From Mongoliibacter sp. (lineage in GTDB: Bacteria > Bacteroidota > Bacteroidia > Cytophagales > Cyclobacteriaceae): a DNA stretch of 64,000 nt. This document shows, in pieces, positions 1 to 64,000 of this stretch. Below the pieces are notes generated by a model. The model was not told the DNA's origin. It ran no database searches and worked only from the letters and a program-made list of their open reading frames with translations. How positions within the stretch are numbered: the stretch's first letter is position 1; each line of letters starts with the position of its first letter. Position numbers and translations under genes: made by a program. The DNA is taken from positions 1-64,000 of the forward strand of contig NZ_REBN01000201.1 in the NCBI RefSeq assembly GCF_007692705.1, read 5' to 3'.

Positions 1-135
1 GAATATTATTCTTTATAAGTTAATTTATTTGCTATAAAAGTATGTTTATATGGTAAATATCAATTTAATCAGAACTTTGACAAAGTTTTTTACCGCAGAA
101 TTAAAATAGATCAAGTTAACCCTAAACTAAATTTT

Positions 136-3100
136 ATGAACAAAGTTTTACCAATGATGTTCGTGCTGTTTTTGGGACTTTCTTCTCTTCAGGAAGTATT
201 CTCTCAGACACGCGTACTCTCTGGAACGGTTGTAGACCCTACTGGAGAACCTATTCCGGGTGTGAATATCCTGGATAAGCAAACCAACACCGGCTCTACC
301 TCGGATATCGAAGGTAGATATTCAATTACTGTAAGAGACAATACAGTTTTATCATTTTCATTCATCGGATTTACTACACAAGAAATAGTAGTTGGGAACC
401 GCAGTACTTTGGACGTGACACTCGAGGATGATATGTCAGACCTTGCTGAAGTTGTGGTCACATCTTTCGGTATGGAGAAGGATAAAAAGGCTCTTGGATT
501 CTCAGTGACTCAAGTAAGTGGAGATAAGTTTACAGAATCCCGAGCTGTGAACCTCGGCAACGCATTGACAGGTAAAATTGCAGGTGTCAACGTTTCACCT
601 CCAGCTTCAGGAGCAGCAGGATCCACTAGAGTGGTGATACGAGGAGGTTCTTCTCTTACCGGTAATGACCAACCACTTTATGTGGTAAACGGTATGCCGA
701 TTGAAACTGGAAATCTTGGAAGTGCAGGTATGTGGGGAGGAAATGACTCAGGAGATGGACTTGCTTCCATCAATCCCGATGATATTGAGAGTATATCTGT
801 ACTTAAAGGTAATGCAGCAGCTGCACTTTATGGTGCAAGAGCTGCCAATGGTGTGGTGTTGATCACAACCAAGTCAGGTAAGGCTAGAAAAGGAATCGGA
901 GTTTCTTTAAATAGTAATGTGACATTTGATCGTGCGTGGGATCGCACTGATTTCCAAAGGGAATATGGGCCAGGAAGAGATGGAATTATGCCAGGAAGTG
1001 CCAATGAAGCCCGTGAAGTAGGAGTAGGACATTGGGGAGGTAGGTACACTGGTGCCAATTCTCCACAGTTTGATGGAGTTTCTAGACCTTATTCGCATAC
1101 TGGAGAAGGGCTGAATGATTTTTACAGAACAGGTGTGACTGTTAATAATTCAGTTGCATTAAGTGGTGGAAATGAAAATGCCACTTACAGATTTGCTTAT
1201 TCAGATCTAGTGAATGAAGATATTATGCCGAATGCCGGTTTTAAGAGGAAAGTACTCAATGTCAATATCAACAGTAAACTCGGGGAAAGATTGACTTTGG
1301 ATTTCAGCGCTCAATACTCCAATCAATTGGGAAATAATAGACCAAGGTTGTCCGATTCTCCCGGTAATGCAAATTTTGCAGCAATCACAAGGCCGGGAAA
1401 CTTACCATTTGACGCAATGAAAGGTCCTGGAGATAAATTAGGTGCTAGAGAAGATCTTTTTGAATTAGGCTATACAGACAATGTGTTCCTTACTAACCCT
1501 TATTGGGCCGCCTACCAATTTTCCAGACAAGATGTTACAGATCGGGTGCTGGGTAAATTTTCTTTGAGATATGACATCACAGATTGGCTTTACATTATGG
1601 GTAGAGCAGGTACTGACTTTCAATCCAGGACAGATGATACCTTTGAGGCCTATGGCACTGCTTATAAGCCAAGGGGTGATTATACCGTGATCAAGAGATC
1701 ACTCAGAGAGGATAACCTAGATTTGTTTTTAGGTGCTCAGAAGGAAATTGGAGATTTTTCTATTGATGCAATGCTAGGTGCCAATAGAATGAGAAGAAGT
1801 TCAGAATCTTTATCAGGTGGTGGCAATGATTTGGTAGTGCCATTTTTCCATAGTGTAAGGAATGTAGCTGCACCTCAGGTTGGATATGGTTTTTCAGAGT
1901 GGGGTATCAATTCATTCTTCGGCTCTGCCAACTTTGGATACAAAAACTTCCTGTTCTTAAATATGACAGCAAGGCAGGATCAGTTTTCTACTTTAGCACC
2001 GGAAAACAGCAAATTGTTTTACCCATCGGTAGGGACAAGTTTTGTTCTGAGTGATGTGCTAGAAATGCCAAATTTCATCACTTTTACAAAGTTTAGAGCA
2101 TCTTGGGGACAAACAGGTGGAGGAGCACCCAATCCATATGCGCTTAACCTGACCTATGGTCTTGTTGGCGCCGGACACCTTGGAGGAAGTTTGGGCCAAA
2201 TCAATAATGGCTCAATTCCTAATTTAGGACTACAACCATATTTATCTACAGAATATGAATTTGGCTTTGATTTCAGATTTTTCAATAATAAAGTTGGTTT
2301 AGATGTCGCTTATTATGATCGTAACACCACAAATGATATCCTTGCTACAGGAATATCTGCTACATCAGGGTTCCCTTCTACGATAATCAATATTGGTGAA
2401 TTGAGAAATAGGGGAGTTGAATTGTTATTAAATGTCAATCCAATCAAAACGAGAGATTTTAGCTGGGATTTCTCACTGAATTATGCCAATAACCAAAGTT
2501 TGGTATTAAGCTTAGGTAATAATGCCGCCGGAGATCCTATAGAATTTATCAATTTGGATGAGTCCAGAAGACAAAGGGAAAGGATAAGACATATTGTAGG
2601 AGAGCCTTTAGGTATGATTGCTGGATTCAAACATTTAATGATAGATGGTCAAAAAGTGTATGATGATGACGGCTTGCCGGTTTGGACAGACGGACTTGAA
2701 ACTTTAGCTGAAGGTAGACATCCTGTATCAGCAGGTTTGTCAAATAATTTCACCTACAAAGGCTTCAGACTTATGGTTTTGATTGACATGAGGTATGGAG
2801 GTAGTATTATGTCTGGTACAAACGCTTTAGCCTATGCAAATGGTCTCCATAAAGAGACTTTGGTAGGGAGAGAAAGTGGATTGACTATCAATGGTGTTGA
2901 TAGGAATGGAGAGGCCAGAACTTGGAATATACCAGCTGTTGCAGGAGATAATGAGAATTATTGGATCGATAATTATTACTCTAGGTATGCTATGGTTACT
3001 GAGAATGTTGTCTATGATGCTTCCTTCATTCAATTAAGGGAATTATCATTTGGTTATTCACTTCCAAATAGCATTCTGGCTAAGACCCCATTTGAAGCAG

Positions 3101-3264
3101 CTTCAATTTCAGTTGTTGGAAGAAACTTGGCTTTACTTTGGTCAAATGTTCCTAATATCCACCCAGAGTCAGGATATACGGTATCAGGCAATGCACAAGG
3201 TCTTGAATACTTCGCGATGCCTTTGACTAGAAATCTAGGATTCAATATTAATCTTAATTTCTAA
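136..3264 (+). CDS. SusC/RagA-family TonB-linked outer membrane receptor
   Basis: Signal peptide, carboxypeptidase-regulatory-like domain (SGTVVDPTGEPIPGVNI), plug domain (VVIRGGSSLTGNDQPLYVVNG, NPDDIESISVLKGNAAAALYGARAANGVVLITTK), C-terminal beta-barrel ending in F. Confidence 0.95.
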   Translation: MNKVLPMMFVLFLGLSSLQEVFSQTRVLSGTVVDPTGEPIPGVNILDKQTNTGSTSDIEGRYSITVRDNTVLSFSFIGFTTQEIVVGNRSTLDVTLEDDMSDLAEVVVTSFGMEKDKKALGFSVTQVSGDKFTESRAVNLGNALTGKIAGVNVSPPASGAAGSTRVVIRGGSSLTGNDQPLYVVNGMPIETGNLGSAGMWGGNDSGDGLASINPDDIESISVLKGNAAAALYGARAANGVVLITTKSGKARKGIGVSLNSNVTFDRAWDRTDFQREYGPGRDGIMPGSANEAREVGVGHWGGRYTGANSPQFDGVSRPYSHTGEGLNDFYRTGVTVNNSVALSGGNENATYRFAYSDLVNEDIMPNAGFKRKVLNVNINSKLGERLTLDFSAQYSNQLGNNRPRLSDSPGNANFAAITRPGNLPFDAMKGPGDKLGAREDLFELGYTDNVFLTNPYWAAYQFSRQDVTDRVLGKFSLRYDITDWLYIMGRAGTDFQSRTDDTFEAYGTAYKPRGDYTVIKRSLREDNLDLFLGAQKEIGDFSIDAMLGANRMRRSSESLSGGGNDLVVPFFHSVRNVAAPQVGYGFSEWGINSFFGSANFGYKNFLFLNMTARQDQFSTLAPENSKLFYPSVGTSFVLSDVLEMPNFITFTKFRASWGQTGGGAPNPYALNLTYGLVGAGHLGGSLGQINNGSIPNLGLQPYLSTEYEFGFDFRFFNNKVGLDVAYYDRNTTNDILATGISATSGFPSTIINIGELRNRGVELLLNVNPIKTRDFSWDFSLNYANNQSLVLSLGNNAAGDPIEFINLDESRRQRERIRHIVGEPLGMIAGFKHLMIDGQKVYDDDGLPVWTDGLETLAEGRHPVSAGLSNNFTYKGFRLMVLIDMRYGGSIMSGTNALAYANGLHKETLVGRESGLTINGVDRNGEARTWNIPAVAGDNENYWIDNYYSRYAMVTENVVYDASFIQLRELSFGYSLPNSILAKTPFEAASISVVGRNLALLWSNVPNIHPESGYTVSGNAQGLEYFAMPLTRNLGFNINLNF

Positions 3265-3288
3265 GCTGGATTATTTAAAAAATTAAAC

Positions 3289-4869
3289 TTGATAAAAATG
3301 AAAGCTATACATAAAATAACAGGCTTATTCCTGGCACTCATGTTAGTGTTCTCATCATGTGATGAAGATGCTCTTTTAGACTTGAATATTGATCCCAACG
3401 CCGCTACGGAGATGGATGATCAATACCTGTTCTCTTTAGCCACTTTGAGGATAGCCGGAGAATATGAAAATACGAGGGCAAATATGCTCTATGCAGCACC
3501 TGCCATTCAACATACTTCTTCATTAGCAGCCTTCTTCAGTGGAGATAAATATTTCTATAATGCCCAATACAGTGGCGCATATATGGAAACACACTACACT
3601 GGTGTTATTCGCTTATTGGCACATGTTATTGCAAATACTAGAGATGACGCCAACGAAGCAAACGTAAATGCAGCTGCATCTGTCTTGAGAGTTTTTGACT
3701 TACATAGAATGACGGATTTATACGGCGATGTACCTTATTTCCAAGCTGGGAGGGGATTGGAAAGTGAAGATAACTGGTTCCCTGCTTATGACAATCAAAG
3801 GGATATCTACTATGATATGGTGGAAGAACTGAAAGCAGCAAGAGATAGGTTCAGTAGCTCAGCTAGAGGATTGGGTAATCAGGATTTTATCTATGGAGGA
3901 AATATAGATCAGTGGAGAAAGTTTGCCAATGCGCTTTTGATGAGAATATCAATGCGTATGAGTAATGTGGACCCTGAGAAGGCCAGGCAAGTATTCACCG
4001 AAGCTGCTGGAAATGGAACTTTTACATCAATTTCAGATAATGCCATCATTAAATTTGATACAGGACCAATTGGTGTAAACAGAAACGGGTTGAACGATGG
4101 TTATTGGAATACCTACAAGTATTCACGTTTTGCAAAAGTGAGTAAAACATTTATTGATTGGATGAAAGAAAATAATGATCCTAGGTTAATGATAGTCTCA
4201 GGAGGTATAGGTGACCCAGATGCAGATCCAAGTACTTGGAATACGGATCCTGATGCACAAAGAGGAATGCCTAATGGATATAACTCTACGACCATCAAAA
4301 ATGTCTTGCCAGCATCAGAGCATGCGCTCTTTGATGAAGTAGGAAATAGGATGTTTTCCATGTTAAATCTTAAATACATGGATTGGGAAGATCCATATTT
4401 CTTGATCACGTATGCTGAGACTGAGCTTATGAAGGCAGAGGCTGCTGTAAAAGGTTGGATTGGTTCAGATGCAAGTGGACACTTTGAAAATGGTGTTGCT
4501 GGAGCAATCAATTATTGGACAGCTTTTGATGATTCTTTTGCTAGGAGTGCCAGTGAAGTTGAGGCATATATTCAAGGAAGAGGCTTCGCTTCTGCTTCAA
4601 ATGAAGATAAACTAAGACTCATTGCTGAGGAGTACTGGGCAGCTACCTGGTTGAATGATATTGAATCATGGTCTAACTGGAGAAGAACAGGCTATCCTGT
4701 ACTGGAACCTACTCAAGATCCAAATAGGTTTGAGGCTAATGAAATTCCAAGAAGGCTTAGGTACTGGGAGGCTGAAATTGGAGCCAATCCGCAGGAATAT
4801 GAGCTAGCCAGAGCCAGAATGGGAGGAGACTTCCTAATGACTAAGGTTTGGTGGGATGGAGGTAATTGA
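3289..4869 (+). CDS. SusD/RagB-like (SusD_like_2 type) nutrient-binding lipoprotein
   Basis: Lipobox-like N-terminus (LMLVFSSCDE), immediately downstream of susC-like gene, SusD-like motifs (RVFDLHRMTDLYGDVPYFQAG). Confidence 0.92.
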   Translation: MIKMKAIHKITGLFLALMLVFSSCDEDALLDLNIDPNAATEMDDQYLFSLATLRIAGEYENTRANMLYAAPAIQHTSSLAAFFSGDKYFYNAQYSGAYMETHYTGVIRLLAHVIANTRDDANEANVNAAASVLRVFDLHRMTDLYGDVPYFQAGRGLESEDNWFPAYDNQRDIYYDMVEELKAARDRFSSSARGLGNQDFIYGGNIDQWRKFANALLMRISMRMSNVDPEKARQVFTEAAGNGTFTSISDNAIIKFDTGPIGVNRNGLNDGYWNTYKYSRFAKVSKTFIDWMKENNDPRLMIVSGGIGDPDADPSTWNTDPDAQRGMPNGYNSTTIKNVLPASEHALFDEVGNRMFSMLNLKYMDWEDPYFLITYAETELMKAEAAVKGWIGSDASGHFENGVAGAINYWTAFDDSFARSASEVEAYIQGRGFASASNEDKLRLIAEEYWAATWLNDIESWSNWRRTGYPVLEPTQDPNRFEANEIPRRLRYWEAEIGANPQEYELARARMGGDFLMTKVWWDGGN

Positions 4870-4891
4870 TATTGACATTATTTAAAATTTT

Positions 4892-4917
4892 AAAAGGTGC
4901 TCTTGGGCACCTTTTTT
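4892..4917 (+). terminator. Intrinsic terminator after susD-like gene
   Basis: AAAAGGTGC-TCTTGG-GCACCTTTTTT hairpin with T-run. Confidence 0.75.
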
Positions 4918-4931
4918 ATTCTAATTCAACT

Positions 4932-6080
4932 ATGAACATGCATAAAAATAAAATCATTGTCTTTCTTTTAGTTAGCTTTATCTCTTTTTCTTGCTCCAAA
5001 TCACAGGTAGCTGTGCAACCAATAGAGAAAGAATCAAAGAAAAAAATAATTGGTTATGTGGCTGGCTGGAAAGGGGTAGATACTGCTCAAATACAAGCAG
5101 AAAAACTTACTCATATAAATTACGCATTTGCTAATGTCATCGATGGCTTGGTAACTGAAGGTGAGGGGAGATTTGAGCAGGATACCGAAAACATCAAAAG
5201 GCTTCATTCATTAAAATCAAAAAATCCCGATTTAAAAATTTTGATTTCAATTGGAGGATGGACTTGGTCGAAAGGTTTTTCCGATGCAGTCTTGACTTCA
5301 GACTCCCGAAAGGAGTTTACCAAATCAGCAATTGAATATTTAATCAGACATGATTTGGATGGTCTGGACTTCGATTGGGAGTATCCTGGAATGCAGGGAG
5401 ATGGAAACGTATACAGAGTGGAGGACAAAGATAACTTTGTATTCATGCTCCAATCTGTCAGGCAGGCTTTGGATAGCTTGGAGGGTGTGACAGGTAAATA
5501 TTACCTCAACACTATCGCTTCAGCGGGCTTCAAATCCTACTTGGATGTCAATGACCTTGAGAGTGCTTCAAGATACTTAGATTTCATAAATATAATGTCT
5601 TATGATTTTGTTGGCCCCGGAACTGATACCACAGCACATCATACAAACCTTCACAACCGCTTGGAAAACGGAAGGTCAGCCGCTCAGGCAGTTTTTGATC
5701 ATGTGGAAGCAGGTGTTCCAATTGAAAAACTCGTTATGGGAATAGCTTTTTATGGAAAAAGCTGGAAAAATGTCAATCCTGAAAATAATGGTCTCTATCA
5801 AGTAGGTGACTGGAATAGAACATTCCCTTACAAGGATATCCTAAACCTTAAAGCTCAAAATAACTTCCAAAGGTTTTGGGATGATGAATCAAAAGCTCCT
5901 TTTTTATGGAATTCTGATGAAAATATTTTTGTGTCATATGAAGACCCGGAATCCATTGCTGCAAAAGTAGGATTCATAAAAAATAATAATTTAGGCGGTG
6001 CTATGTTTTGGGAGTACAATGAGGATTCGGAAGATAGGATTTTATTGAATGCCATTTACCAAGAAATGTACAAGCCTTAA
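4932..6080 (+). CDS. Glycoside hydrolase family 18 (chitinase-like) lipoprotein
   Basis: GH18 catalytic signature DGLDFDWEYPG; lipoprotein signal (FISFSCSKS). The track start at 4866 reads through the terminator hairpin, so the in-frame ATG at 4932 is preferred. Confidence 0.88.
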   Translation: MNMHKNKIIVFLLVSFISFSCSKSQVAVQPIEKESKKKIIGYVAGWKGVDTAQIQAEKLTHINYAFANVIDGLVTEGEGRFEQDTENIKRLHSLKSKNPDLKILISIGGWTWSKGFSDAVLTSDSRKEFTKSAIEYLIRHDLDGLDFDWEYPGMQGDGNVYRVEDKDNFVFMLQSVRQALDSLEGVTGKYYLNTIASAGFKSYLDVNDLESASRYLDFINIMSYDFVGPGTDTTAHHTNLHNRLENGRSAAQAVFDHVEAGVPIEKLVMGIAFYGKSWKNVNPENNGLYQVGDWNRTFPYKDILNLKAQNNFQRFWDDESKAPFLWNSDENIFVSYEDPESIAAKVGFIKNNNLGGAMFWEYNEDSEDRILLNAIYQEMYKP

Positions 6081-6107
6081 AGTCCAAGCCTTTGACTTTA
6101 ATCAATT

Positions 6108-6144
6108 AAAGCCCCATATTGCTTTACTAAGCGAATGGGGTTTT
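6108..6144 (+). terminator. Hairpin/terminator-like structure between GH18 gene and lacI-like gene
   Basis: AAAGCCCCAT...ATGGGGTTTT with inner GCTT/AAGC stem, followed by T-rich sequence. Confidence 0.5.
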
Positions 6145-6152
6145 AATAATTT

Positions 6153-7169
6153 ATGGCAAAAAAAAGAGTTTCGATTAAGGATATTGCAAAGGCTCTCGGG
6201 GTATCTATTACTACTGTTTCATTCATTATCAATGGAAAGGCCAGAGAGCAACGAATCAGTGATGAAGTCATTTTAAAAGTAAAAAATTATATTAAAGAAG
6301 TTGGATATAAGCCAAGCCATGTAGCACAAAGTCTGAGACTTGGGAAATCAAAAATTATTGTTTTCATGGCTGAAGATATATCCAATCAGTTTTTTTCATC
6401 CATTGCAAGGTTTATTGAAGAAAAGGCGTACAAAAATGGTTATAAAATAATTTATTGTAGTACAGATAATGATACTGAAAAAGCAAAGGAATTGATTTCA
6501 ACATTTCAAATGAGAAATGTAGATGGCTTCATCATTACACCCACACCAAATATTGAGGAATCCATTCAAGACTTAATCAAGGAGGAATTTCCAGTAGTAC
6601 TTTTCGACAGGTGGTTGCCCAAGGTAGATTGTAGTCATGTGATTGTCGAAAATAGAAAGAGTGCTTTTGAGGGTGCCCAACATTTAATCAATAAAGGATG
6701 TAAGAATTTGGCATTTGTAACTGTGCAATCATCACAAACTCAAATGGTGGATAGATCTTCAGGTTTCAAAGAGGCAGCTAGAAATGCAGATGTAACTTTT
6801 ACTGAGTTTGAATTAAAGTTTCATAATCTTTCAGAGGTGGGGCCTTATGAAGAGTTGCTGGATTTTTTTAAATCCAGGGAAGAAATTGATGGTGTGTTTT
6901 TTGCAACTAATTATCTTGCATTCGAAGGATTACAGGCTTTAGATTCCTTGGGAAGAGAAATACCGGGTCATGTTAAAGTAGTCTCATTTGATGACCATTA
7001 TTTTTTTAATTTGTATAAACCAAAAATCACGGCAATTGAGCAGCCTTTAGAATTGATTTCAGAAAAACTGATGGAAACCATGCTTTCTCATCTTGATGAG
7101 TTTACAGTCGGTTATACACCAAGAAAGGTAGTCCTTTCCAATACACTCAACGAAAGAGAATCTTCATGA
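6153..7169 (+). CDS. LacI-family transcriptional regulator
   Basis: N-terminal HTH VSIKDIAKALGVSITTVSFIINGKA and periplasmic-binding-like effector domain. Confidence 0.93.
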   Translation: MAKKRVSIKDIAKALGVSITTVSFIINGKAREQRISDEVILKVKNYIKEVGYKPSHVAQSLRLGKSKIIVFMAEDISNQFFSSIARFIEEKAYKNGYKIIYCSTDNDTEKAKELISTFQMRNVDGFIITPTPNIEESIQDLIKEEFPVVLFDRWLPKVDCSHVIVENRKSAFEGAQHLINKGCKNLAFVTVQSSQTQMVDRSSGFKEAARNADVTFTEFELKFHNLSEVGPYEELLDFFKSREEIDGVFFATNYLAFEGLQALDSLGREIPGHVKVVSFDDHYFFNLYKPKITAIEQPLELISEKLMETMLSHLDEFTVGYTPRKVVLSNTLNERESS

Positions 7170-7313
7170 TACTTTTAATTAACAAATATGGTCAACCTTA
7201 AATGAGGATTTAATTATTTTTCATAATTTAGATAAAACCTTTTAGCATGCTGTTATAAACACTATGCAGAAGAGGTTTGATTAAACCCAAAGTAATTTTT
7301 AAGCATTATCAAG

Positions 7314-8204
7314 ATGGCATATAGCAAAATTTTGGCTGGTGATATTGGCGGGTCACATATTTCTGTTGCACTGTTTGAAAAAACTGACAGTGGTACTTCA
7401 CTTTTAAGAAGAGGTAGGAGAACAGTTAATTCCTTAGGAAGCAAGGATGAAATTTTATCTGAGTGGGTAGATCTGATTAAAGAATTCTTGAATTTTGAAG
7501 ATGAAGTGGTGGTTGGCCTGGCAATACCTGCTCCATTTGATTATGAAAAGGGGGTTTTCTGGATTAAGGATCAAGGTAAATTTTTAAGTCTTTTTGGTAT
7601 TGAATTGAAAAAGGAACTTTCCCAAAAACTACAAATCGCCCCTGAACTAATATATTTTGTCAATGATGCTGAGGCATTTTTGAGAGGTGAGAGTAATTAT
7701 GGGAAAGGAGTTGGTTACGAAAATCTCTTTGGGATCACCTTGGGATCAGGTTTGGGTTCCTCCTTCAAAATTGGCAAAAAATACACTGACGCAGCTCTTT
7801 GGTCTGAATCTTTTAAAGATGGGATTGCAGAAGATTATTTAGGTACTGCTTGGTTTGTTAACTGGGCAGAAAAAAACCTTCAAAAAAAATATAGTGGTCT
7901 TAAAGAAATTATTGATGATGGATTAAAAGCCGAATCTTTAAAATCTTTATTTCAAGAATATGCAGAACACCTTGCTGAGTTTATCTATCACTATGATTTG
8001 AAATATAACTTTGATTATGTGGTGATTGGTGGGAATATCACCAAAGCAAAGCATCTATTTGGTATCGAAGTAAAAGAAAGTCTTAGGAATCTTGGATTTA
8101 ACAAGTCAATAGGTTTCTCGGAAATGGGCGAACAATCAGCGCTTTATGGAGTGGTTGCAACATTGGAGACAGTAAATGAGAGTTTTTCAAAGCCCACAGT
8201 CTGA
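7314..8204 (+). CDS. ROK-family sugar kinase-like protein
   Basis: ATPase motif LAGDIGGSHISVALF, NDAEAF, GITLGSGLGSSFKIG; lacks the ROK CxCGxxGCxE motif. Confidence 0.8.
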   Translation: MAYSKILAGDIGGSHISVALFEKTDSGTSLLRRGRRTVNSLGSKDEILSEWVDLIKEFLNFEDEVVVGLAIPAPFDYEKGVFWIKDQGKFLSLFGIELKKELSQKLQIAPELIYFVNDAEAFLRGESNYGKGVGYENLFGITLGSGLGSSFKIGKKYTDAALWSESFKDGIAEDYLGTAWFVNWAEKNLQKKYSGLKEIIDDGLKAESLKSLFQEYAEHLAEFIYHYDLKYNFDYVVIGGNITKAKHLFGIEVKESLRNLGFNKSIGFSEMGEQSALYGVVATLETVNESFSKPTV

Positions 8205-8227
8205 TTGAATCTCACATCGTTGAATAA

Positions 8228-9568
8228 TCAATATTCCAGGGTTGTTAACTCTTTAGATAAAGACTGTAAAATATAGCTTCCGATAGCTTTCCCTTGAAGG
8301 ACACCCTCTTCAATTGCATCTCTAAAATGTATACCACCATAAAGTCTGGAAATTGCTGCTTCCTTAGCAGCTTCTTCGAAAGAATTGAAGTGTCTTTCCG
8401 GTAAGCCAAAATAAACCTCTGAGGTATCTAGGAAATCAAAATTATCACCAAAGTAATCAGTCAATATAACTGCGCTGGTGGTGGAAATCACTGAGTGTCC
8501 ACTGGTGTATTCAGGAAAAGGAGGGGTTTGAAGCAATGGTCTCCATGAATTATCAAGGTACTTGTTGATAGCAGTTTCCGGTCTTATCCGGTCAGAATCA
8601 TATTTCTCTTCCCAGCAGCTTACAAAGGCATCATGAATACCCATTGCTATCAAAGTATGGATGTAAAGGGTTTCTGACCAATTCAAATTAGCCTTTTGTG
8701 CTGCTATTCCGGTAATTCCTATCCAGTGTCCTCCTGGTGATATCTTTTTTATCCCGATGGCCATATGACCAGAGTATTGTACCATAAAAGGATTACAATC
8801 CCAGAAGTTAGCAATAAGCTTTTGTGTTTCAGTAAGTCTTGAAGTTACCTCATATACTTCTGTAAGTTGATCATAGAACAAACTGCTGGTATCTAATGAA
8901 AAAGCGGCAGGAGGAGATGGTTTATAGGGCTCAAGGTCTTTTATAAAAAATGTTTTTATTGTACGCCATTCGGGTTCCACTGCTGCCATATAGGCTGGAG
9001 GAGTGGGGTACCAGAAACCTTCCGCTTTTTTCGGGCTATATCGGATTAGTGTGCTCAATTTTGAATAGTTATCATTTTTCGCCAGGTCCAAAATCTTTTC
9101 GACAACTTGTAAGGCAAATGATTTACTTTTTGTAATTTCTTTCTTTTTAATCCATTTATTTTTATAAAAATCCCTTTCAAACTCAGACATCACCTCGGTT
9201 AAGGTCTCTCCGGAGGGCATGATTCTTCTTCCTACCTCCAACATTGCATATACAGAAGCAAAATGCGGATCTACCCCTTCGGTGTCATATGACCCTAGAG
9301 TGACGTCGTGATTGATTACAGTAAATAAATTTTTGTTATAATTGGCATCATTTAGAATTTCCCAAGCCAGGTGAGCAGCTAATGTCGGGTAGGCATAAAA
9401 TCTTGCAGCCGCGGGAGGCGAGGCAACATCTGTAACCATTACCTCAGTTATTTTGAACAACTGATCAATGTAAATGTCTATTGGAGGTTTGTTTTCAGCC
9501 CTTAATTCTTTTTTACCAAAAGAAATTGTTACTAATATCAAAGCAATATAGCGGTAGAAGAAAGACAT
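8228..9568 (-). CDS. Vanadium-dependent haloperoxidase / PAP2-superfamily secreted protein
   Basis: KX6RP-type motif (KYDSDRIRP), YTSGHSV, SRLYGGIHFRDA; N-terminal signal sequence. Confidence 0.85.
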   Translation of the reverse strand: MSFFYRYIALILVTISFGKKELRAENKPPIDIYIDQLFKITEVMVTDVASPPAAARFYAYPTLAAHLAWEILNDANYNKNLFTVINHDVTLGSYDTEGVDPHFASVYAMLEVGRRIMPSGETLTEVMSEFERDFYKNKWIKKKEITKSKSFALQVVEKILDLAKNDNYSKLSTLIRYSPKKAEGFWYPTPPAYMAAVEPEWRTIKTFFIKDLEPYKPSPPAAFSLDTSSLFYDQLTEVYEVTSRLTETQKLIANFWDCNPFMVQYSGHMAIGIKKISPGGHWIGITGIAAQKANLNWSETLYIHTLIAMGIHDAFVSCWEEKYDSDRIRPETAINKYLDNSWRPLLQTPPFPEYTSGHSVISTTSAVILTDYFGDNFDFLDTSEVYFGLPERHFNSFEEAAKEAAISRLYGGIHFRDAIEEGVLQGKAIGSYILQSLSKELTTLEY

Positions 9569-9573
9569 ATGTC

Positions 9574-12500
9574 CTATTGAAAATCAAATATTTTTATTTC
9601 TTGGTTATTGATTCCAAAATAAAGTCTTTTTGGCTCTGAAGGCAAACTTAAAATAGACTTTACATCGCCTTTTATATTCAAGCCAGATACGGACTGTGGA
9701 ATAAAGTTAAACTGACCTTGTCCATTTCCTTTAAATAGCTGGCCAAAACTGGCATCTATTACCCCCAATCTCAATCTAATTTGTGATTGATTTCCAGCCA
9801 ATAAAAAATCTAAATTTCCATCATTATCATAATCGAACACCTGAATAGCATAAACTGGTGCGAACTGGGCCTCTATAGGAAGGTTGATAATTTCGAACCT
9901 ACCTCCGTTATTTTTTAGCATCACTGTTCTTAATTCACTGGCATAAAGTTTATTGGTATTTTTAACAACATCTTTTCCAAGGATTTTTTCGATTCCAGCA
10001 GAAGCATAAGATTCATAATCTGTGAATTTACTCCTCATACTATACATCTGATCCAATAATTCATCCCTGCTTGGAAATGGATATTCTTTTCCTTGGTTGT
10101 AATAGGTCAAAATGGGATCGATCGAAGTATTGTCATCAAAGTCTCCATAATAAAGTGTTAGCGGCTCCTCTTTAGTAGGATGGAATTGTGAATTCAACCC
10201 AAAGTTACCTACAATGAAATCTGTATTTCCATCATTGGTAAAGTCTCCAGCCTCAATTTTTGTCCACCAGCCAGAGGGGCTATCAGAGAGGTATTTTTTG
10301 GTTTCATCCAAGAAATTAGTACCATTCTGGTTTTCTAAAAACATGATCGGAGTAAATTCCCCAACCATAATCAAATCTTCAAATCCATCTTGATTTAAGT
10401 CTATAGCAAAAGCATCTCTGATCATTCCCAACTTCCCACCTTGAGGTAAGAAATCGCTTGATTGATCAGTAAACTTTCCCGTACCATCATTGATCAAGAG
10501 ATGACTTTTTGGTGTTTCAGGATATTTTCCTGGAATAAGTCTTCCTGCTACAAAAATGTCGGGGAAACCATCTCCATTGAAATCTGCACTGATTACCTTT
10601 GAAGCACTGCTTCTCAATTTGGGGATATTGGAATCATGAAGGGTTAAATTTCCTTTACCATCATTTAGATAAAGACGGTCTTGTAAGGATTCGTCTGTAC
10701 TGAGATAGTCATGATAACCTCCACTTGCCAAGTATAAATCTAAATATCCATCTCCATTTGCATCAAAAAACAGCGCGTCAGCATCAGTAAATTCATCACT
10801 CGTCTCAAAGCCATCAAAAGGCCTCCATTCATTATTTTCAAAATAGAAAACTCTACCGGGGAATCCTTTAGAGCCGCCAATAAAAATTTCTTCTTTTCCA
10901 TTTCCAGTAATGTCACCAGCCGCCATTATTGGGCCAAGATAGGAAGGCATTTCCAATAATAATGGTTGTCTTTTGAAATCATTAAATCCATATTCTTCGT
11001 GTGAGTAAGGAAGGGTTTTATCAGATGGGGAAAATACAACCCTGTTCTCATCTTTAATGGAAATATTATTTTTGGCCTCAGATGCTTCAATAGTAACCTG
11101 ACTGTTAAGTTTTGGATTCAATACGCGGGATGATGTTCCACCAGGCCATGTAACGATTACAGAATCAACTCCAGTTATATTCCCTAAGCCAAAATGTATA
11201 ACCTGAGAAACAGAAGACTGAAATCCCCTTATAGGCATTTGTTCTTGAAAATACTCTCCATTTTGAGTATAAACATGGATTTTACTTCCTATTCCAGTTG
11301 GATTTTGCGGATTTCCCTTTAGTTTTATTTTGAGGTAACGGTTGTCTTCATGGCCTGTATTTCTATAAATGGAAGCTGTTTGATTGATGTTGTTTACAAT
11401 TAGATCCAGATTACCATCATTATCTAGGTCAGCGTAGACTGCCCCGCTTGAAAAATTTGGTTGGGCAATTCCAGCCTCTTTGGATTTATTTTCAAAACGA
11501 AGGTGACCTGTATTTTCAAAATAATAGTTTGCTATAGGAGTGGAACTCATTGAAGTTACCAATTCAAGAGTATCGGCTTTTTCACCGGCCACAGCAGATT
11601 TGAAGTAATAGTCTCCCTTATATTTGAGAAAGTCTCTGTTTGTATAATCCCGGTAATAACCATTGCTGACGAATAAATCTTTGTGCCCGCTATTGGTAGC
11701 ATCAAAAAAAAGTGCTGACCATGACCAGTCGGTATTTGATATTCCAGCCAATTGGCCTATTTCACTGAATAACCCAGCCCCCTGATTCAGGTGTAGCATA
11801 TTGCGCATGTTTTGATGGTAAAACCCTCTGTTTACCATTAGCGCGTATTGCTCATAATTTTCAGGCCCGTATAAAAGTTTTTGTCTTTTATTATCCTCGG
11901 GAAGCATATCTAAAGTAAAAATATCCACCAGGCCATCGTTGTTGATATCTGCGATATCCAAACCCATGGAGAAGTGAGATATATGCTGTAAATAAGTTGG
12001 GAGATGATCGGTAAATGTACCATCTCTATTATTGATATAAAGGTAATCAGGTTCTATGTAATCGTTACTGACATATAAATCTATCCACCCATCTCCGTTT
12101 ATATCAGATGCAACTACTCCAAGTCCAAACCCCAAAGCGGTACTTTTGATGCCGGCCTCATCACTGATATCAATGTACTTCCCGTTATCATTTCTAAATA
12201 GCTTATCCCCTGCAAAAGGATGTTTTTTTTCTCTAGCTTCATCAAACTCGATCTCATTGATGACCTCAATGTGGTGATTTAGAAGAAATAAATCTAAATC
12301 ACCGTCATTGTCATAATCAAAAAAGAGTGCTTGTGTGGAATTAGAGGGATCATCTAAACCGTATTCCTTTGCAGATTCTTTGAAAGTCAAGTCTCCCTGA
12401 TTTATGTAAAGCTCATTTCTTCTGCTATCCAAGCTTCCATTTCCTGAATAACATACATAAATATCCAAGAAGCCGTCACCATTGATGTCGACTACACTAA

Positions 12501-12858
12501 CTCCTGTAGTCCAAGATTTTTTACCTGCTACCCCTGCAGTTTTGGTGATGTCTTTAAAATTAAAGTTCCCGAGGTTTTGGTAAAGTTTATTGTCGGTCAT
12601 ATTACCGGTAAAAAAAATGTCTTCAAGCCCATTATTGTTAAAATCTCCTACAGCTACGCCTCCTCCATTATAGAAATATTCGTACGTAAGAATATTATTA
12701 CTCCGATCTTCAGTTAACTTATTATTAAAGTTTATACCAGATTTCCTCGAAGGAATCGTTTCAAAAAGAGGCTTTTTTTTGTTTGAGTTTTGCTCAGACT
12801 GAAGTAGAGGTAGGAGAAATATGAATGGTACGAATAAGAAAACCAGTAAAGATTTCAT
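9574..12858 (-). CDS. FG-GAP/VCBS repeat protein with ASPIC/UnbV-like domain (CRTAC1-like), secreted
   Basis: Many repeats of D-x-[ND]-[ND]-D-G-x-x-D type (GDFNNNGLEDIFF, DINGDGFLDIYV, DYDNDGDLDLFL) and UnbV-like segment (GIGSKIHVYTQNGEYFQEQMPIRGFQSS). Confidence 0.9.
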   Translation of the reverse strand: MKSLLVFLFVPFIFLLPLLQSEQNSNKKKPLFETIPSRKSGINFNNKLTEDRSNNILTYEYFYNGGGVAVGDFNNNGLEDIFFTGNMTDNKLYQNLGNFNFKDITKTAGVAGKKSWTTGVSVVDINGDGFLDIYVCYSGNGSLDSRRNELYINQGDLTFKESAKEYGLDDPSNSTQALFFDYDNDGDLDLFLLNHHIEVINEIEFDEAREKKHPFAGDKLFRNDNGKYIDISDEAGIKSTALGFGLGVVASDINGDGWIDLYVSNDYIEPDYLYINNRDGTFTDHLPTYLQHISHFSMGLDIADINNDGLVDIFTLDMLPEDNKRQKLLYGPENYEQYALMVNRGFYHQNMRNMLHLNQGAGLFSEIGQLAGISNTDWSWSALFFDATNSGHKDLFVSNGYYRDYTNRDFLKYKGDYYFKSAVAGEKADTLELVTSMSSTPIANYYFENTGHLRFENKSKEAGIAQPNFSSGAVYADLDNDGNLDLIVNNINQTASIYRNTGHEDNRYLKIKLKGNPQNPTGIGSKIHVYTQNGEYFQEQMPIRGFQSSVSQVIHFGLGNITGVDSVIVTWPGGTSSRVLNPKLNSQVTIEASEAKNNISIKDENRVVFSPSDKTLPYSHEEYGFNDFKRQPLLLEMPSYLGPIMAAGDITGNGKEEIFIGGSKGFPGRVFYFENNEWRPFDGFETSDEFTDADALFFDANGDGYLDLYLASGGYHDYLSTDESLQDRLYLNDGKGNLTLHDSNIPKLRSSASKVISADFNGDGFPDIFVAGRLIPGKYPETPKSHLLINDGTGKFTDQSSDFLPQGGKLGMIRDAFAIDLNQDGFEDLIMVGEFTPIMFLENQNGTNFLDETKKYLSDSPSGWWTKIEAGDFTNDGNTDFIVGNFGLNSQFHPTKEEPLTLYYGDFDDNTSIDPILTYYNQGKEYPFPSRDELLDQMYSMRSKFTDYESYASAGIEKILGKDVVKNTNKLYASELRTVMLKNNGGRFEIINLPIEAQFAPVYAIQVFDYDNDGNLDFLLAGNQSQIRLRLGVIDASFGQLFKGNGQGQFNFIPQSVSGLNIKGDVKSILSLPSEPKRLYFGINNQEIKIFDFQ

Positions 12859-12894
12859 GTTATATTCCTTTCTTCTTGATAAAGAGATTGTCTC

Positions 12895-14133
12895 CTAGGC
12901 TTGGAAAATCTCCTCAAATATTTTCTCGTTAACCACAGCTACACCTCCAAGAAGCCCTACCTCTTTCCCTAATTTGTAAATCAGTAGTTCTGTACTTTCT
13001 CTTGTTTTTGGCATACTGTATATATTCAACGCTTGTTGAATAGGGATGGTCAAGTATTGTTTTGCCTCTGCTACAGAACCGCCAAGTATTATCAATTCAG
13101 GATTTAAAAGCTGAATTAGGATTGAAATACCTCTCCCAAGGAAAAGACCGGCCTCAGAAAGTATAGTAATAGCCCTTTGATCACCAGTAAGCGCGGCTTC
13201 CACGACAAGGGTCGGTTCAATATCATTGTTGTTTTCCTTTACCATTCTAGCCAAAATAGAATCCTCGTCTAGCTGAATAGCTTCTTTTGCCATCTTTACA
13301 ATGGCAGTTCCTGAAGCAACAGTTTCAAGACTGGTGTTTTTATTTATTGTACTATTGTCATGGCTCTCAAAAATAGGTGAGTGGCTAAACTCACCGGCAA
13401 ATCCGGAAGCCCCATGGTAGAGTTTACCGTCTATTATGATTCCAATTCCAATACCCCAACCTATGAATATTCCCAATACATTTTTATATGATTCGTTATG
13501 TCCAAATTTAAATTCAGCTAAGGTCATTGCCCTGGCATCATTTTCTAAAAAAACCTGCCTTCCTAGCTTGTTTTCGAAATTTTCAACCAAACTCTTTTTT
13601 CCAAATTTCAGGTAAGTGTGGTTAATGCCATTTGCAGAATCAATTAGGCCAGGCATTGATATACCAATAGCGATTATTTTTTGATCATCTAATCCGGTGT
13701 CATCTTTATGTTGCAGTATGAAATCGCATATTTTCTCAAAAGTCTCCTTCTCATTGTTGAGTTGGATTTTCAAAACTGCTGGTTCTGAAACAGATTTATT
13801 TTGACTATTATATACTGAGACTCTTGTCCTAAATTTATTTATATCTACAGAAACGATATAAAACGAGTCATCCGCTAATCTGTAAAGATCAGGTTTTCTT
13901 CCTCCTTGAGATTCTGCCCTCCCATGTTTGATAATTTCACCAGAGCTCATGAGATCACCCAAAAGTGAATTGACAGTAGGTAAACTGATGCCTACTTCAT
14001 TACACATTTCTCCGGCAGTGTTACTTCCTTTTGTGTAAAGATTTTTTATCAGTTTCAATTTATTGATGTAGCTCTTCATTTCTACTACACCACCGGTTTT
14101 TTCTAGCGATTTTTTTGGGTTGATCAGATTCAT
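12895..14133 (-). CDS. ROK-family transcriptional regulator (HTH + ROK domain)
   Basis: N-terminal winged HTH (TAGEMCNEVGISLPTVNSLLGDLMSSGEI), ROK core (IAIGISMPGLID, LENDARAMTLAEFKFG, GFAGEFSH); start may be the internal ATG at about 14079. Confidence 0.88.
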   Translation of the reverse strand: MNLINPKKSLEKTGGVVEMKSYINKLKLIKNLYTKGSNTAGEMCNEVGISLPTVNSLLGDLMSSGEIIKHGRAESQGGRKPDLYRLADDSFYIVSVDINKFRTRVSVYNSQNKSVSEPAVLKIQLNNEKETFEKICDFILQHKDDTGLDDQKIIAIGISMPGLIDSANGINHTYLKFGKKSLVENFENKLGRQVFLENDARAMTLAEFKFGHNESYKNVLGIFIGWGIGIGIIIDGKLYHGASGFAGEFSHSPIFESHDNSTINKNTSLETVASGTAIVKMAKEAIQLDEDSILARMVKENNNDIEPTLVVEAALTGDQRAITILSEAGLFLGRGISILIQLLNPELIILGGSVAEAKQYLTIPIQQALNIYSMPKTRESTELLIYKLGKEVGLLGGVAVVNEKIFEEIFQA

Positions 14134-14282
14134 AAATAAAAATTTGAATCAAATAAGTAAATTTTTAGAGAATAATAAAAGAGCTTAAGTAAAAAAATAG
14201 AGGATATATCGAACTTTCTATCTGGAAATAGCTCTATTTTTTCTAGAACTCTTTAATTCTGTAAAAAAAATATAAGAAGAAA

Positions 14283-14312
14283 AAAAGCTACCCCTATTAG
14301 GGATAGCTTGTT
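14283..14312 (-). terminator. Intrinsic terminator downstream of DUF6600-like gene
   Basis: AAGCTAcCCCTATTAGGGaTAGCTT inverted repeat; flanking A-run gives a T-run on the minus strand. Confidence 0.65.
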
Positions 14313-14316
14313 TGAT

Positions 14317-15675
14317 TTAATTATTGCCTCTTCCACCTCTGCTGGAAGATTGTCTGGAAGAAGTGCCAGAAGAAGAACTTCTGCTTGGCGCCGACCTGAC
14401 AGAAGGAGAACTCTGTCTGCTTGGAGCACTACTCCTTACTGCCGGACTACTTTGCCTACTTGAGGAACCACTTCTGACTGTTGGGCTACTTTGTCTATTT
14501 GACGTCCCACTTCTGACGGCAGGGCTACTAGACCTATTATTGGATCCTGATCTTACAGCAGTATTATTTTGAGGCCTGCTATTTCTGGAATTTACAGATG
14601 GTGATTCCGTTCTTTGGTTAGTACCTGATTGTACCCTGGTACTGCTTCTAGTTCCAGGAGTGTTGATATTCTGATTATCCCTGCTATTGGTATTACCCAA
14701 AGTAGCATTTCGGCTATTATTTCTCGCATCAGGAGCAGCAGTTCTATTCTGCGGTTGTTGACCAGTTTGAGTCCTCGCTGCTTGACTATTAGCTCTCGTA
14801 GCCGAGCCTGCACTCCTTACTCCTTGAGTATTCTGATTACCCGAATTTGCACTATTGACTCTGCTTCTTGCGTCAGACCTTTTGAACTCTTCTGCCTTGA
14901 TCGCTCTCTGTGGCCTAGCAGCTTCATTTGCTGATCTTGAGGAAGCAATTTGAGGTCTGTATACATTTAAGGAGTTATTGTTTAATGTTGCTCTACCGGG
15001 TCTGCTAGTTTCATTAACCTGATAAACTGGGATATTTGACCTGGTAGTTCTTTGAAGCTCATTTCCTGAAGGACCAGTATAGTATGTAGTATTGTTGTTT
15101 ACATAGGTGTTGTTGATTATGGTAGTATTATTGTAAACATTTACCACATTATAGCTTGGTATAAAGTATCTATGGAAATACCTCGCTCTAAATCTTCTCT
15201 GAGGAAGGAATACCCAATGTCTAGCAGGCATGTAGATTCCAATATTTACATGCATTCCTGGTCCAAGTGGTGCCCATCCATAATAGCCTCCACCAGTTCT
15301 CCAGCTTACCCAAGCTGGTCCCCACTCATAACCAGGAACCCAAGCCCAACCATATAAATCGTCCCAGAACCATCTTCCGTAATGAAATGGAGCCCAGCCC
15401 CAATTATAATTGGAAACCCAAGTATTGCCAAAGTTGGTCATGGTCCAATAACCATTGGTAACGTAAGGCTGAAAATTATTATCTACATAAGGTACCCAGA
15501 CATAACCGTGATTCGGATCCATTACCCAGTCTCCATAAGGAGCCAATTCATTATAGAATACCTGAAAAGAAACACTACCGTTGTAATGGTGACTTGCATG
15601 AGCCCTGTTCATCAGAGCGATGCCAATGCCTAGCATCAACACCATGCACATTCGATATAGGATTGTAGTTTTCAT
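14317..15675 (-). CDS. DUF6600-like W/Y-rich secreted protein with low-complexity Ser/Arg/Pro repeat tail
   Basis: N-terminal signal; aromatic repeats (APYGDWVMDPNHGYVWVPYV, WGWAPFHYGRWFWDDLYGWAWVPGYEWGPAWVSWR); C-terminal SSPAVRSGxSxRQ repeats. Confidence 0.75.
   Translation of the reverse strand: MKTTILYRMCMVLMLGIGIALMNRAHASHHYNGSVSFQVFYNELAPYGDWVMDPNHGYVWVPYVDNNFQPYVTNGYWTMTNFGNTWVSNYNWGWAPFHYGRWFWDDLYGWAWVPGYEWGPAWVSWRTGGGYYGWAPLGPGMHVNIGIYMPARHWVFLPQRRFRARYFHRYFIPSYNVVNVYNNTTIINNTYVNNNTTYYTGPSGNELQRTTRSNIPVYQVNETSRPGRATLNNNSLNVYRPQIASSRSANEAARPQRAIKAEEFKRSDARSRVNSANSGNQNTQGVRSAGSATRANSQAARTQTGQQPQNRTAAPDARNNSRNATLGNTNSRDNQNINTPGTRSSTRVQSGTNQRTESPSVNSRNSRPQNNTAVRSGSNNRSSSPAVRSGTSNRQSSPTVRSGSSSRQSSPAVRSSAPSRQSSPSVRSAPSRSSSSGTSSRQSSSRGGRGNN
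14380..14568 (-). repeat. Degenerate about 13-residue (about 39 bp) tandem repeat encoding SPxVRSxxSxRQS units
   Basis: Units SPAVRSGTSNRQS / SPTVRSGSSSRQS / SPAVRSSAPSRQS / SPSVRSAPSRSS seen in the translation. Confidence 0.7.
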
Positions 15676-15901
15676 GATAGTAGGATTTTGTGCGTTTGGT
15701 TGATTTTACGCTAAAAAATGAAATTAAGTTTTGAAAAAATATTAAAAATAGTAATAAAAAATTAGCAAAACCGTTTTAGCAAATTTTTATATTGGGCCTA
15801 TTTTTGGAATTTAACTTAATATAGACGGTGATTGTCAAGCAATTGGAAATGCTTCACTAGCTAAGTGGAAAATAATCTAAAAAAATAGCATCATAAATAG
15901 A

Positions 15902-15924
15902 AAAACCGGCTCAAGGCCGGTTTT
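15902..15924 (-). terminator. Intrinsic terminator downstream of 56-aa ORF
   Basis: AAAACCGGC-TCAAG-GCCGGTTTT inverted repeat. Confidence 0.65.
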
Positions 15925-15930
15925 AATTCT

Positions 15931-16101
15931 TTATTTTTTCTTTAAATCATCAATTTTATTGGCAACATCTTCTGCCTGTGCCATCAACTTGTCTGCTTCA
16001 GTCCTATTGCTGTGGGAAACTTTGTGAGATTTTTCAAGCAACTGCTTGTATTCCTCTTGAAGCTTTTCAATTTCTGTTTTTTTCTTAAATAGTCCGAACA
16101 T
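15931..16101 (-). CDS. Small (56 aa) coiled-coil-like protein, Lacal_2735-family-like
   Basis: Below the size cut-off of the supplied track; manual translation MFGLFKKKTEIEKLQEEYKQLLEKSHKVSHSNRTEADKLMAQAEDVANKIDDLKKK*; followed by a terminator. Confidence 0.7.
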   Translation of the reverse strand: MFGLFKKKTEIEKLQEEYKQLLEKSHKVSHSNRTEADKLMAQAEDVANKIDDLKKK

Positions 16102-16144
16102 ATTTTCTTTTTAGGTATAACTCGAAATAGACCGTTTGGTTCAA

Positions 16145-17737
16145 TTAATCAAAGGTATTAAACCTGATTTCATTTCTTAGCTCATCCTCTTCTGTTACTA
16201 TTTCATCATCTTTAAAGTTGATGATTTGTTCTAATCGTCCATTCAAATTATAATATCTCCAAGGGCCTTCTTTTTTACCGTCTTCCATTTTACCCTCGGA
16301 TGCTTTATTGCCATTTTCATGAAAATAAGTCCAAGTTCCTTCAGGTTTTCCCATTGTATAATTTCCTTCAGATTCTTTTTTTCCTGTGGTGTAATAGGTG
16401 ATTCTCGTCCCATTTCCATCTTTCAAAGTTCCTTTATCCAATGTGGAAGTTCCATCATAAGTATTGTATTCTGTAACATTCATCAACCTGCCGTTACTCC
16501 ATATCTCTTCTTGCGTAAGCTGTTTGTTATCGTAGAAAAGACCCCAAACACCATCTTCAAAACCAAGGAAATAACTTCCGACTGATTTCAATTGGCCTCC
16601 ATCATAGTAGTATATCCATTGACTGTTTTCGGAGCCTAGGCTATATTCGCCTTCCGCTATTAGAATTCCTATTTTATTAAAGTACTTCCATAAACCAGTT
16701 TTCAGGTCGTTTCTATATTCTCCAATGGAATAAAGTGCCCCTTCAGGAAAATAATTTCTCCAAAGTCCATCTTTAACGCCACCCTTGTACTGACCCTTTA
16801 CAGATACCTTTCCATTTGAATGGAATTCTTCATATTCTCCAATAGGTAAGCCCAGCTCGTATGTTTTTCTTTTTGATAAGTTTCGGTTAGGGAAGTATTC
16901 TTCCCATGTTCCCACAGGAATATCATTCTCATACCTTTCAATCCTGGCTTTCCTTCTGTTTTCGTAGAAAAATTTCCATTCACCGGTTTTGTTTCCTCTT
17001 TCATCATAATATTTTTCTGATTCAAGGACTTTAGTGCCTGGATAAAAAGCTTCCCATTTGCCAATCTTCCTTCCGTCTTTGTATTCACCTTTTTCTTCAA
17101 CAATTTTATTAAATGAATACCTGGTAAAGGATCCATGAGGGCGATTGTCTTTATAATTAACAGAGACAATAAGATCACCTTCTACAGCAAATTCCTGATA
17201 GGTTCCCTGTTGAATACCTTTTTCAAAATTTTGGATAATAGCTGGTTCACCATTGTTATAATAGGTGACCCATCTTCCATCTTTCTTGCCTTCCACAAAT
17301 TGGCCTTCGACCTTTATTTGCCTTGGATTGAAAAAGTCAGGTTGGCCTACTCTTCCGTAATATTCTTTATACGGTCCTATGGCGACACTGTCTTTGAATA
17401 CACGGTCAAGTTTCATGGCTCCTGTAGAATCATATTCGCGAAAAATTCCATTCAGCTTGTTGTCCCTGTATTCAGCCTCCAGCTGTCTATTTCCGTTGCT
17501 ATGAAAAACGATCGCCAAGCCATCCCTGCTTCCAGAGCGGAAGGTAATAGTTTGGATAAGTTTATTGGTTTTAGGGTTTTCAAATTTCCATAAGCCTTCC
17601 ATCAGCCCGTTGTTCATTATTCCAGTACCCATCAGGGTGGAATCTGCATTATATATAGATACAACGTTGGAATTGGCTTGTCCCAATACATTCAAGCAAA
17701 TGAAACAAAAGGACAGAATACCAAAAATATATTTCAT
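16145..17737 (-). CDS. MORN/YwqK-type repeat secreted protein
   Basis: Repeated G-x-W-x-x-Y-x-x-[ND]-G units (GRWVTYYNNGEPA, GLWRNYFPEGALYSIGEY, GTWTYFHENGNKASEG); signal peptide. Confidence 0.85.
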   Translation of the reverse strand: MKYIFGILSFCFICLNVLGQANSNVVSIYNADSTLMGTGIMNNGLMEGLWKFENPKTNKLIQTITFRSGSRDGLAIVFHSNGNRQLEAEYRDNKLNGIFREYDSTGAMKLDRVFKDSVAIGPYKEYYGRVGQPDFFNPRQIKVEGQFVEGKKDGRWVTYYNNGEPAIIQNFEKGIQQGTYQEFAVEGDLIVSVNYKDNRPHGSFTRYSFNKIVEEKGEYKDGRKIGKWEAFYPGTKVLESEKYYDERGNKTGEWKFFYENRRKARIERYENDIPVGTWEEYFPNRNLSKRKTYELGLPIGEYEEFHSNGKVSVKGQYKGGVKDGLWRNYFPEGALYSIGEYRNDLKTGLWKYFNKIGILIAEGEYSLGSENSQWIYYYDGGQLKSVGSYFLGFEDGVWGLFYDNKQLTQEEIWSNGRLMNVTEYNTYDGTSTLDKGTLKDGNGTRITYYTTGKKESEGNYTMGKPEGTWTYFHENGNKASEGKMEDGKKEGPWRYYNLNGRLEQIINFKDDEIVTEEDELRNEIRFNTFD

Positions 17738-17822
17738 ATAAGGATCTTCTTTGTTTGAATTAGATTACGAAAACTTCGCAAGCCGGTTCTAAATTAGGTT
17801 AATTTGTCCAAAATAGAAAAAC

Positions 17823-18380
17823 TTAAGCGGTAATATCAAATGCCTTTTCTATCTTAAATTCCAATAGTTTGACGTTAGCACTAAAATCTTCTTGTAAGGG
17901 TAGTTTCTCCCAAAAGACAATAATATTTCTGTGATTTCTTGTCTCGAACTGCTGAATAAATTTACAACTCTCATTTAATATTGCCTGATAATTAAAAGAA
18001 TCACTACCTGTGTAGTAATTTTCAAAGTCTTTAGAATCAGAAATTTTTAAAAGGAATTCTTTTGCCTTTTGATGGCCAACATAAACAAAAATGTAAAAGC
18101 CATTACCGACCCAATTCAATATTCTGATGTTAAAACCAAATTCTTGATCGAAATCCCGTGCTAGGTCTAAAACCTGATAGGGAAATCCGTACAAGTTATA
18201 TCCTTGGCTGATTTTATTCCCTTTGGTTTTTGTGAAATATTGTTTTTGAAAATCTTTTGGAAATCTATTGGATAACTCTTCAAAGATCTTGAATATAATT
18301 GACTTTTGCTCTTCATACTTTAAAAAGAAAGATTTTGAGCTATCCCAAAAATCAAGATCAATATTATTTTCGCAATTCAT
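17823..18380 (-). CDS. Hypothetical protein, translationally coupled to the KAS III gene
   Basis: ORF track start 18437 lies inside the KAS III gene; ATG at 18378-18380 (MNCENNIDLDFWDSSK...) overlaps the KAS III stop by one base (TAATG). Confidence 0.6.
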   Translation of the reverse strand: MNCENNIDLDFWDSSKSFFLKYEEQKSIIFKIFEELSNRFPKDFQKQYFTKTKGNKISQGYNLYGFPYQVLDLARDFDQEFGFNIRILNWVGNGFYIFVYVGHQKAKEFLLKISDSKDFENYYTGSDSFNYQAILNESCKFIQQFETRNHRNIIVFWEKLPLQEDFSANVKLLEFKIEKAFDITA

Positions 18381-19378
18381 TACCAATTTAATAGTGCGGA
18401 GGCCCAGGTGAAGCCACTTCCGAAAGCTGCCAGACACAAGAGGTCACCTTCTTTAATTCGTCCCTGTTCCCATGCTTCACTGAGAGCTATTGGAATTGTT
18501 CCTGCTGTAGTATTTCCCAGGTGCATAATATTATTGAATACCTTTTCATCAGGAAGCCCCATTTTCTGTTGTATGTAATTGCTGATCCGAAGATTAGCCT
18601 GATGTGGTACTAGCAGATCTATTTCAGATTTATCTTTACCATTGGCATCCAAAGCTTCTTGAATCACTTCAGAAAACCGAACTACGGCATGCTTAAATAC
18701 AGCATTGCCATTCATTTTTAAGAAGAAATCTCCTGCGTCAATCATCTCAGCGGAAATTCTCACTTCTCTGCTGCTTCCTGGATCGCTGCAATACAATTCC
18801 TCTGCATGATCACCATCAGCATGAAGATGTGTTGAAAGTATCCCTGATTTTTCTGAATCGCTCACTCCCAAAACTGCAGCACCTGCTCCATCAGCAAATA
18901 TAACCGCACTGGACCTTCCTTCATCACTCTTGTCTAAGGCTGAAGACTGGATTTCGGCACCTACTACAAGAATGTTTTTGTACATACCGGTTTTGATGAA
19001 CTGGTCGGCAATTGAAAGTGCATAAATAAATCCAGAACAGGCATTTCTTATATCTAATGCTCCAATTCCTTGGAGCCCGAGCTCTCTTTGAAGCAAGACA
19101 CCGTTGCCAGGGAGGAAATAGTCTGGAGTAATAGTAGCAAATATGATAAAATCTATATCCGAAATCTGTAAACCCGACCTTTCTATGGCTATTTTTGATG
19201 CTGCCACGGACATACTGTTTACTGTGTCTTTGCCCGGAGTAAACCACCTTCTCTCTTGAATTCCGGTTCTTTCTACGATCCAATCATTATTGGTATTCAT
19301 GATGGAAGAAAGATAATCATTTGTGATAATACGTTCTGGAACATAGTGTCCCACTCCTTTTATCTTGGATCTATTCAT
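18380..19378 (-). CDS. fabH: 3-oxoacyl-ACP synthase III (KAS III / FabH-like)
   Basis: GVGHYVPERIITND, DIRNACSGFIYAL (catalytic Cys), PHQAN, GNTTAGTIPIAL, AAFGSGFTWASALL. Confidence 0.93.
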   Translation of the reverse strand: MNRSKIKGVGHYVPERIITNDYLSSIMNTNNDWIVERTGIQERRWFTPGKDTVNSMSVAASKIAIERSGLQISDIDFIIFATITPDYFLPGNGVLLQRELGLQGIGALDIRNACSGFIYALSIADQFIKTGMYKNILVVGAEIQSSALDKSDEGRSSAVIFADGAGAAVLGVSDSEKSGILSTHLHADGDHAEELYCSDPGSSREVRISAEMIDAGDFFLKMNGNAVFKHAVVRFSEVIQEALDANGKDKSEIDLLVPHQANLRISNYIQQKMGLPDEKVFNNIMHLGNTTAGTIPIALSEAWEQGRIKEGDLLCLAAFGSGFTWASALLNW

Positions 19379-19475
19379 AAAATAAAGTTATTTGGGTCAA
19401 AAGAAGATGATGCTATGGTGCAAATATCTTATTTAATGCGATTAATCGCAAAATTTGATGTGGATGTACAAAATA

Positions 19476-20375
19476 TCAGATTTTACCCGAGTTTTTCAAT
19501 ATCCAATACCGGTAAAGACCTGCTACAGACATCCAGCTAGGATTAGCATATTCATATACCTGAATCAAATCATTATCACAACCCTTATTCTTAAGCTGTT
19601 GTTGCGTGAATTCCATAAAAATTGGAATTACTTCCTTCTGATCAGTATTTTTCTCGAAATAAGGTTTGATCCAATTTGACCAGCTATCGAGTGTTTTTTC
19701 TAAATCATCTAAATGCTCTTCTATATCGACTATTTTTCCGAAATGCGTCAAGTATAAAGATTTTGGCTTTTCATTTTTGATAAGTTGAATGGAGTTTTTC
19801 CAATCTTCCAGATTGATATCAGGTGGTGGACATGGAGGTACAGCCGGTCCTTTGGAAATTTTTACCCCAGCAACATCGCCTGTGAAGATTTCTTCACCAA
19901 TCAACCATGCAATATGATGGCTCGCATGCCCTGGAGTGTGTAATGCTTTGATTTCAATATCACCGATTTTCAGAATGGAACAATGGGGAACAGCTTCAAG
20001 TTGATTAATGGATATTGCTTCCATATTTCCCCAAAGATATTCCATCTGATCACCATAAATTTGTGCTGCTGAATGCCAAAGCTTAGATGGGTTTTCCAGA
20101 TGGGGAACTCCTATAGGATGGACGTATATCTTAGCTCCTTCGGAAGCAAACTTCCAAGCTGCACCTGCATGGTCAAAATGAATATGGGTAAGCAATACAT
20201 GCTTGATATCTGCTATTTCATACCCATAACTTTTGATTCCTTTTTCCAGTTGATCAAAGGTACTCGATGGGCCGGTTTCAATCAGAAATGGCCCATCTGA
20301 AGTTTCAATTAAGAAACTGGCAATTGCCTCTTCTGTATTTAAAAAATGTAAATCAATTATATTTATTTTCATCAT
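19476..20375 (-). CDS. MBL-fold metallohydrolase
   Basis: HIHFDHAGA metal-binding motif, HTPGHASHH, FTGDVAG. Confidence 0.9.
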   Translation of the reverse strand: MMKINIIDLHFLNTEEAIASFLIETSDGPFLIETGPSSTFDQLEKGIKSYGYEIADIKHVLLTHIHFDHAGAAWKFASEGAKIYVHPIGVPHLENPSKLWHSAAQIYGDQMEYLWGNMEAISINQLEAVPHCSILKIGDIEIKALHTPGHASHHIAWLIGEEIFTGDVAGVKISKGPAVPPCPPPDINLEDWKNSIQLIKNEKPKSLYLTHFGKIVDIEEHLDDLEKTLDSWSNWIKPYFEKNTDQKEVIPIFMEFTQQQLKNKGCDNDLIQVYEYANPSWMSVAGLYRYWILKNSGKI

Positions 20376-21073
20376 TATCCGAATAGTGTATAGTTTCCGA
20401 ATTGGTCCATAGGGGAGGTTTTTTTGATCAGGGAAGGATCATCATTTTTGATTTGATTGACTTGCTGCGATACTGTGTAGCTAATCATACTTTCAGTAGG
20501 ATAAGTTTTCAGCATATTTAGCAAAGTGCTTTCTGAGGAGTATTTGTCAAGCCAGGTTTTTTCATCCTCGCGATGAAGGATCACAGGCATTCTGTCATGA
20601 ATATCCTTAACCAAGGAATTGGGTTCTGTCGTGAGGATCAGAAAAGTATGTTTGGATTCTCCTGATTCATTTTCATACTCTTCCCAGATTCCGGCAAAGG
20701 CAAAAGGCTCGCCGCTATCAATTGTGAACCTGTGCGGGATCTTTGTTTTTTTCCCCACCTTTTTCCATTCATAAAATCCATCGGCAGGTATCAGACACCT
20801 TCTTGATTTAAATGAGGATTTAAATGAAGCTTTTTGGCTGACTGTTTCTGCTTTTGCATTTATAAATTTTTGAGATACGGGTTTGTTTTTTGCAAAATCA
20901 GGAGTTATTCCCCAATAAAAAAAGGAAAATCCTTTTGGGCTATCTGAGGTAATAACAGGTACCAATTGGGTTGGAGCAATATTGTACCTTGGTTGAAAAC
21001 TCCCCAACATCTCTGCCTGAAACCTTTCTTCCAATTCAATTTTACTTTTGCTTAGAGAGTATCTACCGCACAT
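20375..21073 (-). CDS. SOS response-associated peptidase (SRAP/YedK/HMCES family)
   Basis: MCGRYSLS with Cys2, RYNIAPTQ, FINAKAETV, RCLIPADGFYEWKK, HDRMPVIL. Confidence 0.95.
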   Translation of the reverse strand: MCGRYSLSKSKIELEERFQAEMLGSFQPRYNIAPTQLVPVITSDSPKGFSFFYWGITPDFAKNKPVSQKFINAKAETVSQKASFKSSFKSRRCLIPADGFYEWKKVGKKTKIPHRFTIDSGEPFAFAGIWEEYENESGESKHTFLILTTEPNSLVKDIHDRMPVILHREDEKTWLDKYSSESTLLNMLKTYPTESMISYTVSQQVNQIKNDDPSLIKKTSPMDQFGNYTLFG

Positions 21074-21096
21074 GATTTCGAATGGTTTTCTGAAAA

Positions 21097-22056
21097 TTAC
21101 TGATCTATTGTGATAAATTCAAATGCCCGCTTTTCTGACCAATAGATGTCCTCTTTCTTTCTTGGGCTAAAACCTACATGGCCACCTGTTCTTGGAAAAT
21201 CCATCCAGATATGCTCTAATTTTCGCCCAAGGGTTACAGGAAAGCATTTAGGACTCAGAAATGGGTCATTTTGCGCATTTAAAATCAATGATGGGACTTC
21301 TATTTTGTTCAAAAAACCCATAGAGGAGTTTTTAGTGTAATAATCATGGGCATCATCAAACCCGTGTAATGGACCCGTAAAGTGGTCATCAAAATCTTTC
21401 AGGGTCTTTATATTTCTGAGGATTCCTAATGGAATGTCATCAGGAAATTTTTGCGCTTTTAATACTACTTTTTGTTTTAGTGTTCGGAGAAACCTTTTTG
21501 CATAAATGATGTTTTCTCCAGTTGATATTTTGATAGAGGATGATTCTAGGTCCAAAGGAACACTGATGGCTACAGCCTTTTTTATTTTCTTTTTCCAGCG
21601 ACTTGTTTCCCCAAGGTATTTTAAGGTCAAATTACCACCAAGACTAAACCCAATGAGGTAAATATCTTCATAACTTGTCTCTGCATGACTGACGACAGTA
21701 TCCAAATCATATGTTGCACCTGAATGGTAGAATATAGGTTTGAGGTTCATTTCTTCGCTACATCCTCTATAATTCCAAGTCAAGACATCAAACCCGTTCA
21801 AAAAAAAATGTTTCGCCATTCCGGTCATGTAAGGCCTTCTGCTATTCCCCTCCAATCCGTGACTAATGATGACCAGTTTTTTGGATTTATTTTTCAACCA
21901 ATCCAAATCTAAAAAGTCGCCATCAGGAGTTTTAACCCTTTCTCTTTCAAAAGGTAAGGGAAAAGCAGGCCTGAATATGCTTGGGATAATTGTTTGTAAG
22001 TGGCCATTGAATTGCCACCTCGGATGATCGTACTCAGTCTTTTTTACAATCGGCAT
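21097..22056 (-). CDS. YheT-family alpha/beta hydrolase
   Basis: HLQTIIPSIFR, ISHGLEGNSRRPYMTGMAKHF, LIGFSLGGNLTLKYLGE, GGHVGF. Confidence 0.9.
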   Translation of the reverse strand: MPIVKKTEYDHPRWQFNGHLQTIIPSIFRPAFPLPFERERVKTPDGDFLDLDWLKNKSKKLVIISHGLEGNSRRPYMTGMAKHFFLNGFDVLTWNYRGCSEEMNLKPIFYHSGATYDLDTVVSHAETSYEDIYLIGFSLGGNLTLKYLGETSRWKKKIKKAVAISVPLDLESSSIKISTGENIIYAKRFLRTLKQKVVLKAQKFPDDIPLGILRNIKTLKDFDDHFTGPLHGFDDAHDYYTKNSSMGFLNKIEVPSLILNAQNDPFLSPKCFPVTLGRKLEHIWMDFPRTGGHVGFSPRKKEDIYWSEKRAFEFITIDQ

Positions 22057-22112
22057 TTGGAATCAAAATGGAGTAAGCAGGTGTTTTCGATCATGAAAAT
22101 ACTACTATTAAA

Positions 22113-22144
22113 TTTGAATGTAGACATTTTAAGAACTATTTTTG
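22113..22144 (+). promoter_or_regulatory. Candidate Bacteroidota-type promoter for the PDH E2 gene
   Basis: TTTG (22113-22116), 20-nt spacer, TATTTTTG (22137-22144), matching TTTG-N19-21-TAnnTTTG. Confidence 0.55.
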
Positions 22145-22180
22145 GATTGCTTAAATTTTAGAATTGGATATTAATAACAT

Positions 22181-23869
22181 ATGGCCGAGATAATACGAAT
22201 GCCCAAAATGAGTGACACCATGGAAGAAGGTGTTATTGCAGCGTGGTTGAAAAAAGTAGGAGATTCTGTAAAGCCTGGAGATATTTTAGCAGAGGTAGAA
22301 ACCGATAAAGCTACCATGGAGCTTGAGTCTTATGAAGAAGGTACACTTTTACATATTGGTGTGGAAGAAAAAGATGCAGTACCTGTAAATGGCGTCATCG
22401 CTATCATTGGAGAAGAAGGGGAGGATATTGATGCTTTATTAAAAGATATTGAAAGTGGTGATTCCGGAAGTTCTGAGGATTCCAAAAAGGAGGATAAGAA
22501 AGAGGAAAAGCCAGCTGAATCTTCTGAGAAGGAAAAGTCAGACGATAAAAAAGAAACATCAAAGGAGGAAATAGATACCTCAGGAATCAATGCGACTCTC
22601 ATCACCATGCCTAAAATGAGTGATACCATGACTGAAGGAACGATTGCTTCATGGTTGAAGAAAGAGGGCGATGATGTCAAGTCAGGTGACATCATTGCTG
22701 AAGTTGAAACAGATAAGGCTACCATGGAACTTGAATCTTATGAAGATGGTACTTTATTATATATAGGTGTTAAAACAGGGGATTCAGTAGATGTCGATGG
22801 GGTAATTGCCATTATTGGAGAAAAAGGAGCTGATTTCGAAACCTTACTAAAAGCACACAAATCAAAGTCCGAAGAATCTGAATCTTCTTCCAAGTCAGAA
22901 AAATCTGAAGATAAGAAAGAGGAGAAAATAGATGCCCCAAAGGCTGAAGAGAAAAAGGAAGAGTCAAAACCAGATTCCGGTTCTACAGCACCAAATACTA
23001 CAGATGGAGGTCGTGTGAAAGCATCTCCACTGGCTAAAAAAATGGCCTCAGATAAAGGAATTGATATTTCCCTTTTGAAAGGTTCAGGAGAAAATGGACG
23101 GATCGTTAAAAGAGATATTGAAAATTATAATCCAGCTACAGCTCCGGCAGCCACTAGTGATAGAGCAGTGGCTCCAGCTATAGGACAGGAGTCTTACAAA
23201 GAAGAAAAAGTCTCTCAAATGCGTAAAATCATTGCCAAGAGACTTGCTGAAAGTAAATTCAACGCGCCACATTTTTACCTTACCATGGAAATCAATATGG
23301 ATAAGGCCATTGAGGCGAGAAAAAGCATGAACGAGGTTTCACCTGTCAAGATTTCATTCAATGATATGGTGATCAAAGCATCAGCAGCAGCATTGCGTCA
23401 GCATCCTAAGGTGAACACAGCTTGGTTAGGAGACAAAATTAGGTACAATGAGCACATCCATATAGGTATGGCAGTGGCTGTAGAAGAAGGATTGCTTGTC
23501 CCTGTTATCAGATTTGCAGATACTAAGTCACTTTCTCAAATATCTAATGAAGCCAAGTCATTGGGAGGTAAAGCGAAAAATAAAGAATTGCAGCCTAAAG
23601 ATTGGGAAGGAAATACTTTCACCATTTCCAATTTGGGAATGTTTGGAATTGAAGAGTTCACTGCTATCATCAATCCGCCAGACGCGTGTATCCTGGCTGT
23701 TGGAGGTATCAAAGAAACAGTGATTGTTAAAAACGGTCAAATGCAAATTGGGAATGTCATGAAAGTAACTCTGTCCTGTGACCATAGGGTGGTGGATGGA
23801 GCTGTAGGTTCTGCATTCTTACAGACACTAAAAGGACTGCTCGAAGATCCAGTGAGAATCTTGATTTAA
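22181..23869 (+). CDS. Pyruvate dehydrogenase complex dihydrolipoamide acetyltransferase (E2), two lipoyl domains
   Basis: Two lipoyl motifs EVETDKATMELESYE, peripheral-subunit-binding domain (KASPLAKKMASDKGIDISLLKGSGENGRIVKRDIE), catalytic DHRVVDGAVGSAFL. Confidence 0.95.
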   Translation: MAEIIRMPKMSDTMEEGVIAAWLKKVGDSVKPGDILAEVETDKATMELESYEEGTLLHIGVEEKDAVPVNGVIAIIGEEGEDIDALLKDIESGDSGSSEDSKKEDKKEEKPAESSEKEKSDDKKETSKEEIDTSGINATLITMPKMSDTMTEGTIASWLKKEGDDVKSGDIIAEVETDKATMELESYEDGTLLYIGVKTGDSVDVDGVIAIIGEKGADFETLLKAHKSKSEESESSSKSEKSEDKKEEKIDAPKAEEKKEESKPDSGSTAPNTTDGGRVKASPLAKKMASDKGIDISLLKGSGENGRIVKRDIENYNPATAPAATSDRAVAPAIGQESYKEEKVSQMRKIIAKRLAESKFNAPHFYLTMEINMDKAIEARKSMNEVSPVKISFNDMVIKASAAALRQHPKVNTAWLGDKIRYNEHIHIGMAVAVEEGLLVPVIRFADTKSLSQISNEAKSLGGKAKNKELQPKDWEGNTFTISNLGMFGIEEFTAIINPPDACILAVGGIKETVIVKNGQMQIGNVMKVTLSCDHRVVDGAVGSAFLQTLKGLLEDPVRILI

Positions 23870-23890
23870 TCAGAAAAATAAAATATGTCA

Positions 23891-23919
23891 AAAAGTCCTG
23901 TTTACTCAGGACTTTTTTG
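23891..23919 (+). terminator. Intrinsic terminator after E2 gene
   Basis: AAAAGTCCTG-TTTACT-CAGGACTTTTTT. Confidence 0.8.
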
Positions 23920-23963
23920 TTTTTGTATGGTTATTGAACATGAAACACTTCACAAAATACAAT

Positions 23964-24151
23964 TGAAATATACTTTGTTAAATAAAATAGAAATATAGTT
24001 GAAATATTTCAGGAAAAGGTGAAGTTGGTTTTTGGTTAAACCTTCTAGGCTAATATTTAGACCTATTTCAATTCTATATCGTCACAGGCATATTTCTAGC
24101 TATTTCACGCCTCATCAGTCAAAAAATAAATAATTAATATTGTCTATTTCA
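23964..24151. repeat. Cluster of TGAAATA/TATTTCA words in the hslV upstream region
   Basis: Exact 7-mers at 23964, 24000, 24005, 24064, 24101 and 24145; those at 24000 and 24005 form the palindrome TGAAATATTTCA. Confidence 0.6.
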
Positions 24152-24180
24152 GTTCTTAAGCTTCAAGTCAATAAAATAAT

Positions 24181-24723
24181 ATGGAAAAAATAAAATCAAC
24201 TACGGTAGTTGCCATCAGGCATAACAATGAAATTGTAATTGGTGCAGATGGACAGGCAACCTTGGGGAATACGGTAGCCAAAAGTTCAGTAAACAAGATT
24301 AGAAAACTTCAGAATGGTAAAATTGTGACAGGTTTTGCAGGTTCAACGGCAGATGCCTTTACATTACTGGAAAAATTTGAAGAAAAGCTTGGTGCTTACG
24401 GTAATAACATGAAACGTGCAGCCGTGGAATTGGCAAAAGAATGGAGAACAGATAGAATGCTCAGTAAGCTTGAGGCTATGATGATAGTAGCGGATGCAGA
24501 GGATATCTTGATTATTTCAGGTACAGGAGATGTGATTGAACCTGATTTGGGAATTGCTACAATAGGCTCAGGCAGCATGTACGCGCAATCCGCTGCAAGA
24601 GCCTTAAAGAAATTTGCCCAGCAACTTTCAGCTGAAGAGATGGTCAGAGAAAGTTTAGGGATTGCGGCGGATGTCTGTATTTATACCAATCACAACTTAG
24701 TAGTTGAGAAAGTAAGTAAGTGA
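24181..24723 (+). CDS. hslV: ATP-dependent protease subunit HslV
   Basis: STTVVAIRHNNEIVIGADGQATLGNTVAKSSVNKIRKL, GFAGSTADAFTLLEKFEEKL, IGSGSMYAQSAARAL. Confidence 0.95.
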   Translation: MEKIKSTTVVAIRHNNEIVIGADGQATLGNTVAKSSVNKIRKLQNGKIVTGFAGSTADAFTLLEKFEEKLGAYGNNMKRAAVELAKEWRTDRMLSKLEAMMIVADAEDILIISGTGDVIEPDLGIATIGSGSMYAQSAARALKKFAQQLSAEEMVRESLGIAADVCIYTNHNLVVEKVSK

Positions 24724-24749
24724 TATATGCTAACATAAATGATTCAATG

Positions 24750-24782
24750 AGCCTTCAGATTTTTTTGAAGGCTTATTTTTTT
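24750..24782 (+). terminator. Intrinsic terminator after hslV
   Basis: AGCCTTCA-loop-TGAAGGCT followed by T-run. Confidence 0.7.
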
Positions 24783-24960
24783 GTGAAATACCCTTGATAT
24801 TAAGAATCTGAATAGATTTCAAGTTGACTTTATAATTTTTTTGGAAACCTTTAATCCTAGAATCAGATGAGGAAAGACAATTTTAGGGTATGAATGATTG
24901 TTAAATCTCAATATTATCAAAACCCTTACAAACTTTTAGGTGTTACCATACTAGATTAAA

Positions 24961-25632
24961 ATGATCATGGAAATGACAACAGCAAAAAAAGCATCAAAAG
25001 TAGATTATAGAGCAAAAATTATCCAAGGGTATATTGAATATGTTTTGGAGCATGGGCAAGAACCGCCTTCTGTATTCAAGTTTGCTAAAGACCTCAAAAT
25101 GAAAGAGGAAGATTTTTATTCCTATTTTACTTCTTTCGAGGGAATTAAGTCAGCTGTATGGACGAGACTTTTTGAAGAGACCTTGGGAAACCTGGAATCA
25201 CAAGAAGTGTTCAAGGAGTACAGTGCCAGAGAAAAACTATTAGGCTTTTTATTTACTTGGATAGAAGAACTTAAGAAAAACAGGTCATATCTTTTAGCAT
25301 CATATCAGAGTCAAAAGAATACTAAAGGTGTTTTGCCTATGGAAGTAAAAGCGTTCAGGGATAAATTCAAGGATTTTGCCAATGAAATTATTCTTGAAGG
25401 AAAAGAGACAGAGGAAATTGCCAATAGGCCATTGATTTCAGATAGATATGACGAAGCACTCTGGTTACAAGTGTGGTTTGTTTTCCAGTTTTGGTTAAAG
25501 GATACCTCTCCAGCATTTGAAAAAACAGATGCTGCGATAGAAAAATCTGTTAACCTTGCGTTTGACCTGATGGGAAAAAGTGCCCTAGATACCTTCGTAG
25601 ATTTTGCGAAGTTTTTATACCAAAATAAATAG
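24961..25632 (+). CDS. TetR-fold protein (TetR regulator or COQ9-like)
   Basis: N-terminal TetR-like three-helix pattern (IIQGYIEYVLEHGQEPPSVFKFAKDLKMKEEDFYSYFTSFEGIKSAVW), all-helical C-terminus. Confidence 0.7.
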   Translation: MIMEMTTAKKASKVDYRAKIIQGYIEYVLEHGQEPPSVFKFAKDLKMKEEDFYSYFTSFEGIKSAVWTRLFEETLGNLESQEVFKEYSAREKLLGFLFTWIEELKKNRSYLLASYQSQKNTKGVLPMEVKAFRDKFKDFANEIILEGKETEEIANRPLISDRYDEALWLQVWFVFQFWLKDTSPAFEKTDAAIEKSVNLAFDLMGKSALDTFVDFAKFLYQNK

Positions 25633-25637
25633 GAATT

Positions 25638-26987
25638 GTGAAGGAGAATAAAGTTAAAGAACAAAGTAGTATCCCTGTATCAAAGGTACAAAGGGCAGCG
25701 AAATTTATAAGCACTGGAGCAAAAGTGGGTGGAAATTACGTGAAGCATTATGCTAAAAAAGTAGTTAATCCTTCCATGACAAAAGATGAATTGCATAACA
25801 ATAATGCAGAAGATATCTACAACTCTTTGAGTCAATTGAAAGGGTCAGCGCTTAAGGTAGCACAGATGATGTCTATGGATAAAAATATTTTACCAAGGGC
25901 GTATCAGGATAAGTTTACCATGGCACAGTATAGTGCACCGCCTCTTTCTTACCCTTTGGTGGTGAAAACTTTCCAAAAATATTTCGGAAGAACTCCGGAT
26001 ACCATGTTTGATACATTTACCAAATCTGCAGTAAATGCAGCCTCTATTGGTCAGGTGCATCAAGCAACGAAAGATGGAAAAAAACTGGCTGTAAAAATTC
26101 AGTACCCTGGTGTTGCTGATTCTGTCAGTTCCGACTTAAAATTGGTTAGGCCTTTTGCACTTCGTCTTTTGAACATGAACGAGAGGGAACTGGATCACTA
26201 CATGGAAGAGGTAGAAGGAAAGCTTCTAGAAGAGACTGATTATGAACTCGAGGTGCGTCGATCCAAAGAGATTTCTCAGGCTTGCAGTCATATTGAAAAC
26301 CTGAATTTTCCGGGTTATTATGAGGAAATGAGTGCTCAGAGAATCATTACCATGGACTGGATTGAAGGAAAGCATCTCAGAGAATGGTTGGAAACCAATC
26401 CAGACCAGAAAGATAAAGACAGGATAGGGCAGGCCTTATGGGATTTTTATCATCATCAGGTACATAATCTGCTGCAAGTACATGCAGATCCACATCCGGG
26501 GAATTTTATTATCCAAAATGACGGGAAATTGGGAATTATTGATTTTGGCTGTGTAAAAGTTATTCCGGAAGACTTTTATAAAGGTTACTTTTCTTTGATC
26601 AAAAAAGATCTTCTGATCAACGAAGAAGAGTTGAATCAAATCTTTTATGGCCTTGAGTTTATTAGTGATAAGGATACAGATGAAGAAAAAATATATTTTA
26701 AGAGTGTTTTCAAGGAAATGATTTCTTTGCTGGGAAAACCCTTTCATGTTTCTTCTTTTGACTTTTCTAATGATGAATATTTTGAGCAGATATTCAAGTT
26801 GGGAGATAGGATTTCAAACGATAAAATGTTTAAAAAATCCCGTCAGGCAAGAGGGTCCCGACATGGTTTGTATATTAACAGGACATATTTTGGACTTTAC
26901 AACCTACTCAATCAGCTTCAGGCGAATGTCAAAACCACCAAACCCGAGTGGCTTGAATCGCGGACTCCTGAAAAAGTTGAAAGTTAA
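25638..26987 (+). CDS. ABC1/AarF (UbiB/COQ8-family) atypical protein kinase
   Basis: AASIGQVHQATKDGKKLAVKIQYPG, ETDYELEVRRSKEI, HADPHPGNFIIQNDGKLGIIDFGCVK; GTG start. Confidence 0.93.
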   Translation: MKENKVKEQSSIPVSKVQRAAKFISTGAKVGGNYVKHYAKKVVNPSMTKDELHNNNAEDIYNSLSQLKGSALKVAQMMSMDKNILPRAYQDKFTMAQYSAPPLSYPLVVKTFQKYFGRTPDTMFDTFTKSAVNAASIGQVHQATKDGKKLAVKIQYPGVADSVSSDLKLVRPFALRLLNMNERELDHYMEEVEGKLLEETDYELEVRRSKEISQACSHIENLNFPGYYEEMSAQRIITMDWIEGKHLREWLETNPDQKDKDRIGQALWDFYHHQVHNLLQVHADPHPGNFIIQNDGKLGIIDFGCVKVIPEDFYKGYFSLIKKDLLINEEELNQIFYGLEFISDKDTDEEKIYFKSVFKEMISLLGKPFHVSSFDFSNDEYFEQIFKLGDRISNDKMFKKSRQARGSRHGLYINRTYFGLYNLLNQLQANVKTTKPEWLESRTPEKVES

Positions 26988-27018
26988 TAAAAACGCCTCC
27001 CGATCGGGAGGCGTTTTT
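26988..27018 (+). terminator. Intrinsic terminator with perfect inverted repeat
   Basis: AAACGCCTCCCGATCGGGAGGCGTTTTTT. Confidence 0.8.
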
Positions 27019-27071
27019 TATTTCAAATTACCTCAACGCAAAAAGTATTGCAGAAAGAAGTCCCTGGAGGT

Positions 27072-28223
27072 TCACGAGCCTTTATAACTGATCCTGTATA
27101 TGCAGTTGGCCATATCGTCCGACACCATAAGGCTACCATCAGGCATTTCCATCACATCTACAGGCCTTCCCCATACATCTTGACTTTCATGGTCCAGCCA
27201 TCCCTCGGCAAAGACTTCTTCTTTTATAATGTTTTGCTTGTCATCCAAAACTACATTGGTTACCTGATAACCAATTTTCTTACTTCTGTTCCAGGAGCCA
27301 TGCTTTGCAATGAATATATTGTTTTTGTATTGGGAAGGAAATTGGCTTGCGGTATAAAAGCGCATACCTAGCGGAGCAACATGAGGACCTAATTTCAGGG
27401 CCGGAGCCGTATAAGCAGATTTGTCTTTACCTTTATTTCCAAACTCTGGATCTTTTACATCACCTGCATGCCAATAAGGATAGCCAAAGTGCATGCCTTT
27501 TTCAGGTGCATGATTAAGTTCACAATCCGGAATATCATCTCCCATCATATCTCGACCGTTATCGGTGAACCATAATTCTTTTGAATCGGGATGCCAAGCA
27601 AATCCTACAGTATTACGTACTCCGTGAGCAATAATTTCAGGCTGGATATTGCTTGAAGTGACGTCAATTCTTGTAATGCTTGCGAAAATCTCCTCTTCTG
27701 GATCACAGATATTACAAGGTGCTCCAACTGGCACATAGAGCATCCCATCTGGACCGAATGCGATGAATTTCCAACCATGATGAGCTTTGTCCGGGTATTT
27801 GTCAAATATCACATCATACTTTGGGTTGTCTAGGTTATTCACAATGTCTTTGAACCTCAATATACGGCTGACTTCTGCGACATATAAATCCCCATTTTTG
27901 AATGCAACACCATTTGGCATCCTAAGTCCTTCGGCTAACGTATATTTTTGATCTGCTTTTCCATCCCCGTTACTATCCCTGAGGGCATAGACGTTTTTAC
28001 CTTGCCTGTTTCCCACAAAAATAACCTTACCGTCATCGCTCATTGCAAGGGACCTGGCATCAGGTACATCTTCTGCCCAAACATTGATTTCAAAACCGGG
28101 CGGGAGTTTAATGGTCTCCAATTGGATATCATTATTTTTGTTCTGACCTGTGCAGGATATAGAGATCAGAATAAAAGCAAAGAAGAATAGCGTTTTACAA
28201 ATTTTATAGTTTTTCATTATCAC
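27072..28223 (-). CDS. PQQ-dependent sugar (glucose/sorbosone) dehydrogenase-like beta-propeller lipoprotein
   Basis: LPPGFEINVWAEDVPDARSLAMSDDGKVIFVGNR, GVAFKNGDLYVAEVSRI, FIAKHGSWNRSKKIGYQV; lipobox ISISCTG. Confidence 0.88.
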   Translation of the reverse strand: MIMKNYKICKTLFFFAFILISISCTGQNKNNDIQLETIKLPPGFEINVWAEDVPDARSLAMSDDGKVIFVGNRQGKNVYALRDSNGDGKADQKYTLAEGLRMPNGVAFKNGDLYVAEVSRILRFKDIVNNLDNPKYDVIFDKYPDKAHHGWKFIAFGPDGMLYVPVGAPCNICDPEEEIFASITRIDVTSSNIQPEIIAHGVRNTVGFAWHPDSKELWFTDNGRDMMGDDIPDCELNHAPEKGMHFGYPYWHAGDVKDPEFGNKGKDKSAYTAPALKLGPHVAPLGMRFYTASQFPSQYKNNIFIAKHGSWNRSKKIGYQVTNVVLDDKQNIIKEEVFAEGWLDHESQDVWGRPVDVMEMPDGSLMVSDDMANCIYRISYKGS

Positions 28224-28320
28224 TAACTTTTATGAATTAACTCAATTTACCCAATTTTTTAGCCTAACACACTTTCTAAGTAATAATTGTAGATAAATCC
28301 TTTATAAATGGGAGAATACT

Positions 28321-28328
28321 TATTTTTG
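28321..28328 (+). promoter_or_regulatory. Candidate -7 element (TATTTTTG) almost abutting the ABC-F start codon
   Basis: TAnnTTTG consensus match 4 nt upstream of ATG 28333; no good -33 TTTG found. Confidence 0.3.
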
Positions 28329-28332
28329 CAGA

Positions 28333-30255
28333 ATGTTATCTATAAATAATCTCTCTTACTTCATTGGCGGCAGAGCATTGTACGAAAATGCCGCACTTCA
28401 TATCAAACCAAAAGATAAAATTGGACTCGTAGGATTAAATGGAACCGGGAAGTCTACACTTTTGAAAATCATCAATGGAGACTTTCAGCCAAGTTCAGGT
28501 GAAGTGCAAAAAGCCAAAGACTGCACCATAGGATTTTTGAATCAGGATATGTTATCCTATCAGTCAGAGGACCCTATTTTAGAGGTTGCCTTGGAGGCGT
28601 TTAAAGAAACCTTGGCGCTCCAGCAAGAGATAGATTTGGTTTTGAAACAAATGGAAACGGATTATTCGGAAGCTGTCATTGACAGGCTGGCTAAGCTTCA
28701 AGATAGGTTTGAAGCTAATGAAGGATATACGATCAAAGCTAAGGCAGAAGAGATCTTAGAAGGAATAGGTTTCAATACTGCCGATCTCATGCGTCCATTG
28801 AAGACTTTTTCGGGTGGTTGGAGAATGCGTGTTATGTTGGCGAAGCTTCTTTTGGAAAAACCATCATTGCTGATGCTTGATGAACCTACTAACCACTTGG
28901 ACTTACCTTCTATCCAATGGGTGGAAAATTATCTTAAAAATTACGAAGGAGCTGTAGTGGTGGTATCTCACGATCAGGAGTTTTTGGATAATTGCATAGA
29001 AACCACTGTAGAAGTATCTCATGGGACTTTGACTTCTTATTCTGGCAATTACTCTTTTTATAAAGAAGAGAAGAAAGAAAGGATGGAGATCCAGCAGAAT
29101 GCCTACGAAAATCAGCAACAAATGATCAAACAAACGGAAAAGTTTATCGAGCGTTTCCGGGCTAAAGCCACGAAATCCAATCAAGTCCAGTCAAGGGTAA
29201 AGGCACTTCAGCGTCTGGATAGGGTCAATGAAGTTGTAGACGATAATATTTCAGTGAATTTTAAGTTTAAGTTTTCTCAGAAATCAGGAAGGGATGTGGT
29301 TACTGTGGATCGTGTTTCCAAAGCCTATGGAGATCTAAAAATTCTCACCAACGCCTCTGCCAGAATTGAAAGAGGTGATAAAATCGCGTTGATTGGCGCA
29401 AATGGAAAAGGTAAGTCAACCTTATTGAGGATAATAAGTGGTACTGAAAAGGTAGATGGAAAAGTAATACACGGTCACAACGTGAAGAAATCATTTTATG
29501 CCCAACATCAATTAGAGGCTCTGAATGTAGATAATGAGATTTTACAGGAAATGGTGCAGGCCGGTTCAGGTAAAACAGAAACAGAGCTCAGGGGTGTTTT
29601 AGGATGTTTTCTTTTTTCAAATGATGATGTTTTCAAAAAAATAAAAGTATTGTCTGGAGGAGAGAAATCCAGGGTTGCACTGGCTAAAACCCTTATTTCT
29701 GAAGCAAATTTTTTATTGTTGGATGAGCCAACCAACCATTTGGATATGCAGTCTGTCAACATATTGATCCAAGCTATGGAACAGTATGAGGGTACATTTA
29801 TTACGGTATCTCATGACAGACATTTCATAAAAGGAGTAGCCAATAAGATTTGGTATATAGAAGATCAACAGGTAAAAGAGTACCTTGGAACCTATGAAGA
29901 GTATATTTATTGGAAATCTCAATTGAAAGAAGAGAAGGCCAATACAGCTGTTATACCAAAAGAAAAAAAAGAGCAGAAAAAGAAAAGACCTAATACTGAA
30001 GTAGACGAAGCTAGGAAGGAACTTAAGAAAAAAGAAACATTACTTTCCGATCTGGAGAATAAAATTCTTCAATTAGAAGAAATAAAAACTGAATTAGAAA
30101 AAGAAATGGCTGATCCCGACGTTTTCTCTGATACAGAAAAGCTTGAAAAGATTAATCAGAAATACCAGGATAAAAAGACCGATTTGGAAAAACTGAATCA
30201 GTCCTGGGAAAACTTAGTAGAAGAAATCAGCACCTTGGAAGAAATAGTATCATGA
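28333..30255 (+). CDS. ABC-F family ATPase
   Basis: Two ABC domains with Walker A (GLNGTGKST, GANGKGKST), signatures (FSGGWRMR, LSGGEKSR), LLLDEPTNHLD; C-terminal coiled coil. Confidence 0.95.
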   Translation: MLSINNLSYFIGGRALYENAALHIKPKDKIGLVGLNGTGKSTLLKIINGDFQPSSGEVQKAKDCTIGFLNQDMLSYQSEDPILEVALEAFKETLALQQEIDLVLKQMETDYSEAVIDRLAKLQDRFEANEGYTIKAKAEEILEGIGFNTADLMRPLKTFSGGWRMRVMLAKLLLEKPSLLMLDEPTNHLDLPSIQWVENYLKNYEGAVVVVSHDQEFLDNCIETTVEVSHGTLTSYSGNYSFYKEEKKERMEIQQNAYENQQQMIKQTEKFIERFRAKATKSNQVQSRVKALQRLDRVNEVVDDNISVNFKFKFSQKSGRDVVTVDRVSKAYGDLKILTNASARIERGDKIALIGANGKGKSTLLRIISGTEKVDGKVIHGHNVKKSFYAQHQLEALNVDNEILQEMVQAGSGKTETELRGVLGCFLFSNDDVFKKIKVLSGGEKSRVALAKTLISEANFLLLDEPTNHLDMQSVNILIQAMEQYEGTFITVSHDRHFIKGVANKIWYIEDQQVKEYLGTYEEYIYWKSQLKEEKANTAVIPKEKKEQKKKRPNTEVDEARKELKKKETLLSDLENKILQLEEIKTELEKEMADPDVFSDTEKLEKINQKYQDKKTDLEKLNQSWENLVEEISTLEEIVS

Positions 30256-31529
30256 AGATAAAAGCAATGAGAATTCTTATATTTTTGATAATTGTTAACA
30301 TTTGTCATATTACCCAGGCTCAGGAAGCCTATTATGATAAGGTTTTTGAAGAAAATATCCAGTCAGTAAGATTGTTTCCCCGGTCGGGTGACTTTGCTGC
30401 TCAGATGAATTCTCCTGTAATTGAGCTTAATAGTGGTGTGCCCTTAAACCTCACTTTTGATGACTTGGCATATGATCCTGATATGTATTCTGCAAAGATC
30501 ATTCACTGTAATTTTGATTGGACTCCTTCAGACCTTAAGGAAAATGAATATCTCAATCAATACAATGAGTTTAATGTCCTGGATTATGACTATTCCATTG
30601 ATACACGAATCCCTTATATCCATTATAATTTTGTGTTGCCTCCTGTCACCAAAACTGGAAATTATGTAGTGAAAGTATATAGGGGAAGAGATCAAAATCA
30701 ACCTATTATTACCAAGAGGTATATGGTCTATCAAAAAGCCGTCACACTTGCAGCAAGGATAGTACCTCCAAGCCAATCCGAGAACAGAAGAAAGGTGCAG
30801 CAAATCAATGTGAATGTGAATTATAAAGGCAGAGAGCTTTTTGATCCCAGAAATAACATGAAGGTACTGATCCGGCAAAATCAAAGATGGGACAATGTAA
30901 AGATTCTTGGAAACCCAACTATGCTAAGAGAGGATACCAAAATGATAGAATATAACCTTTTTGATGGCAGTAATGCCTTCATGGGAGGGAATGAGTTTAG
31001 ATTTTTGGATTTGAGATTTGTCAGGGCCCGAGGTATGAACGTGAAGTCAGTCCGAATGGAAGAGGATGTAGTTTACGCTGAAGCAGGGGTTGATAAGCCT
31101 AGGCCTGACGGTGTGTATTCAGAGTACTTGGATATGAATGGGCAGTATGCTATCATGAATTTGGAAAGACAAAACCATGAAAGGGAAAGCGAGTATATTG
31201 TAACCACTTTTTACCTTGATGCAGAAGGAGTCTCGGAGCAGCCATACTTGATAGGGTCTTTGACTTCTTGGGGTTTTTCGCCAGATGCCAAGATGAAATT
31301 GAATCCCAGTACCAACAAGTATGAAACGACACTGATCCTAAAACAGGGTTGGTATGATTACCAATATGCATACAAGACCGATATGGGATGGGATAAGACC
31401 CCAATAGAGGGGAGTTATTTCGAAACAGAAAATGAATACGAAGTATTTATTTATTATAGAGATATGGGCTCAAGATATGATGAACTCGTGAGTTACTTCA
31501 ACCTGAACCCTAATAAGAGAAGACTTTAA
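30252..31529 (+). CDS. DUF5103-family / type IX secretion system plug protein
   Basis: Signal peptide; YYDKVFEENIQSVRLFPRSGDFAAQMNSPVIELNSG, KIIHCNFDWTPSDL, DTRIPYIHYNFVLPPVTKTGNYVVKVYRG; overlaps ABC-F stop by 4 bp. Confidence 0.85.
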   Translation: MKIKAMRILIFLIIVNICHITQAQEAYYDKVFEENIQSVRLFPRSGDFAAQMNSPVIELNSGVPLNLTFDDLAYDPDMYSAKIIHCNFDWTPSDLKENEYLNQYNEFNVLDYDYSIDTRIPYIHYNFVLPPVTKTGNYVVKVYRGRDQNQPIITKRYMVYQKAVTLAARIVPPSQSENRRKVQQINVNVNYKGRELFDPRNNMKVLIRQNQRWDNVKILGNPTMLREDTKMIEYNLFDGSNAFMGGNEFRFLDLRFVRARGMNVKSVRMEEDVVYAEAGVDKPRPDGVYSEYLDMNGQYAIMNLERQNHERESEYIVTTFYLDAEGVSEQPYLIGSLTSWGFSPDAKMKLNPSTNKYETTLILKQGWYDYQYAYKTDMGWDKTPIEGSYFETENEYEVFIYYRDMGSRYDELVSYFNLNPNKRRL

Positions 31530-31531
31530 AC

Positions 31532-31566
31532 AAAAAAAGCCGATCCATCTGGATCGGCTTTTTTTT
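31532..31566. terminator. Bidirectional intrinsic terminator between plug and cas6-like genes
   Basis: AAAAAAAGCCGATCC-ATCT-GGATCGGCTTTTTTTT, with A-run and T-run on either side. Confidence 0.8.
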
Positions 31567-32443
31567 AATTCTGTTCTTCAGTCTCGTCAGGATTCTGAGG
31601 TTTACTTCTTTCTCTATCCTGTTGCGATTTGTAAGGGACAAAACCCTCACGTTTGAATTTGTACGGCTCTGTTCTTTGGCTTGGGGCATGGTTAGCGAGG
31701 TCTAGCATTCCAAAACCTTTATGTGTAAAGGCACCAAGTCCACATTTAAATACAAAATCCTGTACTTCTGGAGCGGCATAAAGTGTGAACGGAAGCGTGT
31801 AGCCCCTTACTTCATATTTCACGTCCATATCATAGACAGAATAGATTCTTGCAAATTTCTTTTGCTGTTCTCTCAGCTTATTTACATAATTCATATCAGG
31901 TACCACCTGGAATTTGTAAAAGGACTCCATTTGTTCCTGATTGTACCATCCTGATCTTTCCATTCTGGTCAAAGTAGATTCATATAACAAATCCGAAAAC
32001 TCATCTGTATCTGGATTGATGAATCGTTTACCTGACTCGTCATTGAATGTTGGAGTGAGAAGCACAAGTGGAGAAATACAAACAAATTTGTTTGAAGTTT
32101 CCAATTCCGGTTCAAATTCCTGCTCAGTGTACTCTGGAGAAATGATGAGGTTTCCCAACTCAATTTTTGGAGTAGCAAATACTTGCTCCAGTAAGTAGTC
32201 AATAAAATCTTCATTGGGTGATGAAAGCACTAAAGTGACTAAACTGGAATAGTAATGTAATCCACTTCTACTTACTTTGGTCTGACCTTTGAGACCAGAG
32301 AAGTTGAAGTAATTGTAGTTGAAAAACTCCTCACGTCCACCTTTTACGATCAACCCCTTTAGGAATTGCGCCAAGATGTACTGATGGTGAAATGGTAAAT
32401 AAGCACCTTTGTTTTTTAGGGAAAATATTAATCTTACTCTCAC
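31565..32443 (-). CDS. cas6: CRISPR-associated endoribonuclease Cas6-like protein, stand-alone
   Basis: RAMP-like N-terminus (MRVRLIFSLKNKGAYLPFHHQYILAQFLKGLI), NFSGLKGQ, FVCISPLVLLTP, C-terminal Gly-rich loop GLGAFTHKGFGMLDL. Confidence 0.75.
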   Translation of the reverse strand: MRVRLIFSLKNKGAYLPFHHQYILAQFLKGLIVKGGREEFFNYNYFNFSGLKGQTKVSRSGLHYYSSLVTLVLSSPNEDFIDYLLEQVFATPKIELGNLIISPEYTEQEFEPELETSNKFVCISPLVLLTPTFNDESGKRFINPDTDEFSDLLYESTLTRMERSGWYNQEQMESFYKFQVVPDMNYVNKLREQQKKFARIYSVYDMDVKYEVRGYTLPFTLYAAPEVQDFVFKCGLGAFTHKGFGMLDLANHAPSQRTEPYKFKREGFVPYKSQQDRERSKPQNPDETEEQN

Positions 32444-32516
32444 GGTATTAAAAATAAAATTTGAAACAATAATTAAACTATCTTAACTAATTATTCATTA
32501 TATAATCGTTATCAAG

Positions 32517-32524
32517 CAAAAGTA
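32517..32524 (-). promoter_or_regulatory. Candidate -7 element for cas6-like gene
   Basis: Minus-strand TACTTTTG (TAnnTTTG) between the ychF stop and the cas6-like start. Confidence 0.4.
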
Positions 32525-32544
32525 CAAATATTTTTTAAAGTTTA

Positions 32545-33642
32545 TTATACATTAAACCTAAAATGCATAATATCCCCATCCTTTACGATGTATTCTTTGC
32601 CTTCAATCGCTATTTTTCCGTTTTCTCTACAAGCCGCCTCTGTTTTGAATTTTTCGTAGTCCGGTAATTTAATGACTTCTGCTTTGATAAACCCTCTTTC
32701 GAAGTCAGTATGAATCACGCCTGCAGCCTGAGGAGCTTTCCATCCTCTCTTTATTGTCCAAGCCCGTACTTCCTGAACCCCAGCCGTAAAATAAGTGATC
32801 AAGTTAAGTAATTTATATGCTCCCGAAATCAGTTTGTTAAGCCCACTTTCATCTAATCCATATTCTGAAAGGAATAATTCCTTTTCTTCAATATCATCAA
32901 ATTCTGCAATCTGGGATTCTATGGCAGCACAAAGTACAATAACTTCGGCATTTTCGTCTTTAACATTTTCTTTAAGCTGAGACACGTATTCATTTCCAGT
33001 CAGTATACTTCCTTCATCTACATTGGCTACGTATAGTACAGGCTTGATAGTTAAAAGGTGTAAATCCCTTACAGCTTCCAATTCTTCCTTTTCTACTTCG
33101 ATAGCTCTGGCATTTTTACCTGACTGGAGCCCGTCCTTGAATTTTAAAAGAGTTTCCAATTCCTTTCTGGCTTTGGCATCACCGGATTTTGCGATTTTTT
33201 CCAGTCTCGCTATTTTCTTATCTACAGACTCCAAGTCTTTTAGCTGAAGTTCAGTATCTATTACCTCTTTGTCAAAGACAGGATCTACACTTCCCGCCAC
33301 GTGAACGACATTGTCATCCTTAAAACACCTAATGACATGGACAATTGCATCTACTTCACGTATGTTTGCCAAAAACTTATTTCCCAGTCCCTCACCTTTA
33401 CTTGCGCCTTTTACCAATCCAGCAATATCGACAAATTCTATTACCGTGGGGATTACTTTATGTGGGTTTACTAGGGATTCTAATACCTTAAGTCGGTTGT
33501 CAGGTACTGTAACCACGCCCACATTTGGTTCTATAGTACAAAAAGGGAAATTAGCTGCTTCTGCTTTTGCACTGGAAAGTGCGTTGAATAGTGTTGATTT
33601 TCCTACGTTGGGTAAGCCAACGATACCGCATTGTAATGCCAT
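32545..33642 (-). CDS. ychF: Redox-regulated ATPase YchF
   Basis: MALQCGIVGLPNVGKSTLFNAL, NFPFCTIEPNVGVV, DIAGLVKGASKGEGLGNKFLANIREVDAIVHVIRCF, C-terminal TGS-like domain. Confidence 0.97.
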   Translation of the reverse strand: MALQCGIVGLPNVGKSTLFNALSSAKAEAANFPFCTIEPNVGVVTVPDNRLKVLESLVNPHKVIPTVIEFVDIAGLVKGASKGEGLGNKFLANIREVDAIVHVIRCFKDDNVVHVAGSVDPVFDKEVIDTELQLKDLESVDKKIARLEKIAKSGDAKARKELETLLKFKDGLQSGKNARAIEVEKEELEAVRDLHLLTIKPVLYVANVDEGSILTGNEYVSQLKENVKDENAEVIVLCAAIESQIAEFDDIEEKELFLSEYGLDESGLNKLISGAYKLLNLITYFTAGVQEVRAWTIKRGWKAPQAAGVIHTDFERGFIKAEVIKLPDYEKFKTEAACRENGKIAIEGKEYIVKDGDIMHFRFNV

Positions 33643-33657
33643 TGATGATGGTTTTTT

Positions 33658-34740
33658 TTAAACTTTGAAAATTCTATATTCCCTATACCCTTTATAAAAT
33701 TCCATAAAAGAAACCCTAAATATTGTATAAACGGGAATTGCAAAAATCATCCCCAGTATACCGGCGATTTTTGCTCCGGCAAAGATAACAACAAAAATTT
33801 CAAGTGGATGGGCTTTTACAGATTTAGAGAAAATTAGAGGCTGAAGTACGACGTTATCGGTGACCTGAACTGCAGAGAATACTGCCAAAATTTTCACAAT
33901 CATAAATATAATATCATTTGAACCTGCAAAATCACTCGTCGATAGTCCTACAATAATGCCAAAGGTAGCTCCTAGCAGTGGGCCTGCATAAGGTATCAGG
34001 TTTGCTACCGCAGCAAACATTGCTATGGTCAAAGCATATTCAATCCCAACTAAGGTCAAACCTATTGCTGCCAGTGAGAAAATACAACTCAGCTGAATCA
34101 GTAATCCAACTAAATAATTTGATAACAACCTTTCCACCTTATTGAAAGTGGAGACGGCTAATTCAAAATAAGAATTGGGAATCAGATTCATGATATTCCT
34201 TCTCAAAAGTCCATTTTCCAGCAAAAGGAAAAAAGTGATAAATAAAATAGCCATGACTGCGATGAAAAATGAGCTTGTTGTGTTCACAACCGTATTTAAA
34301 ATACCTTGGATATTGATAGCCGAAAAACTGGAAATTAATGACTCCCTTACTTGAGTGATCAAAAACCCCGGCTCACTATTGACAATGTCATATCGGATCA
34401 AAAGATCCTCTACTTTGCCTACAGGGTTTTGAATTTGCTCATATATATAATCCATGTCATAGGTGGCTATTACTTGGATTTGAGCACTGATCAATGGAAT
34501 GAACAAAAGGCTAATGAAAAATATGAAAAGTGCTATAAACAGAAATGAAATGATGATAGCTATCCACCTGGGGACATTTTGGCCCAGAATATGAAATCCG
34601 TTGATTTTATTTGTCAGTGGTCTTAGGATTGCAGCTATGACCAATGAAAAAATAAAATAAAATGTAATATTCGAAAAGTACCAACCTATTATAAATAGTA
34701 GGACAATGATGACCAATAGGTATAAAACGGGTTTTTTCAT
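33658..34740 (-). CDS. AI-2E family transporter-like membrane protein
   Basis: Multi-TM with NLIPYAGPLLGATFGIIVGLS and DNVVLQPLIFSKSVKAHPLEIFVVIFAG; likely start MKKPVLYLL (34740) rather than the track start 34866. Confidence 0.88.
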   Translation of the reverse strand: MKKPVLYLLVIIVLLFIIGWYFSNITFYFIFSLVIAAILRPLTNKINGFHILGQNVPRWIAIIISFLFIALFIFFISLLFIPLISAQIQVIATYDMDYIYEQIQNPVGKVEDLLIRYDIVNSEPGFLITQVRESLISSFSAINIQGILNTVVNTTSSFFIAVMAILFITFFLLLENGLLRRNIMNLIPNSYFELAVSTFNKVERLLSNYLVGLLIQLSCIFSLAAIGLTLVGIEYALTIAMFAAVANLIPYAGPLLGATFGIIVGLSTSDFAGSNDIIFMIVKILAVFSAVQVTDNVVLQPLIFSKSVKAHPLEIFVVIFAGAKIAGILGMIFAIPVYTIFRVSFMEFYKGYREYRIFKV

Positions 34741-34954
34741 TGTGTATAATTGTTCTTTATTGATCACATAAAATCTCGCATTAAGGATAACTACTTCAAA
34801 ATATGAAATGATAGTTATATAATCATGCTTAATTTCATTCGTAATTAAAAAGAGAAAGAAATCCAACCTGACCTAATTTAAAAATCAAGTCTTCAATGAC
34901 AAAATACATTGCCTCAGTTGAAATTCTTTCTCTAAAGATGAACAATTACAGGAA

Positions 34955-35284
34955 TTAATCCCACTTTAACTCATCATCAAATTCTGTTTCTGATTCTTCT
35001 TTTTCAAATTGGGAAAAATCAAAATCCGGCATTAATTCGTCTTTGACATGATCCACTGCTTCTTGAAGTGCTTCTACAAATTTGGCAAAATCCTCTTTGT
35101 AAAGAAAAAGCTTGTGTTTTTCGAAAACGAATCCGTCATCCTTCAGCCTTCTTTTACTTTCGGTAATTGTCAGGTAGAAATCATTTGACCTGGTTGACTT
35201 TACATCAAAAAAATAAGTTCTTTTACCGGCTTTCACTCTCTTAGAGAAGATCTCTTCTCTATCATTTCCTCTGTTATCTTCCAC
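34955..35284 (-). CDS. PUR-alpha-like (DUF3276) nucleic-acid-binding protein
   Basis: EEIFSKRVKAGKRTYFFDVKSTRSNDFYLTITESKRR PUR-domain pattern. Confidence 0.88.
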   Translation of the reverse strand: MEDNRGNDREEIFSKRVKAGKRTYFFDVKSTRSNDFYLTITESKRRLKDDGFVFEKHKLFLYKEDFAKFVEALQEAVDHVKDELMPDFDFSQFEKEESETEFDDELKWD

Positions 35285-35445
35285 TTTCCAAAGAATTTTG
35301 TTGTTTGTGTTTGGTATAAATTACGTGACAAGTTAAACCAATTCACAAATTATATTCAAGGTATTTTGGACTTTTTTTAAATAAGTAGGAGGATATTCGG
35401 AGTAAACAGTTAAAAATCAGGGGTGTTTCTAAATGTACAGAAAAT

Positions 35446-35469
35446 AAAAAAGGGCTCAAAGCCCTTTTT
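35446..35469 (-). terminator. Intrinsic terminator after ferredoxin gene
   Basis: AAAAAAGGGCT-CAA-AGCCCTTTTT. Confidence 0.7.
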
Positions 35470-35815
35470 ATTCTCCATGCATAAATATTTTTTTGCTTAG
35501 AAGAGTGTCTTCACTTTCCCTGTGGTCAGGGTCATCAACACAACAATCCACCGGACAAACAGCTGCACATTGCGGCTCTTCATGAAAGCCAGTACATTCT
35601 GTGCATTTATCAGTTACTATGTAATAAAACTCATCAGAAATAGGCTCTTGTTTTTCATGAGCATCTACTACTGTCCCATCCTCAAGGGTTACCTCTTTTA
35701 AATTGGTTCCACCAGCCCATGTCCACTCTATACCTCCTTCGTATATTGCAGTGTTAGGACATTCAGGTTCGCATGCACCACAATTGATGCATTCGTCAGT
35801 TATCATTATAGCCAT
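35468..35815 (-). CDS. 4Fe-4S dicluster ferredoxin
   Basis: [12 protein letters not shown] and CTEC...[10 protein letters not shown] clusters. Confidence 0.95.
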
Positions 35816-35938
35816 GTCGAAATCTTTTTTTTACGCGTCGTAAAATTAACAATCAAATAACCAAGGATGCAAAAAAAAAGTTGTCATGCTAACTAATTTA
35901 TATTGATTCTAGCAAAGTAGTGTTTCTTTTATAATCAA

Positions 35939-35946
35939 TATCTTTG
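35939..35946 (+). promoter_or_regulatory. Candidate -7 element for acyl-CoA reductase gene
   Basis: TATCTTTG (TAnnTTTG) 19 nt upstream of ATG 35966. Confidence 0.4.
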
Positions 35947-35965
35947 CAATTCAATATTTCAATTT

Positions 35966-36979
35966 ATGCTTTTAGAAGATAGAATCAATGCTTTTGCAAA
36001 ACTCGGAGATCGAATTGCGACCTTGTCTGATGATAAGTTTGAAGAACTTTATAGAAAGATTAAAAATAATAACAGTTGGTTTACGAAAGAAAATGTCAAA
36101 AATGCCTTTTTGGGTTTGCAACTTTTCCTTGATAGGAAAGAGCTGAAAGAATGGATAATTCCTTATAACCTTGATTCGGTCAGGGATAAGAAAACAATTG
36201 GTTTAATGCTGGCGGGAAATATTCCTGCAGTAGGATTTCATGATATTCTTTGCGTTTTGATTACTGGACACAAAGCAGCAATAAAGCTTAGCACAACTGA
36301 TTCAGCCTCTATACAATGGTTGGTTAACAGTTTGATTGAAATTGAGTCGCGTTTTGGTGAGTTGGTTAGCTTTGAAGATATGTTGAGAAATAAAGATGCC
36401 TATATCGCTACTGGAAGCGATAATTCCTCCCGTTACTTTGATTACTATTTTGGGAAGTATCCTCATATCATTCGCAAAAACAGGACATCTGTAGCAGTTT
36501 TGAAAGGTGATGAGAAAGGAGCTGATTTTTTGTCCTTGGGTAAGGACATATTCCAATATTTTGGGTTAGGCTGTAGAAATGTATCTAAAATTTTTATTCC
36601 AAATAAAGAAATTCTTACAGACTTGCTTGATGCCGTAGAAGCATTCAACTACCTCGCAGACCACCATAAATACAGAAACAATTACGATTATAATAAATCC
36701 ATATACCTGGTCAATAGTGAAGTGCATCTTGATAATGGTTTTCTTCTTTTGAAGGAAAGTGAGGAGTTAGTTTCTCCAATTTCCGTATTGTATTATGAGG
36801 TATACTCTGATCAAGCTGGCTTAAAAGAGAAAATTGAAGCGATTTCGGCAAAAACACAGTGTGTCGTCAGTAAAGATGCATGGTATCCACAAAGTTTTCC
36901 TTTCGGACGGGCACAATGTCCAACCTTATCCGATTATTCGGACGGTGTTGATACGATTTCTTTTCTGAAAGGTCTATAG
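35966..36979 (+). CDS. Acyl-CoA reductase (LuxC-like)
   Basis: GLMLAGNIPAVGFHDILCVLITGHKAAIKLS, GLGCRNVSKIFIP, PFGRAQCPTLSDYSDGVDTISFL. Confidence 0.85.
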   Translation: MLLEDRINAFAKLGDRIATLSDDKFEELYRKIKNNNSWFTKENVKNAFLGLQLFLDRKELKEWIIPYNLDSVRDKKTIGLMLAGNIPAVGFHDILCVLITGHKAAIKLSTTDSASIQWLVNSLIEIESRFGELVSFEDMLRNKDAYIATGSDNSSRYFDYYFGKYPHIIRKNRTSVAVLKGDEKGADFLSLGKDIFQYFGLGCRNVSKIFIPNKEILTDLLDAVEAFNYLADHHKYRNNYDYNKSIYLVNSEVHLDNGFLLLKESEELVSPISVLYYEVYSDQAGLKEKIEAISAKTQCVVSKDAWYPQSFPFGRAQCPTLSDYSDGVDTISFLKGL

Positions 36980-37009
36980 TAACCCTCACTGAATCAACGT
37001 GAAATCACG

Positions 37010-38320
37010 ATGAATTTGAATTTGAAATTCCCTTCCACATTTCAGATTGCGTTACTGCTAAGCTTGATTGTCTATCTATTAGCAGTAGCTATTACCCTTC
37101 CAATAGATGCAAATTTGCTGGGATATTCTTTTGAAGTACTAGGTTTTTGGAAAACAGGGTTTTGGGAATTGTTGGAGTTTACCATGCAGATGATTTTGAT
37201 TTTGGTCCTAGGGCATACCTTAGCCATGTCAAAACCTGTCAATTACCTATTGGATAAGGTTGCATCTACTGCCACCAACAATTCGCAGGCTGTTCTTATG
37301 ACTGGAATGGGAGCTATAACAGGTGGATACATCAATTGGGGTTTCGGGTTGATTTTCGGAGCAGTACTGGCTAGGAAGATTGGAGAATATGCAAGTAGGA
37401 ACAACATAGAAATCAATTACCCTCTCGTTGCAGCTTCAGGATACTTAGGGATGTTGGTATGGCATGGAGGTTTCTCAGGGTCATCTACCTTAAAAGTAGC
37501 AGAGGATAACCATTTTTTGGCTGATACGATTGGTACCATTACAGTAGATCAAACCATCTTTTCCAGTTTTAATCTATGGGTAAATTTAAGTTTGATTATA
37601 TGCTTGGGAATCTCTTTATACATCCTATCAAAAAGGCGTTTCATAAAATTTGACATAGCTTTTGAGGATAAGATGTTTGAGAGAAAGAAAATAGTAGGGA
37701 AAGGTGTAGACAAACTGGGATATATCTTAGGGGTATTAATTTTGGTCTTGGTCTTGGTAGATTTTTTGAAAGTAGGTGACGAGGGATGGGGTTTTCTGGA
37801 TTTGAACTTTGTAAACTTTGCTTTGCTCGGGTTTGGTCTTTTGGCTTTTGGAAGTCTTAATGAATATGTGATTTCCCTTAGGGATGCGGTCAAAGGAGCT
37901 ACAGATATTTTAATTCAATTCCCCTTTTATGCCGGCATATTGGGGATCATGAAATACAGCGGTTTGCTTGTTTTACTTGCAGACGATATGGTATCGCGGT
38001 CAGGGGCTGATACCTTTCCTTTACTTTCTTTTTTCAGCGCAGCCCTGATCAATTTCTTTGTTCCCTCCGGTGGTGGGCAATGGGCCATACAGGGGCCTGT
38101 GGTCATGGAGGCAGCAGAAAAAATGGGCATAGAAATTCCCAAAATGATATTGGTCTTTGCATATGGAGATCAAGTAAGTAATATGCTTCAGCCATTCTGG
38201 GCACTACCTTTACTTTCCATCACGGGATTGTCTGCTAAGGAGATTCTGAAATATACTTCAATATTCTTTTTGACAGCCTTTATAGTTTTTGGCTTATTTG
38301 TATGGTATGGAGTGTCCTAA
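37010..38320 (+). CDS. Short-chain fatty acid transporter AtoE-like
   Basis: LVLGHTLAMSKPVNYLLDKVA, GYINWGFGLIFGAVLARKI, NFFVPSGGGQWAIQGPVVMEAA. Confidence 0.88.
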   Translation: MNLNLKFPSTFQIALLLSLIVYLLAVAITLPIDANLLGYSFEVLGFWKTGFWELLEFTMQMILILVLGHTLAMSKPVNYLLDKVASTATNNSQAVLMTGMGAITGGYINWGFGLIFGAVLARKIGEYASRNNIEINYPLVAASGYLGMLVWHGGFSGSSTLKVAEDNHFLADTIGTITVDQTIFSSFNLWVNLSLIICLGISLYILSKRRFIKFDIAFEDKMFERKKIVGKGVDKLGYILGVLILVLVLVDFLKVGDEGWGFLDLNFVNFALLGFGLLAFGSLNEYVISLRDAVKGATDILIQFPFYAGILGIMKYSGLLVLLADDMVSRSGADTFPLLSFFSAALINFFVPSGGGQWAIQGPVVMEAAEKMGIEIPKMILVFAYGDQVSNMLQPFWALPLLSITGLSAKEILKYTSIFFLTAFIVFGLFVWYGVS

Positions 38321-38388
38321 CGCTTTTTATAATTTGTATAAATACCACCGTTGAAAGGGTTATCACTTCCAATATTGGCCTATATTTT

Positions 38389-38396
38389 TATCTTTG
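38389..38396 (+). promoter_or_regulatory. Candidate -7 element for aconitase gene
   Basis: TATCTTTG (TAnnTTTG) about 48 nt upstream of ATG 38444. Confidence 0.4.
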
Positions 38397-38443
38397 CGGT
38401 TTGTTTAGAAATTCTTTTCAACATTTAATAAATTCAATTCCAA

Positions 38444-40702
38444 ATGGCATTTGATATAGAAATGATCAAGGCAGTGTATGCTAAGTTTCCTGAGCGGATA
38501 GCAGCTGCGAGAAAGGCAGTGGGAAGACCACTTACGCTGACCGAAAAAATACTCTACGGACATTTGGCCCAAGGCGAGGCCAATCAGGCTTACGAAAGAG
38601 GTGTTTCTTACGTAGATTTTAATCCTGACAGGGTTGCCATGCAAGACGCTACTGCACAAATGGCCCTTTTACAATTTATGCAAGCTGGCAGAAGCCAAGT
38701 GGCAGTTCCTTCAACTGTGCACTGCGATCACCTTATACAAGCTGAAGTAGGTGCAACTGCAGATTTGAGCAAAGCAAAAGATAAAAACAGAGAGGTTTAT
38801 GACTTCCTTTCATCTGTGTCCAATAAATACGGTATCGGTTTCTGGAAGCCTGGAGCAGGTATCATTCATCAAGTTGTACTGGAAAATTATGCATTTCCGG
38901 GAGGAATGATGATTGGTACAGATTCACATACACCAAATGCCGGTGGATTGGGGATGATAGCTATTGGAGTAGGTGGTGCAGATGCATGTGATGTCATGGC
39001 CGGATTACCTTGGGAACTAAAATTCCCAAAACTGATAGGTGTAAAATTGACGGGTAAATTATCAGGATGGACCGCAGCAAAAGATGTTATCCTTAAAGTT
39101 GCTGGAATCCTTACTGTAAAAGGTGGAACAGGTGCAGTGGTCGAATATTTCGGAGAAGGAGCTAACTCTCTTTCTGCTACGGGAAAAGGAACCATCTGTA
39201 ATATGGGAGCCGAAATAGGGGCGACGACTTCTATTTTTGGATATGACGAAAAATCCGAAGCTTACCTTAGAGGTACTGAAAGAGGAGATATTGCCGATAT
39301 GGCAAATGGTATCAAAGAACACCTTAATGGAGATGCTGAAGTTTATGCTCAGCCTGAAAAATACTTTGATCAGGTAATCGAAATCAATCTATCCGAATTG
39401 GAACCACATATTAACGGTCCATTTACTCCGGATTTGGCTTGGCCTTTGTCTAAATTTGCAGCTGCGGTGAAAGAGAATGGTTGGCCGGCAAAATTGGAAG
39501 TTGGGCTTATAGGTTCCTGTACCAACTCCTCTTACGAAGATATTTCCAGAGCAGCCTCTTTGGCGCAACAGGCAGTCGATAAAAAACTTGTCGCTAAATC
39601 AGAATATACCATTACTCCAGGTTCAGAGCTCGTTAGGTTTACTGTAGACAGAGATGGGTTTTTGGATACTTTTGGAAAAATGGGCGGGGTGGTTTTAGCC
39701 AATGCCTGTGGACCTTGTATTGGTCAATGGGCCAGACATGGTGCTGAAAAGCAAGAGAAGAACTCGATTATTACCTCATTCAACAGGAACTTTGCTAAAA
39801 GAGCTGATGGTAATCCAAATACGCATTCTTTTGTAGCTTCTCCAGAATTGGTGACCGCAATGGCAATTGCCGGCGATTTGACTTTCAACCCTATGACCGA
39901 TACCCTGACTAACGAGGATGGTAAGCAGGTTAAACTGGATGAACCAGCTGGTTTGGAAATGCCTACTAAGGGTTTTGCGGTAGAAGATGCTGGCTACCAG
40001 GCTCCAGCCGAGGATGGATCTAAGGTAGAAGTCATAGTTGATGCTAAATCTGAAAGACTCCAATTGCTTGAGCCATTTTCACCTTGGGAGGGGACAGATT
40101 TGACTGGTTTAAAATTATTGATCAAGGCAAAAGGGAAATGTACCACAGACCATATTTCTATGGCTGGCCCATGGTTGAGATTTAGAGGGCATTTGGATAA
40201 TATTTCTAATAACATGTTGATCGGTGCAGTAAACTCTTACAATGAACAGACCAACCAGGTTAAAAATCAACTTACGGGCGAGTATGCTGAGGTACCTACA
40301 GTTCAAAGACAGTACAAACTTCATGGTGTAGGATCTATAGTAGTCGGTGATGAAAACTATGGAGAAGGTTCTTCGAGAGAGCATGCGGCTATGGAGCCTA
40401 GGTTCCTTGGTGTAAGGGCTATCTTGGTAAAGTCTTTTGCCAGAATCCATGAAACCAATCTTAAGAAACAAGGGATGCTTGCTTTGACTTTTGACAATCC
40501 AGCAGATTATGATCTCGTACAGGAGGATGATAAAATTGATATCGTTGGCTTGACTACTTTTAAGCCAGGATTGCCATTGACAGTGGTTTTAAATCATGCA
40601 GATGGAAGTAAAGATGAGATCAAAGTGAATCATACCTATAATGCAGGTCAGATCGAATGGTTCAAGGCTGGTTCAGCTTTGAATATGATCAAAACAGCTT
40701 AA
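38444..40702 (+). CDS. Aconitate hydratase
   Basis: [77 protein letters not shown]. Confidence 0.97.
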
Positions 40703-40730
40703 TTTAGCTAAGAAAAGTATTTTATTTAAA

Positions 40731-40765
40731 AAGTCAGGTGGACCTATCCACTTGACTTTTTTTTT
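40731..40765 (+). terminator. Intrinsic terminator after aconitase
   Basis: AAGTCAGGTGG-ACCTAT-CCACTTGACTT + T-run (one G-T wobble). Confidence 0.75.
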
Positions 40766-40801
40766 AGAAATTAGTTTAACTTTAGCTCCAATTAATCGAA
40801 A

Positions 40802-42046
40802 ATGTTGAACAATATATTTTCTATGGACTATGACAATTTAAGGATATCCTTTTTTTGGATAATTCTATTTTTTTCATTTTCCGCACCGCATACTATTTTT
40901 AGTCAAACGGTGGAGTCTGATGAACGGGCTTTATTGAATGTAGGGGAAAGTGAAGGTATCAGTTTTTCCAAAGACTCACTATTTTTGATGAACCTGAGAT
41001 TCAGGATGCAAAACAGGGCTGGTTTTAATACTTTAGAAGGAGATGCATTTGAGGTAAGCGAATATGAAATGCGCGTTAGGAGGTTGAGGTTGAGATTCGA
41101 CGGGTTTGTCGGTAATCCAAGGTTCCAATACTATATTCAATTGGCTTTTTCAAAAGCAGATCTGGATTTGGAAACAAGTGTAGTGGCACAACCTATTAGA
41201 GATGCCATTTTGTATTACTTTATCAATGAAAATCTTTATGTAGGTTTTGGTCAATCCAAGTTGCCGGGGAATAGACAGCGGGTAATCAGTTCTGGTAACC
41301 TCCAATTTGCGGATAGATCAACAGCCAATGCTATTTTCACCCTAGACAGGGATTTCGGGATTTTTCTATATAAAACAATTCCTTTTAAAAATCAATCTAT
41401 TTTACAGTTAAAAGGCGTAATTTCAACTGGGGATGGAAGGAATGCTTCTGCTATAAATGATGGTTTGGCATACACTGGAAGAGTTGAATTTTTACCATTT
41501 GGAAGGTTTACCAATAGCGGAGACTATTCAGAAGGTGATTTTGAATTCGAACCCAAACCAAAGTTAGCTTTAGGGCTTACTTATTCTGATAATCAAAAAG
41601 CTACTAGAACTGGAGGACAGTTAGGGCAGGAGTTGTTTGATCCCCGAAATATGAATAGCTTTATTGTAGATGGGATATATAAACACCTTGGTTGGGCTGT
41701 AATGGGAGAATACCTACATAGATCGTCTGTTGATCCCGTTACCAGCAATGAACAGGGAGATATCCGGTATGTATTCGTGGGTTGGGGCTTAAACTCCCAA
41801 GTCAGTAAAATGTTGGATCGCAAGAATGAGCTTGCAGTTCGGTATTCAAAAGTGACTCCGAATGTGCAAATCAGCGAATTTCAACAGCGTGTGGACGAAG
41901 CTTTAGTAGGATTTACCCACTATGTCAATGGGCATCGGATCAAAGTTCAGGCGAACCTTGGGTACAAATGGCTTGAGGGATTGGCTAAATTTGAAAATAC
42001 GGGGAATTCGTGGACCGGTATGTTTCAGGTTGAATTTGGAATTTGA
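40802..42046 (+). CDS. OprO/OprP-like porin family outer membrane protein
   Basis: Signal peptide; RVRRLRLRFDGFVGNPRFQYYIQLAFSKADLD, VGFGQSKLPGNRQRVISSGNLQFADRS; C-terminal beta-barrel strand. Confidence 0.82.
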   Translation: MLNNIFSMDYDNLRISFFWIILFFSFSAPHTIFSQTVESDERALLNVGESEGISFSKDSLFLMNLRFRMQNRAGFNTLEGDAFEVSEYEMRVRRLRLRFDGFVGNPRFQYYIQLAFSKADLDLETSVVAQPIRDAILYYFINENLYVGFGQSKLPGNRQRVISSGNLQFADRSTANAIFTLDRDFGIFLYKTIPFKNQSILQLKGVISTGDGRNASAINDGLAYTGRVEFLPFGRFTNSGDYSEGDFEFEPKPKLALGLTYSDNQKATRTGGQLGQELFDPRNMNSFIVDGIYKHLGWAVMGEYLHRSSVDPVTSNEQGDIRYVFVGWGLNSQVSKMLDRKNELAVRYSKVTPNVQISEFQQRVDEALVGFTHYVNGHRIKVQANLGYKWLEGLAKFENTGNSWTGMFQVEFGI

Positions 42047-42183
42047 ATTTGACAAAAAACAAAAATGTTAATTTTAACAGCAAATTATTTGTTATAAAAA
42101 ACAATTTACTGTATGTTTACGCAGTATTAATTTTGAATCACCCTATTCAATTTTCCAAATTGTAAACTTATAAACTGCCTTCA

Positions 42184-45100
42184 ATGAAAGAGAGAGGTAT
42201 TAACAGTACTTTTAAAAAAATCATTTACGAGTCCAGTGAGATGGTTTTTTTGGCGGATGATACTTATCCGTATAATATCTTTTACAGCAATCAGGCATTT
42301 GAAAATCTGATTGGGCAGTTTTTGGATGAAAAAAGCCTTGTTGGTTTAGGTTTGGACATCAACTCCTATATTTTTAATGAAGAGATGATTCTAAACTTTA
42401 TGGGCGTAGAATATACATTTTTTCTAGAACTGCCTCAGGAAAATGCCTCCAATTACTTTTTATTTTATAAGGGAAAAGAAATGAGAGGGCAAGGGCTGCC
42501 TACCAAAAAGGATTCTCAGTATTTTTTTAGAAATACAGTAGACCTGATAGCGATTGGCCAGGAAACATACCTGACTTGGGTAAGTAATTCGATCAAACCG
42601 ATGCTTGGCTATTCTCCTGAAGAAATAATTAATATTGAACTCTGCAGTTATTTTCACCCAGATGATATTGAGCACGTCAGATCACTTACTTTTGATATCA
42701 GGCAAGAAAGAAAAAACAGTCAGTTTACAGCTCGACTATTGACTAAAGGAGGAGATTACAGATGGTTTGAATTCCATGTCCATTTTATTGTAGGCAAGTT
42801 CTATGCAATGGGCAGAGATGTTACGGAATTCAAATCAGAACTTATACAAAGAGAAAATTTAAATGATTTTTATGCTTTATGTGAAGAAGTCACTGACCTT
42901 GGATTTTTTGAGATTTCTACCCAATCAAATACTGTTTCGCTAACAGATTCTCTCAAGCGACTTTTAGCGGTGCAAAATGAGGGAGAATTGACCTTGGAAG
43001 AAATGATCAAAATATTTCAAGACTCTGATAGACCAATATTAAAAGAGGCTCTTTCTGAAATGATGGCTACAGGAAAAGGGATAGAATTGATACTTGAGGT
43101 GCCTGTTGAAGGATCACGATCCAAATGGGTGAAGTTAATAGGCCAAACCAATCAAGAGCAAAATAGGCACACAAGGTTGTTTGGGACTATCCAAGACATT
43201 ACAGCATCTTTTGAGGAACAAAACAAGCTTGATGTCTATCGTGAATTGTTTTATCTCAGCCCTGATCCTATGATTATTTCAGATCTTTCAGGTAAAATCA
43301 TTTACTCCAATCAAGCTGCGAGGAGTAAGTTTGCTCCTGATGGTCAGATTACATTTCCCAATAAAATATCAGGATTTGAGCCCATCTTGGCAGATAAAGA
43401 AATATGGGATTCCCATGTTGAACAGCTGACTTCTTCCGGGAGTAAAGTTTACCAAAGTGCGGTGATCAATTCTTCAGGTAAAGAAATGGAAGCAGAGGTA
43501 AACGCTAAGTTTATACAGATTCAGGGGCAAACATTGGTGGTGTCTATTTTTAGGGATATTACAGGAAGAGAACTACCTATTCAAGCATCTTCTGATCCAT
43601 CTGATTTCCTTCATCACCTTACAGAACATATTCCTGGAGCACTTTATCAATTTGTATTGGACAAAGAAGGAGAGATGAAGTTTTCCTACCTAAGTCCCGG
43701 TATAAAAAATCTATTGGACTTGGGTGAGACAGAATTCACAGAGTTTAATGATGTAGGCAAAGCAATTTCAAAAGTTCACCCGGAGGATATTGCCCAAGTA
43801 CTTACTTCAACTGTAGCTTCAGCGAGGAAGCTTAGCCCTTGGACGTGTAAATTCAGAATTCAGGAACTTGGCACCACTGACTTCAAATGGGTGCAAGGCG
43901 CTGCAAAACCAGAATTACTCGAGAACGGGGATGTTGTTTGGTATGGATACCTCACTGATATCACAGACCAAAAAATGTTTGAAGACAGGCTGCATAATGC
44001 TAGAGAAGAAGCAATGAAAGCCAGCCAAGTAAAATCAGAGTTTCTCTCCATTATAAGTCATGAATTGCGCACTCCTTTAAATGCCATTTCAGGTTCTGTT
44101 TACTCCCTGCTTCAGGATGACCATACACCTGTTCAAAAGTCCGCTTTCAATACCATTAATTTTGCAGTAGAGAATCTAATCACCATGATCAATGATCTCT
44201 TGGATTTCCAAAAAATAGAAGCGGGAAAATTGACTTTGGAAAATAGTCCAATGAGCCTTGGTGCCGTCGTTAAAAGCGTGGTAGATGGGTTACAATTCCA
44301 TGCTAAAGACAGTGGAAACCAACTTCAATTGAAGATTAAGGACGATTTGGATTTGGAAGTCAAAGGCGATAAAGTTAGGATTGCCCAGGTTTTGAATAAT
44401 CTTATTTCAAACGCCTTGAAATTTACAAAGAATGGAAATGTTGATGTCCTTTTGGAGCTTAAGTCACAGTCTGATTCTAAAGTTAAAGTCTATTTCGAAG
44501 TACGGGATAACGGTATCGGAATAGCAGAAGAACATAAGGCTAGGATTTTCAATGAATTTGATCAGATTCAGCATTCTTTTAGCAAAAAATATGGAGGAAC
44601 TGGATTAGGCTTGTCCATAACCAAGAAACTACTGGACTTGATGGAAAGTAAGATCGACTTGCAATCTGAGATTAATGTTGGCTCATCATTCTTCTTCGAA
44701 ATAGAATTTGAAAAAGTATATATTCAGCAGAATGAAGTGCAAGTTAAGCCCACTACAGATATCCCCGTCAGTTCTAATGGTAAGTATACAAGCTCAGATT
44801 CTGATCAGTTAGTAAATAGAGATTCTAAACAAGGTAAAAAAGGCCCCGCATCCCTTTCAGAAGTTAGGTTGCTGATGGTAGAAGACAATGATGTAAATGC
44901 TTTGGTTTTAGGTAAGATCATCAAAAAGTGGGGTATTCAATACGAAAGGGTAAATAATGGCAAATTGGCAGTTGAGGCAATGCAGCAAGGTGAATTTGAT
45001 TGTGTTCTGATGGATATACAAATGCCAGTAATGAATGGCTTTGAAGCAACGGAAAAGATAAAGGAGTTTTCTGCCGTTCCTATTTTGGCTCTATCGGCTG

Positions 45101-45231
45101 CAGACAAAGTGGAAGTTATGGACAAAATTGATCAAGTAGGATTTACCGGTTTTGTAGCAAAGCCGATAGATGCTTCTGAATTACTTAGGAAGATTAAAGA
45201 AGTGCTCAATATTATTTCTCAGAGTGCTTGA
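42184..45231 (+). CDS. Multi-PAS hybrid sensor histidine kinase with C-terminal receiver
   Basis: Several PAS/PAC-like segments, HisKA FLSIISHELRTPLNAISG, HATPase (NLISNALKFT, DNGIGI, GTGLGLSI), REC (MVEDNDVNA, VLMDIQMPVMNG). Confidence 0.95.
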   Translation: MKERGINSTFKKIIYESSEMVFLADDTYPYNIFYSNQAFENLIGQFLDEKSLVGLGLDINSYIFNEEMILNFMGVEYTFFLELPQENASNYFLFYKGKEMRGQGLPTKKDSQYFFRNTVDLIAIGQETYLTWVSNSIKPMLGYSPEEIINIELCSYFHPDDIEHVRSLTFDIRQERKNSQFTARLLTKGGDYRWFEFHVHFIVGKFYAMGRDVTEFKSELIQRENLNDFYALCEEVTDLGFFEISTQSNTVSLTDSLKRLLAVQNEGELTLEEMIKIFQDSDRPILKEALSEMMATGKGIELILEVPVEGSRSKWVKLIGQTNQEQNRHTRLFGTIQDITASFEEQNKLDVYRELFYLSPDPMIISDLSGKIIYSNQAARSKFAPDGQITFPNKISGFEPILADKEIWDSHVEQLTSSGSKVYQSAVINSSGKEMEAEVNAKFIQIQGQTLVVSIFRDITGRELPIQASSDPSDFLHHLTEHIPGALYQFVLDKEGEMKFSYLSPGIKNLLDLGETEFTEFNDVGKAISKVHPEDIAQVLTSTVASARKLSPWTCKFRIQELGTTDFKWVQGAAKPELLENGDVVWYGYLTDITDQKMFEDRLHNAREEAMKASQVKSEFLSIISHELRTPLNAISGSVYSLLQDDHTPVQKSAFNTINFAVENLITMINDLLDFQKIEAGKLTLENSPMSLGAVVKSVVDGLQFHAKDSGNQLQLKIKDDLDLEVKGDKVRIAQVLNNLISNALKFTKNGNVDVLLELKSQSDSKVKVYFEVRDNGIGIAEEHKARIFNEFDQIQHSFSKKYGGTGLGLSITKKLLDLMESKIDLQSEINVGSSFFFEIEFEKVYIQQNEVQVKPTTDIPVSSNGKYTSSDSDQLVNRDSKQGKKGPASLSEVRLLMVEDNDVNALVLGKIIKKWGIQYERVNNGKLAVEAMQQGEFDCVLMDIQMPVMNGFEATEKIKEFSAVPILALSAADKVEVMDKIDQVGFTGFVAKPIDASELLRKIKEVLNIISQSA

Positions 45232-46157
45232 GCTTTATCTAAATAATCTTTTACCAACTCCATTTCGGGATCCTTCTGATAAACCTCTTCAAGGTACCGT
45301 AATGCCAATTCTGGTTGTGATTTCATAACATAGTATATGCCTTTATTCCGAAGAGCAAATAAATTTTTCGGGTTTTGCTTGAGGCTATAATTAATATCTT
45401 CAAGTCCAGCATCCAACTGTTCTGTGTAGAGTTTATACAGGCCTCTATTATTGTAATAATAGGCTTGTCTAGGGTTTAGAGATATGGCTTTGTCTACCCA
45501 ATCCAAAGCTCCGGCGAAATCTCCTTCTTCAAATGAAATCATAGATCTCAGGTTGAAAATATTAGCCTCTGTGGGATTCAGTGTTTCAGCTTCTTTCAAT
45601 ATTTGGGTGGCTTCTTCATATTCCTTAGCATAGAACAATAGAGTTGCCTTGTTGACCAAGAGATCTGGATTGGAAGGATCCAAAGCCAACCCTTTTTCAA
45701 AAGCCCTCAATGCTTCTCCATAATTTTTGAACTGATCTAATACAATCCCATGGAGAAAATGACTTTGCCAGTTTTCCGGAAACTGATCTGTCAATTTCTC
45801 GGCATCTGCCAATGATTTGTAAAACTCTCCATTGTCCAAATAAGCTAAACCTCTCTGAAACAATGCAAGGCTGTCATTTGGAGTATTGCCAATAATATGG
45901 GAAAAGTCTTTGATAGCTTCATCCAGCCTGGAAAGACGTAGGTAAACTATCCCTCTATTGTACCTTGCATCTTTGTAATCGGGGTCTATCTTGAGTGCTT
46001 CGGTGTAAAAATCCAATGCAGATTTTGTATCATTTTCTTTCATTTTTTCATTTCCCTTAAGAAAAAACCTTCCTTTTTTATCTTCTGTATTATCACAGGA
46101 TAAAATCATAAATAAGCTAAAGATTATTAATATAATGGAATGTATGGACGACTTCAT
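45219..46157 (-). CDS. Tetratricopeptide repeat lipoprotein
   Basis: Lipobox (MILSCDNTED) and consecutive TPRs (ALDFYTEALKIDPDYKDARYNRGIVYLRL, ALRAFEKGLALDPSNPDLLVNKATLL). Confidence 0.9.
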   Translation of the reverse strand: MKSSIHSIILIIFSLFMILSCDNTEDKKGRFFLKGNEKMKENDTKSALDFYTEALKIDPDYKDARYNRGIVYLRLSRLDEAIKDFSHIIGNTPNDSLALFQRGLAYLDNGEFYKSLADAEKLTDQFPENWQSHFLHGIVLDQFKNYGEALRAFEKGLALDPSNPDLLVNKATLLFYAKEYEEATQILKEAETLNPTEANIFNLRSMISFEEGDFAGALDWVDKAISLNPRQAYYYNNRGLYKLYTEQLDAGLEDINYSLKQNPKNLFALRNKGIYYVMKSQPELALRYLEEVYQKDPEMELVKDYLDKAQAL

Positions 46158-47230
46158 GTTTTCTTTTTTTCTATTTCTTCTTCTTCTCCGAATAACAACG
46201 CAAAGGGCTTGGTTGATTCATCCAAGGTGAAAATTTCTCTAAGTAAAGCTAAAGTAGGAATGATGACAATCATACCTGCTATCCCCCAGATTGCTGATCC
46301 AACCATCAACCCTAAGAATGTGATAAAAGCATTTAGATTGACATTACTTCCTACAATTTTCGGTGTAAGGAAATTACTTTCTATTAACTGTATGATTTGA
46401 AAGGAGATGACAACCCCAATTGGGTACCAGAGGCTATCCTTTGTCAAAAATGCAAAAATTGTGGGTAGTATGGCCCCTAAGAATGGGCCGAGAAAAGGGA
46501 TAATGTTTAATATTCCTGCAAAAACTCCGAAAAATACAGCGTGCTTGATGCCTAAACCAAACAAGATAGCCGTATTAACTACAGCAAGAATAGCCATTAC
46601 TTTAAATACGCCAATGATGTACTTTTGGACAACCTTTTTCAATTCTTTGATTTCGGCTTTGACCTCCTTTGGATCGTGATTATGAAAAATCATGGCCACA
46701 AATTGAGTAAGATGCGATCTGAACAGCAAGAAAAAGAATATAAACACAGTCAAAAGTAAAAATGTGGTAAGTGAACCTAATGTGCTGAAAATTATGTCTG
46801 CAATACTGCCTGAGTTGGTTTCAAGCAGGTCAATAATAGACTCTTTGTCTATTCCTCTCCCCAAACCGGTTTCAATCTGTAGTTTATCTGAAATAAATGA
46901 TTCGATATCCTCCAGATAATCATTGAGCTTGTCACCGACATTATCTAAATCTCTGGTAAAACTGGCTACCTGAAATCCTATAAATGTCAACAAACCTAGT
47001 ATTCCTATGAGGCCGGTAAGTAAAGCAACAATGGAACTAGATGTTCTGGAGAATTTTTTTGTTTCAAGCCAATCACTTATCGGAGTCAGCAATGCAGAAA
47101 TATACCCAGCGAGCAATAATGGAATTAGTAAATTTCTTCCAACAACCATTATAAATACAATCGCAATTATCAAAAAAAGTATTGCGAGAATTTTAAGATA
47201 ATTTGGCAAAATGAGTTTTTTCTGGTCCAT
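46154..47230 (-). CDS. AI-2E family transporter-like membrane protein (second copy)
   Basis: Multi-TM; NIIPFLGPFLGAILPTIFAFL and ESNFLTPKIVGSNVNLNAFITFLGLMVG; overlaps the TPR gene by 4 bp. Confidence 0.9.
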   Translation of the reverse strand: MDQKKLILPNYLKILAILFLIIAIVFIMVVGRNLLIPLLLAGYISALLTPISDWLETKKFSRTSSSIVALLTGLIGILGLLTFIGFQVASFTRDLDNVGDKLNDYLEDIESFISDKLQIETGLGRGIDKESIIDLLETNSGSIADIIFSTLGSLTTFLLLTVFIFFFLLFRSHLTQFVAMIFHNHDPKEVKAEIKELKKVVQKYIIGVFKVMAILAVVNTAILFGLGIKHAVFFGVFAGILNIIPFLGPFLGAILPTIFAFLTKDSLWYPIGVVISFQIIQLIESNFLTPKIVGSNVNLNAFITFLGLMVGSAIWGIAGMIVIIPTLALLREIFTLDESTKPFALLFGEEEEIEKKKT

Positions 47231-47366
47231 GTTTATAAAAGTTAGCCGATCTCTGAAAATTGAATTTATATATCAAACAGTAAGTTATAAGATTGAAAGC
47301 TAATTAATAAGCATTCAAAAAAAATTGTATGAAATAAATTCTATTTTTGAATCTTAAAGTAAAATT

Positions 47367-48359
47367 GTGGAAAAAGAAAAAGCACACTGGATTAAACTTT
47401 CATTTATCATCAGTATAGTGTTGCTGGGAGTGAAATTTTACTCTTATTACATTACCAATTCTACAGCTATTTTGACAGATGCATTGGAAAGCATAGTCAA
47501 TGTTGTTGCGGCGGCGTTTGCCTCTTTCAGTATTTACTTAAGTTCCAGACCAAGGGATGATAACCACCCTTATGGGCATGGAAAAATTGAATTTTTCAGT
47601 GCAGGTGTGGAGGGAACATTAATCATCCTTGCAGGCGTCTTTATTATCTATCAGGCAGTTTACAATTTCTTTTTCCCAAATGATCTCGAAAATCTTTTTG
47701 AGGGAATTTTATTGGTCACATTTTCAGGTCTTGTCAATGGTGTTTTTGGGTTGTTATTGCAAAAGAAAGGGAAACAACTCAATAGTCTTACTCTAGAGGC
47801 GAGCGGGAAACATTTGCTTACTGATACCATGACGAGTTTATTGTTGGTCTTGGGTGTAGGGGTTATTTATCTAACAGATTATGAATTTTTGGATTCGGTA
47901 ATTGCAGTACTTTTTTCATTTTATATTATTTATTCAGGATATGGTTTGGTAAGAAGATCCGTAGCAGGTTTGATGGATGAAGCGGATCCTGTTGCTGTTA
48001 CTTCCACTGTGGATTTGATCAATATGAATAGAAGATCCAATTGGATAGATATTCATAATATGAGGGTACAACAATATGGGGGGGATAGGCATATAGACCT
48101 TCATTTGACATTGCCGTATTATTTAAGCTTGCAGGAAGTACATGATGAAGTTGAAAAGCTAGAATCTGTTTTGGAAAACCATTGGCCCGGAGTAATGGAA
48201 GTATTTGTCCACTCTGATCCCTGCATTCCTGATAAATGTTGTCACTATTGTCAAATCAAAGATTGTGGAGTACGAAAATATCCGATGAATAAAAAAATAG
48301 AGTGGACGGCAATAAATATGTCAAAAAATCAAAAACACTACCATGAACTGATTGAGTAA
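47367..48359 (+). CDS. Cation diffusion facilitator transporter with Cys-rich C-terminal tail
   Basis: TNSTAILTDALESIVNVVAA, DDNHPYGHGKIEFFSAGVEG, HLLTDTMTSLLLVLGV; GTG start; tail DPCIPDKCCHYCQIKDCGVRK. Confidence 0.92.
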   Translation: MEKEKAHWIKLSFIISIVLLGVKFYSYYITNSTAILTDALESIVNVVAAAFASFSIYLSSRPRDDNHPYGHGKIEFFSAGVEGTLIILAGVFIIYQAVYNFFFPNDLENLFEGILLVTFSGLVNGVFGLLLQKKGKQLNSLTLEASGKHLLTDTMTSLLLVLGVGVIYLTDYEFLDSVIAVLFSFYIIYSGYGLVRRSVAGLMDEADPVAVTSTVDLINMNRRSNWIDIHNMRVQQYGGDRHIDLHLTLPYYLSLQEVHDEVEKLESVLENHWPGVMEVFVHSDPCIPDKCCHYCQIKDCGVRKYPMNKKIEWTAINMSKNQKHYHELIE

Positions 48360-48451
48360 ATTGTTCTTTGGGTATGTGTGTTTTTTCAAAATAATAACGA
48401 CATGAATTGAATTCAAACAGAATAGTTTGTATATTCATCAAAAAAACAGCT

Positions 48452-48538
48452 ATGAACGAGGACAAAAAATTCCGGATTTTACTGGCAGTATCGTCAGTAG
48501 TGTGGTTGATCCTTGTTGGGTTTCTCATTGTGATCTGA
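48452..48538 (+). CDS. Putative 28-aa single-TM small protein
   Basis: MNEDKKFRILLAVSSVVWLILVGFLIVI*: charged N-terminus followed by one hydrophobic helix; terminator hairpin downstream. Confidence 0.4.
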   Translation: MNEDKKFRILLAVSSVVWLILVGFLIVI

Positions 48539-48605
48539 CATGGGTCCCAAGCGAGTGCACATGTTGTTAACAACAGCTAATGCTTTTCAAATGGATTAAG
48601 GTTTT

Positions 48606-48638
48606 AAAAAGGGATATGTAAAAACATATCCTTTTTTC
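48606..48638 (+). terminator. Intrinsic terminator downstream of small ORF
   Basis: AAAAAGGGATATGT-AAAA-ACATATCCTTTTTT. Confidence 0.75.
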
Positions 48639-48844
48639 TTTTAACGGTCATTACAATTGATTATTCTATTTTTATTTAAGAATTGCTTATCTTATTTTTA
48701 AAGTATTAATAAATACAAATTATTTGGCAATGATTTACTAAAATCAGACATGGAAAAATCAAAGAAAAGAATGATAGTTGAGACAGTATATCCCGAACTT
48801 TGGTACTAAAAAGTAATGGCATCTAAAAAACAAAATCTAATTCT

Positions 48845-50293
48845 ATGAAAAAATTAATTACGCTCATCTTGACTCTTGGAATATTTTTTCAAGGAAATGC
48901 TCAAGAGACCAATCACGAGTCCTTCATTGTCCGTCAACTGGACTCCAATACCGAAAAGTATAGTAAAATAGCAAGGGAAATTTGGGAAAATCCCGAACTC
49001 GGTTATCTGGAATATATTTCTTCTGAAATACTTATAGACGAACTTAAGTCTTCTGGATTTGATGTAGAAATAGGAGTAGCCGGTTTGCCTACTTCCTTTG
49101 TCGCGACATACGATAAAGGAGGCCCTGTAATAGGTTTTTTAGCTGAATATGATGCGTTACCTGGCTTGTCCCAAGATGCTGTGCCATTCAGAATGGAATT
49201 GGTAGAAGGAGGTAATGGTCATGGTTGCGGACACAACCTGTTTGGAACAGCTGTGGTAGCTTCAGGTGTGGCTTTGAAAGAGTGGATAGATGAAAATAAT
49301 ATTCAAGCAACCATCAAAATATTTGGTACTCCGGCTGAAGAAGGTGGTGCCGGGAAAGCTTTTATGGTAAGAGAAGGTCTTTTTGAGGGAGTTGATGCGG
49401 TGATTAATTGGCACCCTTCGGACAGAAATTCTGCCAATGCATCTACTTGTACTGCTGTAATGCAGGGGTATTTTAAGTTTCGAGGACAATCTGCGCATGC
49501 TGCGGGCTCTCCGGAGCGCGGAAGATCTGCTCTTGATGGGGTAGAAGCCATGAATATGATGGTGAACATGATGAGAGAACATGTGGATCAGGAAAGCCGC
49601 ATACATTATGTCATTGTGAATGGTGGTATGGCCGCCAATGTAGTTCCTGACTATGCAGTGGTTGAATACATGGTAAGGCATCCTGATGTCAAAGAAGTAA
49701 AAGACATTTGGCAAAGGGTAATAAAAGCATCTGAGGGTGCTGCTATGGGTACCGGAACAGAAGTGGAAGTTGAATTGGTATCTGGTATTTATGGACTTCT
49801 TCCTAATGAAACTTTAGCCAAAACCATGCATAAAAATCTGTCTGCAGTAGGTGGAGTAGAGTATGATGAAGAAGAGATAGAGTTTGCAAGAAAAATTCAG
49901 GAAACCTTAAACTCTCCCAAGGTACCATCACTTTCAATCGCCAAAGAAATTCAACCTTACAGGTTAAATCATTTTCCAGCTTCCACAGACGTTGGAGATG
50001 TCAGTTATGTTACCCCGACGGTGGGTTTGGGTACTGCCACTTGGGTTCCTGGTACTGCGGCCCATACTTGGCAAGCCACCGCTGCAGATGGCATGAGTAT
50101 AGGGTATAAAGGGATGATGGTGGCTGCCAAAACAATGGCGCTTACCGGAAAAGACCTTATCCTTAATCCACTATTGATCAAAGAAGCTAAAAAGGAGTTT
50201 GACGAAAGGTTGGACGGTTATGTTTATGAAGCATTAATAGGAGATATAGATCCTCCTTTGGATTTTAGAAAAGCTCAAAATAAAGTCAAGTAA
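48845..50293 (+). CDS. M20-family amidohydrolase (AbgB-like), secreted
   Basis: Signal peptide; EYDALPGL, GNGHGCGHNLFGTAVVASGVALK, GTPAEEGGAGK, GQSAHAAGSPERGRSALDGVEAMN. Confidence 0.92.
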   Translation: MKKLITLILTLGIFFQGNAQETNHESFIVRQLDSNTEKYSKIAREIWENPELGYLEYISSEILIDELKSSGFDVEIGVAGLPTSFVATYDKGGPVIGFLAEYDALPGLSQDAVPFRMELVEGGNGHGCGHNLFGTAVVASGVALKEWIDENNIQATIKIFGTPAEEGGAGKAFMVREGLFEGVDAVINWHPSDRNSANASTCTAVMQGYFKFRGQSAHAAGSPERGRSALDGVEAMNMMVNMMREHVDQESRIHYVIVNGGMAANVVPDYAVVEYMVRHPDVKEVKDIWQRVIKASEGAAMGTGTEVEVELVSGIYGLLPNETLAKTMHKNLSAVGGVEYDEEEIEFARKIQETLNSPKVPSLSIAKEIQPYRLNHFPASTDVGDVSYVTPTVGLGTATWVPGTAAHTWQATAADGMSIGYKGMMVAAKTMALTGKDLILNPLLIKEAKKEFDERLDGYVYEALIGDIDPPLDFRKAQNKVK

Positions 50294-50300
50294 GCAAGAA

Positions 50301-50335
50301 AAAAAGCCTCTGAAATCAATCAGAGGCTTTTTTTT
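50301..50335. terminator. Bidirectional intrinsic terminator between M20 and M3 genes
   Basis: AAAAAGCCTCTGA-AATCAA-TCAGAGGCTTTTTTTT. Confidence 0.8.
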
Positions 50336-52364
50336 AGGAAACAAGTCCTGCCCTTTTAAGCAAGGCTTCTGGTTGTGGTTCTCGACCCCTAAACCTTTTA
50401 TACAGTATGGATGGGTGTTCAGTGCCTCCGGCAGCAAGTATATTTTCATGGAAGGACTTTGCCGTTTCTTTGTCAAAAACTCCTTTTTCCAAAAACAACT
50501 CAAATGCGTCTGCATCTAAAACTTCAGCCCATTTGTAGCTATAATAACCCGCAGCATACCCCCCCTGAAATATGTGGGAAAATGAAGTGCTCATCATAGT
50601 GCCCTCTACTTCAGGAAGCAGTTTGGTCTTACTCATTATTTCCATTTCAAATTCAGGTATATCTTTTATTTTTTCGGGATCTGTTCCATGAAAGGCCATG
50701 TCTAATAAACCTAAGCTGATCTGTCTTACAGTTTGATAACCTTGATGGAAATTAGAGGCTTGTTTGATCTTTAAAACCAAATCTTCCGGAATCTTTTCCC
50801 CTGTTTCATAATGTTTTGCAAAGAGGTCAAGGCATTCCTTTTCATAACACCAGTTTTCTAAAATCTGGGAAGGCAGTTCCACAAAATCCCAATATACGCT
50901 TGTCCCAGTCAGGGACTCGTAATTTCCTTTTGCCAGCATGCCGTGAAGGGCGTGTCCAAATTCATGAAAAAGTGTTGTAACTTCATTAAATGTCAGAAGT
51001 GATGGCTTGGTCTTGGTTGGCTTGGTGAAGTTACATACTATAGAGACATGAGGTCGGATTTCATTTCCATTGACGGTCTTCTGACCACGATAGCTTGTCA
51101 TCCAAGCACCGGTTCTCTTTCCGGGCCTAGGAAAAAAATCCGCATAGAATACCGCAACATGGTTGTTATTTGCATCCAATACTTCATATGTGGTTACATC
51201 AGGGTGGTATTTTGGTATTTTATTGTTTTGCTTTAACTTGATTCCAAATAATATCTCTGCTGTTTGAAACACACCATTCACCACATTTTCCAATTTGAAA
51301 TAAGGACGCAATAATTCATCATCTATTGCATATTTCTTCTTTTTGAGTTTTTCAGCATAAAATGCCAAATCCCACTTTTCCAGTTTTTCCAATCCGTCTA
51401 ACTCAAATGCGAAAGCAGTCAATTCCCGAATTTCTTCTTGAGCCTTGGGTTTTGCTTTTTCAAGTAATTCCTCTAAAAAAACCATCACTTTTGATGCACT
51501 CTTGGCCATTCTTTCTTCAAGAACAAAGTCAGCATGACTTTTATATCCAAGGAGATTGGCCCTTTCGTTTTTGAGCCTCAACATTTCTTGGATATTATTT
51601 TTATTATCTAAGTTATCCCCTTTACAGGCTTTAGTATTGTAGGCAATAAAAAGCTCCTTTCGCAGTTCCCGGTCCTTGATGTAAGTCATAAATGGAATGT
51701 AGCTTGGGAACGCCAAAGTAAACATCCATTTTCCACCCTTGCCTTTTTCTTCTGCTGTCTGTGCAGCCGCTTCCCGAATATCCTCAGGAAGACCGTCAAT
51801 TTTAGATTCATCAGCTATCAAAAGCTCATACTTGTTTGTTTCTGCCAAGACATTTTCTCCAAATGTCAGGCTCAGTTTTGATAAACTTCTATCGATTTCC
51901 CGCAACTTAGTTTTTTGTTCGTCGCTAAGGTTAGCACCATTTCTGATAAAGGTCTTGTAAGTTTTTTCCAGGAGTGTCATTTGCTCCGGGCTTAAATTCA
52001 AGTCCTCCTTTTGCACATATACCTGTTCAATGGAATTGAAAAGCTCTTGGTCCAACAGAATATCATTTCCATAAGCTGTAAGCAAAGGGGAAATTTCTTG
52101 AGCCAATTGTTGGATTTCAGCATTGGTTTCCGCACTGTTGAGATTGAAAAAGACAGAGGAGACTACATTCAGCCTTTCTCCTGCATTATCCAATGCAACA
52201 ATGGTGTTTTCGAAAGTAGGTAAACCAACCTTTTTTATTTGAGCTATATCTTTTTTGGCTGCTTTGATGCATTCCTGAATGGCAGGAAGAAAGTGTTCGT
52301 TTTTGATTTTATCAAAAGGAGGGGTATCAAAGGGAGTTGAAAATTTCTCTAATAATGGATTCAT
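50334..52364 (-). CDS. M3-family peptidase (oligopeptidase A/Dcp-like)
   Basis: Zinc site TLFHEFGHALHGML; VELPSQILENWCYE; HIFQGGYAAGYYSYKWAEVLDADAFELF. Confidence 0.95.
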   Translation of the reverse strand: MNPLLEKFSTPFDTPPFDKIKNEHFLPAIQECIKAAKKDIAQIKKVGLPTFENTIVALDNAGERLNVVSSVFFNLNSAETNAEIQQLAQEISPLLTAYGNDILLDQELFNSIEQVYVQKEDLNLSPEQMTLLEKTYKTFIRNGANLSDEQKTKLREIDRSLSKLSLTFGENVLAETNKYELLIADESKIDGLPEDIREAAAQTAEEKGKGGKWMFTLAFPSYIPFMTYIKDRELRKELFIAYNTKACKGDNLDNKNNIQEMLRLKNERANLLGYKSHADFVLEERMAKSASKVMVFLEELLEKAKPKAQEEIRELTAFAFELDGLEKLEKWDLAFYAEKLKKKKYAIDDELLRPYFKLENVVNGVFQTAEILFGIKLKQNNKIPKYHPDVTTYEVLDANNNHVAVFYADFFPRPGKRTGAWMTSYRGQKTVNGNEIRPHVSIVCNFTKPTKTKPSLLTFNEVTTLFHEFGHALHGMLAKGNYESLTGTSVYWDFVELPSQILENWCYEKECLDLFAKHYETGEKIPEDLVLKIKQASNFHQGYQTVRQISLGLLDMAFHGTDPEKIKDIPEFEMEIMSKTKLLPEVEGTMMSTSFSHIFQGGYAAGYYSYKWAEVLDADAFELFLEKGVFDKETAKSFHENILAAGGTEHPSILYKRFRGREPQPEALLKRAGLVS

Positions 52365-52585
52365 TTATTATAATTTTAATGACTGTCTCAAAGTTATGAT
52401 GACAAATTTAAGGAACTTATACTCTATTTGAAGTTTGGGAAAGTGTAGATCATATTTCTTTATCAGGAATTAATTAATCGTGTAAACCCAGTTTTCTAAG
52501 TGAATACAAAATATGAACACTATTAAGGGCTTAATAGGTCAGATTATCAAAAGGATTTATGAAAATTCATTTCTCTCCTGGATAT

Positions 52586-53236
52586 TTAATTTCTGTAAAC
52601 CATGATATAAAAAAGTAGCCACAGTAAAAATACCACCAAATAACTTCCAATAATTACAAATGTAGATGCTTTTATAGGTCTGTTGCTAATGGTATGGAAG
52701 CCCAGTATCAAAAGAATTATATAGAGAAATTCAAACAGATTCAGGGCTTGGAGGGGGTATCTGTATTTGTCAGCAATTGCATCTTGATCAAAAAGCTGGT
52801 ATAAAGATAATGGGTAAAAATTTTTGATTTCGAGATAGGAAGTATTTTCGGAAGGACTGATAAAAATAAGCATCCTAATGATTTCAGGAAAAAGGAAAAC
52901 CAATTCGGCCACCATAACATATTTCCAAAGCACTTTGAAAGATACCTTATATCCAAAAGTAAAAGCACCTGTCCAGATCACAAATGCGGTCAACGTAAAT
53001 TTCCAGAGTAGGGAAAACGGAGTCCAAATGTAGTTTAGAGTATTGAAAATATGCATATAGGAGAAGGCACCGTCTGCCTCTAGCTCTTCGTATCCTGGAA
53101 TTGATTTGATAATGATATCGTTAGTAATAATCCTTACTGTCAAAAATAATATTACAAGAATCAAAAAAAACACCCGTTTGTCGAAATCTAAAAAGGATTC
53201 TATTCGTTGAGAAGTTGGGCTTTGCGATTTTGGCAT
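52586..53236 (-). CDS. Hypothetical multi-TM membrane protein (Yip1-like topology)
   Basis: Five or so hydrophobic segments; no diagnostic motif. Confidence 0.6.
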   Translation of the reverse strand: MPKSQSPTSQRIESFLDFDKRVFFLILVILFLTVRIITNDIIIKSIPGYEELEADGAFSYMHIFNTLNYIWTPFSLLWKFTLTAFVIWTGAFTFGYKVSFKVLWKYVMVAELVFLFPEIIRMLIFISPSENTSYLEIKNFYPLSLYQLFDQDAIADKYRYPLQALNLFEFLYIILLILGFHTISNRPIKASTFVIIGSYLVVFLLWLLFYIMVYRN

Positions 53237-53312
53237 GTTTCTAAATAAATATTGGTAAATCTAAATTATTGTTTGGAATTGGCTATAGTTTTGCCCGATA
53301 ATTGAAATTTAT

Positions 53313-54506
53313 ATGTTGAGAACCTTATTCTTACTTATCCATTTAATGGTAGGATCCAGCTTACTTGCAAAAGCGCAGGAGCCTCCTCTGGATGATATTA
53401 CAGCAGAGGCTAACCCCTATCTATTATTGGACAAAGGGCTACAGTTTAGGATAACGGAAAATGTGAATGCACTCTACAACTTTGATTTTGAAAAGGCGGA
53501 AAGAGGTTTTAGAGTCATACAATATCAATACCCAGATCATCCACTTCCCTATTTTTTGAATGGATTGAGTACCTGGTGGAAAATTGCACCCGATATTGAA
53601 AATAAAAAATTCGATAATCGCTTTTTGAATCAGATGGATATTGTTATTGACAAGGCTAAGAAGGTGCTGGACGATGATCCTGAAAATAAAGAGGCGGCAT
53701 TTTTCTTGGCAGGAGCATATGGTTTTCAGGGAAGGTTACTGAGTGAGAGGAAGAGCTGGACCAAAGCTACTTTTGCGGGTAAAAATGCTTTAAAATACCT
53801 AAACCTCAGTAGAGGTGAAGAAGAGTTGAATCCAGAGCTTTTATTGGGAGATGCGCTGTTTAATTACTTTTCTGTGTGGATTCCCGAAAATTATCCAATC
53901 TTAAAACCCGTGGTTGCACTTTTCCCGAAGGGTGATAAAACACTTGGGCTTCAACAACTCGAAGATGTTGCACAGAATGCATTCTATGCAAGGGTCGAAG
54001 CGCAGTATTTCCTGTTCAGACTATATGGTGCAGAGGAAAAACAGCCTTACAAAGCTTTAGCGATCACAGAGTATTTAAATGATAAATATCCTAATAACCC
54101 TTATTTCCATAGGTCTTATGCAAGACAACTTTATACAGTTGGCAGGGTGGTAGAAGCCAAGGAAGTCTCTGAGGCAATCTTAAAGAGAATCGACGAAAAG
54201 TGGACAGGATATGAATCTAACAGTGGGAGGTACGCGGCATTTTATATTGCACAATTTCATGAGCGGATCAACAATAAGGAGGAAGCAAAGAAATATTATT
54301 TAAAGACTTTATCTTATGGTGAAGAGTCCGAAAGTCAAGAAAGTGGCTACTATTTATATTCTCTAATAGCTTTGGGGAAAATGGCAAATGAAGATAAAGA
54401 CAAGAAAGCAGCTAAGGCTTATTTCAACAAAGTAAAGAAATATGCGAAGAGAAAACACCCTGCGCACAAAGAGGCTAGAGATTATATCAAAAAGAATAAA
54501 CTTTAA
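53313..54506 (+). CDS. Tetratricopeptide-repeat-like secreted protein
   Basis: Signal peptide; alpha-helical repeat pattern (YNFDFEKAERGFRVIQYQYPDHPLPYFLNGLS; NNKEEAKKYYLKTLSYGEESESQESGYYLYSLIALGKM). Confidence 0.75.
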   Translation: MLRTLFLLIHLMVGSSLLAKAQEPPLDDITAEANPYLLLDKGLQFRITENVNALYNFDFEKAERGFRVIQYQYPDHPLPYFLNGLSTWWKIAPDIENKKFDNRFLNQMDIVIDKAKKVLDDDPENKEAAFFLAGAYGFQGRLLSERKSWTKATFAGKNALKYLNLSRGEEELNPELLLGDALFNYFSVWIPENYPILKPVVALFPKGDKTLGLQQLEDVAQNAFYARVEAQYFLFRLYGAEEKQPYKALAITEYLNDKYPNNPYFHRSYARQLYTVGRVVEAKEVSEAILKRIDEKWTGYESNSGRYAAFYIAQFHERINNKEEAKKYYLKTLSYGEESESQESGYYLYSLIALGKMANEDKDKKAAKAYFNKVKKYAKRKHPAHKEARDYIKKNKL

Positions 54507-54647
54507 TCTAATTATTCCGTAGGCTTCTTATAAAATCAGGAGATAATTTGAATATATTCAATTACTTGGAAATATTTCTCTGTTAAATTAAGTAAAATCG
54601 ACTTATCAAATAACAATATTTCGAAATCTCCTCCGTTTTTTGTGAGT

Positions 54648-54684
54648 AATTGTTTTAAAACAATTTTAAAAAATATTAACTTTG
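54648..54684 (+). promoter_or_regulatory. 18-bp perfect palindrome plus candidate -7 element upstream of lrp-like gene
   Basis: AATTGTTTTAAAACAATT (54648-54665) followed by TAACTTTG (54677-54684), 31 nt before ATG 54716. Confidence 0.55.
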
Positions 54685-54715
54685 CACAACATAAAATTTT
54701 GTAAATAATACAATC

Positions 54716-55198
54716 ATGGATAATAGCATAAGAGTGAAATTCGACAAAATAGACCGCAAGATTCTAGAAATCTTACAAGCCAACGCAAAAATCACTAATG
54801 CCCAGCTTTCCAAGGATATTGGACTTTCTCCGGCACCGACTCTAGAAAGAGTAAAAAAATTGGAGCAGTCTGGGATTATCAAAAGCTACCATGCTAAATT
54901 AGATCCGGAAAGAATTGGCCTAGGAGTAAGTACTTTTGTTTTGGTAAGCCTAGTAGGCCACAACAAAGGAAATATTGATGCCTTTATGAAAGAGATCAAT
55001 CAGATTCCTGAAGTAATCGAGTGTCACCACATCACAGGTACAGGGGATTTTATCCTGAAGATCATCGCTAAAGACATAACTGCATACCAAAAATTAATGC
55101 TTGAAAAGGTATCCGAAATCAAAGAGGTAGACTCTATGCAATCAATGGTTATTCTTTCTACTTTTAAGGATAGTAAGGTATTACCCATCCCAGCTTAA
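54716..55198 (+). CDS. Lrp/AsnC-family transcriptional regulator
   Basis: KIDRKILEILQANAKITNAQLSKDIGLSPAPTLERVKKLEQSGIIKSYHAKLDPERIGL and RAM domain. Confidence 0.95.
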   Translation: MDNSIRVKFDKIDRKILEILQANAKITNAQLSKDIGLSPAPTLERVKKLEQSGIIKSYHAKLDPERIGLGVSTFVLVSLVGHNKGNIDAFMKEINQIPEVIECHHITGTGDFILKIIAKDITAYQKLMLEKVSEIKEVDSMQSMVILSTFKDSKVLPIPA

Positions 55199-55245
55199 TC
55201 TAGAAAATTTTAAATTGAGGGTGGCTAGTCAGCTACCCTTTTTTT

Positions 55246-55797
55246 ATGCTCATAATTATGGAAAACCCCTGGAAAACTAAATCCACTCAAGTAAAATATC
55301 AGAATTCCTGGATTGAAGTAACTGAACATCAGGTAGTAAATCCAAGTGGAAGTGATAGTATTTATGGTAAAGTTCATTTTAAAAACAAGGCCCTAGGGAT
55401 TATTCCTGTTGATAAAGAAGGTAATACATGGTTGGTAGGTCAGCATCGATATCCTTTAAATGAATATTCTTGGGAGATACCTATGGGTGGAGGACCTTTG
55501 GAATTGGATATTCTGGAGTCAGCCAAAAGGGAGTTAAAGGAAGAAACGGGGATATCTGCCACAAAATGGACAAATATCATGAGGTTGCATACTTCGAACT
55601 CAGTGACAGATGAAGAGGCTTTCGTATACCTAGCTGAAGACCTTACTTTTGGGGAAACTGAATTTGAAGAGACAGAAGAATTACAAATCATTAAAATCCC
55701 CTTGAAAGAGGCAGTTCGTAAAGTGATGGAAGGTGAAATCACAGATGCCATATCGGTTGCCGGACTCTTGAAAGTAGCAATGATAAAAAAACTCTGA
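55246..55797 (+). CDS. NUDIX hydrolase (ADP-ribose pyrophosphatase-like)
   Basis: Nudix box GGGPLELDILESAKRELKEETGI; start may be 55258. Confidence 0.92.
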   Translation: MLIIMENPWKTKSTQVKYQNSWIEVTEHQVVNPSGSDSIYGKVHFKNKALGIIPVDKEGNTWLVGQHRYPLNEYSWEIPMGGGPLELDILESAKRELKEETGISATKWTNIMRLHTSNSVTDEEAFVYLAEDLTFGETEFEETEELQIIKIPLKEAVRKVMEGEITDAISVAGLLKVAMIKKL

Positions 55798-55828
55798 TAA
55801 TTTTGTTACGCTAGTATTGAGAGAGAAG

Positions 55829-57196
55829 ATGATACTTAATTTTAAAGACAATTTTTCAAGGACTTTTTATCTGGCCTATCCAGTGATGTTGAGTCAATTG
55901 GGTCAGGTCCTGGTTGGCGTTGCAGATAGTATGATGGTAGGAAGGTTGGGTGCAGAACCTTTGGCAGCCGCTTCACTAGCCAATAGCATATTTTTTGTTG
56001 TATTGATGTTTGGGATTGGCGTATCTATGGCCATTACCCCTTTGGTGGCGATGGCTGATGGAAATGATAACCCTAAGAAGATTTCGAGGATTTTCAACCA
56101 CGGTTTTGTGATCAATATGCTGACTGGTTTCATGCTTTTTTTGATCATTGTTTTTTTCTCTCCCATGCTTAATTTTCTCAATCAGCCGAAGGAGGTTGTA
56201 GTGCTTGCTATTCCTTATCTAGCGATCATAACATTGTCTTTATTGCCATTTATGTTTTTTCAGACCTTCAAACAGTTTGCTGAAGGCTTATCTCAAACCA
56301 AACAGGCAATGTATATCACCTTGCTATGTAATGCTTTGAACGTATTTCTAAACTGGATTTTTATATATGGCAAACTTGGGATACCTGCTATGGGACTCAA
56401 CGGTGCAGGTTGGGCAACCTTGATTTCCCGGGTTATTATGGGTATGGCAATTGCCTATTATGTATGGAAATCCAAACGTTATAAACCATTTGAGTTGAGT
56501 TTTGGATTCAAGAACCTCAATTTTCCTATGGTTTCTAAGTTGCTGAAGATTGGTGTTCCTACAGGCTTTCAGTTTATTTTTGAGGTAGGGGCATTTAGTT
56601 CTGCAGCCATAATGATGGGTTGGATCGGGGTTAATGCCTTGGCCGCTCATCAGATTGCAATAAACCTCGCCTCCATTAGTTATATGATGGCTTCAGGCTT
56701 ATCTGCTGCTGCCATGGTCAGGGTAGGCAATCAACTTGGACGAAAAGATATCATCAGCCTTCGGGAGGCCGGTTTTACTGTCTTTGCCATGGTTACGATG
56801 TTTATGAGTATTTCGGCTATCATTTTTATTGCTTTTAGAGAGTTCTTGCCATCATTGTACATAGATGATATGGAAGTGATTAAAATGAGTGCTACCCTGC
56901 TTATTATTGCAGGATTATTTCAATTATCAGACGGTATTCAAGTTGTGGGTTTGGGCGCGCTCAGAGGAATGTCTGATGTTAAAATTCCTACTATTGTTAC
57001 TCTGGTAGCTTATTGGGTTATCGGCTTACCATTAGGTTATCTATTTGCTTTTTCATGGGGTATGGAAGAGGTAGGGATTTGGATCGGTCTTTTGACGGGA
57101 TTGACCCTGACAGGTATACTCCTGTTGTATAGGTTCCATTATTTGAGCAATAAATTATTAAAAGCCCAACAAAGTAGCTTCAGTCCTGTAACTTGA
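55829..57196 (+). CDS. MATE-family efflux transporter
   Basis: LAYPVMLSQLGQVLVGVADSMMVGRLGAEPLAAASLANS; 12-TM pattern; ATG at 55829 preferred over the track TTG at 55817. Confidence 0.93.
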   Translation: MILNFKDNFSRTFYLAYPVMLSQLGQVLVGVADSMMVGRLGAEPLAAASLANSIFFVVLMFGIGVSMAITPLVAMADGNDNPKKISRIFNHGFVINMLTGFMLFLIIVFFSPMLNFLNQPKEVVVLAIPYLAIITLSLLPFMFFQTFKQFAEGLSQTKQAMYITLLCNALNVFLNWIFIYGKLGIPAMGLNGAGWATLISRVIMGMAIAYYVWKSKRYKPFELSFGFKNLNFPMVSKLLKIGVPTGFQFIFEVGAFSSAAIMMGWIGVNALAAHQIAINLASISYMMASGLSAAAMVRVGNQLGRKDIISLREAGFTVFAMVTMFMSISAIIFIAFREFLPSLYIDDMEVIKMSATLLIIAGLFQLSDGIQVVGLGALRGMSDVKIPTIVTLVAYWVIGLPLGYLFAFSWGMEEVGIWIGLLTGLTLTGILLLYRFHYLSNKLLKAQQSSFSPVT

Positions 57197-57237
57197 CTTT
57201 TTAATTCTGCCAATCTTTCCTATTTTCCGAAGAATTT

Positions 57238-57789
57238 ATGGAAAAAGAGAAAGCCAAACCTGTGGGATTTTCCCGAACCACCATCACTGAGCTGATGATC
57301 CCATCTTATGCTAATTTTGGGGGCAAAATACATGGAGGGATACTTCTGTCTTTAATGGATAAAGTAGCTTTTGCTGCTGCAAGCAAGCATAGTGGTGCCT
57401 ATTGCGTCACCGTTTCCGTGGATACAGTGGATTTTTTACAGCCCGTTGCGGTAGGGGATTTAGTTTCTCTCAAAGCTTCGGTTAATCACGTCGGGAATAG
57501 CTCTATGGTGATTGGAATAAAAGTCATAGCTGAGGATGTCAAGTCAGGGAGTGTTAAACATACCAATACATGCTATTTCACTATGGTAGCTAAAGGTGAT
57601 GACGATAAACCCACTCAAGTTCCTAAGCTAATACTGGAAAGCAAAACAGATGTAAGAAGGTTTGTACAGGCTATTTTTAGAAAAAAACTCAAAAAAGACC
57701 ATACTGAAAAAATGGAAACCATGAAGAAAGGTTGGGATAAGGAGGAAATGTCAAGACTTCTTGAAAACGAAAGATGTATTATTGAATAA
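57238..57789 (+). CDS. Acyl-CoA thioesterase (hotdog fold)
   Basis: ANFGGKIHGGILLSLMDKVAFAAASKHSG, VDTVDFLQPVAVGDLVSLKASVNHVGNSSM. Confidence 0.9.
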   Translation: MEKEKAKPVGFSRTTITELMIPSYANFGGKIHGGILLSLMDKVAFAAASKHSGAYCVTVSVDTVDFLQPVAVGDLVSLKASVNHVGNSSMVIGIKVIAEDVKSGSVKHTNTCYFTMVAKGDDDKPTQVPKLILESKTDVRRFVQAIFRKKLKKDHTEKMETMKKGWDKEEMSRLLENERCIIE

Positions 57790-57804
57790 TAAACTAAACT
57801 GTAA

Positions 57805-59157
57805 ATGAAAAAAATAACATTGATTACCTTATGTCTCTTCTGTTTAGCAGAACTGGCTTTTGCTCAAAAACACAATGTATTGACCCAGAGACAACAGGCG
57901 ACAGTCGTGGACCAGTGGCTGAACGAAAGGATTGAAACCCTACTTCCCGAGTTGATGGATAGGGCAGAACTGGATATGTGGGTATTGATCTCGAGGGAAT
58001 ACAACGAGGATCCTGTGATTCGGACTTTCTTGCCGGGAACTTGGCATGCTGCAAGAAGGAGAACCATGTTGGTTATTTATAAAGCTCCTGGTTCCAACAA
58101 GGTGGAAACTTATGCAGTAGCCCGATATGATGTTGGAGAAGCTTTTAAAAAAGCATGGGACCCTGAAGCTCAACCTGACCAATGGAAAGCACTGAAAGAC
58201 CTGATTGTGGAGAAAAATCCGTCAAAAATAGGCTTGAATATTTCTGATAATTATGGACATGCTGATGGCTTGAACTTAACAGAATACAACAACTTGATGA
58301 AAGTGCTACCTGATGATTTTCATGATAAAATCACATCTGCGGAGAAATTATCAGTGGGGTGGCTGGAGACTAGAACACCTTCGGAAATGGCGACCTACCG
58401 ACATATTCAATCTTTAGCAAACAGCATCATACAAGAAGGGCTTTCCGAATCAGTGATCACTCCAGGTGTCACTACTACAGCAGACGTGCAGTGGTGGTAC
58501 AGAGAAAGGATAAAGGAACTGAAATTGGATACTTGGTTTCATCCTACGGTGGATATCCAAAGAGCAGATGAGAGTTCTAAGGAGCATCTTAGGTCATTCG
58601 CAGTGAATGCAGATAGCGAAGTGATCATGCCGGGGGATTTGTTACATATTGATTTTGGCATTACCTACCTCCGCCTCAATACAGATACCCAACAGTTGGC
58701 TTATGTACTTAAACCTGGAGAAAATGAAGTTCCCAAATATTTGGTAGATGCTTTTAAAGTTGGAAACAGGTTGCAGGATATACTTACCTCTCAGTTTAAA
58801 ACAGGACGTACAGGTAACGAAATTCTTAGAGAGACGAGAAAAATCATGGATCAAGAAGGAATAAAAGGAAGTATTTACTCACATCCTCTTGGCACTCATG
58901 GCCACGCTTCTGGACCAACTATAGGTATGTGGGATAATCAGGGTGATACGCCTGGGGCCGGGGATTACCCTTTGTACCCCAATACCGCATATGCCATAGA
59001 ATTAAATGCTGTAGTTTTTGTGGAAGAATGGAACAAAGACGTAAGAGTAATGCTTGAAGAAGGTGCTTTCTACGATGGAGAGAAAGTGATATACTTCAAT
59101 GGTCGGCAAAGTGAAATCATGCCAATTCCAAGAAATCAATTTTACTTGAAAAATTAA
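57805..59157 (+). CDS. M24-family metallopeptidase (Xaa-Pro aminopeptidase-like), secreted
   Basis: Signal peptide; GDLLHIDFGITYLRLNTDTQQLAYVL, HPLGTHGHASGPTIGMWDNQ, AIELNAV, VRVMLEEGAFYDG. Confidence 0.88.
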   Translation: MKKITLITLCLFCLAELAFAQKHNVLTQRQQATVVDQWLNERIETLLPELMDRAELDMWVLISREYNEDPVIRTFLPGTWHAARRRTMLVIYKAPGSNKVETYAVARYDVGEAFKKAWDPEAQPDQWKALKDLIVEKNPSKIGLNISDNYGHADGLNLTEYNNLMKVLPDDFHDKITSAEKLSVGWLETRTPSEMATYRHIQSLANSIIQEGLSESVITPGVTTTADVQWWYRERIKELKLDTWFHPTVDIQRADESSKEHLRSFAVNADSEVIMPGDLLHIDFGITYLRLNTDTQQLAYVLKPGENEVPKYLVDAFKVGNRLQDILTSQFKTGRTGNEILRETRKIMDQEGIKGSIYSHPLGTHGHASGPTIGMWDNQGDTPGAGDYPLYPNTAYAIELNAVVFVEEWNKDVRVMLEEGAFYDGEKVIYFNGRQSEIMPIPRNQFYLKN

Positions 59158-59159
59158 AT

Positions 59160-59888
59160 TCATTTGATAAAGGCATCCAAATCGGATGCCTCTTTTTTTG
59201 AAGTATCCTCCCTCACTTGTAGAAAAATACCACTCACAATCAAATAGTGGCCGAAGGCAAATGAAAGGATAATTAATATGTGAATAAATTGATTGGTCAA
59301 TTCCAGGTCTAATCCTGCTAAGATATCACTGAGATAAAAAAGTATAAGTCCATAAAGAACTGTAAAATAGCTTTTTCGAGAGACATAAAACCTCCTATCC
59401 AGCGCTAAAACCATACTGAAGCATGCAATTATACCATATATGATGCCTAAGAGGAAAAATTCTTCCATTTCTGGCGTGACAATCCATACCAATGCTCCGA
59501 TTATTAAAATAGCGGCAATTTCCGGCCATCTTTTAATTTTGTCACTAGAGACTTCTTTTTTATTGTATTTATGAGATGTCATAAACATATAAGCATACCC
59601 AACCTGCGCTACCAGAAAACTACTGAGGCTAATCATCTTAAAGAAATTTTCGTCTTCAATTATTATTAGAACATCTCCTAAAAAAGAGAAAAACGTAGCT
59701 ACAAGTAAAATTGGAATCAATTTATGATTTGACCGCTGAAAACATTTAAAAATCAATACCATCAAAGTGGGAAGTATAAAAAACTTAGATGCAAAGAAGA
59801 GACCCTGTTGATCAAGTAACAAAAAAGTAATACTACTTAGTATAAATAAAAAGTAGATTTTGACCAAATATTCTTTCCAACTCAACAT
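59160..59888 (-). CDS. Lysoplasmalogenase (YhhN/TMEM86 family)-like membrane protein
   Basis: Eight-TM pattern; FLGDVLIIIEDENFF, AQVGYAYMF, YGLILFYLSDILAGL, YLIVSG. Confidence 0.75.
   Translation of the reverse strand: MLSWKEYLVKIYFLFILSSITFLLLDQQGLFFASKFFILPTLMVLIFKCFQRSNHKLIPILLVATFFSFLGDVLIIIEDENFFKMISLSSFLVAQVGYAYMFMTSHKYNKKEVSSDKIKRWPEIAAILIIGALVWIVTPEMEEFFLLGIIYGIIACFSMVLALDRRFYVSRKSYFTVLYGLILFYLSDILAGLDLELTNQFIHILIILSFAFGHYLIVSGIFLQVREDTSKKEASDLDAFIK
59171..59199 (+). terminator. Plus-strand intrinsic terminator lying within the 3' coding end of the convergent gene
   Basis: AGGCATCC-AAATC-GGATGCCT-CTTTTTTT. Confidence 0.75.
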
Positions 59889-60074
59889 GGCTTTACAAAA
59901 TGTAGATGACTAAAATAATCTGAAAGATTGGAAATTAAAATGTTGATTTTCAGTAAAGTTTCAGTTGGACTTTAGGGAAATAATAATTTTCGCAATTTTT
60001 TTTTCTTATTTAATTAGTAGGTTTTGTTTTATGATTATTTCAATACGTGATGGCACCGCCATTCATATAAAAAA

Positions 60075-61637
60075 CTAAAAGCTATACCGCTCAATAAAAA
60101 ATGCAGTTTTTCTTGTTCCTTCTTCATCTTTCAACCTTCCCTTTCCAGATACTAATAATTTCCCATTTTGATCGAAATGAACTTTTATACTGCTCAACTC
60201 AACAGTTTTCTGATCATGATCAAAAGGAATTTTTTTATTTAGGTATTTTGTTTTTTCATTTTCAAAATAAGAACAAAGAATATCTTTTCCGTCAAAATAG
60301 GCATAAATGACTTTATCCTGATCTTGAGAAAGTGCTCCTGAAGCGGTAGGTAAAAATTGCATCGTGGCTGATAAAGGAATTCGGTGGTAATGAATGATCT
60401 CCTACATCTCGTTTAAATGTATTAAATGGGCAGCATAGGCTATATACTCGCAACTGAGTCGGTATGGCCTTGTCCTATCTTTATATGCACCCGGAACTAG
60501 GGGCAATTCTCTCGAGAATCTATTGCCAGGAAAATATTTATTCTTTTTCGTAAAACTTTCAATAAAACTTCTTTGATAATCGGATTCGCTTTTGAGTTGA
60601 GAGCCAAACTGCTCGAAATGATGCCAAACACCGTTCTCTGAAGTTTCCAGACCCCAAAGTTCCAGGGTCTCCTTCAAATATGGAATTCTTCCTGTTTTTA
60701 TCCTTCTGTCCATCCTCTTTTTCTTACCAAAGGGAATGGTACTGTCATGTTCATCAAAAAATCCAGGCAAATCATTCAAATAGCTTCTCCAAAGTGAGAA
60801 TTCTTCAAACTCATTGATAAATATATTAATCAGACCAGAACTATGGTAATTGTTACGGGGTCCAAAAACACCTGAGTAAACCTTATCTCCTTTAAAATCA
60901 GTAGCTAATAGGGTTCTGTAATTGGTTCGTTTATCCTCAAGTAGGTCAAAGGTACCTTTTTCAATGATTTCACCTTTTGGTGATACCGTAACCATATGTA
61001 ACAAGTCATTTTGCTGTGCATCTTTCTTTCGTGCCAATACAATAAGACTTTTTGCATCATTCTGCTTATTGGCTGATAGCACCTCGAAAGAATTGTCAAA
61101 TAGTAATTTTCGATTAATGTTTTCCGGTTGAAGGTGGTCTACAGATTGTAGCATCAATCCAGCTGCATTGCGCCCAAGCACTAGGCTATTCATTCCGAAA
61201 GAATGAAAATCGGTAACTTCAGACAGTTCTGAGCTTCTAAAAGGTATTACACTTAATTGTCCTGACTCTGAATTGATGGATATTATAGTCAGCTCATCTA
61301 TGGTAGATTGGATGACCTTTAAAGAATAATGACTTAACAAGACAAGTTCTGGCCCGGAAATATCTGCCCATTGAAATTCCTGATGGTCCGGCATGGGAAA
61401 AGTGATTTGGGTTTCAGGCTGAAGTTCTTCATTTAAGATGAAAAATTCACCCTCTCTATTGTTGCTGATAATCTTTTTCCTTGTACTTCGAATTCCTACG
61501 ATTTTTTGGCCAACCTCATATACGCTGTAATTTTCTCCAGACCGATCTATATCAGTAGTAAACCTGGTTTCAAAATCTTGGCAAATTCCAAAAAGGGGTA
61601 TGATAAAAATGGCTAAAAAGATTTCAACACTTTTCAT
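60075..61637 (-). pseudogene. Single reading frame (hypothetical secreted protein) interrupted by one in-frame TAG at 60402-60404
   Basis: ORFs 60402..61637 and 60075..60362 share a frame: ...HLIHLNEM-TAG-EIIHYHRIPLSATMQFLPTASG...; only one stop separates them. Confidence 0.65.
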
Positions 61638-61875
61638 ATTTATTTTATAGATGCAGATATTATATTTTTCCTATAAATTACGTTGCATTTTGGGTAACTG
61701 TTCGAAGAAAACATTTTACATTCAAGTAATCAGTTATTCAAACCCAAATTTTTGGGTTAGTTTCGGTAATACCTTTTATATAAATATGGCTTTTTTGAAA
61801 TGTATCCAGGTATTTTCTTTTCTGAAAGAAAAGGATTTTTGGTAAACCATTTACCTTTTACATGTGAATTCTTCA

Positions 61876-63063
61876 TTAATTCTTGTCTTCTGGAACAAGA
61901 TATTTTTGTTGTTTGGGTAGGGTGAAAAGATAAAAAAATGCAAAAATTGAAGAAACTGCTGCTATGCTGAATACCATTGGGAAATTTTCGGATTTATTGG
62001 CAAAGACATAGCCCGATACGAGGGCCCCAATACCTATTCCAGCTTCCAAGGCAATATACATGGTAGCCAAAGCCCTACCTCTAAAAGCATCCAATGATAA
62101 ATCTATCGTCCATGCAGAAATTGTAGGAGAGTTCATCCCAACAGAAGCACCGAAAATTACTCCTCCGAAAAGTAACATCCCCTTGGTCTGCGCAAAAGCG
62201 ATGACAAACATTGCTATGGCCATAGAGAGCGTTGCAGCTTTCATTACTGGAATTCTCCCGTATCTATCTGAGGTTTTTCCGGCGATTATCCTGATGCCAA
62301 GTGATGAAAGTGTGAATACAGCAAAGAAAAGTCCTTTGTTTTTAATACCCAAGTATTCTGAATAATCCGGTATAATTGTCAGTACTGTTCCAAATGAAAA
62401 CACCGTTAACAAAAGTACCAAGGAGGGCACCAATACTCTTTTTTCTATAATTTCATGTCTATTCAATTTGAAAAGACGGATGTTCATTTTTTCTTTATCA
62501 GTTACGGTTTCTTTCAGCCTGATGATGACCAATATGGAAAGAATTGAGAAACCTGCTGAAGTATAAAATAAAGGTTGAATTCCCCATATACTGGCAATAT
62601 ACCCACCTAGTGCAGGACCAGCTGCCATTCCTAATGAACCAAATAGAGACTGGATACCCATAGCTTCTCCGCGACGGTTGAAAGGAACTATATCCGCGAC
62701 ATAAGCAGAAGTACCGGTAGGAGTGAAGCCTGTGGAAAATCCGTGAACGAATCTCAAGAAGAGAAATCCGGCTACAGAGGTGATTATGGGGTACAACAAG
62801 CTTACCACAAAGCAAATAGCCGCGCCAACTACCATAACAGGGATTCTGCCAATTTTATCTGCTAATTTACCACTGAAAGGCCTGGAAAGCCCAGCTGTCA
62901 ATGTGAAAAGTGCAATAATTAAACCTTTATAATCCTCACCACCCAAGGATGTCAGGTAAGCAGGCAATTCAGGGATAATCATATTGAAGCTCGCAAAGAA
63001 CAAAAAGGAACTCAGACAGAGTACAAAGAAGTTCAAATTGAAAAAAGGAGGGAGCAGTTTCAT
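61876..63063 (-). CDS. MFS transporter
   Basis: 12-TM pattern; GLSRPFSGKLADKIGRIPVMVVGA, RFVHGFSTGFTPTGTSAYVADIVPFNRRGEAMGIQSLFGSLGMAAGPALGGYI. Confidence 0.92.
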   Translation of the reverse strand: MKLLPPFFNLNFFVLCLSSFLFFASFNMIIPELPAYLTSLGGEDYKGLIIALFTLTAGLSRPFSGKLADKIGRIPVMVVGAAICFVVSLLYPIITSVAGFLFLRFVHGFSTGFTPTGTSAYVADIVPFNRRGEAMGIQSLFGSLGMAAGPALGGYIASIWGIQPLFYTSAGFSILSILVIIRLKETVTDKEKMNIRLFKLNRHEIIEKRVLVPSLVLLLTVFSFGTVLTIIPDYSEYLGIKNKGLFFAVFTLSSLGIRIIAGKTSDRYGRIPVMKAATLSMAIAMFVIAFAQTKGMLLFGGVIFGASVGMNSPTISAWTIDLSLDAFRGRALATMYIALEAGIGIGALVSGYVFANKSENFPMVFSIAAVSSIFAFFYLFTLPKQQKYLVPEDKN

Positions 63064-63157
63064 GAAGCTTTTGATCGGGGCATATAAATCAGTTCTTTAC
63101 ATAACTGCTGTATAAAAAAAGATTCCCAGAGCCAAAGTTCTGGAAATCTTATAGTCA

Positions 63158-64000
63158 TTAGTCTTTACTTGCTTCTTTTTCGCTTTGAGCTAGAAGGTAA
63201 GCTTTGATGAATTCACCTAATCCGCCATCTAAGACACTTTGAGCATCAGAGGTTTCATGACCTGTTCTGGCATCCTTTACCAATTTGTATGGATGTAGTA
63301 CGTAGTTTCTGATCTGGGAACCAAAGTCAATCTTCATTTTTCCGGATTCGATCTTTGCCCTTTCAGCATTCCTCTTTTCCATTTCAAGTTGATAAAGCCT
63401 AGATTTCAACATCTGCATTGCTTTTTCCCTGTTGGCAAGCTGAGATCTTTCTATCTGACAGACAACTACGATGCCTGTTGGTTTATGGGTCAACTGTACC
63501 TTGGTTTCAACCTTGTTTACATTTTGTCCTCCCGCACCTCCAGACCTGGAAGTGTGCAGCTCCACATCTGATGGATTGATTTCAATTTCAATAGAATCAT
63601 CCACTACAGGATATGCATATACAGAAGCAAAAGAAGTATGTCTTCTCCCATTACTGTCGAATGGCGAAATTCTTACAAGCCTGTGTACACCGGATTCTGA
63701 TTTTAGGAACCCGTAAGCTAATGGACCTTCAAATTCCAATGTCACGGATTTAATTCCGGCAACTTCGCCTTCCTGTAAGTCAACTTCACGGACTTTATAA
63801 CCGTTTTTCTCTCCCCACATGATATACATTCTCATCAAGATGGATGCCCAGTCATTACTTTCTGTTCCACCTGCACCGGGATTGATTTCAAGCATGGCAT
63901 TGAGTTGATCCTCTTCTTCGCCAAGCATTTTTTTCAACTCCAGGTCTTCTACTGCTTCTAGGGTTTTTTTGTATTCGGATTTGATTTCTTCTTCTGAAAC
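63158..64000 (-). CDS. prfB: Peptide chain release factor 2, 5' end beyond window
   Basis: [20 protein letters not shown] (GGQ), [18 protein letters not shown] (SPF). The frame stays open to base 64000 ([22 protein letters not shown]...), so the track start at 63937 (TTG) is an artefact. Confidence 0.95.

Follow-up and report, generated by a model that had tools for sequence, protein, structure and literature searches.

The locus analysed here raises the question of what a gene of the Cas6 family does between a T9SS plug gene and ychF, with no CRISPR locus in sight. The window, by which we mean the whole stretch of 64,000 nucleotides of Mongoliibacter sp. (contig NZ_REBN01000201.1), has the following features around this gene:

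30252..31529, (+) strand: T9SS plug gene (PF17116), conserved convergent neighbour (Pfam, ortholog loci)
31532..31565, no strand: terminator hairpin flanked on either side by T runs, common to cas6 and the convergent plug gene (scan)
31565..32443, (-) strand: stand-alone Cas6-family CDS, GTG start, 292 aa
32408..32443, (-) strand: first 12 codons, in which the GTG and several synonymous codons are nearly fixed in relatives (nucleotide conservation)
32450..32469, (-) strand: conserved leader motif TTGTTTCAAATTTTATTTTT, a short way 5' of the start codon (conservation)
32517..32524, (-) strand: TACTTTTG, putative Bacteroidota-type -7 promoter box (TAnnTTTG; consensus only)
32545..33642, (-) strand: ychF (YchF GTPase), conserved upstream neighbour (Pfam, ortholog loci)

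Identity of the protein and the search for a CRISPR system

The original prediction described a 292-aa minus-strand ORF with a Gly-rich C-terminal loop, convergent with a plug gene with which it shares a terminator, and with ychF on its other side, on the same strand. This description was accurate: the loop, GLGAFTHKGFGMLDL, occupies residues 235-249, Pfam identified both neighbours, the hairpin scan placed the terminator at 31532-31565, and ychF lies about 100 nt upstream of the CDS. The promoter-like box suggested on the minus strand is also there, and its position is kept in most relatives; it is a promoter by consensus only. An Rfam scan of the window gave no match at the gathering threshold. 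Between 32545 and 35284 the window contains ychF, a gene for an AI-2E-family transporter and a DUF3276 (PUR-like) gene, a block that accompanies the orphan in several families. Beyond this block no gene recurred convincingly beside the orphans, and near the window orphan there was no cas gene besides cas6 itself.

By descent and fold the window protein belongs to the Cas6 family, as had been proposed. The Pfam profile PF01881 (Cas_Cas6_C) matched it with 76.3 bits (cut-off 23, E 4.7e-21), the NCBIfam equivalog TIGR01877 (cas_cas6) with 69.8 bits, above the cut-off of 58.65, and the PADLOC Cas6b profile with E 4.8e-27; in sequence comparison it matched solved Cas6 structures. An AlphaFold model built with 31 orthologs as input (mean pLDDT 89.8, pTM 0.85) had PhCas6nc (3qjj) as its top Foldseek match in the PDB (E 9e-18, TM 0.82 on the target), with 5yi6, 3ufc and PfuCas6 (3i4h, 3pkm) among the further best matches. 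Every match listed was a CRISPR protein, and the best were Cas6 proteins with a TM of at most 0.83 on the target. The protein thus has, according to AlphaFold and Foldseek, the overall Cas6 fold with two RAMP domains. It also meets the sequence criterion of the family, the C-terminal Gly-rich loop GLGAFTHKGFGM, of which G235, G237, G243 and G245 are invariant in the orthologs.

The CRISPR components sought in the source genome were not found. The source assembly is a draft of 4.42 Mb in 285 contigs, 99.77% complete, in which the window gene was the only match to Cas6_C. The Cas1 profile had no match in this genome, none of the type III RAMPs sought was found, and searches with the Cas3 helicase and Cas3 HD models gave nothing above the family cut-offs. 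The type I-B repeat consensus of the relatives, TTTCAATTCCNNNNNGGTNCGATT, was absent from the source genome and from five other CRISPR-free relatives. The Cas3 and repeat tests had working controls, because seven CRISPR-bearing relatives were positive in both: the same seven genomes matched both Cas3 models and contained 4 to 129 copies of the repeat. The search for Cas7 was less satisfactory. PF01905 was discarded as uninformative since it missed the CRISPR-bearing controls as well, and TIGR01595, with which the source genome was negative, detected only four of the seven controls.

No direct-repeat array was found in the window, in agreement with the original prediction, and a simple array finder detected none there or at any orphan locus (2.3 Mb of fetched sequence); the same program found arrays in ten loci around other Cas6 genes. 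The genome-wide searches for cas1, cas3 and type III RAMPs, suggested earlier as a check, and for I-B repeats were negative throughout, and the source genome is CRISPR-free as far as tested, arrays with unrelated repeats being outside the genome-wide search. One mark of a functional Cas6 is that its genome has a CRISPR-cas locus or an array; this mark is missing, with the reservation that arrays with unrelated repeats were not exhaustively covered.

Active site and clade-specific residues

In PfuCas6 catalysis involves Tyr31, His46 and Lys52, in Cas6e and Cas6f the catalytic His (His26 and His29, respectively) is within helix alpha-1, and crenarchaeal Cas6 enzymes, including SsoCas6, are active without a His (PMC3652601). 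Our comparison Cas6 set has a segment ending in LHE.GY, with a His there in 83% of the sequences. This whole catalytic-His segment, corresponding to the region of Pfu His46, is missing in 26 of 26 orphans. The canonical catalytic His, a second mark of a functional Cas6, is thus absent, although this mark is not absolute, since SsoCas6 acts without a His (PMC3652601). The orphan fails the two testable features of a CRISPR-associated endoribonuclease, the CRISPR locus and the canonical His; what it does fit is the PhCas6nc type, a Cas6 fold without the canonical catalytic residues, for which H20 may be a substitute.

H19, H20 and Y22 had been named as candidate catalytic residues. All three are present; of these, H20 alone is invariant in the orthologs, and the positions of H19 and Y22 are variable. 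Together with R4, K52-G53-Q54, P182, K196, Y201 and D248, H20 belongs to the residues that are invariant in the orphan clade and rare in the comparison set, and the orphans' own invariant set also includes Q21, K195 and R199. In the model of the window protein helix alpha-1 comprises residues 21-35. Because H20 directly precedes this helix, near the position of the His in Cas6e and Cas6f, a relocated active site is possible. That H20 is in fact a relocated catalytic residue is an inference by analogy which, even granting the reading preferred below, we consider less likely than not; whether the protein cleaves RNA at all is undetermined.

The original prediction left two possibilities: the protein processes a distant array, or it has been recruited to an RNA unrelated to CRISPR. 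The first would make it an ordinary Cas6 acting in trans on an array elsewhere in the source genome. It passes the cut-off of the NCBIfam equivalog for Cas6, some Cas6 proteins do work away from their arrays, and a draft in 285 contigs could be invoked in favour of this explanation. However, in a genome that is 99.8% complete we found neither Cas1 nor Cas3, no type III RAMPs and none of the relatives' I-B repeats, arrays with unrelated repeats lying outside this search; the catalytic loop is gone, and CRISPR-bearing relatives keep separate cas6 genes. On these grounds we regard a distant array as very unlikely and rejected this reading. Recruitment is better supported, with the substrate remaining an inference.

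Loss of the catalytic loop would also be compatible with a protein that has no RNA role, the Cas6 fold being reused as a protein-protein module, linked for example to YchF or to the ribosome. The window protein is predicted to be acidic (pI 5.7), the median pI of the orphan clade (6.4) is lower than that of the comparison Cas6 proteins (8.3), and the adjacency to the gene of the GTPase YchF is conserved. On the other hand, the Gly-rich loop and many Arg and Lys positions are invariant in the orthologs, several families that keep the gene have lost the ychF adjacency, and synteny alone does not establish a functional link. We give this explanation little credence.

Distribution, descent and relation to CRISPR systems

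The orphan had been taken for a feature of one genome. It proved instead to be a conserved lineage of the order: among 292 Cytophagales genomes 149 had a match at E <= 0.001, and 145 had an ortholog (E < 1e-48, 40-94% identity). In the source family, named Cyclobacteriaceae from the named genomes (Mongoliibacter, Arthrospiribacter, Belliella, Echinicola, Algoriphagus, Cyclobacterium and others), 41 of the 43 members had an ortholog, and in a species-level collection relatives were encoded in 406 stretches. A survey of 396 genomes across the phylum found nothing comparable outside Cytophagales: the next best matches scored no more than 91 bits, whereas every sampled member of the clade reached 387 or more. 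When the 26 orphans and 42 other Bacteroidota Cas6 proteins were placed in one maximum-likelihood tree, without archaeal sequences, the orphans formed a single clade with support 100 and a long stem.

The neighbourhood is conserved too, as the original prediction had proposed to check. The order ychF-cas6 is kept in the examined Cyclobacteriaceae loci and in members of six other families, seven families in all, and in three of those six the convergent plug gene is kept as well; in several families that still have the orphan the ychF adjacency is gone. Pairwise divergence of cas6 tracks that of ychF (Mantel r 0.887, 92 loci; none of 1000 permutations reached this value). The dN/dS of the orphan cas6 was 0.015-0.039 (for more distant pairs dS was saturated), and the protein was more conserved than YchF in 9 of 10 comparisons and more conserved than the plug and ABC-F proteins in 10 of 10. 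Monophyly, synteny and strong purifying selection are thus results of computation. They bear on the idea that the gene is the remnant of a lost CRISPR locus on its way to becoming a pseudogene, which could appeal to the lack of other cas genes nearby and to the absence of the gene from a few genera of the family. The low dN/dS, the conservation stronger than that of YchF over many genera, and orthologs that are open and full length in many families refute this idea, and we see practically no room left for it.

Seven of 50 family genomes had no Cas6_C match at all, therefore the gene can be lost. A search of phages found no ortholog, and a search of plasmids found a single one, on a 602-kb Bernardetia replicon (NZ_CP147018.1:328852-329628, 52% identity), where it is annotated as CRISPR-associated endoribonuclease Cas6; we thus see no sign of travel on mobile elements. 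Mainly vertical inheritance of the orphan Cas6, as a gene standing by itself, is part of the reading we prefer.

The orphan lineage is INDEPENDENCE from CRISPR, and genomes retain the gene with or without a CRISPR system. Cas1 was wholly absent from 66 of the 145 carriers, and full-length (type I/III-like) Cas1 from 101. CRISPR-bearing relatives have, in addition to the orphan, separate Cas6 genes, some of them close to cas1 or cas3. One genome (G206; locus L162, G206:C25:131500-151400) has an additional divergent Cas6 and no Cas1 match, possibly a reduced CRISPR locus.

A second Cas6 (PADLOC PDLC02101) was observed near the regular Cas6 in type I-B-like loci of Cytophagales, at the following positions:

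L161:6898-7554, (-) strand: second Cas6 (PDLC02101)
L050:9662-10330, (+) strand: second Cas6 (PDLC02101)
L164:9160-9879, (-) strand: second Cas6 (PDLC02101)
L168:9228-9953, (-) strand: second Cas6 (PDLC02101)

Like the orphans these proteins lack the catalytic-His segment, and they are the nearest branch to them in the tree (support 94). They differ in being encoded in CRISPR loci beside a regular Cas6 and Cas3, and in lacking the orphan-specific K-G-Q and KKFARIY motifs. The orphan lineage may derive from them; the grouping may also be an artefact of two long branches.

Cas1 is commoner in carriers (79/145, 54%) than in non-carriers (33/147, 22%; kinship uncorrected), and for this reason we retained the possibility that the core-genome paralog is a CRISPR helper or modulator, which serves, buffers or competes with type I-B/III systems, for example by binding their repeats. 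Its nearest tree branch being a loop-less second Cas6 inside CRISPR loci would suit such a role, as would the occurrence of GTTTCAATT both in leaders such as TTGTTTCAATTTT and at the 5' end of some relatives' type I-B repeats. Yet in 35 of the 79 carriers with Cas1 the only Cas1 is type II-like, and to our knowledge type II CRISPR makes no use of Cas6; the gene is kept in the 101 carriers without type I/III-like Cas1, and nearly all members of the source family have it, although such a Cas1 is present in just 8 of its 41 carriers. We regard a helper role as rather improbable.

The mRNA leader, related systems and the proposed role

A second unusual property of the gene is the conservation around its start codon. 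All 81 Cyclobacteriaceae sequences start with GTG, and the synonymous choices AGA, ATA, TTT and AAC are nearly fixed in their start region. Over codons 1-20 codon identity was 1.78 times expectation in cas6; the values for ychF (1.34) and the ABC-F gene (1.27) show this constraint in other genes as well, more weakly. Among 135 loci, distant families included, we counted 119 GTG, 8 TTG and 4 ATG starts, with the caveat that the loci are not independent. Synonymous conservation was raised a second time in codons 41-60 (about 32264-32323; 1.55 times expectation), which cover the FNFSGLKGQT motif.

The leader pattern TTGTYTMA-N(1-2)-TTTTATTTTT has exactly one match in the source genome, and five genomes from four further genera matched it either at the cas6 leader alone or there and at one other site; the pattern misses variant leaders in 4 of the 10 genomes searched. 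A first version with a fixed gap was discarded, as it missed even the site in the source genome. A 6-nt partner for the start codon was present in 63 of 67 leaders, against 38 in shuffles. We do not claim pairing between leader and start codon because 7-nt pairing was not enriched and the sequences are related. The consensus hairpin in codons 1-8 was weak (-1.9 kcal/mol) and without compensatory changes. Judged from nucleotide conservation alone, leader and start region fit a putative cis-acting mRNA element, for which no RNA structure has been demonstrated. That the orphan regulates its own translation through the leader and the GUG start region is inferred with weaker support, and is a possibility to which we incline somewhat less than to its opposite.

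It is useful to compare the orphans with known proteins. Their best fold matches, PhCas6nc (PH0350; 3QJJ/3QJL/3QJP) and a Cas6-related protein of Pyrococcus furiosus (3UFC), share the Cas6 fold; they are archaeal, only about 20% identical to the window protein, and the invariant HQ that the orphans have where helix alpha-1 begins was not seen in the aligned PH0350. Pyrococcus hosts have CRISPR systems, whereas the orphan is conserved across the order irrespective of CRISPR. PfuCas6 and the Bacteroidota type I-B Cas6 proteins (TIGR01877; PADLOC Cas6b) have the two RAMP domains and the Gly-rich loop in common with the orphans, which differ from them by the missing catalytic-His segment, the separate clade and the lack of a CRISPR locus. 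PhCas6nc is described as a Cas6 homologue without activity whose inter-domain cleft binds RNA, a mode of binding also described for PfuCas6 (PMC3727216).

The reading we prefer, and consider probable, is that the orphan is a domesticated Cas6 which binds cellular RNA and controls or processes it; substrate, binding and activity have not been shown, and both the binding and its consequence are inferred. According to this reading a Cas6-family double-RAMP RNA-binding protein would have parted from CRISPR at an early stage of Cytophagales evolution; the orphans have lost the canonical catalytic-His loop and have invariant residues of their own. A specific, probably single-stranded, cellular RNA may be bound in the cleft between the two domains, by analogy with the Pyrococcus proteins, which bind the 5' end of a repeat. 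Such binding could lead to control or processing of the RNA, which perhaps includes the protein's own mRNA; the alternative to cleavage based on H20 would be a pure RNA binder. The higher Cas1 rate in carriers, the low pI and the lack of a demonstrated RNA structure in the start region count against this reading. A bolder version, that this is the first core-genome, CRISPR-independent Cas6, an order-wide regulator whose site rebuilt around H20 cleaves or clamps a housekeeping RNA and which also controls its own translation, is unlikely to hold in full.

Cas proteins have been recruited for transposition and other roles. Solo Cas4, the casposon Cas1 and the Streptomyces I-E-derived module resemble the orphan Cas6 in being detached from CRISPR immunity, and differ from it in being other Cas proteins or multi-gene modules. 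Such detached Cas proteins are documented, as far as the available parts of the sources go, in PMC5704561, PMC9939771 and PMC8730458; the last, a review of exaptation, mentions no stand-alone Cas6 in its passages on Cas6. In the open-access literature, subscription papers being outside the scope of the search, we found no report of an orphan, solo or stand-alone Cas6 or of cas6 exaptation, and none of any Cas6 in Cytophagales or Cyclobacteriaceae. What appears to be new, within the same limits, is that across a bacterial order a Cas6 is maintained outside CRISPR, as a core gene that evolves slowly. A practical consequence is that the annotation 'Cas6' in Cytophagales does not imply CRISPR. The question of its function is directly testable because many cultured type strains (Algoriphagus, Echinicola, Belliella, Cyclobacterium) carry the gene. 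If the preferred reading is true, a CRISPR RNA processor can turn into a general RNA regulator, and its RNA target, once identified, would lead into a new pathway of regulation or processing in Bacteroidota.
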